Assembly: GCA_016869435.1 (NCBI GenBank)
Contig: VGEB01000001.1
Location: forward strand, 62,001 to 126,000
Direction: 5' to 3'
Source: Alphaproteobacteria bacterium
GTDB lineage: Bacteria; Pseudomonadota; Alphaproteobacteria; Rhizobiales; Beijerinckiaceae
Length of the DNA: 64,000 bases
Shown: positions 1 to 64,000 of the stretch, piece after piece
Numbering within the stretch: the first letter of the stretch is position 1
Layout: every line of letters begins with the position of its first letter
Program-made: the position numbers and the translations under genes
The notes under the pieces: model-generated
The model's input: only the letters and a program-made list of their open reading frames with translations
The model's database searches: none
Told to the model about the DNA's origin: nothing

Positions 1-13
1 TCCCCCTCCCCAA

Positions 14-116
14 CCCTCCCCCGCTTCGCGGGAGAGGGAGCTAGATTCGGCCCCATTGTCGCAATTGGCGCGAAACCCGCTCGTTAGCGTCCCCTCTCCC
101 GCGAAGCGGGGGAGGG
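14..116. repeat. Palindromic intergenic repeat: 23-bp exact inverted arms CCCTCCCCCGCTTCGCGGGAGAG (14-36) and CTCTCCCGCGAAGCGGGGGAGGG (94-116)
   Basis: Arms are exact reverse complements; each arm also has an internal CCCGC-TTC-GCGGG type hairpin. Confidence 0.85.
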
Positions 117-569
117 ACAGGGAGGGGGCGCGTCCGCCAACAGCTTGCTCAAAAAAAACCGCGCATGTCCGGGAGGAAATCCGGCGATCTCGCCGATACG
201 GGTAAAGCCGAGAGTTCCATAGAAGGCGGCGGCTCCGGGATCGAATGTGTCGACATAGATCCCCACGCAGCCGCGTTCCCGGGCGATCCGCTCGGCTTCA
301 GCGATCAGCCGGCGCCCCCAGCCGCGGCCGCGTTGAGTCCGCTCGACCCAAAGATGGCGAACGTAAAGCCAGCGCCAGTGCGATACGCCATTGAGCCCGG
401 CGACAAGAGTTCCCTGCGGATCGCGCGCGACGATGCAGAGGGGCGTTTCTCCGCGCGGGCCGAACCGAACCGCGATCTCTTCGCCGAGCCTCGCCGCAAG
501 CTCGGCCGACTCGGTCGGTTCGATCGAAAGGACGCTCTTCTCAACTTCTTGGTTTTTGATCATGATCAC
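84..569 (-). CDS. GNAT family N-acetyltransferase
   Basis: ORF with LWVERTQRGRGWGRRLIAEAERIARERGC...FYGTLGFTRIGE acetyl-CoA binding and C-terminal GNAT motifs. Confidence 0.85.
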   Translation of the reverse strand: MIMIKNQEVEKSVLSIEPTESAELAARLGEEIAVRFGPRGETPLCIVARDPQGTLVAGLNGVSHWRWLYVRHLWVERTQRGRGWGRRLIAEAERIARERGCVGIYVDTFDPGAAAFYGTLGFTRIGEIAGFPPGHARFFLSKLLADAPPPCPSPASRERGR

Positions 570-572
570 GTC

Positions 573-1541
573 GTGAGACGAGTCCTCGTCCTGCTATTTT
601 GGGCGTGCGTCGCCTGCGCTGCAACGGCCCAAGGCGAAGACGGCTCCTGTTCGCCCGTCGACATCGCGCCGGGGCCGGCGTCGACCGGCGAGCGCGTGCG
701 CGACTATGCGCCGATTTTCGACCTCTGCGCCAACGGCGGCGAATCGCGGCTGGCGATTCGCCGCATGAGCGTCGACGGGACGCAGCTGATCCTGACGGTC
801 GATCCGCAATCTTTGCAAACGTCGCTGGAGCGCGCGTCATGTTGGCGCTGCGAAGAGACGAGCGACGCCGCGCAGGCCGAAACGCGCTATCTCAAGGCGC
901 TTCATCCGCCGCAGGACTCGACGCGGCCGCCGGCGCTGGTCAATGCGGGGCTCATTCACGGCGACGGCGACGGCGCTTTCGTCACCGGCGACCTCTGCCC
1001 GAGCCGCAAGCCGCTCGACCGCAGCTTCTTCGAAAAGCTTGCCGCGCAGGGTCCGGGCGCGCCCGTGGCGCTAGCCGTCTCCGGCGGCTGGATCGCCCGC
1101 CACGGCGCCGACATCGCCTGGTTGCGCGAGAAGGAGCGGATCGGCGCGCTCGCCATCACCTGGGCCAATCATTCCTATAGCCATCCCTATGCCCCCCACC
1201 TTTCAGATAGGCGGAATTATTTCCTGCGGCCCGGCGTCGACGTCGATCGGGAAATTTTCGAAACTGAAAAGCTCATCATCGCCGAAGGCGAAACCCCGTC
1301 CACGTTTTTTCGCTTTCCGGGTCTCGTCGCCGACGCGGCGCTGCTGGAACATGTCCGCAGCCGCCATCTGATCGTGTTCGGCGCCGACAGTTGGCTGGCG
1401 CTGGGCTTAAGGCCGCGCCCCGGCTCGATCGTGCTTGTGCATCCCAACGGCAATGAGCCAGTGGGCATAAAGCTGTTTTCGCGGCTCATCGACGCCGGGG
1501 CGATGCCGTTGCCGCTGCGGCCGATCAACGAGGCGCCATAG
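573..1541 (+). CDS. Polysaccharide deacetylase-like secreted protein
   Basis: ORF 165..1541; likely GTG start at 573 followed by a signal-like sequence (VRRVLVLLFWACVACAATA); ALAVSGGWI...WANHSYSHP...FRFPG resembles NodB-like deacetylase motifs. Confidence 0.65.
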   Translation: MRRVLVLLFWACVACAATAQGEDGSCSPVDIAPGPASTGERVRDYAPIFDLCANGGESRLAIRRMSVDGTQLILTVDPQSLQTSLERASCWRCEETSDAAQAETRYLKALHPPQDSTRPPALVNAGLIHGDGDGAFVTGDLCPSRKPLDRSFFEKLAAQGPGAPVALAVSGGWIARHGADIAWLREKERIGALAITWANHSYSHPYAPHLSDRRNYFLRPGVDVDREIFETEKLIIAEGETPSTFFRFPGLVADAALLEHVRSRHLIVFGADSWLALGLRPRPGSIVLVHPNGNEPVGIKLFSRLIDAGAMPLPLRPINEAP

Positions 1542-1741
1542 CCGGCTAAACGCCCTTCATTGACAAGGTTTCCGGCGGCTCTTATCTCTCGCGCGGAAAC
1601 GCCGCGTCGGTCTCGGCGCCCCGCCGTTGGCGCGCTGTCGCAGGCGGATGTTATTCATGCATTATGCGACGTTCCGCCGGCCGCCGTCCCCCGGCGCGCC
1701 GAGAAGGCGGCAGACGCTGCGCGGGAGAAAGGTTCGCAAGA

Positions 1742-4570
1742 ATGATCGGCGCACTCGCCAAAAAGATTTTCGGCACCGCCAATGATCGCCGGCTCAAGAC
1801 CTACGCGCCGAAGGTCAAAGCGATCAATGCGCTGGAGCCGCAGGTCGAGTCGCTCTCCGACGACGAGCTTCGCGATCGCACCCGCCAGTTCCGCGAAGAG
1901 CTGGCGGCCGGCAAGACTCTCGACGATCTGCTCGTTCCCGCTTTCGCCACGGTGCGCGAGGCGGCCAAGCGCACCCTCGGCCAGCGCCACTTCGACGTCC
2001 AGCTCATCGGCGGCATGGTGCTGCATGAAGGGGCAATCTCGGAAATGCGCACGGGCGAGGGCAAGACTCTCGTCGCCACTCTCGCCGTCTATCTCAACGC
2101 GCTCGCCGGCAAGGGCGTCCATGTCGTCACGGTGAACGATTATCTGGCCAAGCGCGACGCCGACTGGATGGGCCAGATCTACAAATTTCTCGGCATGACC
2201 GTCGGCGTCGTCGTGCATGACCTGATGGACGACGATCGCGCGGCCGCTTACGCGTGCGACATCACCTACGGCACCAACAACGAATACGGCTTCGACTATC
2301 TGCGCGATAATATGAAATATGAGTTCTCGCAGATGGTGCAGCGCGGACATCATTTCGCGATCGTCGACGAGGTGGACTCGATCCTGGTCGACGAAGCGCG
2401 CACGCCGCTGATCATTTCGGGCGCGATCGACGACAAGTCGGATCTCTACAATACGATCGACCGGCTGATCCCCAAGCTCGACGCCGACGACTTCGAACTC
2501 GACGAGAAGCAGCGCACGGTTCATCTCACCGACGCCGGCAATGAACATATGGAGGAACTGCTGACCGAGGCCGGCGCGCTGACCGAGGGCGCGCTTTACG
2601 AAGCGCACAACGTCACGCTCGTGCATCACGTCAATCAGGCGCTGCGCGCGCACAAGCTCTTCCAGAAGGACAAGGATTACATCGTCCGCAAGGGCGAGGT
2701 GGTCATCATTGACGAATTCACCGGCCGCATGATGCCGGGCCGCCGCTATTCGGAAGGTCTGCATCAGGCGCTCGAGGCAAAGGAGCGCGTTCAGGTTCAG
2801 CCCGAAAACGTCACCCTCGCGTCGATCACCTTCCAAAATTATTTCCGCCTTTACGACAAGCTCGCCGGCATGACCGGCACGGCGGCGACGGAAGCGAATG
2901 AATTCGCCGAAATTTATAAGCTCGACGTCGTCGAAATTCCGACCAACCGCCCGGTCTGCCGGCTCGACCAGGACGACGAAGTCTATCGCACGGCCAAGGA
3001 GAAACTTTCCTCCATCGCCGACGAGATCAAGGACGCGAACGGGCGGATGCAGCCCCTGCTGGTCGGCACCACGTCAATCGAAAAGTCTGAGCAGTTGGCC
3101 GAGTTCCTGCTGTCGCAGGGCTATAAGATGATCGACTTCGCCGATCCGAAGGGCCTGTCGAAACTCTACGACGCCGCGCGTTCGGGCAAGCCGTCGAAGA
3201 TGTTTGCGGTGCTCAACGCGCGCTTCCACGAGCAGGAAGCCTATATCGTCGCCGAGGCCGGCGTTCCCGGCGCGATCACCATCGCCACCAACATGGCCGG
3301 CCGCGGCACCGATATTCAGCTTGGCGGCAACGTCGAGATGCGCGTAACCCAGGAATGCGCCGGCCTTGAAGGCGACGCCCGCGGCAAAAAGGAAGCGGAA
3401 ATTCGCGAAGAGGTCGCCGCCTTCAAAGAGAAGGCGATCGCCGCCGGCGGCCTTTACATCATCGGCACCGAGCGTCACGAGAGCCGGCGCATCGACAACC
3501 AGCTGCGCGGCCGATCCGGACGCCAGGGCGACCCCGGCCGCTCGAAGTTCTTCCTGTCGCTGCAGGACGACCTCATGCGCATTTTCGGCTCGGAGCGCAT
3601 GGATTCGATGCTGGTGAAGCTCGGCCTGCAGGAGGGCGAAGCCATCGTCCATCCATGGATCAACAAGGCGATCGAGAAGGCGCAGCATAAGGTCGAGGCG
3701 CGCAATTTCGATATCCGCAAGAACATCCTCAAGTTCGACAACGTCATGAACGACCAGCGCAAGGTGATTTTCGAGCGCCGGCGCGAAATCATGAATGAGG
3801 AAAGCGTCGAGGAGCAGGTCGCCGACATGCGCGAAGACGTCGTCGACTCGATGGTGTCGCAGCACATCCCACATGACGCCTATGCCGAGGCCTGGGACGT
3901 CGCGGGCCTCGCGCAAGACGTGACGGCGAAGCTCAATCTCGACCTGCCGGTCGCCGACTGGGCCAAGGAAGAAGGCATCGCCGACGAGGAGATCAAGGAG
4001 CGCCTGCTCGAGGCGGCCGACGCCGCCTATGGCGATCGCGTCGAGAAAAATACTGAGCCGCTGATGCGCATGATCGAGAAACAGGTCGTGCTGCAATCGC
4101 TCGACACGCTCTGGCGCGAGCATCTCGTGGCGCTCGATCATCTTCGGCAGGTGATCGGCTGGCGCGGCATGGCGCAGCGCGATCCGCTCAACGAATACAA
4201 GTCCGAAGCGCTCGAACTGTTCAAGAGCCTGATGACTCGGTGGGACGAAACGGTGACCGCGCAGCTGATGCGCGTCGAAGTGTCCTTCGAAGCGCCGCCG
4301 TCCGCGCCGCCGGAATTGCCTCCCATGGAAATGTCGCATCCCAATCCCGAGGCGCTGATCGGCGGCGGACAACAGCTGGCGCTCAATGAGCTGAACTCGC
4401 GCCTCGCCACGGCCGATTTTTCGGCGCAGGGCCTTTCCATGGGAGAGGCGGCGCCCGAGCGGCGCCGCGATCCGGGCAATCCGACGACCTGGGGCAAGGT
4501 CGGCCGAAACGAACTCTGCCCTTGCGGCTCGGGCAAGAAATACAAGCATTGCCACGGCGCGCTGGTTTAA
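1742..4570 (+). CDS. secA: Preprotein translocase ATPase SecA
   Basis: [19 protein letters not shown] start; [20 protein letters not shown] Walker A; C-terminal zinc motif [14 protein letters not shown]. Confidence 0.98.
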
Positions 4571-4577
4571 GCCGAAG

Positions 4578-5003
4578 ATGAGGCGAGCGATGCGACGGAT
4601 CAGCGTCTCCGCTCTCATGTCGATGCTGGCGTCTTCGGCGTCGGCCCGCGTCGAATGGGTGCAGGTCTCCAAGGACGATTTTTCGACCGTTTATATGGAT
4701 GCCGGCTCGCGTCGAACATCTTCCAACGGAATCGTTACGATCGACGCGCTCACCGATTACAACGCCGCCTCGCCAAAAGCCGCAGCATTCGGCCTTGCCG
4801 AAAAGGGGCTCTCGGAAATCGAGAAAGTGTCGCTCGATTGCGTCAATCGGACATACCGCTCTGAGGGCGGCGGTTGGCGGCAGGGCCAGATGGGCGAAGG
4901 AAAGATCACCAAGCCATATCCGCCAAAAGACCAATGGTCGCCGGTGCCGGCCTATTACGACGGACTCTTCGCTAAGGTCTGCGCGAGCAAGTCTTCGGAT
5001 TAG
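4578..5003 (+). CDS. Small secreted protein resembling surface-adhesin protein E family
   Basis: N-terminal signal-like region, then VEWVQVSKDDFSTVYMDAGSRRTSSNGIVTIDALTDY. Confidence 0.5.
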   Translation: MRRAMRRISVSALMSMLASSASARVEWVQVSKDDFSTVYMDAGSRRTSSNGIVTIDALTDYNAASPKAAAFGLAEKGLSEIEKVSLDCVNRTYRSEGGGWRQGQMGEGKITKPYPPKDQWSPVPAYYDGLFAKVCASKSSD

Positions 5004-5103
5004 CCGTCGGATGATTTGAACCGGCCCGCGCCCGAGAATATAAGCGCAGCGCGGGTTTACCGCCGCGGTGAGCGGCCGCCGCGGGCGTTTCCAGGAGCTT
5101 GTC

Positions 5104-6324
5104 GTGACCGCCATCGATTTTTCCAAAGTGCTCGTCGCCCAGGGCGGCGGCCCCACCGCCGTCATCAATCAGTCGCTGGTCGGGGCCGTGCTGGAATCGC
5201 GCAAATTTCGCGAGGTCGAGCGGGTCTATGGCGCGTTCCACGGCGTGCGCGGCATCGTCAACGAGGATTTCGTCGACCTTACGCAGGAGACCACGCATAA
5301 TCTCGAACTCGTCGCCTGCACCCCGTCTTCGGCGCTCGGCTCGACGCGCGACAAGCCAGACCTCAAATATTGTCAGGAAATCTTTCGCGTCCTGCGGGCG
5401 CATGGAGTCGGCTGTTTTTTCTATATCGGCGGCAATGATTCGTCCGACACTGTGCGGATCGTGTCACAGGAAGCCAGAAACGCCGGCTATCCGCTGCGCA
5501 CGGTTCACATTCCCAAAACCATCGACAATGATCTGATGGTCAACGACCACACGCCCGGATTTCCCTCGGCGGCGCGATGGGTGGCGCAGGCTTTCGCCGG
5601 CGCCAATCTCGACAATTGGTCCCTGCCCGGCGTCTATATCGCCGTCGTGATGGGACGCCACGCCGGATTTCTGACCGCCGCCTCGGCGCTCGGCAAGAAG
5701 TTCCCCGACGATGGACCGCATCTCATCTATATTCCCGAACGCGCCTTCATCGTCGATAAGTTCCTGGCCGACGTGAAGGCGACGATGGCGAAATACGGCC
5801 GCTGCGTGGTGGCGGTTTCCGAGGGCGTCTGCGACGAAAACCATACGCCGATCGCTGAAAAGCTCGCCAAGATGGTGGAGCGGGACGACCACGGCAACGT
5901 CCATCTCGGCGGCGGCGCGCTCGCCGACGAACTCACCCGCCTCGTCAAGGACCGTCTGGGATTCAAGCGGGTCCGCGCCGACACCTTCGGCTATGTGCAG
6001 AGAAGCTTCGTCGGCTGCGTCTCCGACGTGGACCAGCGCGAGGCGCGGGAAGTCGGCGAAAAGGCTGTGCAATACGCCATTTGGGGCGACCGCGACGGCT
6101 CGGTCACGATCCACCGGACCGGCTTTTATTCCGTCGACTATCGGTTGACGCCGCTCGAAGAGATCGCCGCGAAGACTAAAGTCATGCCGGACGAATATAT
6201 TAGCCCGTGCGGCACGGATGTGACCGACGCCTTCCGGCTCTATCTGCGCCCCCTGCTCGGAAGCGGCATGCCGGACGCCTATCGGTTGCGGCTCAACCGG
6301 GTTCCTAAAATACTCACCGCATAG
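5104..6324 (+). CDS. pfp: Pyrophosphate-dependent 6-phosphofructokinase
   Basis: GGGPTAVINQSL, GGNDSSDT, PKTIDNDL and MGRHAGFL motifs; ORF 5068..6324, likely GTG start at 5104. Confidence 0.9.
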   Translation: MTAIDFSKVLVAQGGGPTAVINQSLVGAVLESRKFREVERVYGAFHGVRGIVNEDFVDLTQETTHNLELVACTPSSALGSTRDKPDLKYCQEIFRVLRAHGVGCFFYIGGNDSSDTVRIVSQEARNAGYPLRTVHIPKTIDNDLMVNDHTPGFPSAARWVAQAFAGANLDNWSLPGVYIAVVMGRHAGFLTAASALGKKFPDDGPHLIYIPERAFIVDKFLADVKATMAKYGRCVVAVSEGVCDENHTPIAEKLAKMVERDDHGNVHLGGGALADELTRLVKDRLGFKRVRADTFGYVQRSFVGCVSDVDQREAREVGEKAVQYAIWGDRDGSVTIHRTGFYSVDYRLTPLEEIAAKTKVMPDEYISPCGTDVTDAFRLYLRPLLGSGMPDAYRLRLNRVPKILTA

Positions 6325-6552
6325 GCCGCCCTGTTGGGCGCCTTTCTTGCTTTATGAAGATTTCCGGCGAAGGTTGCAATTTGGCCGTCGTCTAAAATAC
6401 ACTATCCAGTCATGGTTTCGGGCGCTCGTCGCTGACGACCGAAACGATGGACGGGGGGAACGCCAACCGCTTCCACCTTTTGTTAGTTTGGCGCCGGTAT
6501 CAGAAGTGTTCGGGCCGATTCGCCCGGCAGTCCGGCCCGATAGGAGAATAAT

Positions 6553-7818
6553 ATGAGCAAGGTCGGCGGCGGCGACTCCAAGAACACGCTATACTGCTCC
6601 TTTTGCGGCAAGAGCCAGCATGAGGTGCGTAAGCTTATCGCCGGCCCGACGGTGTTCATTTGCGACGAATGCGTCGAACTATGCATGGACATCATCCGCG
6701 AGGAGAACAAATCCTCCCTCGTCAAGCAGCGCGACGGCATTCCCACCCCGCGAGAGATTTGTAAGGTCCTGGACGACTATGTCATCGGCCAGGCCCAGGC
6801 CAAGCGCGTTCTCTCGGTGGCGGTCCACAATCATTACAAGCGGCTCAACCACGCGTCGAAACATGGCGATGTGGAGCTCGCAAAGTCCAACATTCTGCTG
6901 ATCGGGCCGACCGGCGTCGGCAAGACCATGCTCGCGCAGACCCTGGCGCGCATTCTCGACGTGCCCTTCACCATGGCCGACGCCACCACCCTGACCGAGG
7001 CGGGCTATGTCGGCGAGGACGTCGAAAACATCATCCTCAAGCTTCTGCAGGCGTCGGACTATAACGTCGAACGCGCCCAGCGCGGCATCGTCTACGTCGA
7101 CGAAATCGACAAGATTTCGCGCAAGTCCGACAACCCCTCGATCACGCGCGACGTGTCAGGCGAGGGCGTGCAGCAGGCGCTCCTGAAAATCATGGAGGGC
7201 ACCGTCGCCTCGGTGCCGCCACAGGGTGGACGCAAGCACCCGCAGCAGGAGTTCCTCCAGGTCGACACGACGAACATCCTCTTCATCTGCGGCGGCGCGT
7301 TCGCCGGCCTCGAAAAGATCATTTCCGCCCGCGGCCGAAACACCTCGATCGGCTTCGGCGCGACGGTGCAGGCGCCGGACGAGCGCCGCACCGGCGATAT
7401 TTTCAGACAGGTGCAACCCGAGGACCTGTTGAAGTTCGGGCTCATCCCTGAATTCGTCGGCCGCCTACCGGTCATCGCGACGCTTGAGGATCTCGACGAG
7501 GACGCGCTCAAGAAGATCCTGACCGAGCCGAAGAATGCGCTCGTGAAGCAGTATCAGCGGCTCTTCGAGATGGAAAACGTCGAGCTTACCTTTCAGGAGG
7601 ACGCGCTTTCCTCCGTCGCCCGCAAGGCGATCGAGCGCCATACCGGCGCGCGCGGCCTGCGCTCGATCATGGAAGGAATCTTGCTAGACACGATGTTCGA
7701 TCTGCCGGGGCTGGAGGGCGTCGAACAAGTCGTGATCGGACCGGAAGTGGTCGAGGGTAAAGCCCGGCCGCTCTATATATACGCCGAGCGAAGCGAAAAG
7801 AGCGGCGCGACCGCCTGA
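6553..7818 (+). CDS. clpX: ATP-dependent Clp protease ATP-binding subunit ClpX
   Basis: N-terminal zinc finger CSFCGKSQ...[23 protein letters not shown] Walker A. Confidence 0.98.
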
Positions 7819-8050
7819 CCGCCGCGACGACGAAGCCTTCCGGCGGCGCAGAATTAAGCTTGGGCGCCGCAGCGCCTTGAATCGATTGTTTGCGTACACC
7901 ATTTGCGTTAGCGGGGCCGCCGGACGCGATCGTCGGCGGTCTCTTATTGGCGCGACAGCGGCGGGCGACCGTATCGCGGCCTTAAACCCTAATCGCCTGC
8001 GGTCTCGCGTCGCCGCTGCAGCGGGGCGTGGTCAATGACAGGACAAGAAA

Positions 8051-10480
<2,430 letters not shown>

Positions 10481-10507
10481 TCGCCGTTCGTCCGGCGCAT
10501 TCGCTTG

Positions 10508-10536
10508 AGAGCCCCGCCTTCCGGCGGGGCTCTTTT
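10508..10536 (+). terminator. Rho-independent terminator after lon
   Basis: Perfect 11-bp stem AGAGCCCCGCC-TTCC-GGCGGGGCTCT followed by TTT. Confidence 0.9.
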
Positions 10537-10759
10537 ACTTTCTACCCAGCTATTGGGCGCCGCAGCGCCCGGAACGCATGATTATTTTGCGTCGTAGCGG
10601 TCATTTCCCCCGGAAATCCAGCGATTCTGCGCCTTTGGCGGCCGGCATCCCTTGCATTTCCTGCGATTCGCGACCAACACTCGCCATCGCTGCGCAACGC
10701 CGATTCGAGGTCGCGCATTCTACGCCGGGCGGCTCGCAGTGAAGGAGAAGGAAAAAGCC

Positions 10760-11041
10760 ATGAACAAACTGGAACTCGTCGAGCACGTCGCGAGCGAGAC
10801 GGACACCTCGAAAGCTGCGGCGGCGGCCGCCATCGACGCCGTTATCGACGGCATCACCAAGGCGCTCAAGAAGGGCGACGAAGTCCGTCTTGTCGGCTTC
10901 GGCACTTTTTCGGTCAAGAAGCGTGCGGCCGGCAAGGGCCGCAATCCGGCGACCGGCGAAGAGATCAAGATTCCCGCATCGAAGAGCGCCCGCTTCAAGC
11001 CCGGCGCGACCCTGAAGACCGCGCTCAACAAAGCCAAGTAG
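10760..11041 (+). CDS. hupB: HU family DNA-binding protein
   Basis: MNKLELVEHVASETDTSKAAAAAAIDAV...GFGTFSVKKRAAGKGRNPATGEEIKIPASKSARFKPG. Confidence 0.96.
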   Translation: MNKLELVEHVASETDTSKAAAAAAIDAVIDGITKALKKGDEVRLVGFGTFSVKKRAAGKGRNPATGEEIKIPASKSARFKPGATLKTALNKAK

Positions 11042-11186
11042 CTCCGGCGCCGGGAGGCGCTGGCGTCGCAGGCGTTCCAGAACTTTGCACGATGGCCGCT
11101 GGCGTTCCGGCGGCCGTCGTTTTTGTCCGGCTTGCCTCGCGCCGAACCCGCCCTTAAAACCTCGCGGGCGCACGTCGCGCTGTTCG

Positions 11187-11262
11187 GGGCGGTTAGCTCA
11201 GTTGGTAGAGCATCTCGTTTACACCGAGAGGGTCGGCGGTTCGAGACCGTCACCGCCCACCA
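11187..11262 (+). tRNA. tRNA-Val (anticodon TAC), CCA encoded
   Basis: Cloverleaf: acceptor GGGCGGT/ACCGCCC, D-stem GCTC/GAGC, anticodon stem TCTCG/CGAGA with loop TTTACAC, T-loop TTCGAGA, ACCA end. Confidence 0.95.
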
Positions 11263-11359
11263 GCGTGGTCGGGCGGCGCCGTGCGGCGCGGGCGCGGGCA
11301 TTGATGTTCCAAGACCTCGAAATCGCTTTACGTCGCTCGGACCAAAGAAGGCCGCCTGG

Positions 11360-12019
11360 ATGAAATTGATTAAGACCGTCCTGCTCGCCCTGTGTGTCGC
11401 CGCCGCCTCATCCGCGCGCGCCGAGGAGATGAGCTTTCGCGTCGTCGATCTGAATTCCGGCTGCGGCGCGCAATGCCCTCAGGTGATCGCCGCGCAAGGC
11501 GAAATCGGCGAGGCAACGCCCGACGTTTTTCTCGCTTTCGTGCGCGAAAATGCGCGCGGCGGCAATTTGCATGGGATTGTGCTGCTCGACTCGCCCGGCG
11601 GCAAGGTCGTCGCCTCGATGGAACTCGGCCAAGCCTTCCGCAAGCTCGGCATGGCCGTGATCGTCGCGCGTCCCGCAGCCGATCGATCGCGCACGATGGC
11701 GCTCGTGTCTGGCCGCTGCTATTCGGCCTGCGTCTACGCGTTGATGGGCGGCAGAAAACGCGTCATCCCGGCGCAAAGCAGCGTCGGCGTACACCGCATG
11801 TTCAACTATTCAACGAATTTCGACATCGCCGAGGGCGGATTCGTTCGCGAGCGCAATTTGGACGATGGCGGCATGCTCCAAACGCTTTCGCGCTATGCGG
11901 CCTTGATGGGCATAAGCACCGACTTGGTGAAGCTCGCCGAGCGGACGTCACCCGACAGGCTTTACATGTTGACCAGCGCCGATATCGCGCGCTGGCGGCT
12001 TGGCTCGCGCAAGCTTTAG
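11360..12019 (+). CDS. Secreted ClpP/crotonase-fold (SDH/SppA-like) predicted periplasmic protein
   Basis: [21 protein letters not shown] signal peptide; [23 protein letters not shown] and [17 protein letters not shown] resemble ClpP-like serine protease motifs. Confidence 0.7.
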
Positions 12020-12059
12020 GCGCGCCCGACATCAGTCATCATCAGCAACAGGCCAGGAC

Positions 12060-13595
12060 ATGAAACACATTCTCGAGGGGCTCGAACAGCGGCGCGCGTC
12101 GGCGCGGCTAGGCGGCGGACATAAGCGCATCGAAGCGCAGCACGCTCGCGGCAAGCTCACTGCGCGCGAGAGAATCGATCTGCTGCTCGATCACCAGTCC
12201 TTCGAAGAGTTCGATATGTTCGTCGCCCATCGCTGCACCGATTTCGGTATGGATCAGGGCGAGAAAATCTCCGGCGACGGCGTCGTCACCGGCTGGGGAA
12301 CCGTCAATGGCCGCGCCGTTTTCGTCTTCGCCAAGGACTTTACCGTCTTCGGCGGCTCTCTTTCGGAGACTCACGCGCAAAAGATCACCAAGCTGCAGGA
12401 CATGGCGCTCAAGAATCGCGCCCCGATCATCGGCCTGTTCGACGCTGGCGGCGCGCGCATTCAGGAAGGCGTCGCGGCGCTCGGCGGCTATGGCGAAGTT
12501 TTCCAACGCAATGTGCTCGCCTCCGGCGTCATTCCGCAAATCTCGGTGATCATGGGCCCCTGCGCCGGCGGCGACGTTTACTCTCCGGCGATGACGGACT
12601 TCATTTTCATGGTGCGCGACACGAGCTACATGTTCGTCACCGGACCGGACGTGGTGAAGACCGTGACGAACGAGACCGTGACGGCGGAAGAACTCGGCGG
12701 CGCGTCGGTGCATACGACCAAGAGCGCGATCGCCGACCGCGCCTACGACAACGATGTCGAGGCGCTGCTGCAGATGCGGCGGCTGATCGATTTTCTGCCG
12801 TCGTCCAATCAAGAGGAGCCGCCGGAGTGGCCGGCTTTCGACGAGGTGGACCGCCTCGACGATTCGCTCGACACGATCATTCCGGACAATCCCAACAAGC
12901 CGTACGACATCAAGGAACTTATTCATAAGGTCGTCGACGAGGCCGATTTCTTCGAAATCCAGGAAGCGCATGCGCGCAACATCGTCATCGGCTTCGGCCG
13001 CATCGAAGGGCGCACGGTCGGCTTCGTCGCCAACCAACCGCTCGTGCTCGCCGGCGTGCTCGACATCGACGCCTCCAAAAAAGCTGCGCGCTTCGTGCGC
13101 TTTTGCGACTGCTTCAACATTCCGATCGTCACCTTCGTCGACGTACCGGGATTTCTACCCGGCACGGCGCAGGAGTATGGCGGTCTCATCAAACATGGCG
13201 CGAAGCTGCTTTTCGCTTACGCCGAAGCGACTGTGCCCAAGGTGACCCTCATCACGCGCAAGGCGTTCGGCGGCGCCTATGACGTTATGGCGTCGAAACA
13301 TCTTCGCGGCGACGTCAACTACGCCTGGCCGTCGGCGCAGATCGCCGTCATGGGCGCGAAGGGCGCAGTCGAAATCATTTTCCGCGCCGACCTCGGCGAT
13401 CCGGAGAAGATCGCTCAGCGCACCAAGGAATATGAAGATCGATTCCTGTCGCCGTTCGTCGCCGCTGAGCGCGGTTACATCGACGAAGTGATACTGCCCC
13501 ATTCGACGCGCAAACGAATCGCGCGCGCGCTTGCGCTGCTTCGTCACAAGGAACTCGAGAACCCATGGAAGAAGCACGATAACATTCCGCTGTGA
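12060..13595 (+). CDS. pccB: Acyl-CoA (propionyl-CoA) carboxylase beta subunit
   Basis: [84 protein letters not shown]. Confidence 0.95.
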
Positions 13596-13742
13596 CGAAC
13601 CGCGGCCAACGCCGAGTCAGATCACTCACGTCGCGCCATTTCGCCGCAGAGCCTTTGCGCCTAAATCAGCGGCGCCCCATCACAAAATTCGCCAAAGTGC
13701 TTCATTTTTGAAGTGACAGGCCGAATCTTTTGTCATAGTGTG

Positions 13743-13985
13743 CGCTCGCCAGGTTGGTTGGGTAATAGCCTAAGCGTCGAATGCGTCGCGGGATTAAGGC
13801 CCAGCTACGGTCCAAGTCGGGGAGGACGCCGAACAGAACGCAGTTCGCCGAGGCTCGAAGTTTAGCCCGCGAACAGGCTATCGGAGCGACTTAAGACTTC
13901 GGAGCATGGCGTTTCAGTTCGGTTAAGGACGGGGTGCCAAAGAGCGGGGAGCGGCGGGACGCCATCCTCGCTCTTTGTGTTTTTT
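13743..13985 (+). ncRNA. Candidate structured non-coding RNA or leader with Rho-independent terminator
   Basis: No credible ORF; long-range pairings ATAGCCT (13765-13771)/AGGCTAT (13875-13881) and TCGCGGG (13786-13792)/CCCGCGA (13866-13872); ends in a terminator hairpin plus T-tract. Confidence 0.55.
13938..13985 (+). terminator. Rho-independent terminator
   Basis: CAAAGAGCG (13938-13946) / CGCTCTTTG (13969-13977) stem with inner GGCG-GGA-CGCC, then TGTGTTTTTT. Confidence 0.85.
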
Positions 13986-14138
13986 GACTTGCGAGTCAGG
14001 CGTTAAAGAAATTGCTACGCCGAAAAGCATATCGCTACTCGCCTGAACCTGAGCAGCTTGTCCGTCGCCTTGACGGGCGATGAGGCGCTTCCTACTTTCC
14101 GCGCACGTTTAGCGAAAAGCCCCGATGAAAGGCCGGCC

Positions 14139-14459
14139 ATGTCAACTCAGAAAATCACCGACGCCACTTTCGAACAGGAAGTGCTCAATTCCGCCGAGCC
14201 GGTCGTTGTCGATTTTTGGGCGGAGTGGTGCGGTCCATGCCGCATGATCGCCCCTGCCCTCGAAGAGATCGCTTCGGAAATGAAGGGCAAGGTCAAAGTC
14301 GTTAAGCTTAATATCGACGAAAACCCCGCGGTGGCGAGCAAGCTCGGCATACGCTCGATTCCGACGCTCATTCTGTTCAAGGACGGCAAAGCCGCCGCGC
14401 AAAAGGTCGGCGCCGCCCCCAAGGGAGAATTGTCGCGGTGGATCACCGCGGCCGTGTGA
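14139..14459 (+). CDS. trxA: Thioredoxin
   Basis: [24 protein letters not shown] active site WCGPC. Confidence 0.96.
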
Positions 14460-15751
14460 GCGACTCCGACAAAACCTGACAACCACAGCGCAACGAGAGC
14501 GCCGGCAATTGCGAGACTCGAAGCGGCGGCGAGTCGGCATCCCATCCCAACGCCGCCGATCGCCGACCCCATTACGACCTTTGAGACCGTGTTCGACAGC
14601 ATCGCTAGCAGGACCGCCCCCGCTGCCGCCGTTACGCCGATTTCGGTCGCGCCGAGCCGCGCCATGGTGAGCGCAATCGCGTCGACGTCGACAATGCCGG
14701 AAAGGATTGCGAGCGCATAAGCTCCGAGGGTTCCGGCGAAATGAGTGGCGAGTCGCGACAGTACCATCACCGTCGCGAGCAGCGCGCCGAATTTCAGCAC
14801 CGCTGTTAGATCGAGCGGATTGCCGACGGATAGGCCGCTCGTTTGCTCGGGGCGCTCGCCACCGCCTCGTCTCAGCAAAAAAGCGCCCGCGAGGGCAAAA
14901 AGAACGCCGGCGGCGACGAGCGGCGGCGCCAGGCGCCACGCAAGCGTCGGATTGACGACGGCGACAACGGCAAGAACGCGCGGCGCCATGATCGCATTCG
15001 CGAAGATCGCGCCCGCCGCCGAAGCGCCAATCTGCGATGGATGTTCCCGCGCCAGCCGCGACATCGCCGCCGTAGCGGCGGTCGATGAGGCCAGTCCTCC
15101 CGCCATGCCGGCGATGGCGACGCCGCGGCGGTAGCCGATAGCTTTAACGGCGACATAGCCGGCGAAGGAAATCGCGCCGATCAGAACGGTCATCAGCCAC
15201 AATTCGAAAGGATTCACCGCGTCCCACGGGTCGATCGCGCGATTGGGCAGAACCGGCAGCAAGACGAAGCTCATGACGAGCAGCGCCAATCCTGAGCGCA
15301 GCTCGTCCCAGGTGATGCGCTCGATAAGGCCGTGCAAGAACGCCTTGAGCGCCAAGATCGCCGTCGTCCCCACCGCCGCCGCGACGGCCGCCTGAATGTC
15401 GCCGATGACCGCAAAGGCCCCGAGCGAGAAGGCGAGCAAGGCCGCGATGGCGGTCGTCGCGCCAAAGGTTTTGTCACGCACGTTTTCGCGGTAACGATAA
15501 GCGCCGATCAATGCGCCAACGAAAACGAAGGCGATCGACAAGGCAATGACGCCGGACGCGCCGTAGGGCTGAACGATTGCGCCCCATACGCCGCCAAGCA
15601 GAGCCGCGAGACCATGGGTGCGAAGTCCCGCAGCGCGCTCGCCCTCGCCTTCGTCGCGCGACGTCCAACCGCGTTCCAGGCCAATGAGCAGGCCGATCGC
15701 CAGCGCGATCGACAGTCTCTGGATCAGTTCGACCGCTGTTAATTCGTTCAT
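14147..15751 (-). CDS. MgtC/DUF4010 family membrane protein; ORF runs antisense through trxA
   Basis: [29 protein letters not shown]...[13 protein letters not shown] MgtC-like N-terminus plus multiple TM helices; natural C-terminus probably near 14460. Confidence 0.75.
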
Positions 15752-16098
15752 GTCTTCTTTGGCCGCTTCTTTTGCTTCGTGGCGCTCCGCCAAGCCCCTT
15801 CAAGCGCAAGGCGCAGTTCGCCGACGTCAATCGCTTCAAGCAGGATCGTCGTCCATCCCTGCCGCCCCCAGGCGTTGGGAACGGGCGCAAACGCCTGCGG
15901 CGCCATCATGGATTTGAACGCCTGCTCTTCGGGTAGGAGCTTTACATTCGCCGTTCGCCCGTCGGCGGCGAGAGTCGCGTAGATCCGGGCGGTCTTGAAG
16001 GCGGTTTTGTCGAAATGCGGCGCTTCGCTCGTTCCTTCGAACGACAGTGCGATTCTCCGGAAATCACGGCTGGTGGCCACGACCGCTCCATGAAACAC
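15748..16098 (-). CDS. MmcQ/YjbR family DNA-binding protein
   Basis: RRIALSFEGTSEAPHFDKTAFKTARIYATLAADGRTANVKLLPEEQ. Confidence 0.8.
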   Translation of the reverse strand: MFHGAVVATSRDFRRIALSFEGTSEAPHFDKTAFKTARIYATLAADGRTANVKLLPEEQAFKSMMAPQAFAPVPNAWGRQGWTTILLEAIDVGELRLALEGAWRSATKQKKRPKKT

Positions 16099-16181
16099 GC
16101 GGCGCGATTTGCGCCGTCAAGATAATATGGCGCGCCGCGGGAATGCGTGCGCCTGATCAAGATTGGCAATAAAACCACCGT

Positions 16182-17342
16182 ATGAAGCCCCTGTCTCCGT
16201 CCCATCGCTCCGCCATTGCGCCCTTTATGGCGATGGATGTGCTGCGCGACGCCAAGGCGCTGGAGCGCGCCGGCCGCAGCATCATCCATTTGGAGCTGGG
16301 CGAACCGGGCGTCGCCGCCCCCCGCCGCGTGCGCGACGCCGCCGCGGAGTCGCTGCGCCACGGCGTGATCGGCTATGGCGAGGCGCTCGGCGACGCCAAG
16401 CTTCGCGCCCGCATCGCGCGTCACTATGGCGAGCGCTATGGCGTCGACGCGCCTCCTGATCGGGTCATCGTCACGACGGGCTCGTCCGGCGGCTTTCTGC
16501 TCGCCTTTCTCGCCGCATTCGATTCTGGCGCGCGCATCGCCGTCGCCGCCCCCGGCTATCCGGCTTATGCGAATATTCTTTCAGCGCTCGGCCTGGAGCC
16601 GGTCCTGCTCGACGTCGGCGAGGAGACCCGCTTTGCGCCCACTGCGGCGATTCTCGAAGCCGCCCATCGCGACAAAAAGCTTCACGGCGCGCTCTTCATG
16701 AGTCCGGCCAATCCGACCGGCGCGATGATAGCGCGCGATGAATTGGCGCGGATCTGCGCCTTCTGCGAGGAAGCCGGAATTATCTTCGTCTCTGATGAAA
16801 TCTATCACGGGCTCGAATATGAAATGCGCGCGGAGACCGCTCTGCGCTTTTCGCATCGCTCGCTCGTCATCAATTCCTTCTCGAAATATTACGCGATGAC
16901 CGGCTGGCGGCTTGGCTGGCTCGTGGCGCCGTCGGAGCTGATGCGGCCGCTCGAGCGCTTGCAGCAGTCGCTCGCGATCTGCGCGCCGACCTTGTCGCAG
17001 CGAGCGGCGCTCGCCGCTTTCGACGCGAGCGGCGAATTGGAGGCGAACCGCGCCGCCTATGAGCGAAACCGGGCGTTCCTGCTGGATAGCCTTCCCCGAT
17101 TGGGGCTGGATAAATACGCGCCGCCCGACGGCGCCTTTTACATCTATGCGGACGTGTCGCGATTCACCGACGACTCAATCGCATTCTGTCGGAGAATGCT
17201 GCATGAGGCCGGCGTCGCGACGACGCCGGGCCTCGATTTCGATCCGCGCCGCGGCGCGAAGACGCTGCGGATTTCTTACGCCGGGCCGGAGGCGGAAGTC
17301 CGAGAGGGCGTCGCCCGGCTGGAAGCCTGGCTCAAAGTCTAG
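16182..17342 (+). CDS. Class I/II PLP-dependent aminotransferase
   Basis: SPANPTGAMI, SDEIYHGLEY, NSFSKYYAMTGWRLGW motifs. Confidence 0.92.
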   Translation: MKPLSPSHRSAIAPFMAMDVLRDAKALERAGRSIIHLELGEPGVAAPRRVRDAAAESLRHGVIGYGEALGDAKLRARIARHYGERYGVDAPPDRVIVTTGSSGGFLLAFLAAFDSGARIAVAAPGYPAYANILSALGLEPVLLDVGEETRFAPTAAILEAAHRDKKLHGALFMSPANPTGAMIARDELARICAFCEEAGIIFVSDEIYHGLEYEMRAETALRFSHRSLVINSFSKYYAMTGWRLGWLVAPSELMRPLERLQQSLAICAPTLSQRAALAAFDASGELEANRAAYERNRAFLLDSLPRLGLDKYAPPDGAFYIYADVSRFTDDSIAFCRRMLHEAGVATTPGLDFDPRRGAKTLRISYAGPEAEVREGVARLEAWLKV

Positions 17343-17455
17343 CGCGCTTTCCGATCAGACGGAATCGTCTGATCGATAAGAAATCGCGCCAAATTAACAG
17401 GCTGGAGCAAGTTCTAATCGAAAAAGTCGGTCAACTTTTTCGGAACTTGCTCTAG
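17340..17455. repeat. 116-bp double-palindrome repeat, copy 1
   Basis: CGATCAGACG-GAAT-CGTCTGATCG, then nested GAGCAAGTTC-TAAT-CGAAAAAGT-CGGTCA-ACTTTTTCG-GAACTTGCTC; second copy at 29213-29328. Confidence 0.95.
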
Positions 17456-20406
17456 CCGCCAAACGGCGTGCGCACCCGCTGCCACCAGCCGCCTTTCTTC
17501 GGGCGATTGGGGTCGGCCTGGGTAATGACCACCTCCGTCGCCTCGCGCTGGACGAACGGCTGCGGCGCCGGCTCAGGCGTCAGCGGCTCGCGCGGAACGA
17601 TCTCCGTCGAAGTCTCGAATGCGCGTTCTGCCGCTGGCGGCGCAATCTCGGTCCCGTTCACCGCGGCCGCGGGAGCAAACTCCGGCGCGGGCGCTTCCGA
17701 CGTCGTCCGCGGAGCTTCTCCACCCGTCTCGTCGAGCGGAAAGACCGCGGAAGGATCCTTGAATTCCTCCGGCAAGGGCGCGGACCGCCGCCAACGGCCG
17801 GGACCACGATCCGGACTGCGGTTGGCGCCGCGTCTGCCGCCACGGCGATCAGGCCGCTCTTCAGCAGGCGCCGGGGCGCCTTCGATCGACGCCATGAACG
17901 CGAGGCCTTCATCGGACGGCTGGTCTGCGCCGGGACCCATATGTTCGCCGACTTGCGCGCCGCCGCGGCCACGCCGACGGCGACGACGCCGACCGCGGGA
18001 CGCGCCTTCATCCTCCGCCGCAAAACGGGACCGGCCGCCGTTCTCGTGGCGGCGCTGTTCGCCGCCCGGCTCGGCGCCCTCCTCCTCCAACTCGGACATT
18101 TCGCCGACTGCGGCTTCTTCGACCGCCTCTTCTTCCAAAGGTTCGGCGCGAATTGAGTCGACGCGCAGCGGCGCATCACGCTGCGCGACGCGCGGTCCGG
18201 TCGCGAGTTCTCCGCGCTCGAGCGCGTGATATGTCGCGCCGGTCAGCGTGTCGTCGGCGGCCACCGTGATGTGGACGCCGAACCGGCCTTCCAGCTCCTG
18301 AAGATGGGCGCGCTTCTGGTTGAGGATATAGAGCGCCACGACGGCGCGGGTGCGAAGCGTCACGTCATGCGCCGCGCTCTTGACAAGCGCCTCTTCCAGC
18401 ACGCGCAGCACGTGCAGCGCGATGGAGGCGGTGGAGCGGACATGGCCGGCGCCGGCGCAATGCGGACAGGGCACCGTCGAGCCTTCGACGACGCCGGCGC
18501 GGATGCGCTGACGCGACATTTCGAGCAGGCCGAAATGCGAAATGCGTCCGACCTGAATGCGGGCGCGGTCGCTCTTGAGGGCGTCCTTGAGGCGCCGCTC
18601 CACGGAGCGATTGTTGCGGCTCTCTTCCATGTCGATGAAATCGACGACAATCAGACCGGCGAGATCGCGCAGTCGCAATTGCCGCGCGACTTCGTCGGCG
18701 GCCTCGAGATTGGTGCGCAGCGCCGTGTCTTCGATGTTATGCTCGCGCGTCGAGCGCCCCGAGTTCACGTCGATCGCGACAAGCGCCTCGGTCTGGTTGA
18801 TGACCAGATAGCCGCCCGATTTCAGCGTGACGTGATTGGAGAACATCGCGTCGAGTTGCGCCTCGACGCCAGCCTCGGCGAAAATCGGATAGGGCTCGCG
18901 GTGCTGACGGACATTCTTCGCATGGCTCGGCATCAGCATGCGCATGAAGTCCTTCGCCTCGCGATAGGCGTCTTCGCCCGAGACGGTCACTTCCTCGACG
19001 TCGCGCCCATAGAGGTCGCGAATGGCGCGCTTGATCAGCGAGCCTTCCTCATAAACGAGCGTCGGCGCCGAGGAGCGCAGCGTCAGTTCGCGCACGCTCT
19101 CCCAAAGACGCAGCAGATATTCGAAGTCGCGCTTGACCTCCTGCTTGGTGCGGGTCGCCCCCGCCGTGCGCAGAATGACGCCCATGCCTTCCGGCACTTC
19201 GAGATCATGGACGATCTCCTTGAGACGCTTGCGGTCGGCGCCGTCGGTGATCTTGCGCGAAATGCCGCCGCCCCGCGCGGTATTGGGCATGAGCACCGAA
19301 TAGCGGCCGGCGAGCGAAAGATAGGTGGTAAGCGCAGCGCCCTTGTTGCCGCGCTCTTCCTTGACGACCTGAACGAGCAGCACCTGACGCCGTTTGATGA
19401 CCTCTTGAATCTTGTATTGGCGGCGCGGACGGGGCGCGCGGTACGGCGCCTCATCCATTGCGTCGCCGCCGATATGTTCGACGTGATCCTCCTCGTCGTC
19501 GTGCTCTTCCTCGTCGTGCTCCTCAAGCGGAGCTTTGGCGCGGGCGCCGACGTCCGCCGTCTCGTCTTCCGCCTCTTCGCGGGCGCGTTCTCGCTCCGCG
19601 TCGCGCTCGTCCTGCCGGCGCGCCTTCAACTCATGGTCAGGTTCCGGCGTCTGTAGAGCGAATTCCTCGGCTTCCCCGGTCTCGACCGAGCCAAAGCCGG
19701 CGGGATCGACAGAAATCCGCTCATGTGGCGCCGAAAGCATCGGCTGTTCGGCCGCCTCGCCCTCCGCAACCTCGGTCGCGCTGGCGCGGCGCTCGGCCTG
19801 ACCCTCCGCGATCTCCTCGACGGCGCCCGAAGTCTCGGCGGCTTCTGCTTCCTCAGCCGGCGCTTCGGTTCCGATCAACGCAGGCGGAGCTGCGGAAGCC
19901 GCCACCCCGGCTTCGGCGTCCGGCGCGTCGGCGAAGGCGGTTTCGGCCTGATCCTCGACGACGATCGAGGTCTCTGACGTGTCGTCGATGGGCTCGCTCG
20001 CTACCGCCTCGTCAACGGCGGCGCGCTTTTCGGCGCCCTCATACTGTCGCCGGCGCGAACGACGCCCCCGGCCATCGCGGACATGCGGCGCGCGCTCTTC
20101 CTCTTCGGCCTGCTGGTGGGCGCGGCTCTCTTCCTCAAGCAGCGCCTGCCGGTCGGCGACCGGGATTTGGTAATAGTCGGGGTGGATCTCGGCAAAGGCC
20201 AGAAAGCCGTGACGGTTTCCGCCGTAGTCGACGAAGGCCGCCTGGAGGGACGGCTCGACTCGCGTGACCTTCGCGAGATAAATATTGCCGCGCAGCGGTT
20301 TTTTGTCAGCGGCCTCGAAATCGAATTCCTGAACGCGGTTTCCGCGTAGAACGACTACGCGGGTCTCCTCCGGGTGGGAGGCGTCGATGAGCATCTTGTT
20401 AGCCAT
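17452..20406 (-). CDS. rne: Ribonuclease E
   Basis: MANKMLIDASHPEETRVVVLRGNRVQEFDFEAADKKPLRGNIYLAKVTRVEPSLQAAFVDYGGNRHGFL S1 start; VAIDVNSGRST, LIVVDFIDME; CPHCAGAGHV zinc link. Confidence 0.96.
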   Translation of the reverse strand: MANKMLIDASHPEETRVVVLRGNRVQEFDFEAADKKPLRGNIYLAKVTRVEPSLQAAFVDYGGNRHGFLAFAEIHPDYYQIPVADRQALLEEESRAHQQAEEEERAPHVRDGRGRRSRRRQYEGAEKRAAVDEAVASEPIDDTSETSIVVEDQAETAFADAPDAEAGVAASAAPPALIGTEAPAEEAEAAETSGAVEEIAEGQAERRASATEVAEGEAAEQPMLSAPHERISVDPAGFGSVETGEAEEFALQTPEPDHELKARRQDERDAERERAREEAEDETADVGARAKAPLEEHDEEEHDDEEDHVEHIGGDAMDEAPYRAPRPRRQYKIQEVIKRRQVLLVQVVKEERGNKGAALTTYLSLAGRYSVLMPNTARGGGISRKITDGADRKRLKEIVHDLEVPEGMGVILRTAGATRTKQEVKRDFEYLLRLWESVRELTLRSSAPTLVYEEGSLIKRAIRDLYGRDVEEVTVSGEDAYREAKDFMRMLMPSHAKNVRQHREPYPIFAEAGVEAQLDAMFSNHVTLKSGGYLVINQTEALVAIDVNSGRSTREHNIEDTALRTNLEAADEVARQLRLRDLAGLIVVDFIDMEESRNNRSVERRLKDALKSDRARIQVGRISHFGLLEMSRQRIRAGVVEGSTVPCPHCAGAGHVRSTASIALHVLRVLEEALVKSAAHDVTLRTRAVVALYILNQKRAHLQELEGRFGVHITVAADDTLTGATYHALERGELATGPRVAQRDAPLRVDSIRAEPLEEEAVEEAAVGEMSELEEEGAEPGGEQRRHENGGRSRFAAEDEGASRGRRRRRRRGRGGAQVGEHMGPGADQPSDEGLAFMASIEGAPAPAEERPDRRGGRRGANRSPDRGPGRWRRSAPLPEEFKDPSAVFPLDETGGEAPRTTSEAPAPEFAPAAAVNGTEIAPPAAERAFETSTEIVPREPLTPEPAPQPFVQREATEVVITQADPNRPKKGGWWQRVRTPFGG

Positions 20407-21030
20407 GGGGGACTCTTCTGCGGCGCCGCGCGCGACGACGCCGACGGGGCAAGCCTGAATCCAAGGGACTCGGCGACCGCTCTTTGGCGCAGCCTCAAGG
20501 CGCGAACGCTTGTTGTGAGGATGGGGGAGACAGACGCGAGGCCTGCGATACGCTGGCCGGCTTCAACGCCGGCGGGGCGACGTAGCGCGTCACGCCACGT
20601 GCCCGAGCGACGCCCCACGAGCCGAGAGTCCGTGTTTTTGGCGAAGCCGCGCCCCGCCGCGCGGACGAGCCACACGGAGAAAACGCCTACTCTCGCGCCT
20701 ATCACGGTCCTGGCCATGAGATCGTCAAAAAACCCTTCGCGACGCCTTGAGGCGCCGACCGAACGTCACGAGGCTGCGCAGGGCGGCGCAACGGAAAGAA
20801 GTCTACTGTCCCGAAATTCCGCAGGCTCGATTTCACAGCCGCGCTGAACGGCAAATATCGCGCCGCAGAACTCCGCAGCCTTCCTTACATATCGATCGCA
20901 CCCTGCCGGCGCAAGCGCCGGCTCGGCTATTCACCAAAAAATTCGAGGAGAAAGGTCGCTGAGGCGGCGGCTTTCAGATAGGCTAACGATCCGTTAACGG
21001 CGCTCTTTCAATATCTGCGATCGCCGGACC

Positions 21031-22311
21031 GTGTTAAGGACTAACGTGAGCAGGATCGTTTTGTGCGCTGCGGCGTCCCGATTGTTGATTTTGGCGGCGC
21101 TCGCCATCGCGAGCGCGCTCGCCCGGTCGGCCATCGCCGAAGAAAAGGGGGCGGAAATCTCCGCCCTGGCCGCTCGAATTGAGGCGCTCCCGGATCGCTC
21201 CCGGCTGCTGTTCGATCTCACGGGCCTGCCGCCGGTGACGGCCTATCCGGTGGCGAACCCGCCGCGCATCATCGTCGACCTGCCCCAGGTGCTCTTCCGC
21301 ATGGAGGCGAACGCCGGCCTGTCGCCAGGCGACAAGCTCATAAAATCATATCGATATGGCATATTCGCGCCGCGACGGTCGCGAGTCGTGATCGATCTCA
21401 CGGGTCCGGCCAAAATTCTCAGGGCGGACAGCGAGGTGGCGACGGGAGGGCCGCGGCTCGTCATCGAACTCGCGCCGACCAGCGCCGCTTATTTCGCTGT
21501 TCTCGCCGCCGAACAGGCCCGGAATCAGCCCGCCGCCCCGCCGCCGATAATCCCGCTGCAAACGGCCAAGCCGACCACGGACAAGCCCACGGTCGTGATC
21601 GATCCCGGCCACGGCGGGCTCGACATGGGCGCGACCAGCAAGAATGGCGAACTCGAAAAGGAAGTCGTGCTCGAGTTTGCCCGCGCGCTGCGGCAAAAGA
21701 TCGAAGAGGGCGGACGAGCGCGCGTCCTTTTGACCAGGGATCACGACATGTTTGTGCCGCTCGCCGAGCGCGTGCGAATCGCGCGAGAAAACAACGCGGC
21801 GTTGTTTGTCTCAATTCATGCGGACACGCTCTCCGCCTCTCGCGTCGAAGGCGCGACCGTGTATACGGTCTCGGAGCGCGCGTCCGACGCTGAAGCGGCC
21901 CGCATGGCGGAAAAGGAGAATCTCGCGGACCAGGCCGCCGGACTCGAGAGCAAGGCGGACGCCGAGCAGGTTGGAGACATATTGTTCGAGCTGACGCGCC
22001 GAGAGACCCGCTCTTACAGCCGCCAGTTTTCGCATTCGCTGATCTCCTTTTGGAGGGAGGTCGGCGCGCTCAATAAAAATCCCAGCCGTTCCGCGGGCTT
22101 CGTCGTTCTCAAGGCCTTCGACGTTCCTTCGGTCCTGCTCGAACTCGGGTATCTCTCAAGCGACAAGGACCTCGCCCACCTGACCTCCCAGGACTGGCGC
22201 GAGCGCGCGGCGCAGAAAACCGCCGAAGCCGTAGACGCCTTTATCAGCGCGCGCGGCCGGGAGGCGCGAGCGCCCGGGGATCAGCCTTCAGACGCCGCGC
22301 GCCCACAATAA
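21031..22311 (+). CDS. N-acetylmuramoyl-L-alanine amidase (AMIN + Amidase_3)
   Basis: TVVIDPGHGGLDMGATSKNGELEKEVVLEFA, SIHADTL, SVLLELGYLSS. Confidence 0.93.
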   Translation: MLRTNVSRIVLCAAASRLLILAALAIASALARSAIAEEKGAEISALAARIEALPDRSRLLFDLTGLPPVTAYPVANPPRIIVDLPQVLFRMEANAGLSPGDKLIKSYRYGIFAPRRSRVVIDLTGPAKILRADSEVATGGPRLVIELAPTSAAYFAVLAAEQARNQPAAPPPIIPLQTAKPTTDKPTVVIDPGHGGLDMGATSKNGELEKEVVLEFARALRQKIEEGGRARVLLTRDHDMFVPLAERVRIARENNAALFVSIHADTLSASRVEGATVYTVSERASDAEAARMAEKENLADQAAGLESKADAEQVGDILFELTRRETRSYSRQFSHSLISFWREVGALNKNPSRSAGFVVLKAFDVPSVLLELGYLSSDKDLAHLTSQDWRERAAQKTAEAVDAFISARGREARAPGDQPSDAARPQ

Positions 22312-22686
22312 AACACAAAATCGGGGCAAATGGAGAGCGCTGCGACGCACGATCGCCCGGGCGTTGCAGGCGCTGAACAACGAGAAACACAGACGCGGCG
22401 TCGCATGTAGCGGATCAAGCGCTTCCGGCGTTGCGGCAATTTCGCGACCGGCGGCGTCCGCTGACAAATGGGCGGGGAACCGAAGCCGGACCTCCCCGAA
22501 TGGCGGAACGATCCAAAGGGGCAATGTTGAGGCAGGCGACGCAAAAGGCGCGATCGCTCACTATATCTGAGCCGGACGAGCCAGCGGCGCGCCGGCGGGC
22601 CCCTTCCCCGGCGTCGCGAAGCGGAATTCGACATTGGAAACACGAGCCGACGCGCGGCGCGCCGGCAGCTCTAAGGGTGATATTTC

Positions 22687-25095
<2,409 letters not shown>

Positions 25096-25156
25096 ATCGA
25101 GCTGATGAGATCGAGCGCGGCGGCCGGCGACCTTTGGTTTCCGGCCGCCGGCTTAT

Positions 25157-25975
<819 letters not shown>

Positions 25976-26102
25976 AGGACATCCGCCGAGACCGCTTGCG
26001 GCTTCTCTCACCTAACCGGACGAGGCGACGAACGCTATTTCATTCATAATGATGTTACCGCGCATGAGCTTGAGCGTGCGCGTTTTTTGAAGGAATTGAA
26101 AA

Positions 26103-26198
26103 ATGTCCAGGTTGCGCAATCGCGCCCTGCATCTGACGCTGCTCCTGGCGCTCGCGATCGCCTTCACGCTCGCCGCTTATCCCTCGCGCGCAAGCTGA
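26103..26198 (+). CDS. Small ORF, 31-aa hydrophobic peptide MSRLRNRALHLTLLLALAIAFTLAAYPSRAS
   Basis: ATG to TGA open; AAGGA motif about 8 nt upstream; basic N-terminus plus hydrophobic stretch; below the ORF track cutoff. Confidence 0.4.
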   Translation: MSRLRNRALHLTLLLALAIAFTLAAYPSRAS

Positions 26199-26232
26199 CA
26201 GGCAGATCTGGCTGTGCATCGATTGAGCGCTT

Positions 26233-26904
26233 CTATTCGCCGAGATAGCGCAACGCCGCAGCGGCGGCGAAGGGGCAGAGCGCGAGAGCGGCGAGCGTGA
26301 TCGCGCAGAGAATCGCAAAGGGCGCGTAAAAGGGCACGGTTCCGCCGCTCGCCGCCTGAGCGGCTGAAACGCCGAAGATCAGCACCGGAATGGTCAGCGG
26401 CAGCACGAGCAGCGCCATCAGCAGACCGCCGCGCCGCACGGTGACGGTCGCCGCCGCGCCGATCGCGCCGATCAGCGTCAGCGCCGGCGTTCCGACAAGA
26501 AGCGTCGCGACGACGCCCAGAAGCGCCATCGTCTCCTGTTGAAGCATCAGGCCCAGAAACGGCGCGGCGAGAATGAGCGGCAGGCCGGTCGCCGCCCAAT
26601 GCGCGGCGCATTTTACCAGCACCGCCAATTCCAGCGGCGTCTCGGCGAGATGAAAAAGATCCAGAGAACCGTCTTCGGCGTCGGCCTGAAACAAGCGGTC
26701 GAGACAGAGCAGCGTCGCCAGCAGCGCCGCGATCCACAGGATCGCCGGTCCGATGCGGGCGAGAAGATTGGGGTCCGGCCCGAGCGCGAAGGGAACGATC
26801 GCGACGAGCGTCAGGAAGAAGACGACGCCCATCGCGCCTGAGCCGCCGATGCGGCGCGCGACGCGCCATTCGCGTAAGAAGAGGGCCGCGAGCGGCGCGC
26901 TCAC
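26233..26904 (-). CDS. ccmB: Heme exporter protein CcmB
   Basis: FLREWRVARRIGG...LFQADAEDGSLDLFHLAETPLELAVLVKCAAHWAATGLPLILAAPFLGLML; six hydrophobic segments; 4-bp overlap with ccmA. Confidence 0.9.
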   Translation of the reverse strand: MSAPLAALFLREWRVARRIGGSGAMGVVFFLTLVAIVPFALGPDPNLLARIGPAILWIAALLATLLCLDRLFQADAEDGSLDLFHLAETPLELAVLVKCAAHWAATGLPLILAAPFLGLMLQQETMALLGVVATLLVGTPALTLIGAIGAAATVTVRRGGLLMALLVLPLTIPVLIFGVSAAQAASGGTVPFYAPFAILCAITLAALALCPFAAAAALRYLGE

Positions 26905-27563
26905 GAGGCGCCCAGAGTGAGCGTGGACGCTTCGTCGAGCCCGAGCGGCTCATGCGTCGCGGCGACGATCAGGCCGCCATTCGCGCAATGGTCGCGCATG
27001 GCGGCGGCGAATTTTTCGCGCGAGGCCCGATCGAGCGCCGTCAGCGGCTCGTCGAGCAGCCACAGCGGCCGAAAGGCGACGAGGAGGCGCGCCAGCGCCG
27101 CGCGCCGTTTCTGCCCCGCTGAGAGCGCGCCAAACGGCGCGCCAGCGATATGGCCGAGGCCGACGACGCCGAGCGCGGCGTCGACCGTCCGGCTGCGCCG
27201 GTCGGGCGCTCGAGCGAGATAGCGCGACCAGAAGCCGAGGTTTTCTTCGACGGTCAGCGCCGATTTAAGTCCGTCGCTATGCGCGAGATAATGCGCCTGC
27301 TGGGGCAGCTCGACGTCGGGCGGCCCGCCGGCGAGCGCAACAGCGCCTCCAGCGCGCGGCAAGAGTCCCGCTATGGCGCGCAGAAGCGTCGATTTGCCGG
27401 CGCCGTTCGGCCCCGTCACCACCAGCGCCTGACCGGCGGAGAGCGAAAAGCTCAGGCGATCGAGAACAAGGCGTCCCCCGCGCGATACGCTGAGATTCTC
27501 GACGCAAAGACGCATTGCGCCGTCCACGGGCGGCTGAGCGGGTTGAGCGACATCGCGCGACAT
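26901..27563 (-). CDS. ccmA: Heme ABC exporter ATP-binding protein CcmA
   Basis: LVVTGPNGAGKSTLLRAIAGLL Walker A; LSAGQKRRAALARLLV signature; WLLDEPLTALD Walker B. Confidence 0.92.
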   Translation of the reverse strand: MSRDVAQPAQPPVDGAMRLCVENLSVSRGGRLVLDRLSFSLSAGQALVVTGPNGAGKSTLLRAIAGLLPRAGGAVALAGGPPDVELPQQAHYLAHSDGLKSALTVEENLGFWSRYLARAPDRRSRTVDAALGVVGLGHIAGAPFGALSAGQKRRAALARLLVAFRPLWLLDEPLTALDRASREKFAAAMRDHCANGGLIVAATHEPLGLDEASTLTLGAS

Positions 27564-27669
27564 GAGCTTGGGGCATAGAGCTTTGCGATCGAATGCGCCA
27601 GCCTCAGCCGGGCGCCCGCCGGCCAGCGCAGGGCTTCGAACTCGGGCTAATTTCAGCTTAGTTTCAGTC

Positions 27670-27805
27670 GTCATGCCCGCGCTTGTCGCGGCCATCCATG
27701 CCCGTCAACGGCGAAACGCAGCGCGCGGAGACCCTACGTTCGGCCCATGTTCTCACATTTGCCTCGCGTCGTCGCGTGGATGGCCGCGACAAGCGCGGCC
27801 ATGAC
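27670..27805. repeat. Inverted repeat with 29-bp arms (27670-27698 / 27777-27805, one mismatch)
   Basis: GTCATGCCCGCGCTTGTCGCGGCCATCCA versus reverse complement of TGGATGGCCGCGACAAGCGCGGCCATGAC. Confidence 0.9.
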
Positions 27806-27976
27806 GCGGTCAGATGACCCTCGTTAACCTGGATTCGGAGCCCTGCCCGCTAGCGGCGGCCGCTGGCGCAGACGGGGCGGGAATGATAAGCAGCCGGATC
27901 ATTCCTTGGGCGCTTGGGGCCCCAAGTTATAGGCTAATCGCGCGCGGCGCGCCCGTGATCAGGGACGGCGGAATAA

Positions 27977-29215
27977 GTGACGAAGCATAAGAGCCTAGAG
28001 GATTATGCGGCAAGGCGGTTCCGTTTCGCCGGCAACGCCTTGCTGGAGTTCAGCGATCCGTTTTTCGCGCAGATCGACCGGCTGCGGGCCGAGTTCGAGG
28101 CGCAGGGCAAGCACTTCGTCAGCTTCGCCAATTACGACTATCTCGGCCTCGCGAATCATCCGCGGATTCGGGAAGAGGCGAAGCGCGAAATCGATGGGCT
28201 CGGCATCGGCGCGCTGGCCTCGCGGCTTGTCGGCGGCGAGCGGACGACGCACAAGCCCTTCGAGGCGGAGATCGCCGAATTCTTAGGGATGGAGAGCGCG
28301 CTGACGCTGGTCTCCGGCTATCTGTCCAATGTGACGACGATCGCCTGGCTGATGAGCGGCAAGCGCGACGCGATCTTCATCGACGAACTCGCCCATAACA
28401 GCATCGTCGCCGGCGCCGACGGCGCGCCGGCGCATGTCGTCAAGTTCCGCCACAATGACTTCGATCATCTCGATCACCTGCTGGCGCGTCATCGCGAGGA
28501 ATATCGCAACGTCCTGGTCGTCGTGGAGGGCGTCTACAGCATGGACGGCGATACCGCCGACCTGCCGCGGCTCCTCGCGATCAAGGAGAAATACAAGGTC
28601 TGGCTGCTGGTCGACGAGGCGCATTCGCTCGGCGTGCTGGGCGAGACCGGCCGCGGCCTTCCCGAATATCAGGGCGTCGACCCCGCGCGCATCGACCTCA
28701 TCGTCGGCACCATGTCGAAAACGCTCGCTTCCTGCGGCGGCTATGTCTGCGGAAAGAAGCAGGTCATCGACTGGTTTCGCTATACGCTGCCCGGCTTCGT
28801 CTACAGCGTCGGCCTGTCGCCGGTGATTCTCGCCGCCGCGCGCACCGCGCTGCGGCTGATGCAGGAAGAGACCTGGCGCATCGCCAAACTCGCGAGCAAC
28901 GCCGAACTCTTCCGCACCGTCGCGCATGAGGCGGGCTTCTCCACGGGGCCGGCGATCGGGCGCGGCGTCGTGCCGATCCTGTTCTCGAGCGACGTCGAGA
29001 CGATGTGGGCGTCTCAGCATTTGCTGGAGAACGGCTATTACGTGCCGCCGGTGGTGCGCATCGGCGTGCCGAAGGATGGGCCGAGGCTGCGCTTCTTCTT
29101 CTCCGCCAACCACAGCGAGGCGGAAATTCGCGGCGTCATCCAGACGCTGCGCGACATGCCGCCGGTGACCGAAGAGGCGCATCAGATCGTCGCTGCGGCG
29201 ATGGCGGGCGGTTAG
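27977..29215 (+). CDS. spt: Alpha-oxoamine synthase, probable serine palmitoyltransferase
   Basis: FANYDYLGLANHPRIR, VVVEGVYSMDGDTADL, LLVDEAHSLGVLGETGRG, VGTMSKTLASCGGY (PLP Lys); followed by acyltransferase, desaturase and hydroxylase genes; GTG start. Confidence 0.8.
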   Translation: MTKHKSLEDYAARRFRFAGNALLEFSDPFFAQIDRLRAEFEAQGKHFVSFANYDYLGLANHPRIREEAKREIDGLGIGALASRLVGGERTTHKPFEAEIAEFLGMESALTLVSGYLSNVTTIAWLMSGKRDAIFIDELAHNSIVAGADGAPAHVVKFRHNDFDHLDHLLARHREEYRNVLVVVEGVYSMDGDTADLPRLLAIKEKYKVWLLVDEAHSLGVLGETGRGLPEYQGVDPARIDLIVGTMSKTLASCGGYVCGKKQVIDWFRYTLPGFVYSVGLSPVILAAARTALRLMQEETWRIAKLASNAELFRTVAHEAGFSTGPAIGRGVVPILFSSDVETMWASQHLLENGYYVPPVVRIGVPKDGPRLRFFFSANHSEAEIRGVIQTLRDMPPVTEEAHQIVAAAMAGG

Positions 29216-29328
29216 CGCGCTTTCCGATCAGACGGAATCGTCTGATCGAAAAGAATTCGCGCCAAGCTAATAAGCTGGAGCAAGTTCTAATCGAAAAAGT
29301 CGGTCAACTTTTTCGGAACTTGCTCTAG
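29213..29328. repeat. 116-bp double-palindrome repeat, copy 2
   Basis: Same length as copy 1 with 6 substitutions, none in the palindrome arms. Confidence 0.95.
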
Positions 29329-29392
29329 GCGCCCGCCACCCGCGTCACTTTGACGCTTTCGGTTAGGCCTTGCGGCCGCTAGGACTTGTCTT

Positions 29393-30607
29393 ATGGCGCG
29401 GATCGAGATTCTTCCGGTTGACGGCCCATTGCGCTTTGCTGCTTTTTGCAAGCTGCCGCGGCTGCTCTATGCCGGCGCGCCGGGCTTTTCGCCGCCCCTC
29501 GACGTCGAACGCTGGAGCGTCTTCGCGCATAAGCTCAACCCGCATTACAAGCTTGTCGAGGAGCAGAAATTTCTCGCCCGCCGCGACGGCCAATGGGTCG
29601 GGCGGATCATGGCGCAGGTCTATAAGCCCGAGATCACGCCGGTCGGCGCCTCCAACGCGCAGTTCGGCGCGCTCGACGCGATCGACGATATCGAGGTCGT
29701 GCGCGCGCTGACGCAGGCCGCCGAGGACTGGCTGCGCGCCAAAGGCGCCGAGCGGATCAACGGACCCTTCTCGCCGACGATCAACAAGGAGTGCGGCCTG
29801 CTTGTCGACGGCTTCGACTCTCTGCCGATGTTTTTCATGCCTTGGCATCCGCCCTATCTCGCACGCCATATCGAGGCGCTGGGCTATGAGAAGGCGCAGG
29901 ACCTCCTCTCCTATCGCTTCGAAATTTCAAGCGCGGACATCGACCAGCCGGCGCGCATTTCGACGCGTCGCGAATGGCGCAATCGCCTGAAGCTCAGGCC
30001 GCTCAACATAAAGGCGTTGAAGAAGGGCGAAACCGCCCTGATGGCGGAACTGTTCAACGACGGCTGGAGCGGCAATTGGGGCTTCGTGCCCTTCACCAAG
30101 GAAGAATTTGATTCCGACGCCGACGCGCTGCAATTTCTCGTGACCGAGGATTTCGGCATCGTCGTCGAGCTTGACGGCGTCCCGCAGTCCTTCGCCGTCG
30201 CGCTTCCCAATCTCAACGAGATTCTCGCTGACCTCGATGGCCGATTGTTCCCCTTCGGCTGGGCGCGCGCGCTGATGCGCTATCGCTCGCATCACTTCAA
30301 ATCAGCGCGGCTGCTGTTGCTGGGGACGCGCAAGACGCTGCAGAAAAGCGCGACCGGCGGCGCGATCTTTCTCGCGCTGATCGAGGAGATGCGGCGGCGC
30401 TACGCCAAATTCGCCGTTCCGCATCTCGAAGCCGGCTGGGTGTTGGAAAGCAACGCCGACATGCGCCGGCCGATTGAAATGTTCGGCGGCAAGGTCGATA
30501 AGATTCATCGCATCTATGAAAAGCGCCTCACTGTCGGCGGCGACGGCGAGGCCATGCGTATGCGCGACGGCGTCAGGGCGACTCAGCTACAGGATGCAAC
30601 GTCATGA
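29393..30607 (+). CDS. GNAT-like acyltransferase, candidate bacterial ceramide synthase (bCerS-like)
   Basis: NPHYKLVEEQKFLARRDGQWVGRIMAQVY and NGPFSPTINKECGLLVDGFDSLPMFFMPWHPPYL typical of the GNAT-like protein found with bacterial spt genes; 4-bp overlap with next gene. Confidence 0.65.
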   Translation: MARIEILPVDGPLRFAAFCKLPRLLYAGAPGFSPPLDVERWSVFAHKLNPHYKLVEEQKFLARRDGQWVGRIMAQVYKPEITPVGASNAQFGALDAIDDIEVVRALTQAAEDWLRAKGAERINGPFSPTINKECGLLVDGFDSLPMFFMPWHPPYLARHIEALGYEKAQDLLSYRFEISSADIDQPARISTRREWRNRLKLRPLNIKALKKGETALMAELFNDGWSGNWGFVPFTKEEFDSDADALQFLVTEDFGIVVELDGVPQSFAVALPNLNEILADLDGRLFPFGWARALMRYRSHHFKSARLLLLGTRKTLQKSATGGAIFLALIEEMRRRYAKFAVPHLEAGWVLESNADMRRPIEMFGGKVDKIHRIYEKRLTVGGDGEAMRMRDGVRATQLQDATS

Positions 30608-31596
30608 ACGGCATATCCGTCACCGCCAATGGCGCCGACCGAACGCATGTCGAGCGGCGCAAGATGATCCTTCAGAAATATCCGCAAGTGCGCGAGCTGT
30701 TCGGCAAGGACCTCTTAACCTTCAAGATCACGGCGGCGATTTTCGTCGGTCAGCTTGTCATCGCAGCGATTTTGGGTTGGCTCGGCCTCTCTTATTGGTG
30801 GCTGTCGCTGGTGATGGCGATCTGCGTCGGCGCCTTCGCCAATCACGCCAATTTCGTCATCATCCATGACGCGATCCACAATTGCGTCTTCGACAGCCCG
30901 CTCGCCAATAAGTGGACGGCGATCCTCGCTGATCTTCCCAACGCCTTTCCGACGGCGATGGGCTTTCGCTGCTATCACATCAAGCACCATTCGCATCTGT
31001 CGGCCTATGACTACGACGCCGACATCCCGAGCCGCTGGGAAGTCGAATGGGTCGGCAACAGCGCCTGGCGCAAGGCGGTGTGGATCTTCTTCTTTCCGGT
31101 CATTCAGCTCGCGCGCCTGTCGCGCCTGAAAGGCACGGTGCCGATCTGGGGAACCTGGACCTATATCAATATCGCGGTCATCGCCCTTTTCGATCTCTTC
31201 GTGCTGCTCGCGTTCGGGCCGAACGCCCTGCTCTATCTGTTCTTCTCCTTCTGGTTCTCGGTTGGCGGCCTGCATCCCTTAAGCGCGCGCTGGCTGCAGG
31301 AGCATTTCGCCTTCGGCCCGGACCAGGGAACGTTCGATTATTACGGTCCGCTGAACAAACTCGCGCTCAACATCGGCTATCACAACGAGCATCATGATTT
31401 TCACGAAATCCCGTGGAACCGCCTGCCGGAACTGAAGGCGATGGCGCCGGAGTTCTATGACGATCTGCGCTGCCATCGCTCCTGGACGGCGCTGCTCGTC
31501 ACCTTCATCTTGGATCCGACCTATTCGCTCGGAACGCGATCGGAAAATGTGACGCAGGCCGCGCGCGACGCGCATGCCCTGTCGCCGGCGGAGTAG
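30604..31596 (+). CDS. Fatty acid desaturase resembling sphingolipid (dihydroceramide) delta-4 desaturase
   Basis: HDAIH, HIKHHSH and YHNEHHDF His boxes; [20 protein letters not shown] N-terminus; [16 protein letters not shown]...[33 protein letters not shown] close to the animal DEGS consensus. Confidence 0.8.
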   Translation: [330 protein letters not shown]

Positions 31597-31599
31597 CCC

Positions 31600-32247
31600 A
31601 TGTCGCAGGACGCAAGAACCGAAGCGCTCGACGCCTCGCCCCGCCTCTTTGAAAGCGATCTCCTCGACAAGCTTTCGCGCGTCCATCATCTGACGCCGGT
31701 GATCGTCTATTGCCCGATCATTCTCGGCCTCGTGATCTATTCGCTCGCGCTCAACGGTCTGGGGCTCGTTATTCTCGGCCTCGCCATTGGCTACATCGGC
31801 TGGACGCTCACCGAATATTTCGGCCACCGCTATCTCTTTCACACGGTGTTCGCGCTCCCCTTCGGATTGGGGCCGCGCTTTCAGTTCCTGATCCACGGCG
31901 TGCATCACATCTATCCGAACGATCCGCTGCGGCTGGTCATGCCGCCGCTGCTCTCGGGACCGATCATGCTGATCGCGCTCGTCTGCGCCCGGCTGATCTT
32001 CGGCGCGACCCTCGCCTGGCCGGTGCTGGCCGGCTTCATTAGCGGCTATGTGATCTATGATTGCGTGCATTACTGGACGCATCACGGCCAACCGAAAACG
32101 GACTTCGGCCGCATGGTGAAGCGGCTGCACATGCTGCATCATTTCCGCGACGCCGAAAAAGGCTTCGGCGTGCATGCGATCTGGTGGGACTATGTGTTCG
32201 GCACGGCCTATCAGAAGGGCGACACGCCGGGAACGCGGGCGGTGTGA
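31600..32247 (+). CDS. Sterol desaturase/fatty acid hydroxylase superfamily protein, FA2H/Scs7-like
   Basis: HRYLFH, HGVHHIYPNDPLRLVMPP, HYWTHHG, LHMLHHFRDAEKGFGVHAIWWDYVFGTA; arrangement like the FA2H hydroxylase domain. Confidence 0.8.
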   Translation: MSQDARTEALDASPRLFESDLLDKLSRVHHLTPVIVYCPIILGLVIYSLALNGLGLVILGLAIGYIGWTLTEYFGHRYLFHTVFALPFGLGPRFQFLIHGVHHIYPNDPLRLVMPPLLSGPIMLIALVCARLIFGATLAWPVLAGFISGYVIYDCVHYWTHHGQPKTDFGRMVKRLHMLHHFRDAEKGFGVHAIWWDYVFGTAYQKGDTPGTRAV

Positions 32248-32258
32248 GGGCGCGCCTT

Positions 32259-32366
32259 ACCTCCCCCTTGCGGGGAGGTCGATCGCCGCAGGCGATCGGG
32301 TGGGGGTAATACAGGTCCACCCCACCCGGCTTGCTTCGCAAGCCACCCTCCCCGTCGAGGGGAGGG
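32259..32366. repeat. Multi-hairpin intergenic repeat
   Basis: ACCTCCCC/GGGGAGGT, CGATCGCC-GCA-GGCGATCG, GGCTTGC-TTC-GCAAGCC, CCCTCCCC-GTCGA-GGGGAGGG. Confidence 0.85.
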
Positions 32367-32398
32367 AAAACGCCCTTATCGGCGGCAATCGCGGCATT

Positions 32399-34540
<2,142 letters not shown>

Positions 34541-34567
34541 TCAATTTCCGATCGAACCGCTCCAGCG

Positions 34568-34674
34568 TCATACCCGACGCGCGCTAAACGCTCGATCGGG
34601 AATCCAGAGCAAACCCAGCGTTCCTGGATCGGCTCTGGATTCCCGGTCAGGCCTTCGGCGTGCCGGGAATGACA
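34568..34674. repeat. Palindromic intergenic repeat
   Basis: GGGAATCCAGAGC (34598-34610) and GCTCTGGATTCCC (34632-34644) perfect 13-bp arms, flanked by GTCATACCCG / CGGGAATGAC. Confidence 0.85.
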
Positions 34675-34752
34675 AGCCCAGTGAACAGATCAACCGGATT
34701 TCATATCACTCGAAGGAAGGTTCCTGACTTTAGTCGCTTTGCCGCGCCGCGA

Positions 34753-37620
34753 CTACGCCGCTTCCGGCGCCGCGCCGACGAGGCGGCGGGCGTCGCGGGC
34801 GCTGATCGGACGCCCGAAGGCATAGCCCTGCGCATAGCCGCAGCCCAGCTGATAGAGTTCGATCGCGTCCTGCTCGGTCTCCGCGCCTTCGGCGACGACG
34901 TCGAGGCCGAGGTCCTGCGCCAGCGCGATAATCGAGCGCAGAATGATCGGGCGCGCGCCTTTGCCGGAATGCTTGATAAAGGAACGGTCGATCTTGACCG
35001 TGTCGAAAGGCAGGCGCTGCAGATAGGCGAGCGACGAATAGCCGGCGCCGAAATCGTCGAGCGCAAGACCAGCGCCGAGCTCCTTGATGCGCGCCAGCAT
35101 CTGCGCCGCATATTCAGGATTCTCCATCACCAGGCTCTCTGTCAGTTCGAGCTTGAGGCTGCCTTTGACGATATCGTTGCGCATCAACACGCTCTTTACG
35201 TCGCGCAGAAGGTCGTGCCGCAGCAGCTGGCGCGACGAAATATTGACGGACGCGAAGATCGGCGGATCGACGGCGAGCGCACGTTGCCACGCCGCGAGTT
35301 CGCGCGCCGTCCTCTCCAGCGCGAGAAGTCCGAGGTCGACGATGAGGCCTGTCTGCTCGGCGACGGGAATGAATTCGGAAGGCTCGAGCCGACCGAGGCG
35401 CAGATGATCCCACCGCAGCAGCGCCTCGAAACCGGCGATGGTGCGGTCTTCGAGCCGGACGATCGGCTGGAAGAAGACCTTGATCTCGCCGCGCTCCAGA
35501 GCCCGCCGCATATCGGCTTCGAGCGTCACGCGATCCGAGCGCTGCGCGCGCATGGCCGGGCGGAACACTTCGATGCGGTTGCCGCCCGAGCGCTTGGCGT
35601 GGCGCATCGCGATTTCAGCATCCTCCAGCATTTCAGCGGCGCCGGGATGGATCTGCTGGTCATGGAGCGCAATGCCGATCGAAGCGAACAGCGCGATCTC
35701 GCGATCGGTGAAGCGCACCGGGGTCGACAATGAGCGGCGCACCGAGTCGGCGATCGAGATGACATGGTCCACATGCGTCTCCGAGACCAGGATGATCGCG
35801 AAGGTGTCGCCGGACAGCCGCGCCAGCGTATCTTGAGGCTGCAGCAGCCTGGTGAGGCGATGGGCGACGGTCAGCAGAATGCTGTCGCCCATCGCCATGC
35901 CGACCTGCTCGTTGATCTGTCTGAAGCGGTCGATATCGATGACGAGGATGGTCGGGCGCACGTCCGTTTCCATGCGCGCGAGAATCAGGGCGGCTTCGAG
36001 ACGGTCGAAGAACAATTCCCGGTTCGGCAGGCCGGTGAGATTGTCATGCACGGCGTCGTGCAGCAGCCGCTCCTGCGCGTTGCGTTCGTCGGTCACGTCG
36101 TTGAGCGTGCCGACGACGCGGATCACCTCGCCGTCGGGGCCGACAACGGGCCGCGCCCGCAACCGGTAGCTTAGATAGTGGCCGTCTGCGGCGCGCAGGC
36201 GAAAGACCTGATTGATGCGTCCGCGCCGCTGCTCGAGGATGGCGTCGAGACAGGCGCGATAGCGGTCCTGCTCGAAGGGATGCAGCAGATCGAGCCATGA
36301 GGAGGCCGCGCCCTCAAGCCCGCCGCGGTCGAGTCCGAGCGCCGCTTCCGCTTCGGGGCTGACATAAATGTGGTCGGACGGAACGTCCCAATCGAACACG
36401 ATCTCATTGGCGCCGGTGAGCGCGAGGGCCTTGCGCTCGACGTCGCTCAGCGCGCCGTGCGACAGCCCGCCGGCGGCGAAGGCGTTCTGCATCACCGTGA
36501 AGCCGATCAGCATCACGATCAGGACGAGGCCGCCGACAAGCGCAGGGGACACAAGGTCGTTGGTGATCCAGCCGGCGACGGCGAATCCCGCCGTCGCCAC
36601 CCAGACGGCCAGAAGGAACCATGTCGGAATCAACATGATGGCGCGGTCGAACCCGTGCGTCGCGAGGTAGAGGATCAGCACGAAGCCGACGACGGCGACC
36701 GTCGCGAGCGAGATGCGCGCAACGCCGGCCGCGACCGGCGCGTCGAACACCGCAAGGCCGACGAGGTCCAGAAGGATTAGGAGCCACAGCGCCGCGACAT
36801 GCCAGGCGCGCACATGCCAGCGGTTGAGGTTCAGATAGGCGAAGAGAAAGACGACGAGCGTCGCCGAGAGCACGGTTTCGGCGCCGGCGCGCCAGATGCT
36901 GTTGGCGTTGGCGTCGAAGCCGAAAATCTTGTCCCAAAAGCCGAAATCGATGCACACATAGGCAAGGACCGCCCAGGCGAGCGCCGCCGCCGCCGGGAAA
37001 ATGACCGCGCCTTTGACCACGAAGACGATCGTCAGGAACAGCGCGAGCAGGCCGGCGATGCCGATGACGATGCCCTTGTAGAGGGTGAGGCTCGTCACCT
37101 TGTCCTTATAGGCCGAGGGCTCCCACAAATAGAGCTGCGGCAGGTTGGGCGTGCGGAGCTCAGCGACATAGGTGACCGTCGTTCCGGGGTCGAGCGTCAG
37201 CCGGAAAATGTCAGCGTCCGAGGCGTCTTCCGCTTCCGGTGGAAATCCCTGGCTCGCGGTGATCGCCGTGATGCGCGAGGAGCCGAGATCGGGCCAGATG
37301 ACGCCCGAGCCCTGCAGCCGGTAATGCGGCGCAACGATGAGGCGCTCGATCTGCTCGTCAGTGTCGTTGGTGAGCGCGAAAACGATCCAATTGGGCTGGC
37401 TGCCCGCCTCCTTGGCGCCGACCTCGATGCGTCGAACGATGCCGTCCGAACCGGGCGCGGTCGAAACCTGCAGCCTGTCGCCCTGCGAAGAATGTTTCTC
37501 AACGACGCTGGTCAGATCGATCGCCCGAGCGCCCTGCGGCACTCTGACGGACTCCATGGCCACGGCCTGAGCGGATGCGACAAACAAAAAGAGAGCGATC
37601 AGATATTTTTTCAGACGCAC
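34753..37620 (-). CDS. Membrane sensor with PAS, degenerate GGDEF (SGDTF) and intact EAL domain; probable c-di-GMP phosphodiesterase
   Basis: LARLSGDTFAIIL in place of GGDEF; FEALLRW, SVNIS, LELTES, LDDFGAGYSSL, VKIDRSF, VAEGAET, GYAQGYAFGRPI EAL motifs; N-terminal signal and TM region. Confidence 0.9.
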   Translation of the reverse strand: MRLKKYLIALFLFVASAQAVAMESVRVPQGARAIDLTSVVEKHSSQGDRLQVSTAPGSDGIVRRIEVGAKEAGSQPNWIVFALTNDTDEQIERLIVAPHYRLQGSGVIWPDLGSSRITAITASQGFPPEAEDASDADIFRLTLDPGTTVTYVAELRTPNLPQLYLWEPSAYKDKVTSLTLYKGIVIGIAGLLALFLTIVFVVKGAVIFPAAAALAWAVLAYVCIDFGFWDKIFGFDANANSIWRAGAETVLSATLVVFLFAYLNLNRWHVRAWHVAALWLLILLDLVGLAVFDAPVAAGVARISLATVAVVGFVLILYLATHGFDRAIMLIPTWFLLAVWVATAGFAVAGWITNDLVSPALVGGLVLIVMLIGFTVMQNAFAAGGLSHGALSDVERKALALTGANEIVFDWDVPSDHIYVSPEAEAALGLDRGGLEGAASSWLDLLHPFEQDRYRACLDAILEQRRGRINQVFRLRAADGHYLSYRLRARPVVGPDGEVIRVVGTLNDVTDERNAQERLLHDAVHDNLTGLPNRELFFDRLEAALILARMETDVRPTILVIDIDRFRQINEQVGMAMGDSILLTVAHRLTRLLQPQDTLARLSGDTFAIILVSETHVDHVISIADSVRRSLSTPVRFTDREIALFASIGIALHDQQIHPGAAEMLEDAEIAMRHAKRSGGNRIEVFRPAMRAQRSDRVTLEADMRRALERGEIKVFFQPIVRLEDRTIAGFEALLRWDHLRLGRLEPSEFIPVAEQTGLIVDLGLLALERTARELAAWQRALAVDPPIFASVNISSRQLLRHDLLRDVKSVLMRNDIVKGSLKLELTESLVMENPEYAAQMLARIKELGAGLALDDFGAGYSSLAYLQRLPFDTVKIDRSFIKHSGKGARPIILRSIIALAQDLGLDVVAEGAETEQDAIELYQLGCGYAQGYAFGRPISARDARRLVGAAPEAA

Positions 37621-37934
37621 GAATTCTCTTCTCGATGCCGCAAACTCGGAGATCGCTTCTCTCCCGACCCATGGCGGCCGCCAAGCGCGCGGGCAGTTAT
37701 CGCCAGACGCTCATCCGGAAGTGGTAGAGGCTTCGAGCCGCGCCCGCAAGCCGATTCGCCAAGCTTTGCAATAGCGGTATGTTCCTTGCGTCGTCGCGCT
37801 TCTTGGCCCCGCTTGCGGAGCGCCGACGGCGCCAATATACGCTGCTTGAGAGCCACCGTCGCAATCTACAGGGGCATGGCGGTTTTTTTGCGGTCGGCCA
37901 CCCGCGAAATTCTGGGAAAACGGGAACGGATTGG

Positions 37935-40199
37935 ATGCGCAGCGCTCTCGGCGGCCCTCGCCTTCTGTTGCGCCGACTCCGCGAAATCAGCGCGGAATCG
38001 GTCAGCGCCCAGGCGCGGCTCGACAAGATTGTGGTGCAGATCGCCGCGAATATGGTCGCGGAAGTTTGTTCCGTTTATGTGCTGCGCGCCGACGGGCGCT
38101 TGGAGCTATACGCCACTGAGGGCCTCAACCGCGAGGCGGTGCACCTGACCACGATGCACGCGGGCGAGGGCCTTGTCGGCCTCATTGCGAAAAGCGCCGA
38201 GCCCGTCGCCCTTTCGGAGGCGCACGAACATCCCGCCTTCTCCTACAAGCCGGAGACGGGCGAAGAGGCCTATCACTCCTTCCTCGGCGTTCCGATTCTG
38301 CGCGGCGGCAACACCCTGGGCGTGCTTGTCGTGCAGAACAAGGTGCGCCGCGTCTATTCGGAAGAAGAGATCGAGGCGCTGCAGACGACGGCGATGCTGC
38401 TCGCCGAGCTGATCGCCTCGGGCGAACTGCAGGCGATCGAAGACCCGCGCGATCTTGCGCTTTATCGCCCGGCGTCGCTTAAGGGCGCGCCGATGGCGGA
38501 AGGCGTCGGACTCGGCCACGTGCTGCTGCATGAGCCGCGCGTCGTCATCAAGCAGCTTGTCGCCGAAGACATGCCCGCCGAACTCGCGAGACTCGAACAT
38601 GCGATTGACGCGATGCGCCAGTCGATTGACGAGCTCGTCGCGCACAGCGACCGCATCGCCGCCGGCGAGCCGCGCGAAATCCTCGAAACCGTGCGCATGG
38701 TCGCCTACGACCGCGGCTGGGTGCGGCGTTTGCGCGAGGCGGTGATGACCGGCCTCACGGCGGAGGCGGCGGTCGAGCGGGTTCAGAACGATGCGCGCGC
38801 GCGCATGCAGCGTCAAACCGACCCTTATCTGCGCGACCGCCTGCACGACCTCGACGACATCGCCAACCGGCTGCTGCATCAGTTGACGGGTCAGAGCTAC
38901 GTCGCCGACCGCGACAGCATGCCGGAAAACGCCATCATCGTGGCGCGAACGATGGGGCCGGCGGCGCTGCTCGACTATGATCGCACCCGGTTGCGCGGGC
39001 TTGTGCTGGAGGAAGGCGGGCCGACCAGCCACGTCGCCATCGTCGCGCGAGCGCTGGGCGTCGCCACCGTGGGGCTTGTTCCCGGCCTGATCGACATCGT
39101 CGAAACCGGCGATCCGATCATCGTCGACGGCACGACCGGCGAAGTGCACGTCCGACCCCAGCCCGACGTGCAGAGCGCCTATGCCGAAAAGGCTCGGCTG
39201 CGGGCGCGGCGTCAGGAGCAATACGCCAAGCTTCGCGACGTGCCGGCGGTCACCAAGGACGGCGTCGAGATCGCCCTGCACATGAACGCCGGCCTCGCGA
39301 TCGACATGCCGCATCTGGAGGAGACCGGCGCGCATTCGATCGGGCTCTTTCGCACGGAGCTGCAATTCATGCTCGCGCCGCGCTTTCCGCGCATGGACGA
39401 GCAATACCGCTTCTACAAAGCGGTGCTCGACGCAGCGCCGGACAAGACGATCACCTTCCGCACGCTCGATATCGGCTCCGACAAGATCTTGCCCTATATG
39501 GCGAAGATCGAAGAGGAAAATCCGGCGCTCGGCTGGCGCGCGATCCGTATCGGCCTCGACAGGCCGGGTCTCTTGCGCATGCAGCTGCGCGCGATGCTGA
39601 AGGCCGGCGCAGATCGCGATCTGAGGATCATGTTTCCGATGATCGCCAATGTCGCCGAGTTCGACGCGGCAAAGGCGATTGCGCTGCGGGAGCTCGGTCA
39701 CATCAGGCGCCACCGCTATGCGCCGCCAACCCGGCTGAAGCTCGGCGCCATGGTGGAAGTGCCGTCGCTGCTGTGGGAAATCGATCTCATCGCCGAACGG
39801 GCGGATTTCCTCTCGGTTGGCTCCAACGACCTGGTTCAATACATGTATGCAGCCGACCGCGACAACACGCGCGTGTCGAAGCGTTACGACAATCTCTCTA
39901 GGCCGGTCCTACGCGCGCTCGAGCGCATCGTCGCGGCCGGCGCGCGGCACAACGCGCCAGTGACGCTTTGCGGCGAGATGGGCGGGCGCCCACTCGAAGC
40001 GCTGGCGCTGCTCGCCATCGGCTACCGATCGCTGTCCATGGCGGCCTCCGCCATCGGGCCGGTCAAGACGATGATCCTCAATCTCAATCTCGAAGAGGCG
40101 CAGGTCTATCTCGCCTCTCTCCTAGCGTCCGATGACGGCAGCGCGTCCGTTCGCGAGCAATTGCGTCAATATGCAATCGCGCGCGGCGTGCCCTTGTAG
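37935..40199 (+). CDS. ptsP: Phosphoenolpyruvate-protein phosphotransferase PtsP (EI-Ntr, GAF + EI)
   Basis: N-terminal GAF; GGPTSHVAIVARALGVATVG phospho-His motif; GLFRTELQFM; NDLVQYMYAADRDN. Confidence 0.94.
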   Translation: MRSALGGPRLLLRRLREISAESVSAQARLDKIVVQIAANMVAEVCSVYVLRADGRLELYATEGLNREAVHLTTMHAGEGLVGLIAKSAEPVALSEAHEHPAFSYKPETGEEAYHSFLGVPILRGGNTLGVLVVQNKVRRVYSEEEIEALQTTAMLLAELIASGELQAIEDPRDLALYRPASLKGAPMAEGVGLGHVLLHEPRVVIKQLVAEDMPAELARLEHAIDAMRQSIDELVAHSDRIAAGEPREILETVRMVAYDRGWVRRLREAVMTGLTAEAAVERVQNDARARMQRQTDPYLRDRLHDLDDIANRLLHQLTGQSYVADRDSMPENAIIVARTMGPAALLDYDRTRLRGLVLEEGGPTSHVAIVARALGVATVGLVPGLIDIVETGDPIIVDGTTGEVHVRPQPDVQSAYAEKARLRARRQEQYAKLRDVPAVTKDGVEIALHMNAGLAIDMPHLEETGAHSIGLFRTELQFMLAPRFPRMDEQYRFYKAVLDAAPDKTITFRTLDIGSDKILPYMAKIEEENPALGWRAIRIGLDRPGLLRMQLRAMLKAGADRDLRIMFPMIANVAEFDAAKAIALRELGHIRRHRYAPPTRLKLGAMVEVPSLLWEIDLIAERADFLSVGSNDLVQYMYAADRDNTRVSKRYDNLSRPVLRALERIVAAGARHNAPVTLCGEMGGRPLEALALLAIGYRSLSMAASAIGPVKTMILNLNLEEAQVYLASLLASDDGSASVREQLRQYAIARGVPL

Positions 40200-40253
40200 C
40201 GGGCCTCCCCTTCTCCGCGCCGCTGCCGTCACTATTTCCTAAGAAGCCTTCAC

Positions 40254-41324
40254 ATGTTCGCTCAAGACAAGCTCGACCTCATTCTGCGCCGCTATGAAGA
40301 GATCGGCGACAAGCTCGCCGTCGGGGCCGATGGACAGGCGTTCGTCGCGCTGTCGCGCGAGCGCGCCGCGCTCGACGAGGTCGTCGACAGGATTCGCGCC
40401 TATCGCGCCGCGCAGAAAGAAACTGACGATCTTTCCGCCATGCTCGCGGACGCTTCGCTCGACGCCGACATGCGCGCGCTGGCGGAGAGCGAGACGGCTG
40501 CCGCGCGCGAACGCCTTGATGCGGCCGAAAGCGCGCTGCGCCTGGCGCTGCTTCCCAAGGACGAGGCGGACGAGAAGAGCGTCATTCTCGAAGTCCGGGC
40601 GGGTACGGGGGGCGATGAAGCGGCGCTCTTCGCCGGCGATCTCTTTCGCGCCTATCAGAAATATGCTGCGCTCAAGGGCTGGCGCGTCGAGATCGTATCC
40701 GAAAGCCCCGGCGCGCTCGGCGGATTCAAGGAAATCGTCGCGGAAATCGTGGGACGCGGCGTCTATGGCCGGTTGAAATTCGAGTCCGGCGTGCACCGCG
40801 TCCAGCGCGTGCCGGAGACGGAGACGCAAGGCCGGATCCATACGTCGGCGGCGACCGTCGCAGTATTGCCGCAGGCGGAGGACGTCGACGTCGCCATCGA
40901 CGACAAGGATCTTCAAATCGATACAATGCGTGCGCAAGGCGCCGGCGGCCAGCATGTCAACAAAACGGAATCGGCCATCCGCATCACTCACATTCCTACA
41001 GGCATCGTGGTGATGATGCAGGAGGAGCGCTCCCAGCATCGCAACAAGGCCAAGGCGATGAACGTCCTTCGGTCGCGTCTTTACGACGCCGAGCGCCAGC
41101 GACTCGACAAGGAGCGTTCGGAAGACCGCAAGCAACAGGTCGGCTCAGGCGATCGCTCCGAGCGAATCCGCACCTATAACTTCCCTCAGGGCCGCGTCAC
41201 CGACCATCGCATCAACCTCACGCTCTACAAGCTCGACCGGGTGATGGAAGGCGAGTTCGACGAAATCATCGACGCGCTGACGACCGACCATCAGCAAAGA
41301 CTGCTCGCGCAAAGCGAGGCGTAA
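40254..41324 (+). CDS. prfA: Peptide chain release factor 1
   Basis: [53 protein letters not shown] (GGQ). Confidence 0.97.
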
Positions 41325-41359
41325 AGACGCTGCGAATGCCTCGCGCGAAGCGCGCGCAA

Positions 41360-41446
41360 GGTCATCATTGCGAGGAACGCAGCGACGAAGCGATTCAGCA
41401 ATCGACGCGCGCTTATTCGATTTCTTCGCTTCGCTCGCGATGACGA
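41360..41446. repeat. Intergenic repeat of gtcatcattgcgagg...ctcgcgatgacgac type
   Basis: Imperfect inverted ends GTCATC..GCGAG / CTCGCGATGAC. Confidence 0.6.
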
Positions 41447-41587
41447 CTCTCACAGGCGCTGCATTTCCCGGCAGGGACAAAGCGTTGGCGGCGTGTGCTC
41501 CGAAGCACGAACAGCGCGAGAGACGCTTTCTACATTGCTCCCATTCGCAGAGAGAAAGACTTGCGAAGAAGAGCTAAGGAGAGCGTC

Positions 41588-41848
41588 ATGTCCAACTCGA
41601 AAAAAATCGTTTCCGCCACTCTTGCCGCCGCAGTTCTGGTTGGAACCATCGCCAGCAGCACGCCGGCGTTGGCTTGGTCCAAGTGGCATCATGGTTATGG
41701 CTGGGCGCCTTACGCCGTTGGCGGCGCTCTGGCGTTGGGCGCGATGGCGGCCGCGGCCGCGAGCGGCCCCGATTGCTATTACGAGCGCCGTCCGATCTTC
41801 AATCGCTGGGGCGACGTGATCGGCTATCGCTCTGTGCCGATCTGCTAA
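41588..41848 (+). CDS. Small secreted/membrane protein, 86 aa, unknown function
   Basis: MSNSKKIVSATLAAAVLVGTIASSTPALA signal peptide; AYAVGG-type hydrophobic stretch, CYYERRPIFNRWGDVIGYRSVPIC tail; followed by a terminator. Confidence 0.7.
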   Translation: MSNSKKIVSATLAAAVLVGTIASSTPALAWSKWHHGYGWAPYAVGGALALGAMAAAAASGPDCYYERRPIFNRWGDVIGYRSVPIC

Positions 41849-41870
41849 CTCAATCTTTTCGAACGTCAGA

Positions 41871-41895
41871 AAGGGCCGGCGCCGCCGGCCTTTTT
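41871..41895 (+). terminator. Rho-independent terminator
   Basis: GGCCGGC-GCC-GCCGGCC followed by TTTTT. Confidence 0.88.
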
Positions 41896-41914
41896 GGTTT
41901 AGGACGCGCGCAGC

Positions 41915-42259
41915 TCACCAGTCGTAATCGAAAAACTGGCCGATTTCGTTATAGCGTTGCGGGTCCTGTAGCGAGAAATCCTGTTGCTCGAGAAAGTAAT
42001 TATCGTTGGCGTAGCGGTTGGGCTGCAGATTTCCCTGGGCCGCCGAAGGCGCGCCGTCGTCGAGCCAGTCCTTGCCGGTCGTCAGATTATGGGGCAACGG
42101 AATAGGAAAATCATCGCCATGCGCCACAGAGACCTGGCCGGTCGCGACGGGCTTGCGCTGTTTCGCCAAGGCTTGGCTCGAAGCGAGCGCGCATATCAAG
42201 GCGAGACCCAGCGCCAGCTTTAAGGAATTGCGCATTTTTGAACTCCCTGTCCGCATCAT
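41915..42259 (-). CDS. Small secreted protein of unknown function
   Basis: MRNSLKLALGLALICALASSQALA signal peptide; convergent with the terminator. Confidence 0.6.
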   Translation of the reverse strand: MMRTGSSKMRNSLKLALGLALICALASSQALAKQRKPVATGQVSVAHGDDFPIPLPHNLTTGKDWLDDGAPSAAQGNLQPNRYANDNYFLEQQDFSLQDPQRYNEIGQFFDYDW

Positions 42260-42292
42260 CGCGCCAGTTTAGCCGGAGCGGCCCGGGCATTG

Positions 42293-43885
42293 CTAGTGCC
42301 GGAAGTGGCGCACGCCGGTGAACACCATAGCAAGGCCCTGCGCGTCGGCCGCGGCGATCACGTCCTTATCGTTAATCGAGCCGCCGGGCTGGATGACGGC
42401 CGTGGCGCCTGCTGCGGCAGCCGCCAGCAATCCGTCGGCGAAAGGAAAAAAGGCGTCGGAGGCGACGACGGACTCCTTCGCGAGACTATCCACTACTCCT
42501 GCGGCGCCAGCCGCGTCCTGCGCCTTATGCGCGGCGATGCGCGAGGAATCGACGCGCGACATCTGCCCGGCGCCGATTCCAACTGTCGCGGCGTCTTTCG
42601 CGTAAACGATCGCGTTAGACTTCACGTGCTTGACGACTCTGAAGGCGAATTTGAGATCGGCAAGCTCCTGCGCCGTCGGCTGGCGCTTGGTCACGACCTG
42701 CAGGTTCATGTCGTCAACGACGGCGTTGTCGCGTGATTGCGCAAGAAAGCCGCCTGAAACGGATCGATAGGTCAAGCCGGAAGCACGAGGATCGGGCAGG
42801 CCGCCGGTCAGCAGCAGACGCAGATTCTTTTTGGCGCCGACAATTGCGATCGCCTCCTCGTCGACGTCGGGCGCGATGATCACCTCGGTGAAAATCTTGA
42901 CGATCTCTCGCGCCGCTTCGGCGTCGAGCTTGCGATTGAGCGCGACGATGCCGCCGAAGGCGGAAACCGGATCGCAGCGCAAAGCTTTCGCATAGGCGTC
43001 GGCCAGAGTCGCGCCTTCAGCGACGCCGCAGGGATTGGCGTGTTTGACGATGACGGCGGCGGCCGTCCGCGCCGGATCGAATTCCGCGACGCATTCGAAC
43101 GCGGCGTCGGTGTCGTTGACGTTGTTGTAGGACAGCTGCTTGCCCTGAAGCTGACGCGCCGTGGCGACGCCGGGTCGCTTCTCGCCGGAAAGATAGAAAC
43201 CCGCCGATTGATGCGGATTCTCGCCGTAACGCATGGGTTCGGCCAGACGACCGCCGAAGGCGCGCAGCGGCGGCGAGGCTTCGGCAAGCTCTTGCGCGAG
43301 CCAATTGGAAATCGCCCCGTCATAGGCCGCTGTGCGAGCAAAAGCCTTTTGCGCGAGCCGCCGGCGGGTGGCGAGCCGCGTCGCGCCCTTCGTCGCGTCG
43401 AGTTCCTCGATCAGCGCCGCATAATCTTCAGGATCGACGACGACGGCGACGTCGTCGTGGTTCTTCGACGCGGCGCGGATCATGGCCGGTCCGCCGATGT
43501 CGATATTTTCTACGCATTCTTCGAAGGGCGCGCCTTTCGAGAGCGTCGATTCGAAAGGGTAGAGATTGACGACGAGCAGATCGATGGGCCGAATGTCATG
43601 CGCGAGCATCGCCGCTTCATGCTGGGGATTTTCGCGGATCGCCAGAAGGCCGCCATGCACCTTCGGGTGCAGGGTCTTCAGCCTTCCGTCCATCATCTCC
43701 GGAAACTGCGTGAGATCGGCGACGTCGCGCACCGCGAGTCCCGCCTCGGTTAGCGCTTTACGCGTGCCGCCGGTGGAGACGAGCTCCACCCCATGCGCCG
43801 CCAGAACGCGCGCGAACGCGACAAGGCCTGTCTTATCGGAAACGGAAATCAGCGCGCGCGCCACGCGGCGCAAATCGACGGCCAT
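42293..43885 (-). CDS. purH: Bifunctional AICAR formyltransferase/IMP cyclohydrolase
   Basis: [64 protein letters not shown]. Confidence 0.97.
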
Positions 43886-43915
43886 TGCCCACTCCTGGAT
43901 CGCGCCGCGCGCTTA

Positions 43916-45634
43916 TCACACCTGATGCCCGGACGGAACCGGCGCGCCAACGCGCCGCCGGAAACTCCATGCGATCTCGGCGCCGGCGGCCGCCGTCCCG
44001 CGCAAAACGATCTGGGCGCATTTGCGCGCGCCGCCGGGCGCGGCGAAAAAGATGCTGTCTTCGACTTCGGGTGAGACGCCCAGCGCCTCAAAGTCGAGAA
44101 TTTCGCCATTGGCGAGAGTGAGTTCGACTGCGCCGTCGGCGCGAAGCGTAACGCGCACGCGCGGGTGAAGGTGAAAACGCAGGGCGAAATCGCCTGAGTC
44201 CCGATGTCTGCCGCCCCCTTCCGCAGCGACGAGTCGGTCGACGCCCAGAAGCGCAGCGCCATCCGCCGTCAGGGTCAGCTCGCGCGCGTGGATGAGGCCG
44301 AAATCGCGCGCATATCCGTCATGAGACAATGCGAGCGTCGTCTCCGCGTCGAGACGGCGGCGCTCGACCTCGACTTTGCGTGGACCGGCGAGAACGCGCC
44401 CGGCGCGCCGGCGCGGCGCGCTTTGTGGCGCGATGCGGGCGCTGGAGCGGTCGTTGACGACGAGAGTCGAATGCGCGGCGGTGGCCCGCGCCAATTCGCG
44501 GGCGTCCAAATGCGGCGCCGAAGGGGCGCCGCAGTTGACGACGACGCGCTCGATCCCGATCGAAAATTCAAAAGACAGGCAACCCGCATGCGCAGAAAGC
44601 GAGAATTCGAAAGGCGGCGGGCCGCCGGCGTCGACGATGACCAGCGCGTCGGCCGCCTCCATGCGCTGATAGCCGGCATAAGGCGCGTTGACGGGCGGCG
44701 CGCCGCGCGTATCCTCATGGGCAAGCGCGTTCGCCAACCGGTCCAGCGCCGTCACGCCCATGCCGTTGAACAGCGCCAGAGACCCGTCGCCATGCTGCAG
44801 CATGCGCAGCATCGGCATCATTCGATCGATGGCGCGCAGGACGGCCGGCGGCGTTTGCAGGCCGCGCGCCGCGATCACCTGCCGCAGCGGCAATAAGTCG
44901 ATCAGCAGGTCGACGGCGACCTGCGGATTGCGGCTCACATGGCCGCCATCGATCAGGATCTGGCGGTCGAGTTCGGCGCTCAGCGCGCGCGACACATGCG
45001 GCGCGATCTTGCGGCCCGTGTCGGCGCAAACGGCGAATTCGGCGAGCGCGATGGCGCAGAAGGCGCGATCGGCGCCGCGCGCGCCGTCGCCGGCCAAGGC
45101 GCGCCATAGCAACCGAGCGTTGCGCGCAAGCGCCAGCATGAATGCATCGTAAAAATCGGCGTCAGCGCCGTCGAGCAGCATCGGCGATTGCGAGAGAAAT
45201 GAAAGGAGGCGTCGCGCGACGATGACCGGCTCCATCGCCGGATCGTCGGGCGGCAGCTTCGGAAGAGAAAGAAAGTAGGCGACGAGCCCCTGCGCATGCT
45301 CGATCGCCACCTTCTTGTCCGAGCCTTGTAGATGCCGCAGCCAGGAGAAACCGGCGAGCGAGCGCCGCCAGCCTTCGGATGGCGCCGTCATGAGAAAGGG
45401 CGATACGCCTCTCGCCTGCACGGTTTTGCCTTCGAAAGAAAAATAACCGGCGTAAATCTGGTCGGCGACGGTCGAGTCGGTTGTTCTTATGTCGGGAGGA
45501 GCGATGCGCAGCCGCTCGGGCGGCGCGATCGCCATCGATTTCATAAGGTGGTAGGGCGCGGCGGCGCCTCGCGCGAAAGCGCCCGCCGCCCGCGCCGCCG
45601 AGGCGCCGGCCAGCCGCACCCGATCCCGCAACAT
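43916..45634 (-). CDS. Heparinase II/III family protein
   Basis: C-terminal heparinase-like region HAGCLSFEFSIGIERVVVNCGAP...HSTLVVNDRSSA; upstream of purH. Confidence 0.85.
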   Translation of the reverse strand: MLRDRVRLAGASAARAAGAFARGAAAPYHLMKSMAIAPPERLRIAPPDIRTTDSTVADQIYAGYFSFEGKTVQARGVSPFLMTAPSEGWRRSLAGFSWLRHLQGSDKKVAIEHAQGLVAYFLSLPKLPPDDPAMEPVIVARRLLSFLSQSPMLLDGADADFYDAFMLALARNARLLWRALAGDGARGADRAFCAIALAEFAVCADTGRKIAPHVSRALSAELDRQILIDGGHVSRNPQVAVDLLIDLLPLRQVIAARGLQTPPAVLRAIDRMMPMLRMLQHGDGSLALFNGMGVTALDRLANALAHEDTRGAPPVNAPYAGYQRMEAADALVIVDAGGPPPFEFSLSAHAGCLSFEFSIGIERVVVNCGAPSAPHLDARELARATAAHSTLVVNDRSSARIAPQSAPRRRAGRVLAGPRKVEVERRRLDAETTLALSHDGYARDFGLIHARELTLTADGAALLGVDRLVAAEGGGRHRDSGDFALRFHLHPRVRVTLRADGAVELTLANGEILDFEALGVSPEVEDSIFFAAPGGARKCAQIVLRGTAAAGAEIAWSFRRRVGAPVPSGHQV

Positions 45635-45840
45635 GATGGCGCTCAGTGGCGTCCTCCGATAGCGGCGCGCGCGCAATGCCCCTCAGCGGCGCGCCAGCCG
45701 GCAATATCAAACCCCGCCGTCCGCTTATAGTCTAAATTTCCGTGACTTTCGAATGAGATCGCGTCGTCGCGAACTCTGCGCCATTGCGCGCGAAAGGCCG
45801 GAAATGGCAATGTCCCGTCTCTTTTCAGGGAGTCTCGCCA

Positions 45841-46371
45841 ATGCCGCTTTACACGATCGACGGAATCGCCCCGCGCCTGCCCGCCCCCGGCCGGTTCTAC
45901 GTGGCGCCCGCCGCGCATGTCATCGGCCGTGTCGCCCTGGAGGAGGACGCCAATATCTGGTTCGGCTGCGTTCTGCGCGGCGACAATGAATGGATCACGA
46001 TCGGCGCGCGCACCAATATTCAGGAAAATAGCATCCTTCATACCGACATGGGCTTTCCTCTGGACATCGGGCCCGACTGCACGATCGGCCATGGCGTCAT
46101 TCTGCACAGTTGCACGATCGGGGAAGCGACGCTCATCGGCATGGGCGCGACGATCCTCAACGGCGCCAAGATCGGCGCGAATTGCCTCGTCGGCGCCAAT
46201 GCGCTGGTGACCGAAGGCAAGGAGTTTCCCGACTATTCGCTGATTGTCGGCTCGCCGGCCAAAGCGATCCGCACCCTCGGCGCGGACGCCCGCGCCCGCC
46301 ATCTCGACTCGGCGAAACATTATGTGGAGAACGGCCAGCGTTACGCGAAAGGGCTGACGCCGATCGGCTGA
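45841..46371 (+). CDS. Gamma-carbonic anhydrase family protein
   Basis: Left-handed beta-helix hexapeptides; IWFGCVLRGDNEWITIGARTNIQENSILHTD...CTIGHGVILHSCTIG. Confidence 0.93.
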   Translation: MPLYTIDGIAPRLPAPGRFYVAPAAHVIGRVALEEDANIWFGCVLRGDNEWITIGARTNIQENSILHTDMGFPLDIGPDCTIGHGVILHSCTIGEATLIGMGATILNGAKIGANCLVGANALVTEGKEFPDYSLIVGSPAKAIRTLGADARARHLDSAKHYVENGQRYAKGLTPIG

Positions 46372-46379
46372 GCCCCTCC

Positions 46380-47021
46380 TCACCGCGACACATAGAGCGG
46401 CGCGCTGGTCGGCGGAGCGATCGCCACCCAGGCGTTCTGATTATACTGCGACTGCCGCTTGACGAAGCGATAGGGAACGCGCGTCCAGGGTCGCATCTCG
46501 TCGGAGAGATTGTCGAGCACGAATTCGCCGCGGCTGGTCTTGACGGTCAGAACCGAATGGCCGTCGCCGTTCTTTTCCTTCACCACGGTAAGCAGCAGCG
46601 CCTGCCGGGGGAAACCTTCTTCGATCAGCATGCGGCGCTTCAGCAGGGCGAAATCCTCGCAGTCGCCCTTGCCGTCGCCCGGATAGTCCCACTGGTCGAC
46701 CGAGCCCCAATGATCCGAATCCGAAACCGGATCGATGTTCTTGTTCACCCAGGCGTTGATGCGCGCGATCTTGCGGTAGACGGCGCCGGTGAGTTCGACC
46801 TCCTGCGCCTCGGTTTCATCGTCCTGGCATTCGCCGCGGTAGCGCTGGCAGAAGTCCACCCAGCCGTACGGCACGCTGGTTTCGGACCCGATCGACGCCG
46901 ATGTCGCCGTCTCCGGTCCGGCGAAACTTTTCGCGTCGACCGCGACGAGCGCCGCGCCTGCAATCCCGAGAGCCATAATCGCCTTGCTGACAACGCCCAA
47001 CATAACCCGCCTCCGTGACAT
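46380..47021 (-). CDS. Transglutaminase-like cysteine peptidase (BTLCP family), secreted
   Basis: GDGKGDCEDFALLKRRMLIEEGFPRQALLLTVVKEKNGDGHSVLTVKTSRGEFVLDNLSDE catalytic Cys/His/Asp context. Confidence 0.9.
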   Translation of the reverse strand: MSRRRVMLGVVSKAIMALGIAGAALVAVDAKSFAGPETATSASIGSETSVPYGWVDFCQRYRGECQDDETEAQEVELTGAVYRKIARINAWVNKNIDPVSDSDHWGSVDQWDYPGDGKGDCEDFALLKRRMLIEEGFPRQALLLTVVKEKNGDGHSVLTVKTSRGEFVLDNLSDEMRPWTRVPYRFVKRQSQYNQNAWVAIAPPTSAPLYVSR

Positions 47022-47186
47022 GAGGCGAGGTTAGTTTTCTTGTTTTGCTGTCTATGAAAGTATTTATGCCGCATTTTACGCGGATGCGTTCAGATTTTCG
47101 CCGATCTCCAGTAAGTATAATTTTGCGCTACTGAACTCCATAAAATTTGATTTTTTCCAACATCATATTGGAAAAAAAGGATTTTT

Positions 47187-47270
47187 TATGCACACAGCGC
47201 TCGCCGCGGCCGCCCGCGCCCCGCCCCGAATTAAGCTTGGAAGAACGCCGGTTAACTTGCGCCGGTCCTG
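47187..47270 (+). CDS. Possible 27-aa leader ORF MHTALAAAARAPPRIKLGRTPVNLRRS
   Basis: ATG with upstream AAAGGA; start preceded by a 10-bp inverted repeat TTTTTTCCAA/TTGGAAAAAA. Confidence 0.2.
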
Positions 47271-47488
47271 AAGGTTAACGCGCCCGCTCGGTCCGTAATT
47301 TTTGTGCCGCGCGCGGCGGCGGCGCGCCTTCCGTGTGGCGCAAATCGGTCACAAGGTCTTATGCGCCCGATGCGGCGGGCACGGGGCGTCTCCGCCCTTC
47401 GAGGGAGAAGGTCGGATTGCGGACCTCTCCAGATCGCGTACGCAAATTCCGTCGGACGTTCGCGTCAAATTCAGCTTGATGACGCCTA

Positions 47489-47746
47489 TCACTCCACGTC
47501 GAAGGACGCGACTCCGGTCGGTTGGCCATTTTCGCCAAGCGTGATTTTTTCGATGCGGGCTTCGGCCTCGGCGAGAAGAGTCTCGCAGCGCGCCTGCAGC
47601 GCCTTGCCGCGGGCATAGAGCTTCACCGACTCGTCGAGCGACACGGCGCCCTTCTCGAGATCGCCGACGATGCGCTCGAGCTCCTGCATCGCCTGTTCGA
47701 ACGGCATCGTAACGATGTCTGCGGCGGCGTCCGGCTCCTGCGTCAT
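47489..47746 (-). CDS. xseB: Exodeoxyribonuclease VII small subunit
   Basis: MPFEQAMQELERIVGDLEKGAVSLDESVKLYARGKALQARCETLLAEAEARIEKI. Confidence 0.93.
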   Translation of the reverse strand: MTQEPDAAADIVTMPFEQAMQELERIVGDLEKGAVSLDESVKLYARGKALQARCETLLAEAEARIEKITLGENGQPTGVASFDVE

Positions 47747-47790
47747 GGCGCCTCTCATAGACCAGGCGCGCCTTTTTGGCTATGCGGCGC

Positions 47791-49191
47791 TCAGCGTTCA
47801 GCCGGTTCAGGGCGGCCGACGATACGCAGAATCTGTGGAAATTCTTCGCGCGTCCGGCGTTCGATCTCATCCAGCGCGTCATGGGCGTTTTGCACCGAAA
47901 CGGCGGCGTCAATTTGGCAATGGAAGTTGACGACAATGCCGCCGGCCGTCTGGCGAACCCGAACGTCTTGCACCCTTGCGAGCGGACGGGTCTGAGCGGC
48001 GACGCAGGCAAGCGCCGCTTCAATCGCGCCGGCAACCGCCGGATCGGCGGGTTGCGCTGCAAGCAAACGCATTTCGAGAGGTTCGATGTGGGTTTCGACT
48101 TCGGCGTCGGCCCCGAATTCGTCGCGCAATGCGCTTTCGAAATCGGCGGCGACGGCGTGCGCGCGGCCGAGCGGCATGGCGCCGTCGAGTTCAATGTCGA
48201 CGCCGATCGACAGGCGCCCGTCGATCCGCTGAGCGATGACATGATGGGCGTGTATATGTCGGCGCGCGCCAACCAGCAGAATGCGCTCCATGACCGTTTC
48301 GTCGTCGAGCGCCCGCGGCTCGAACGCAAGCGTGACGCGGGCGCGCGGCGTCACCTCGGCGATCGCTTCGGCCACGGCTGATTTGATTCGCGCCGCCTGC
48401 TCCACGCGCAGTCCCCGTGCAACGCCGATTGTCGCCTCGCCGACAATGTCCGGGCCGATGGTGCGCAGCCGCAGCGAATCTATGGCGATGACGCCCGGCA
48501 CGTCGGCGATCGCTCGCTGCAGGTGCGGCGCAAGTTCGCGTGGCGCCGCGTCGAGCAGCGTGTCGATGGTGCGTCGGCCCAGCCGAAAACCGGCGACCGC
48601 AATAAATGCGGCGACGCCGAAGGCGGCAAGCGCGTCGCCGCGCTCGAACCCGTAATGCGCCGCAACGAGACCCAATAGCACCAGCGTCGACGAAACCAGA
48701 TCGCTCGCAAAATGCAGCGCGTCTGCGGCGAGCGCGTCGCTGCCTTCGGCCCTAGCAATTCGGCTCAACTGACGGGAGCGCACGTAATCGACGGCGATGG
48801 AGACGACGAGAACGCCATAAATCGGCCAATCCACGTCGATTTCGACATTCTTCTCATGGAGCCGCCGCCATGCCTCGGCGACGACGAACACGGCAAGGCC
48901 GAAGAGGAAGCCGGTCTCGATCAGCGCCGCCAGCGCCTCATATTTGCCATGGCCGTAGTGATGTTCTTCGTCCGCTGGCTTTTCCGCTTCACGCACCGCA
49001 AAAAAAGTCAGCGCCGTCGCGCCCGTATCAACGAAGGCGTGGCCGGATTCCGACAGCAGCGCCAGCGATCCCGACCATAGGCCGGCGGCGAGCTTCGCGA
49101 CTGCGAGAATAGCGCTCGCGGCTATCGAAGCCTTGGCTGCCCCGAGCTTAACGCTCGTCGCCGCTCTCGGAAGGGCTTTGGTCTCGGTCAC
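47791..49191 (-). CDS. Cation diffusion facilitator family transporter with extended C-terminal region
   Basis: SESGHAFVDTGATALTFFAVREAEKPADEEHHYGHGKYEALAALIE metal-binding TM motifs; LHFASDLVSS; about 170-aa extra C-terminal region. Confidence 0.9.
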   Translation of the reverse strand: MTETKALPRAATSVKLGAAKASIAASAILAVAKLAAGLWSGSLALLSESGHAFVDTGATALTFFAVREAEKPADEEHHYGHGKYEALAALIETGFLFGLAVFVVAEAWRRLHEKNVEIDVDWPIYGVLVVSIAVDYVRSRQLSRIARAEGSDALAADALHFASDLVSSTLVLLGLVAAHYGFERGDALAAFGVAAFIAVAGFRLGRRTIDTLLDAAPRELAPHLQRAIADVPGVIAIDSLRLRTIGPDIVGEATIGVARGLRVEQAARIKSAVAEAIAEVTPRARVTLAFEPRALDDETVMERILLVGARRHIHAHHVIAQRIDGRLSIGVDIELDGAMPLGRAHAVAADFESALRDEFGADAEVETHIEPLEMRLLAAQPADPAVAGAIEAALACVAAQTRPLARVQDVRVRQTAGGIVVNFHCQIDAAVSVQNAHDALDEIERRTREEFPQILRIVGRPEPAER

Positions 49192-49302
49192 CGAACCGCG
49201 CCACTCTATTTCAGTGAACGTTAGCCTCTAGCAAGCGGCCGGTCAGGGCGCAAACCGACGCCGTGCTAAAACTATGGCCGAACCATCAGACAGGAGCCGC
49301 AT

Positions 49303-49743
49303 ATGAAATTTCTGCACGCGATGATTCGGGTCGGCGACCTTGACCGTTCGCTCGGCTTCTTTTGCGACGTGCTCGGAATGAAGGAGGTGCGTCGCACGCA
49401 GAACGAGAAGGGGCGCTACACCCTCGTCTATCTTGCGGCGCCTGACGACGCCGCCGAAGCCAAGGAAAAGCACGCGCCGCTTGTCGAACTCACCTACAAT
49501 TGGGACGAGCATGAATATGCGGGTGGGCGGAACTTCGGCCACCTCGCTTTCGCCGTGGAGAATATTTACGAAGTCTGCGCGCGTCTCCAGGCGGCCGGCG
49601 TGACGATCAATCGGCCGCCGCGAGACGGCCACATGGCCTTCGTGCGATCGCCGGACGACATCTCCATCGAACTGCTTCAGAAAGGCGCGCCGCTGCCGCC
49701 AATCGAGCCCTGGGCTTCGGCGCCAAATGTTGGCGCGTGGTAA
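49303..49743 (+). CDS. gloA: Lactoylglutathione lyase
   Basis: [31 protein letters not shown]...[14 protein letters not shown]. Confidence 0.93.
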
Positions 49744-50048
49744 AGTTTTGCGGCGCCGCGCGTTCTATTGCGTCGCAGCTACGAATTTTTTGGCCGCCGG
49801 GAACGATTGCTGTGGCCATGAGTTGAGTCAAAGGCCGAGCTGTGGCCTCAGCGCGGCCAATCGATATGTTGTTGATGTGCTGACGAACTTTCGTCGCGAA
49901 CCTGTCACGGCTTTCAGATAGAAGCGCGGCGGGCGTCGCTCTCGAGCAGGGGTCGGCTTTTGACGTCGACCGTCGTGTTCGCCAGCTATTAAAATCCCGT
50001 CCGGAATTCGGATGGGGGATTTTCACCAATTTTCTATAAAGATTCTGT

Positions 50049-50090
50049 TCAGCTTGAACCGATAGCTTGTCAGCTTAAACCGATAGCTTG
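50049..50090. repeat. 21-bp tandem direct repeat x2 (TCAGCTTGAACCGATAGCTTG / TCAGCTTAAACCGATAGCTTG)
   Basis: One mismatch between adjacent units. Confidence 0.9.
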
Positions 50091-50130
50091 ACGGCAGAAG
50101 ATGCGGTCGTTGAGACGCCAATAAGAAAAC

Positions 50131-50556
50131 ATGTCGCGGATGGTCCGCGGCCAAAAAAATGAAATGGGGCTGGAGTTCAAGGGCGGAGGAGACGTCATGC
50201 TCATCCTGGATTTGATCAATTCCTGCTCTAACGACAAGGTCGCGCAAGCAGCGCTGGCCTGCATCGGCGGCCAATTCGCCGAACGCGTGCGAGCGGCCGC
50301 CGGGGTGAAAGGCCTGAGCGTGGGCAAATTCGTCGTGCTGGCGGTGCGCGACTATGCAAGCCGGTCCGATGAAGCGGCGCAGGAGGCGCTTCGCGTCAAA
50401 GTCGTTCGCGACGACCAGCCTTTGCTCCGCGGGCTGCGCGAGGTGCTCGAAGCGGCGCTTGAACGCGACCCCTTCTTCGTGGACGGCGAGGCCATGTCGG
50501 CGACGCCACCCTATGCATTCAGCGCCGCGCGGGAGAATGCGCTGCGATATCACTGA
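50131..50556 (+). CDS. Conserved hypothetical protein
   Basis: ORF with MLILDLINSCSNDKVAQAALACIGGQFAERVRAAAGVKGLSVGKFVVLAVRDYA; internal starts possible. Confidence 0.6.
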   Translation: MSRMVRGQKNEMGLEFKGGGDVMLILDLINSCSNDKVAQAALACIGGQFAERVRAAAGVKGLSVGKFVVLAVRDYASRSDEAAQEALRVKVVRDDQPLLRGLREVLEAALERDPFFVDGEAMSATPPYAFSAARENALRYH

Positions 50557-50679
50557 TTGTCCAATCGAACTGACACTCCTCTTTAACGAGTGATGGCGAC
50601 GTGGCTGCCGCACCGTCGCCATCTGTATTTTTGCGCCTAAATGAGAAGTAGCCCAACCTGTCTTGCTTGACTGTGGCTG

Positions 50680-51348
50680 ATGCATTTCCTCGATCAGGCG
50701 CAAATCGCCTCCATACTTGCGACGTACGGCTACTGGGCGATTTTTCTTGTCATCGCCCTGGAGAGCGCCGGCATTCCCTTGCCTGGCGAAACCATGCTGG
50801 TCGGCGCAGCGATTGTGGCGCGGCTGTCTGGGACGATCGACATCGAAAATGTCGTTGTCGCTGCTGCGGCCGGCGCCATCGTTGGAGACAATGTCGGCTA
50901 TTGGCTCGGGCGGGAGTTCGGCACCAAGCTGCTTGAGCGTTACGGCCATTATGTGGGTCTTGGGGTGGAGAAGTTGCGCTTAGGTCAATATCTCTTCTAC
51001 CGCTGGGGCGGCGCCATCGTCTTTTTCGGGCGATTCTTCGCTTTGCTGCGCATTCTCGCGGCCTCCCTCGCCGGCGCCAATCATCTGCCGCCGGGCCGCT
51101 TCTTTATCTACAACGCGACGGGCGGCGTCGTTTGGGCCTGCGTCTTCGGTTTCGGCGCTTATTTCCTGACGGCCGGCTTTGAAAAAATCAAAGGCCCAAT
51201 TGCGGCGGCGCTCGCATGCGGCCTCGCGCTCGGACTGTTCATCCTTTGGCGCTACTACAAGCGACATGAGGCGCGGCTGATGCGCGAAGCCGACGCTGTG
51301 CTGAGCCAGCGCGCTAGCCGAAACGCGCGCCCATCCGCGCATCGATGA
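50680..51348 (+). CDS. DedA family membrane protein
   Basis: ESAGIPLPGETMLVGAAIVA; VGDNVGYWLGREFG; FGRFFALLRILAASLAGANHL. Confidence 0.93.
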   Translation: MHFLDQAQIASILATYGYWAIFLVIALESAGIPLPGETMLVGAAIVARLSGTIDIENVVVAAAAGAIVGDNVGYWLGREFGTKLLERYGHYVGLGVEKLRLGQYLFYRWGGAIVFFGRFFALLRILAASLAGANHLPPGRFFIYNATGGVVWACVFGFGAYFLTAGFEKIKGPIAAALACGLALGLFILWRYYKRHEARLMREADAVLSQRASRNARPSAHR

Positions 51349-51805
51349 GCGCGCGAGTGAGATTGCGCGCCAGTTCCGCCTTTTGATCCGGGCCAAGAAA
51401 GGCGCCGATCTCGACGCTTTCGCCTCGCGAGACCAGTTCGACCCGCTCGGTGCCGAATTCTTCATGCACCGTCTGCTTGAGCCGCACCCAGGAGGGATTG
51501 AACCGCCATTCTCTGCGCTGGCCGCGCGCGCCGATTTGCGCGAAAACGAGTTCGAGCGGCGTGAGGTCGAGCGTCTCATGGCTGCGCGCGGCGCGGAAGC
51601 TCAGGCGGAAGGCGAAATAGAGTCCGAGCGCGTCAAGGCCCATGAAACCGGCGACCGGCCAGGCCCCCATGAAAAAGAAAGGTAGCGCAAACAGGACCTG
51701 GCCGAGACAGAATATCAGGATGAAAAGATAGAAAGCGTGCGGCGTCATCGACCGGTGCGGCGTCAGCCGCGCTTTGTAAATTTTCCGCTCGAAGGGGTCG
51801 GACAT
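51314..51805 (-). CDS. DUF2244 domain-containing membrane protein
   Basis: Two TM helices then RSHETLDLTPLELVFAQIGARGQRREWRFNPSWVRL; next to nth. Confidence 0.8.
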   Translation of the reverse strand: MSDPFERKIYKARLTPHRSMTPHAFYLFILIFCLGQVLFALPFFFMGAWPVAGFMGLDALGLYFAFRLSFRAARSHETLDLTPLELVFAQIGARGQRREWRFNPSWVRLKQTVHEEFGTERVELVSRGESVEIGAFLGPDQKAELARNLTRALIDARMGARFG

Positions 51806-51855
51806 TTCTCCTGCCGGCGCTTTCTCCCTCAGATTCTAAAAGTTATAACGCGCCG

Positions 51856-52557
51856 ATGGCGGAAACAAACACTTCAAACGCGCGTGTCCCCAAGAGAGCG
51901 CGACCTCGCCGGCGGCCGGCGCCCGCCGACGCCGCCCGCATCGAGGAGATTTTCGCGCGTCTATCAGCCGCAAACCCTGCGCCGAAGAGCGAACTCAATT
52001 ACAAAAACCCCTTCACCCTCCTCGTCGCCGTCGTGCTGTCGGCGCAAGCGACCGACGCGGGCGTCAACAAGGCGACGCCGGCGCTGTTCAAGCTCGCCGA
52101 CACACCCGCCAAGATGGCGGCGCTCGGCGAAGAGCGCGTGCGCGACCTCATCAAGACGATCGGCCTTTTTCGCGCCAAGGCGAAAAATGTCGTCGCCCTC
52201 TCGCGATTGCTCGTTGAACGCCATGGCGGCGAAGTTCCGCGCACGCGCGAGGAGCTGACGGCGCTCCCCGGCGTCGGCCGCAAGACCGCGAATGTCGTGC
52301 TCAACGTCGCCTTCCATGAGCCGGTGATCGCGGTGGATACGCATATCTTTCGAGTCTCCAACCGGCTGCCGCTCGCGACAGGCAAGACGCCGGAAGAGGT
52401 CGAAGCCGGACTCGAAAAGATCGTGCCGCAGAAATATCTGCTGCACGCCCATCACTGGCTCATCTTGCACGGACGCTATGTGTGCAAAGCGCGCAAGCCC
52501 GAATGTCCGCGCTGCATCATCGCCGATCTGTGCCGGTTCAAGGCGAAGACAATTTAG
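51856..52557 (+). CDS. nth: Endonuclease III
   Basis: LTALPGVGRKTANVVLNVAFHEPVIAVDTHIFRVSNRL HhH-GPD; C-terminal Fe-S CKARKPECPRCIIADLC. Confidence 0.96.
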   Translation: MAETNTSNARVPKRARPRRRPAPADAARIEEIFARLSAANPAPKSELNYKNPFTLLVAVVLSAQATDAGVNKATPALFKLADTPAKMAALGEERVRDLIKTIGLFRAKAKNVVALSRLLVERHGGEVPRTREELTALPGVGRKTANVVLNVAFHEPVIAVDTHIFRVSNRLPLATGKTPEEVEAGLEKIVPQKYLLHAHHWLILHGRYVCKARKPECPRCIIADLCRFKAKTI

Positions 52558-52669
52558 TTTTTGATCCCTCTCCCATTCGGCAATGAGGACAAAGTCACAG
52601 ACGCGCGTCGGCCGCCGTGGAATTTTCGACTGAAGCCGAAGGGGCGAACGCAGTCGGAGAGGAACCGTT

Positions 52670-52789
52670 ATGAACTACAAAATGGCGATCATTATTATGG
52701 GCGGCCTGCTGTTTGTCGCCGCCATGATCCCCTATGCCTACACGCCGCGATGCACGACCGCGGAATGCACGCCGGAGCGTCCGTATTGA
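52670..52789 (+). CDS. Small ORF, 39-aa membrane/secreted peptide MNYKMAIIIMGGLLFVAAMIPYAYTPRCTTAECTPERPY
   Basis: AGAGGA ribosome-binding site upstream; single hydrophobic segment and CTTAEC motif; below the ORF track cutoff. Confidence 0.5.
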   Translation: MNYKMAIIIMGGLLFVAAMIPYAYTPRCTTAECTPERPY

Positions 52790-52844
52790 TCGCCCAATCG
52801 TAGCGAGACGCCTGCCGGGCAGGCGCCTCGGGATGCTCTTGGCC

Positions 52845-53357
52845 TTAATTGACCTGGCAGGTCGACTCATATTTTCCGCAGGCCCTGGCGTCGCCCCTGT
52901 CGCAACTCTGTTTCCAGGCGCGGCAGCCCGGCTTTTTCCACGGCTGGCTTTCAAATTCGCCGGAACGCTTGCGCACCGGGACGCAATTATCGGTTTCCGG
53001 AACCTGCCGCGTGCCGGGCGGGCAACCATGCATCGAGTGGCCTTCCTCGCCGCGCGCCGGCCGTTGCCGCTGGCCGCTGTCCACGCAGAATTTTTGGGAA
53101 ATGGAGCAACTCACCCTCCCGCCTTCCCGGCAGGTAGACACGGCGGGCTGATAATGGACGGCGCTGCGTCCATAATTCGCCTCAAGCCTTCGAACCTCCA
53201 CAAGTCCCTTGTTGTTGGCTTTTGAAAGCGCCTCCTCTCTGGAATAGCCGCTGGCCGAAGCCTGCAACACGCCGCAGAACGCAAAGGCGCTTTCAGAAAG
53301 AGAAACCATCGAAAGAACCGTTATGGTCGAGATAGCCCCAAGATGTCTCAGTTTCAT
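52845..53357 (-). CDS. Secreted cysteine-rich protein of unknown function
   Basis: MKLRHLGAISTITVLSMVSLSESAFAF signal peptide; multiple Cys including CREGGRVSC and CRAWKQSCDRGDARACGKYESTC. Confidence 0.7.
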   Translation of the reverse strand: MKLRHLGAISTITVLSMVSLSESAFAFCGVLQASASGYSREEALSKANNKGLVEVRRLEANYGRSAVHYQPAVSTCREGGRVSCSISQKFCVDSGQRQRPARGEEGHSMHGCPPGTRQVPETDNCVPVRKRSGEFESQPWKKPGCRAWKQSCDRGDARACGKYESTCQVN

Positions 53358-53466
53358 GCCGCCCCCTTTTCGCCCCAGCTCAGGCTAAGCATGGCGCAGG
53401 GCGAAAGATAGAGGGCGCGAAAAATTTATCGGGAGGCGTTTGCAGGCGCAGCATTGCCGATCGATC

Positions 53467-54315
53467 CTAAGACAATGCTTTCCCCAGCCGCCCAGCCAAA
53501 TCCTGGATATATTGCCAAGCGACGCGGCCTGAACGCCCGCCGCGCGTGATCGACCATTCCAGCGCTTCGGCGCGGATCGTCGCCTCGGGCGCATTCAGGC
53601 CAAAACGGTCGGCGTAGCCGAAGACCATCGCCAGATAGTCGTCCTGGCTGCAGTTGTGAAAGCCGATCCACAGTCCGAAGCGATCTGAGAGCGAGATTTT
53701 CTCTTCGATCGCCTCGCCCGGATGTATCGCCGTCGCGCTTTCATTCTCCATCATGTCGCGCGGCAGCAAATGGCGACGATTCGACGTGGCGTAAAAGAGC
53801 ACATTGTCTGGCCGTCCTTCGACGCCGCCTTCAAGAGCGGTCTTGAGCGCCTTGTAGCTCGTCTCTGCGCCGTCGAAGGAAAGGTCGTCGCAAAAGACAA
53901 TGAAGCGGAACGGCGCCGGCGCCAGTTCGCCGAGAAGCGCCGGCAGCGCCTCGATATCCTCGCGATGGATTTCGATGAGCTTCAGCCCCTTGTCGGCGAG
54001 CGCGCCGTGGACGGATTTCACCAGCGAAGATTTGCCCATGCCGCGCGCGCCCCACAACAGCGCGTTGTTGGCGGGGAGGCCCAGCGCGAAGCGGCTGGTG
54101 TTGGCGAAGAGCATGTCGCGCTGGCGGTCGACGCCCTTGAGCAACGCGAGATCGACCCGGTTGACGCGGGCGACGGGATGGAACGCGCCGCCAGCCGCGC
54201 GCCAGACGAAGGCCTCGGCGGCGGCGAAGTCGGGGGCTTCAGGATTGGGCGGCGCCAATCGCTCCAACGCGCCGGCGATGCGCGCGAGCAACTGCGTGAC
54301 ATCCTCTTGCGACAT
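53467..54315 (-). CDS. DUF815 family AAA ATPase
   Basis: LPANNALLWGARGMGKSSLVKSVHGAL; FCDDLSFDGAETSYKALKTALEGG; YATSNRRHLLPRDMMEN. Confidence 0.9.
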   Translation of the reverse strand: MSQEDVTQLLARIAGALERLAPPNPEAPDFAAAEAFVWRAAGGAFHPVARVNRVDLALLKGVDRQRDMLFANTSRFALGLPANNALLWGARGMGKSSLVKSVHGALADKGLKLIEIHREDIEALPALLGELAPAPFRFIVFCDDLSFDGAETSYKALKTALEGGVEGRPDNVLFYATSNRRHLLPRDMMENESATAIHPGEAIEEKISLSDRFGLWIGFHNCSQDDYLAMVFGYADRFGLNAPEATIRAEALEWSITRGGRSGRVAWQYIQDLAGRLGKALS

Positions 54316-54362
54316 GATCCTCCTCGACTAATTTTTCCGACAATTCCAAGCAGCTTCCTCAT

Positions 54363-54437
54363 CCTTCGAGACGCTCGCTTCGCGAGTTCGTTGAGCGGAA
54401 GGCCCGTCTGGAGCGCCCGCAGGGCGCATCTCGAAGG
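54363..54437. repeat. Palindromic intergenic repeat
   Basis: CCTTCGAGA (54363-54371) / TCTCGAAGG (54429-54437) with internal GCGCCC-GCA-GGGCGC hairpin. Confidence 0.8.
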
Positions 54438-54460
54438 ACGAGGGTCCGGCTCCTTTTCCA

Positions 54461-57400
54461 TTGACCTTTCGCTTGTCGACTCTCAAGGCTGATTTGCTTG
54501 ACGCGCCGGATTATATCGGATGGTCACCGCCGCATCGACGGCCCAGCCGGGAAAAGATTTTGACGCCGACCGAACATTCGCTCATCGACCGCGCCAAGGT
54601 CTTCATCGAGCCGCTCGACGCCGAGAAGGCCGAAGCAGCGCTGGCGCGCATTCTCGAGAAGGACGGCGCAAGCGATGGCGCGCTTGCAATGTTTCTGCGG
54701 GATCGGCCAACGACGCGCGATCTGCTCCTCGGCGTGTTCGGCTCTTCCTCTTATCTGACTGACCTTGCGGCGCGCGATCCGGCGCGACTCGCGCGAGCGC
54801 TCGCGAGCGATCCCGCGCAGCGCATCGAAGCCCTGATCGAGTCGACGCGGCGCATCGAAACTGATGACGAAGCCGAGCTGATGCGCCTGCTGCGCCTTGT
54901 GAAGCAGGAAGCCGCGCTCGTCATCGCCCTCGCCGATCTCGCGAAAGTCTGGGACCTGCCGGAGGCGACGGCGGCGCTCACGCGGATCGCCGACGCCACG
55001 CTCTCCGCCGCCATTCGCTTCACGCTGCGCGCCGCTTCGCTCGCCGGCAAGCTCGAACTCGCCGATCAGCGCGACCCGGAGCGCGGGTCGGGATGGATTT
55101 TTCTCGGCATGGGCAAGGGCGGCGCATATGAGCTGAACTACTCGTCCGACATCGATCTCATTGTCTTCTTCGACCGTTCGCGCACGCGCCTCGTTGACCC
55201 GTCGGAAGACGTCGACTTCTTTGTCAAACTGACGAAGCGGATCGTAAAAATCATGAGCGAGCGCACGGCCGACGGCTATGTGTTTCGCGCCGATCTGCGG
55301 CTGCGTCCCGATCCCGGCGCGACGCCGATCGCCATCCCGCTCGAAGCGGCGCTGAGCTATTATGAAAGCATGGGCCAGAACTGGGAGCGCGCGGCCTTCA
55401 TCAAGGCGCGGCCGGTCGCGGGCGACATATTCGCCGGCGAACAGTTCCTGCAAGAACTCGCGCCTTTCATTTGGCGCAAATATTTCGACTTCGCCGCGAT
55501 CGCCGACGTCCATTCGATCAAGCGGCAGATTCACGCCCATAAGGGGCACGGCAAGATCGCCGTCGCTGGCCACAACATCAAACTCGGCCGCGGCGGCATT
55601 CGCGAAATCGAATTCTTCGTGCAGACGCAGCAGCTCATCACCGGCGGCCGCGATCGGCGCCTGCGTGGACGCTCGACGCTCGCCATGCTCGACCAGCTCG
55701 TCGACAGTGGCTGGGTGGCGCCGGAGGCGCGGGACGATCTGCGCGACGCCTATCTCTTTCTGCGCGACGTCGAGCATCGCATTCAGATGATCGCCGACGA
55801 GCAGAAACATACGCTGCCCGAAACCGAAGAGGGCGTCGCCGTCATCGGCCGAATGATGGGCTTTGTCGCCTATGCCGATTTCGCCGAAGCGCTGTTGAAG
55901 CGGCTCGATGTCGTGCAGAGCCATTATGCGAGGCTTTTCGAAAGCGCGCCGGCGCTTACCTCGTCGGCCGGCAATCTCGTCTTCACCGGCGACGACGACG
56001 ATCCGGGCACGATCGAGACGATCGCCGCGATGGGCTTTTCGAATCCGAAGACGGTGACGGCGACCATTCGCGGCTGGCATTTCGGCCGTTATGCGGCGAC
56101 GCGCTCCACCGTGGCGCGCGAACGCCTGACCGAACTGACGCCGATCATGCTCGAAGCGATGGCGGCGACGGAGAACGCAGACGCCGCCTTTCTCGCCTTC
56201 GACAAGCTCATCTCGAAATTGCCGGCCGGCGTGCAACTCTTCTCGCTGCTGGTTTCGCAGCCGCGGCTCCTCAACCTGCTCGCCGCGATCATGGGCGCGG
56301 CGCCGAAACTGGCGGAGACCATTTCGCGCCGGCCGCGCGTATTGGACGCGCTTCTCGAACCGGCGTTCTTCGAAAGCGTGCCGTCGCAGGCGGAGCTTGA
56401 TCAGCGGCTTGCGGAGCAGCTCTCGGAGGCGCGCTCCTATGAAGACGTGCTCGACCGCGCCCGCATCTTCGGCCAGGAGCAGAAATTCCTCATCGGCGTG
56501 CGTATCCTCACCGGCTCGGCCTCCGTGGCGGAAGCCGGTTTGGCCTATACGCGACTGGCTGAGACGCTGATTTCCCGGCTCTTCGCGCTGGTCTGTGACG
56601 AATTCGCCAGAGTCCATGGAACCATCGAGGGCGGCGCAGCAGCAGTCGTCGCCATGGGCAAGCTCGGGGGACGCGAAATGACGGCGTCTTCCGATCTCGA
56701 TCTGATGCTGCTTTACGACGCCGATCCGCTGGCGGAATCGAAAGGCGGCGGGCGGCCGATTTCCACACAACAATATTACGGCCGACTGACGCAGCGACTG
56801 ATCAGCGCCCTATCCGCGCCCATGGCCGAGGGTCTCCTCTACGAAGTCGATTTTCGCCTGCGGCCTTCGGGCAACAGCGGCCCGATCGCAGTGAGCCTCA
56901 AAGCCTTCTCGGACTACCACGCCCATGAGGCCTGGACCTGGGAGCATATGGCCCTGACCCGCGCCCGCGTCATCGCCGGTCCCGATGCCTTCGCAAATCG
57001 GGCCGATGCGGCGATCCGCGCCGCGCTGACGCGGCCCTGCGACCCGGAAAAACTGAAGGACGACGTCTTGTCGATGCGCTGCAGGATCGAAAAGGAGAAG
57101 GGGTCTGGAAACCCTTGGGAGGTCAAGCAGGTTCCCGGCGGGCTCGTCGACATCGAGTTCATCGCGCAATATCTGATGCTGCTCCACGGCCCCCTGCATC
57201 CCGAGCTTTATTCGACGACCGTCACGGACGCCCTTCAGAATCTCAAGGACGCCGGCTTTCTCGACGTGGGCGCGGCTGAGGCGCTGACGGCGGCGTCACG
57301 ACTTTATCAGGGCCTGACCCAATTGCTGCGCCTTGCCGTCGACGAAGCTTTCCGTCCCGCCGACGCGCCGCGCGGACTGACTGAACTGCTGCTGCGAGTC

Positions 57401-57517
57401 GGCGACGCGCCCGACCTTTCCAATCTCGAAGCCCTGCTCGTCGACACGCAGCGAAGGACCCGGGAAATTTTCACGAATGTCGTCGGAGAGGTCGCCGAGC
57501 GCCCGATTTCGGCCTGA
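54461..57517 (+). CDS. glnE: Bifunctional glutamine-synthetase adenylyltransferase/deadenylylase
   Basis: GMGKGGAYELNYSSDIDLIVFFD and MGKLGGREMTASSDLDLMLLYD duplicated nucleotidyltransferase motifs. Confidence 0.97.
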   Translation: MTFRLSTLKADLLDAPDYIGWSPPHRRPSREKILTPTEHSLIDRAKVFIEPLDAEKAEAALARILEKDGASDGALAMFLRDRPTTRDLLLGVFGSSSYLTDLAARDPARLARALASDPAQRIEALIESTRRIETDDEAELMRLLRLVKQEAALVIALADLAKVWDLPEATAALTRIADATLSAAIRFTLRAASLAGKLELADQRDPERGSGWIFLGMGKGGAYELNYSSDIDLIVFFDRSRTRLVDPSEDVDFFVKLTKRIVKIMSERTADGYVFRADLRLRPDPGATPIAIPLEAALSYYESMGQNWERAAFIKARPVAGDIFAGEQFLQELAPFIWRKYFDFAAIADVHSIKRQIHAHKGHGKIAVAGHNIKLGRGGIREIEFFVQTQQLITGGRDRRLRGRSTLAMLDQLVDSGWVAPEARDDLRDAYLFLRDVEHRIQMIADEQKHTLPETEEGVAVIGRMMGFVAYADFAEALLKRLDVVQSHYARLFESAPALTSSAGNLVFTGDDDDPGTIETIAAMGFSNPKTVTATIRGWHFGRYAATRSTVARERLTELTPIMLEAMAATENADAAFLAFDKLISKLPAGVQLFSLLVSQPRLLNLLAAIMGAAPKLAETISRRPRVLDALLEPAFFESVPSQAELDQRLAEQLSEARSYEDVLDRARIFGQEQKFLIGVRILTGSASVAEAGLAYTRLAETLISRLFALVCDEFARVHGTIEGGAAAVVAMGKLGGREMTASSDLDLMLLYDADPLAESKGGGRPISTQQYYGRLTQRLISALSAPMAEGLLYEVDFRLRPSGNSGPIAVSLKAFSDYHAHEAWTWEHMALTRARVIAGPDAFANRADAAIRAALTRPCDPEKLKDDVLSMRCRIEKEKGSGNPWEVKQVPGGLVDIEFIAQYLMLLHGPLHPELYSTTVTDALQNLKDAGFLDVGAAEALTAASRLYQGLTQLLRLAVDEAFRPADAPRGLTELLLRVGDAPDLSNLEALLVDTQRRTREIFTNVVGEVAERPISA

Positions 57518-57641
57518 GCGGGAGTTGTCAGATCGGGCCGCTCGGGCATAGATACGCCGGATTCCTCGCGCAGGAGCTTTCCCGCCGGCGGCGACGGCCG
57601 CTTTGTTCAAGGCCGCCCTGGCCCTTTTTTTGGAGCACATC

Positions 57642-58544
57642 ATGTCTCACGCCCGCAAGAATGAGCGTTCTCTCGCCCGCGCCGCGCTCGGAGCGACCGC
57701 GCTCGCGGCCCTGCTGGCGATGAGCGCCGCCGGCGCGACGACTGCGACGGCGAAAACGCTCGCCAAGGTCAATGGCGTCGAGATCACGGACGAAGACATG
57801 AAGCTCGCGATGGAGGATCTCGGCCCCGCCATTCCGCGCCAGCTCGAAGGCAAGGCGCGCGAAACTTATGTTCTCGATTTTCTCATCGATGAGCAGCTCG
57901 TCGTGCAAAAGGCGCAGGCCGACAAGGTCGCCGAAACGCCGGAATTCGCCAAGAAGCTGGGCTACCTGCGTGACAAGGCGCTGATGGAGACCCTGCTCGG
58001 CAACGTCGCCCAAAAGGCCGCGACCGAAGCGGCGATCAAGCAGGCCTATGACGAGGCGGCGAAAAACCAGAAGCCGGATACCGAGTATCACGCGCACCAC
58101 ATTCTGGTGCCGACTGAAGAAGAGGCGAAGGCTGCGCTCAAGCGCGTCAAGGGCGGCGAGGATTTCGGCAAAGTCGCCACCGAACTTTCGAAGGACCCTG
58201 GCGCTAAGGGCGGCGACCTCGGCTGGTTTACCAAGGACCGCATGGTGCCGGAGTTTGGCGATGCTGCGGCGAAGCTGCAGCCGGGCCAGATTTCCGATCC
58301 GATCAAGACGCAGTTTGGTTGGCACATCATCAGGCTGGACGAGAAGCGTCCGAAAGTTTTTCCGCCGCTCGATCAGGTCAAGGATCAGGTCGCCCGCTAC
58401 GTGGTGCAGAAGGCGCAGAGCGAACTCGTCATGAAGCTGCGTGAAGGCTCGAAGATCGAACGCGCCGACCAGCCGGCCGAGGGCGCGCCCGGCGCCAAAC
58501 CGGCGGAAGGCGCCAAGCCAGCCGAACCGCCGAAGAAGAAGTAG
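57642..58544 (+). CDS. Parvulin-type peptidyl-prolyl cis-trans isomerase
   Basis: Signal peptide; YHAHHILVPTEEEAKAALKRVKGGEDFGKVATELSKDPGAKGGDLGWFTKDRMVPEFGDAA. Confidence 0.93.
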   Translation: MSHARKNERSLARAALGATALAALLAMSAAGATTATAKTLAKVNGVEITDEDMKLAMEDLGPAIPRQLEGKARETYVLDFLIDEQLVVQKAQADKVAETPEFAKKLGYLRDKALMETLLGNVAQKAATEAAIKQAYDEAAKNQKPDTEYHAHHILVPTEEEAKAALKRVKGGEDFGKVATELSKDPGAKGGDLGWFTKDRMVPEFGDAAAKLQPGQISDPIKTQFGWHIIRLDEKRPKVFPPLDQVKDQVARYVVQKAQSELVMKLREGSKIERADQPAEGAPGAKPAEGAKPAEPPKKK

Positions 58545-58679
58545 TCCGGAAGAGCTTTTCTTCGTTTGAGGGCAGGAACGTCCCGCCGCCCGAAAATCTG
58601 TTCCGTAGCGAAGCCTTGACGCGGACGGCAAGCGCCGGGCAAATCCGCGCAGGTCCACTCCGATGTGCAAGGCTTCGCT

Positions 58680-59927
58680 ATGGCTCACGACGCCCCGGTC
58701 TCCCCGCTCGCGCCGAAATCAGTCCCCGAGATCCCGCCGCTTGACGGCGTGCGCTTCGCCGTCGGCGCCGCAGGCGTGCGCTATGCCGGACGCACCGACG
58801 TGATGCTGGCCCTGCTCGACGCCGGAACGACGGTCGCGGGCGTCTTTACCAAGTCCAAGTGCCCGTCGGCGCCGGTCGACTGGTGCCGCGAGCGTATCAA
58901 GGGCGGCAAGGCCCGCGCGCTGCTGGTCAACTCGGGAAACGCCAACGCCTTCACCGGCAAGACCGGCGCACAGGCGGTCAAATTCTCGGCGAAACTCGCC
59001 GCCGCGGCGACGGGGTCGCCCGAACGCCAGATTTTCCTCGCTTCCACCGGCGTCATCGGCGAGCCGCTCGATGCGCATAAATTCGACGGCCTGCTGGAGA
59101 AGCTCGTCGAAGGCGCGCGGCCGGACGGCTGGCAAGACGCAGCGCGCGCGATCATGACCACCGACACCTATCCGAAGCTATCGACGCGCATAGCGACGAT
59201 CGGCGGCGTCGAGGTAACGATCAGCGGCTTCGCCAAGGGCGCGGGAATGATCGCGCCCGACATGGCGACGATGCTCGCCTTCGTCTTCACCGACGCGGCG
59301 ATCGGCACGGAGGCGCTGCAGGCGTTGCTCGAAAGCGGCGCCAAGAGAAGCTTCAACGCCATCACCGTCGACGGCGACACCTCGACCTCCGACACGCTGC
59401 TGCTCTTTGCGACGGGCGCGGCGAAGAAACGCGGCGCGCCGAAGATCGAAAAGGCGAGCGACAAGCGGCTCGCCGATTTCAAGCGCGCGCTGGACGCGGT
59501 GCTGCTCGACCTCGCTCATCAGGTGGTGAAGGACGGCGAAGGGGCGCGCAAATTCGTCGAAGTAGCGGTGACCGGCGCCGACAGCGCCAAGGCGGCGAAG
59601 CGCGTGGCCTTTTCGATCGCCAATTCGCCGCTGGTGAAGACCGCGATCGCCGGCGAAGACGCCAATTGGGGGCGCATCGTCATGGCGGTCGGCAAGGCCG
59701 GCGAAAAGGCGGACCGCGACAGGCTCGCCATCTGGTTCGGCGGCGTGCGCGTCGCGCACAAAGGTTTGCGCGATCCCGACTATGACGAAGCGGAAGTTTC
59801 CCGCATCATGAAGCGCGACGAAATCGTCATTAATGTCGATCTTGGATTGGGCAAGGGCGCGGCGACGGTATGGACGTGCGACCTCACCAAGGACTATGTC
59901 GCGATCAACGGCGACTACCGAAGCTGA
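58680..59927 (+). CDS. argJ: Bifunctional glutamate N-acetyltransferase/amino-acid acetyltransferase
   Basis: [53 protein letters not shown]. Confidence 0.96.
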
Positions 59928-60251
59928 TCATGGCGTTCGCGAACGCAATTATTGGCCGATATGGTGAAAGGCGCGAAGCCGGCGGCGAAATCCTCGCACA
60001 GGACCGCGGAGCAGGTTGATATTGCGCTGGAATCTAGTCGGGCGCTTGAGGATCTGCCCGTGGGCGGCTCCCTCCCGCCGCCGCGACCGACGGGGCGCTG
60101 CGGGGCGGTAGGAACGCAGCGCGGTCGTCAGGACGATATCTGACGTGCTAGACTGCCTGATCGCCGCCGAAGCGCCGGGCCGGACGAACGCCCTGCCGCG
60201 TTGGAGACGGTAAAGGTTTGCGATCTGCGTTTGTCGTGGAACGTCGTGCTC

Positions 60252-60773
60252 ATGCGTTGGGTCAAACTCCTCTTTGTCGCGCCGCTCGCCATGCTTTCCG
60301 CATGCAACACCGCGCGCGGCCCGGAGCCCGGCGTTGGCTTCGATCCCGCGCAGGCGAGTTATATCAGGGCGCCCGGCAGGGGCGTCATCGCCGGACAAGC
60401 TTTTCTGCGCGACGTTTCCGGAAAATCAAATGTGCGCTACGCCGCTGGCGAGACGGTGAGGCTGATACCCGCGACGACTTATGCGCAAGAGCGAATCAAG
60501 AAGTTCTATGGCTCGGTGAAATTTTTGCCGGCCGCGTCGATTCCAAAGGTGGATCCGGACACGCAATACGCTTCTCTGACTCGCACGACTACCGTGGAAT
60601 CAAACGGCCGCTTTACATTCGAGAATGTCGCGCCCGGGCGTTACTATCTCACCACGCAGCTCATCTGGAAGCCAAAAGATTCGACTTCGTCTGAAGGCGG
60701 CGCGATGTATGAGGAGGTGACGCTCACCGGCGCGGAAAACGGTCCGGTAAAGGTCATTCTCTCCGGTAATTGA
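60252..60773 (+). CDS. Putative lipoprotein
   Basis: LAMLSACNTARG lipobox; start at 60252 within ORF 60201..60773. Confidence 0.7.
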   Translation: MRWVKLLFVAPLAMLSACNTARGPEPGVGFDPAQASYIRAPGRGVIAGQAFLRDVSGKSNVRYAAGETVRLIPATTYAQERIKKFYGSVKFLPAASIPKVDPDTQYASLTRTTTVESNGRFTFENVAPGRYYLTTQLIWKPKDSTSSEGGAMYEEVTLTGAENGPVKVILSGN

Positions 60774-61183
60774 GTCCGCCCGTGTCTCTCCTTCTCGTCG
60801 TGGCGGCGGCGCTCGTCGACGCCGACAACCGCGTGCTCATCGCCCAGCGTCCTGAAGGCAAGACGCTCGCAGGATTATGGGAATTTCCGGGCGGCAAGCT
60901 TCATCCCGGCGAACGGCCGGAGGAAGCGTTGGCGCGCGAACTCGAAGAGGAACTTGGCGTGCGGGTCTGCGCGCCCTGTCTCGCGCCGCTGACCTTCGCA
61001 AGCCACGCCTATGATGATTTTCATCTTCTGATGCCGCTTTATGTCTGCCGTAAGTGGGAAGGATTCGTCGCGCCGGCGGAAGGACAGGCGGTGCGATGGG
61101 CGCGCGCCCGCGAATTGCGCAACTATCCGATGCCGCCCGCCGATGCGCCGCTGATCGGCCCGCTCATCGATTTGCTGGGGTGA
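60770..61183 (+). CDS. mutT: (Deoxy)nucleoside triphosphate pyrophosphohydrolase, MutT/Nudix
   Basis: LWEFPGGKLHPGERPEEALARELEEELGV Nudix box; alternative GTG start at 60782. Confidence 0.93.
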   Translation: MSPPVSLLLVVAAALVDADNRVLIAQRPEGKTLAGLWEFPGGKLHPGERPEEALARELEEELGVRVCAPCLAPLTFASHAYDDFHLLMPLYVCRKWEGFVAPAEGQAVRWARARELRNYPMPPADAPLIGPLIDLLG

Positions 61184-61219
61184 ACAAAATGGTAATCGCA
61201 TGGGTTTGGAGACGCTGCG

Positions 61220-62581
61220 ATGTTCACGCAAACCAATCAGCGTGGCCCCGACCGCCGCGCCCGCTACGCGGCCGGGAAAGCTCTACGCCAGATCGTCCCG
61301 CGTGAACGGCTGGCGGATTTTACGCCTCCCGCAAACCGCAACGCCGCGGCGATCATCGCCGAAACCGAACGTGATCGAATCCAAGCCCTGCTTCCGCTTC
61401 GCCGCAAATCCATGGCGGAGTCGCCGCACGCATTTCTGCGCGGCGCCGCTGACGTCATGGCCGCCGATCTTGCGACGCAGGCGGCTCCCGGCATTCGTGC
61501 GCAAGTCTGCGGCGATTGCCACCTCATGAATTTCGGCGCCTTCATCTCGCCGGAGGGACATGCGCTGTTCGACGTGAATGATTTCGACGAGACGCTGCCA
61601 AATGTCGATGTCACCATCGATCTGCGGCGCTTGGCGACAAGCGTCGTCGTCGCGGCGCTCGGCGCCGATAAGAGCAGGCAAGCCGCAAGATCCATGGCTC
61701 GATCCGCCGTCAAGGCATACCGCCGGGGCATGATTGAACTTGCCGGTTTGTCGCCGCTTCAGGCGTGGAATACGCGTGTGCCGCTGCGCGACGTCGTCGC
61801 CCAGCTCCGCAATCGGGTTCTTCTCGGCGCCGTCCACGCCGCGATCGCGTCGCATCGCGACGAAGACGACTTCGCTGATAATTTTCCAAAGGTGGCGAAG
61901 GATTCCTGCGGCGACTGGCGCGTCGAGGATAAGCCGCCGCGGCTCTTCCATCTGGATGATGGCGTCGCCAGTCAATTCGATCTGAACGGCCTCATCGCCG
62001 CCGCCTTCGCAAACTTGCCGCTGCAGGTCGCCAGTCTATTGCGTCGCTACCGTTTGTGCGACATCGCTTTCAAGGCGGTCGGCGTCGGCAGCGTCGGCGC
62101 TTATTGCACGATCGCGCTGTTCATGAGCGCCGACGACGAACGGCTCTTCCTTCAAATCAAGGAGGCGAAACGCTCGGTGCTGGAGCGCTTCGGCCTTGGC
62201 GCATGGACAGGCGCGCAGGGCGAGCGCGTCGTCGAGGGTCAGCGCATGATGCAGGCGGCGTCCGACATATTTCTTGGTGCGATGCTCGACCCCGCGTCCA
62301 AGCGAGAATTCTACATGCGCCAGCTGAAGACCCGTCGTCTTGGCGGACTTACGGAAGTGATGCAGCGCCATGATCTGCTAAATTACGCGAAACTCTGCGG
62401 GCGCACTTTGGCGCGCGCGCATGCGCGTTCCTCCGACGCCGCGACTCTTGCAGGCTACACGGGAAAGAGCGAAGCCTTCGACGATGCGCTCGCGTCCTTC
62501 GCGATGCTCTATGCGCGGCAGAACGCGAAGGACTACGAAGCATTCCGTGCGCAGCGAAACGACGCGCCTACTCTTCCCTGA
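61220..62581 (+). CDS. DUF2252 family protein
   Basis: MAESPHAFLRGAADVMAADL...CGDCHLMNFGAFISPEGHALFDVNDFDETLPNVDVTIDLRRLATS. Confidence 0.9.
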   Translation: MFTQTNQRGPDRRARYAAGKALRQIVPRERLADFTPPANRNAAAIIAETERDRIQALLPLRRKSMAESPHAFLRGAADVMAADLATQAAPGIRAQVCGDCHLMNFGAFISPEGHALFDVNDFDETLPNVDVTIDLRRLATSVVVAALGADKSRQAARSMARSAVKAYRRGMIELAGLSPLQAWNTRVPLRDVVAQLRNRVLLGAVHAAIASHRDEDDFADNFPKVAKDSCGDWRVEDKPPRLFHLDDGVASQFDLNGLIAAAFANLPLQVASLLRRYRLCDIAFKAVGVGSVGAYCTIALFMSADDERLFLQIKEAKRSVLERFGLGAWTGAQGERVVEGQRMMQAASDIFLGAMLDPASKREFYMRQLKTRRLGGLTEVMQRHDLLNYAKLCGRTLARAHARSSDAATLAGYTGKSEAFDDALASFAMLYARQNAKDYEAFRAQRNDAPTLP

Positions 62582-63626
62582 CCGTCGCGTAGGTCGCGGG
62601 AATCGACAGCGTCCAGATCAGCCCGTCGGGCGGGAAATTCAGCGTCGCCGTTCCGTCGAGCGCCTGGGCGACAAGGCGCTTGATGACTTTATGGCCAAAG
62701 CCTTCGCGCGGCGGCATCGCCACCGCCGGACCGCCGCTCTCGCGCCATTCGATATTGAGCCGCCCGTCTTCGAAGCGCCACGTCAGCGAGACGGCGCCCT
62801 CGGGCCGCGAGAGACCGCCAAAGCTCAGCGCGTTGGTCGCGAGTTCGTGCAAAGCGAGGCCGATGTTCTGCGCAGCCTCCGGCTTCAACATTATCCGAGG
62901 CCCGTCGATCTTGGCGCGCGCCGGCAGGTCGCCCCGCGCCACGTCCATGCAGTAGGCGAGCTGAGCGCGCACCAGGTCGCACATCGAGGCGCCGCGCCAG
63001 TCCTGCGACACGAGCAGATCATGCGCCATGGACAACGCCTGCAACCGCGCGGCGAATTTGCGCTGGAATTCTTCAAGCGAGGGGGAACCGGCGGCGGTCT
63101 GCCGCGACATCGCCTGCACCACGGCGAGGAGATTCTTCGAACGATGGACGAGTTCGCGCAGCAGCACGCGCACATGCTGCTCGCGCTGCTTGCGCGGCGT
63201 GATGTCGCGCGCGGTGCCAAGAATGCGCACCGCCCTGCCGTCCTCGAAAAAGGTGCGGCCGCGCACCGAAACCCAGCGCTCGATGCGGTCGGTCTGTCCG
63301 ATGACGCGATATTCGATCTCGTAATCGCCCTCGTGATTTGGATCGAGGGCGACGCCGACCGCTTCCTTCGTGCGCTTCTTGTCCTGTGGGTGCAGCGCGC
63401 TGCGGAAAATCTCGAAACTTGCCGGCACGCCCTCGGGCAGGCCCCACAGTCGGCGCACCCGCTCGTCGATATGCACCTCGCCCGTCAGGAGATTCCAATC
63501 CCAGATGCCGGTGCGCCCGGCGTCGAGCGCAAGCTGCATCCGCTCCAGAGCGAAGGCCTGCTCGTCGCAGAACGACCGCGCATGGCGCGCGTCATCTGTC
63601 TCTAAGCGAATTTCCGTGTCGGTCAT
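62568..63626 (-). CDS. PAS-containing sensor histidine kinase, HWE/HisKA_2-like
   Basis: ELVHRSKNLLAVVQAMSRQTA; NIGLALHELATNALSFGGL; WRESGGP; PAS TGIWDWNLLTGEVHI. Confidence 0.9.
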   Translation of the reverse strand: MTDTEIRLETDDARHARSFCDEQAFALERMQLALDAGRTGIWDWNLLTGEVHIDERVRRLWGLPEGVPASFEIFRSALHPQDKKRTKEAVGVALDPNHEGDYEIEYRVIGQTDRIERWVSVRGRTFFEDGRAVRILGTARDITPRKQREQHVRVLLRELVHRSKNLLAVVQAMSRQTAAGSPSLEEFQRKFAARLQALSMAHDLLVSQDWRGASMCDLVRAQLAYCMDVARGDLPARAKIDGPRIMLKPEAAQNIGLALHELATNALSFGGLSRPEGAVSLTWRFEDGRLNIEWRESGGPAVAMPPREGFGHKVIKRLVAQALDGTATLNFPPDGLIWTLSIPATYATVREE

Positions 63627-63691
63627 TCGGCGCCTATCGGTCTGTTGGGATGGCCGCCATCTTAGCTCCAGACGCGGCGCGGCGCGAGGGG

Positions 63692-64000
63692 CTAGATATC
63701 GACCAGTTCCGTCGCGAAGGCGGCGCGTTCCTGAATGAAGGCGAAGCGCGCTTCCGGCTTGTTTCCCATCAGCCGCTCAACGCAATCCGCCGTCTCCTCG
63801 CGATCCTCGGGTTCGACGATGACCTTGAGGAGCGTGCGCTTTCCAGGGTCCATGGTGGTTTCCTTCAGCTGAGCCGCGCTCATTTCGCCCAGCCCCTTGA
63901 AGCGGCTCGTCTCGATTTTTCCTTTCCCGGTTAGCTCCTTGCGGATCAGTTCCTCACGGTGCTCGTTGTCCCGCGCGTAGACGGTCTTCGCGCCTTGCGT
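63692..64000 (-). CDS. parE: DNA topoisomerase IV subunit B, C-terminal part (runs off the window)
   Basis: Minus-strand GLGEMSAAQLKETTMDPGKRTLLKVIVEPEDREETADCVERLMGNKPEARFAFI..ELVDI. Confidence 0.9.
   Translation of the reverse strand, partial: TQGAKTVYARDNEHREELIRKELTGKGKIETSRFKGLGEMSAAQLKETTMDPGKRTLLKVIVEPEDREETADCVERLMGNKPEARFAFIQERAAFATELVDI

Follow-up and report, generated by a model that had tools for sequence, protein, structure and literature searches.

A homologue of the eukaryotic sphingolipid delta-4 desaturase family in a predicted sphingolipid operon of an alphaproteobacterium

Does an alphaproteobacterium encode a counterpart of the dihydroceramide delta-4 desaturase (DEGS) of eukaryotes and, if it does, what is the origin of the gene? 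The 4,5 double bond of ceramide is commonly regarded as a hallmark of eukaryotes, and the synthesis of ceramide in bacteria has been presented as a case of convergence with the eukaryotic pathway. The question is raised by an open reading frame at positions 30604–31596 (+ strand) of a 64,000-nucleotide stretch of alphaproteobacterial DNA (referred to below as the window), which a sequence-only reading had described as homologous to this desaturase family.

The open reading frame starts with ATG, ends with TAG, encodes a protein of 330 amino acids (aa) and is present as a single copy in its own 3.16-Mb genome. Pfam searches have identified in this protein both the Lipid_DES domain (PF08557; 33.6 bits, gathering score 23, E 2.7e-8) and the FA_desaturase domain (PF00487; 82.7 bits, E 4.8e-23). 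When scanned one by one, all 35 family members (viz. the window protein and 34 bacterial relatives) contain Lipid_DES, which is found in none of 9 other alphaproteobacterial desaturases, all 9 of which contain FA_desaturase. The FA_desaturase domain of the window protein has the motifs HxxxH, HxxHH and HxxHH and an extra histidine ligand, and the nine histidines expected as ligands of two irons (H88, H92, H125, H128, H129, H234, H260, H263 and H264) show little or no variation among 52 bacterial and 4 eukaryotic members. Many further signature residues (e.g., N102, P116, D140, K157, W160, H224, P225, D265, Y285 and S293) are common to the window protein, the 4 DEGS of eukaryotes and no fewer than 85% of the 52 bacterial members, and these DEGS-wide residues are missing in the three nearest non-DEGS desaturases. 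An AlphaFold2 model of the protein (mean pLDDT 86) has the desaturase/AlkB-type membrane di-iron fold; a fold search with this model returned FtAlkB and two chains from FtsHi motor complexes of chloroplasts, and nothing notable beyond these. A search of the PDB with the protein sequence gave no match, so that no DEGS structure is reachable by sequence, and NCBIfam was found to hold no model for the DEGS family, the only matches there being to carotenoid enzymes and far under the cut-off.

Provisional sequences of DEGS1 (human), Des-1 (Drosophila) and DES (Arabidopsis), with plausible mutual identities of 54–62%, represented the eukaryotes in the comparison. In BLASTP alignments over about 300 residues, the window protein is 34% identical to this human DEGS1 (E 2e-53), 36% to Drosophila Des-1 and 38% to Arabidopsis DES (E 3e-68); for other bacterial membrane desaturases the highest score with these queries is about 85 bits. 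The similarity thus extends well past the histidine boxes, as the sequence-only reading had stated, and the three segments which it quoted are all present, at residues 15–32 (18 aa), 222–237 (16 aa) and 246–294 (49 aa). The window protein shares with DEGS1/DEGS2, Des-1 and Arabidopsis DES both Pfam domains, collinearity over the full length and the histidine boxes, including the blocks YYGPLN and GYHNEHHDF; it differs from them in its N-terminus (MNGISV, whereas animal DEGS start with MGxxxS), in its identity of 34–38% to the provisional sequences, in its location in a bacterial sphingolipid operon and in its placement in a different clade of the family. Judged by its sequence, the protein belongs over its full length to the family of sphingolipid delta-4 desaturases, and chance is excluded as the source of its likeness to DEGS. 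The description of the protein as unusually close to animal DEGS holds only in part, since its bacterial relatives from other phyla are 47–54% identical to it, and some proteins from the phylum Bacteroidota are far nearer to animal DEGS (43–49%) than the window protein is. Among named genomes, the best matches, at 93–94% identity, come from Methylocystis (M. rosea SV97, M. silviterrae and a MAG from groundwater), which identifies the host as a methanotroph of the Methylocystis type. A bacterial homologue on a 3.7-Mb contig (L183, positions 7820–8767; Lipid_DES 65.6 bits) is 49% identical to human DEGS1 and much nearer to the eukaryotic enzymes than the window gene.

The desaturase gene is located within an operon on the + strand. 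The first of these, at 27977–29215, encodes an alpha-oxoamine synthase of 412 aa that is a probable serine palmitoyltransferase (SPT): its top PDB sequence matches are serine palmitoyltransferases (8guh/3a2b, E 8e-60), with KBL/BioF close behind, and an SPT-like gene is kept at this place in Methylocystis and Beijerinckiaceae. The protein misses the cut-offs of the NCBIfam SPT models (NF047599, 288 of 500 bits; NF047600, 268 of 640; NF047603, 206 of 670) and likewise that of the bioF model (339 of 426 bits). The gene at 29393–30607 encodes a protein of 404 aa that has no Pfam or NCBIfam match, but whose AlphaFold2 model (pLDDT 80) matches the tandem GNAT structures 5kf1, 7q3a and 2wpw (E about 1e-12) and also N-myristoyltransferases; the predicted tandem-GNAT fold would fit a bacterial ceramide synthase (bCerS), and the gene is conserved in the operon. 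This acyltransferase represents a blind spot of annotation, its relatives being abundant in Bacteroidota, Verrucomicrobiota and Alphaproteobacteria. Its stop codon overlaps the start codon of the desaturase (ATGA), and 3 nt past the desaturase stop begins a gene (31600–32247) for a predicted di-iron fatty acid hydroxylase of 215 aa, similar to Scs7/FA2H (PF04116, 59 bits). The nearest solved relative of the latter protein is the yeast ceramide fatty-acid hydroxylase Scs7 (E 8e-24, residues 22–210); compared with yeast Scs7 and animal FA2H, it is a short bacterial form with a single domain.

The order SPT, bCerS-like gene, desaturase and hydroxylase is kept in Methylocystis, where M. rosea and other members have the same operon and flanks, and the first three genes, often without the hydroxylase, occur together in Beijerinckiaceae. 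In Verrucomicrobiota and Acidobacteriota the same four families are found in the order desaturase, hydroxylase, SPT, another gene and bCerS-like gene. Genes for GT2, SDR, MaoC, hotdog, KAS and ACP proteins come after the operon in Beijerinckiaceae and in a Methylocystis MAG, the latter also having a GT21 gene (ceramide-glucosyltransferase family, 150 bits). The genome under study contains this set, with GT21, as an ACP-KAS-hotdog-MaoC-SDR-GT21-GT2 run about 39–40 kb upstream of the desaturase, just outside the window (C1:47585–53462, equivalent to L191 5586–11463; − strand); most of the set adjoins the operon in relatives. The sphingolipid genes of Caulobacter comprise spt, acpR, aasR, cerR and bcerS (PMC11087976, PMC9386255, PMC11324152). 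The genome studied here resembles Caulobacter in having an SPT, a GNAT-type N-acyltransferase and an ACP gene in the associated set; unlike in Caulobacter, a single operon contains the SPT and N-acyltransferase genes together with those for the delta-4 desaturase homologue and the FA2H-like hydroxylase, and the associated set includes SDR and GT21. In another alphaproteobacterium (G341), two LptF/LptG-like permease genes, recognised by eye, lie beside a KAS gene in the desaturase neighbourhood (L031, 862–9034), which suggests a dedicated step of lipid export; a further desaturase gene of this genome stands alone (L032).

The DEGS-family enzyme encoded at 30604–31596, whose gene lies in a seemingly complete gene set for sphingolipid synthesis, probably takes part in a late step of the host's own sphingolipid pathway and introduces the 4,5 double bond into dihydroceramide. 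The analysis establishes its family membership, catalytic histidines, fold and position in the tree, as well as the structure of the operon, the conservation of the neighbourhood across phyla and the co-occurrence with the other genes of the pathway; we infer the substrate, the order of the steps, the position of the double bond and the final glycolipid in the following scheme. The serine palmitoyltransferase would form 3-ketosphinganine, which the SDR encoded about 40 kb upstream would reduce, and the tandem-GNAT enzyme would N-acylate the reduced product to dihydroceramide. The membrane di-iron desaturase, using O2 and an electron donor, would then introduce the 4,5 double bond, the Scs7/FA2H-like enzyme would hydroxylate the amide-linked fatty acid, and the GT21/GT2 enzymes would add sugar. 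The end product is likely a 4-unsaturated, 2-hydroxylated (glyco)ceramide. Lipid data on sphingolipids of Methylocystis were not found in the literature searched; the prediction is testable because Methylocystis strains can be cultivated.

The chief uncertainty concerning this enzyme is desaturation versus hydroxylation at C4. The DEGS family includes a C4-hydroxylating member, DEGS2, and DEGS2-type members both desaturate and hydroxylate. In Caulobacter, the amide-linked acyl chain of sphingolipids is reportedly hydroxylated by an enzyme of the DesA desaturase/hydroxylase family (PMC11324152). For both of these reasons a match to the family fixes neither desaturation nor its position, and both lend some weight to an enzyme that mainly hydroxylates C4 of the sphingoid base, leading to phytoceramide-type lipids. 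We nevertheless consider this unlikely, as a dedicated hydroxylase gene lies directly downstream and the third histidine box of the window protein reads YHNEHHDF, which we take to be the form in DEGS1 and Arabidopsis DES, and not YHVEHHDF as in DEGS2 (these reference sequences are provisional, and the weight given to the residue is a guess). Less likely still is a desaturase for another amide-linked or a glycerolipid acyl chain, sited in the operon so as to tailor the fatty acid of ceramide. An identity of 34–38% to eukaryotic DEGS would leave room for an altered substrate, and some members of the family from Bacteroidota and Alphaproteobacteria (L032, L067 and L183) are located away from other sphingolipid genes; against this stand the universal presence of Lipid_DES in the family and the retention across phyla of an operon with SPT and the N-acyltransferase. 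Desaturation of dihydroceramide at the 4,5 position is the reading that we prefer.

The distribution of the family was examined in four samples of genomes, counting DEGS-type matches at E<=1e-10, with each sample including one genome that was known beforehand to carry the gene and is counted. So defined, DEGS-type genes are present in 32 of 346 genomes of the Bacteroidota sample (out of 33 matches under the threshold, one was a weak desaturase of 28% identity), 4 of 399 genomes of Pseudomonadota (two further weak matches are non-DEGS desaturases), 3 of 195 of Verrucomicrobiota and 7 of 199 of Acidobacteriota. SPT-like genes were found in all 9 of the desaturase-containing genomes examined for them, and bCerS-like genes in 8 of 8. 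Among Bacteroidota, 26 of 31 genomes with the desaturase have a strong bCerS-like match (E<=1e-45), versus 8 of 20 without it, which is an association and not exclusivity. A viral source of the desaturase was also considered and rejected: neither the window protein nor human DEGS1 had a relative in IMG/VR when this was scanned, and a viral fold library gave only general giant-virus desaturases at weak scores.

The origin of the gene was addressed with a maximum-likelihood tree of 59 proteins (LG+C20+F+G4, PMSF), which was rooted on three other desaturases. In this tree the DEGS family, including the window gene, is separated from ordinary acyl-lipid desaturases with support of 100/100, in agreement with the sequence-only reading. 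The window gene is part of a 9-row clade from alphaproteobacterial methanotrophs (100/99), which sits inside a larger bacterial clade with members from Verrucomicrobiota and Bacteroidota. The four eukaryotic DEGS join four proteins from the Bacteroidota sample (L129–L132; 100/99), the best of which, L129, is located on a 3.7-Mb bacterial contig and is 49% identical to human DEGS1.

The motif-level likeness to animal DEGS had raised the question of whether the gene was transferred from eukaryotes. A recent horizontal transfer from a eukaryote to Methylocystis is extremely improbable, and is firmly excluded by the tree: the window gene is nested within the alphaproteobacterial clade, and constraining the eukaryotes to group with the Methylocystis clade gives a tree 99 log units worse, which is rejected (p-AU 2.3e-7). 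At the sampling used, the nesting and the AU test refute such a transfer. The desaturase also has a GC3 of 0.795 and codon use like its neighbours, and its operon and flanks recur in M. rosea and other Methylocystis.

The second possibility raised, that the gene stands near the bacterial root of the enzyme of eukaryotes, applies at most to the family as a whole. Eukaryotic DEGS have their nearest bacterial relatives in a few genes of the Bacteroidota sample and not in the window gene. Eukaryotic DEGS appear to branch from within the bacterial family; a constraint uniting all bacterial members without the eukaryotes is 22 log units worse and is rejected more weakly (p 0.0027, to be read loosely because the constraint groups were picked after a quick tree was seen). 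The root is a long branch, and the sampling covers bacteria and four provisional eukaryotic DEGS but no Asgard archaea; therefore, the tree only favours a bacterial source of eukaryotic DEGS, without proof, while a recent transfer from a eukaryote to Methylocystis is firmly excluded. A transfer from a eukaryote into the L129–L132 lineage is possible. We tentatively propose, as a scenario that is plausible but may well prove wrong, that ceramide delta-4 desaturation was a bacterial invention, that DEGS diversified in bacteria, often in sphingolipid operons, that eukaryotic DEGS came from a bacterium related to those with the Bacteroidota-type L129–L132 genes, and that 4-unsaturated ceramides are made today by methanotrophs, Verrucomicrobiota and others.

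The window desaturase is a member of a known enzyme family. The literature searched, which does not extend to most subscription papers, contained no description of a DEGS homologue encoded in a bacterial sphingolipid operon, and priority is not claimed. If bacterial DEGS are indeed encoded in sphingolipid operons and eukaryotic DEGS branch from inside this bacterial family, at least one step of the pathway would be homologous and not convergent. The bacterial DEGS family also bears on the origin of eukaryotic sphingolipid genes, for which a 2026 study in Nature has reported a global Asgard association of sphingolipid metabolism (PMC12872458).

Two intergenic elements lie between the SPT and bCerS-like genes. 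The first is a palindromic repeat of about 113 bp (29216–29330, + strand), which is not part of the pathway and matches 25 places in the genome, including two within the window (29216–29330 and about 17343–17455). It contains two strong palindromes, the intergenic RNA fold has z = -6, and M. rosea has a short intergenic gap at this site without the element; it is a REP/MITE-like mobile repeat inserted between the two genes. The second is the inverted repeat GCGTCA-CTT-TGACGC (29342–29356, + strand), just upstream of the bCerS-like gene, which recurs, with an altered loop, in five relatives of the Methylocystis type and represents a candidate operator or attenuator of the unit formed by the bCerS-like, desaturase and hydroxylase genes.
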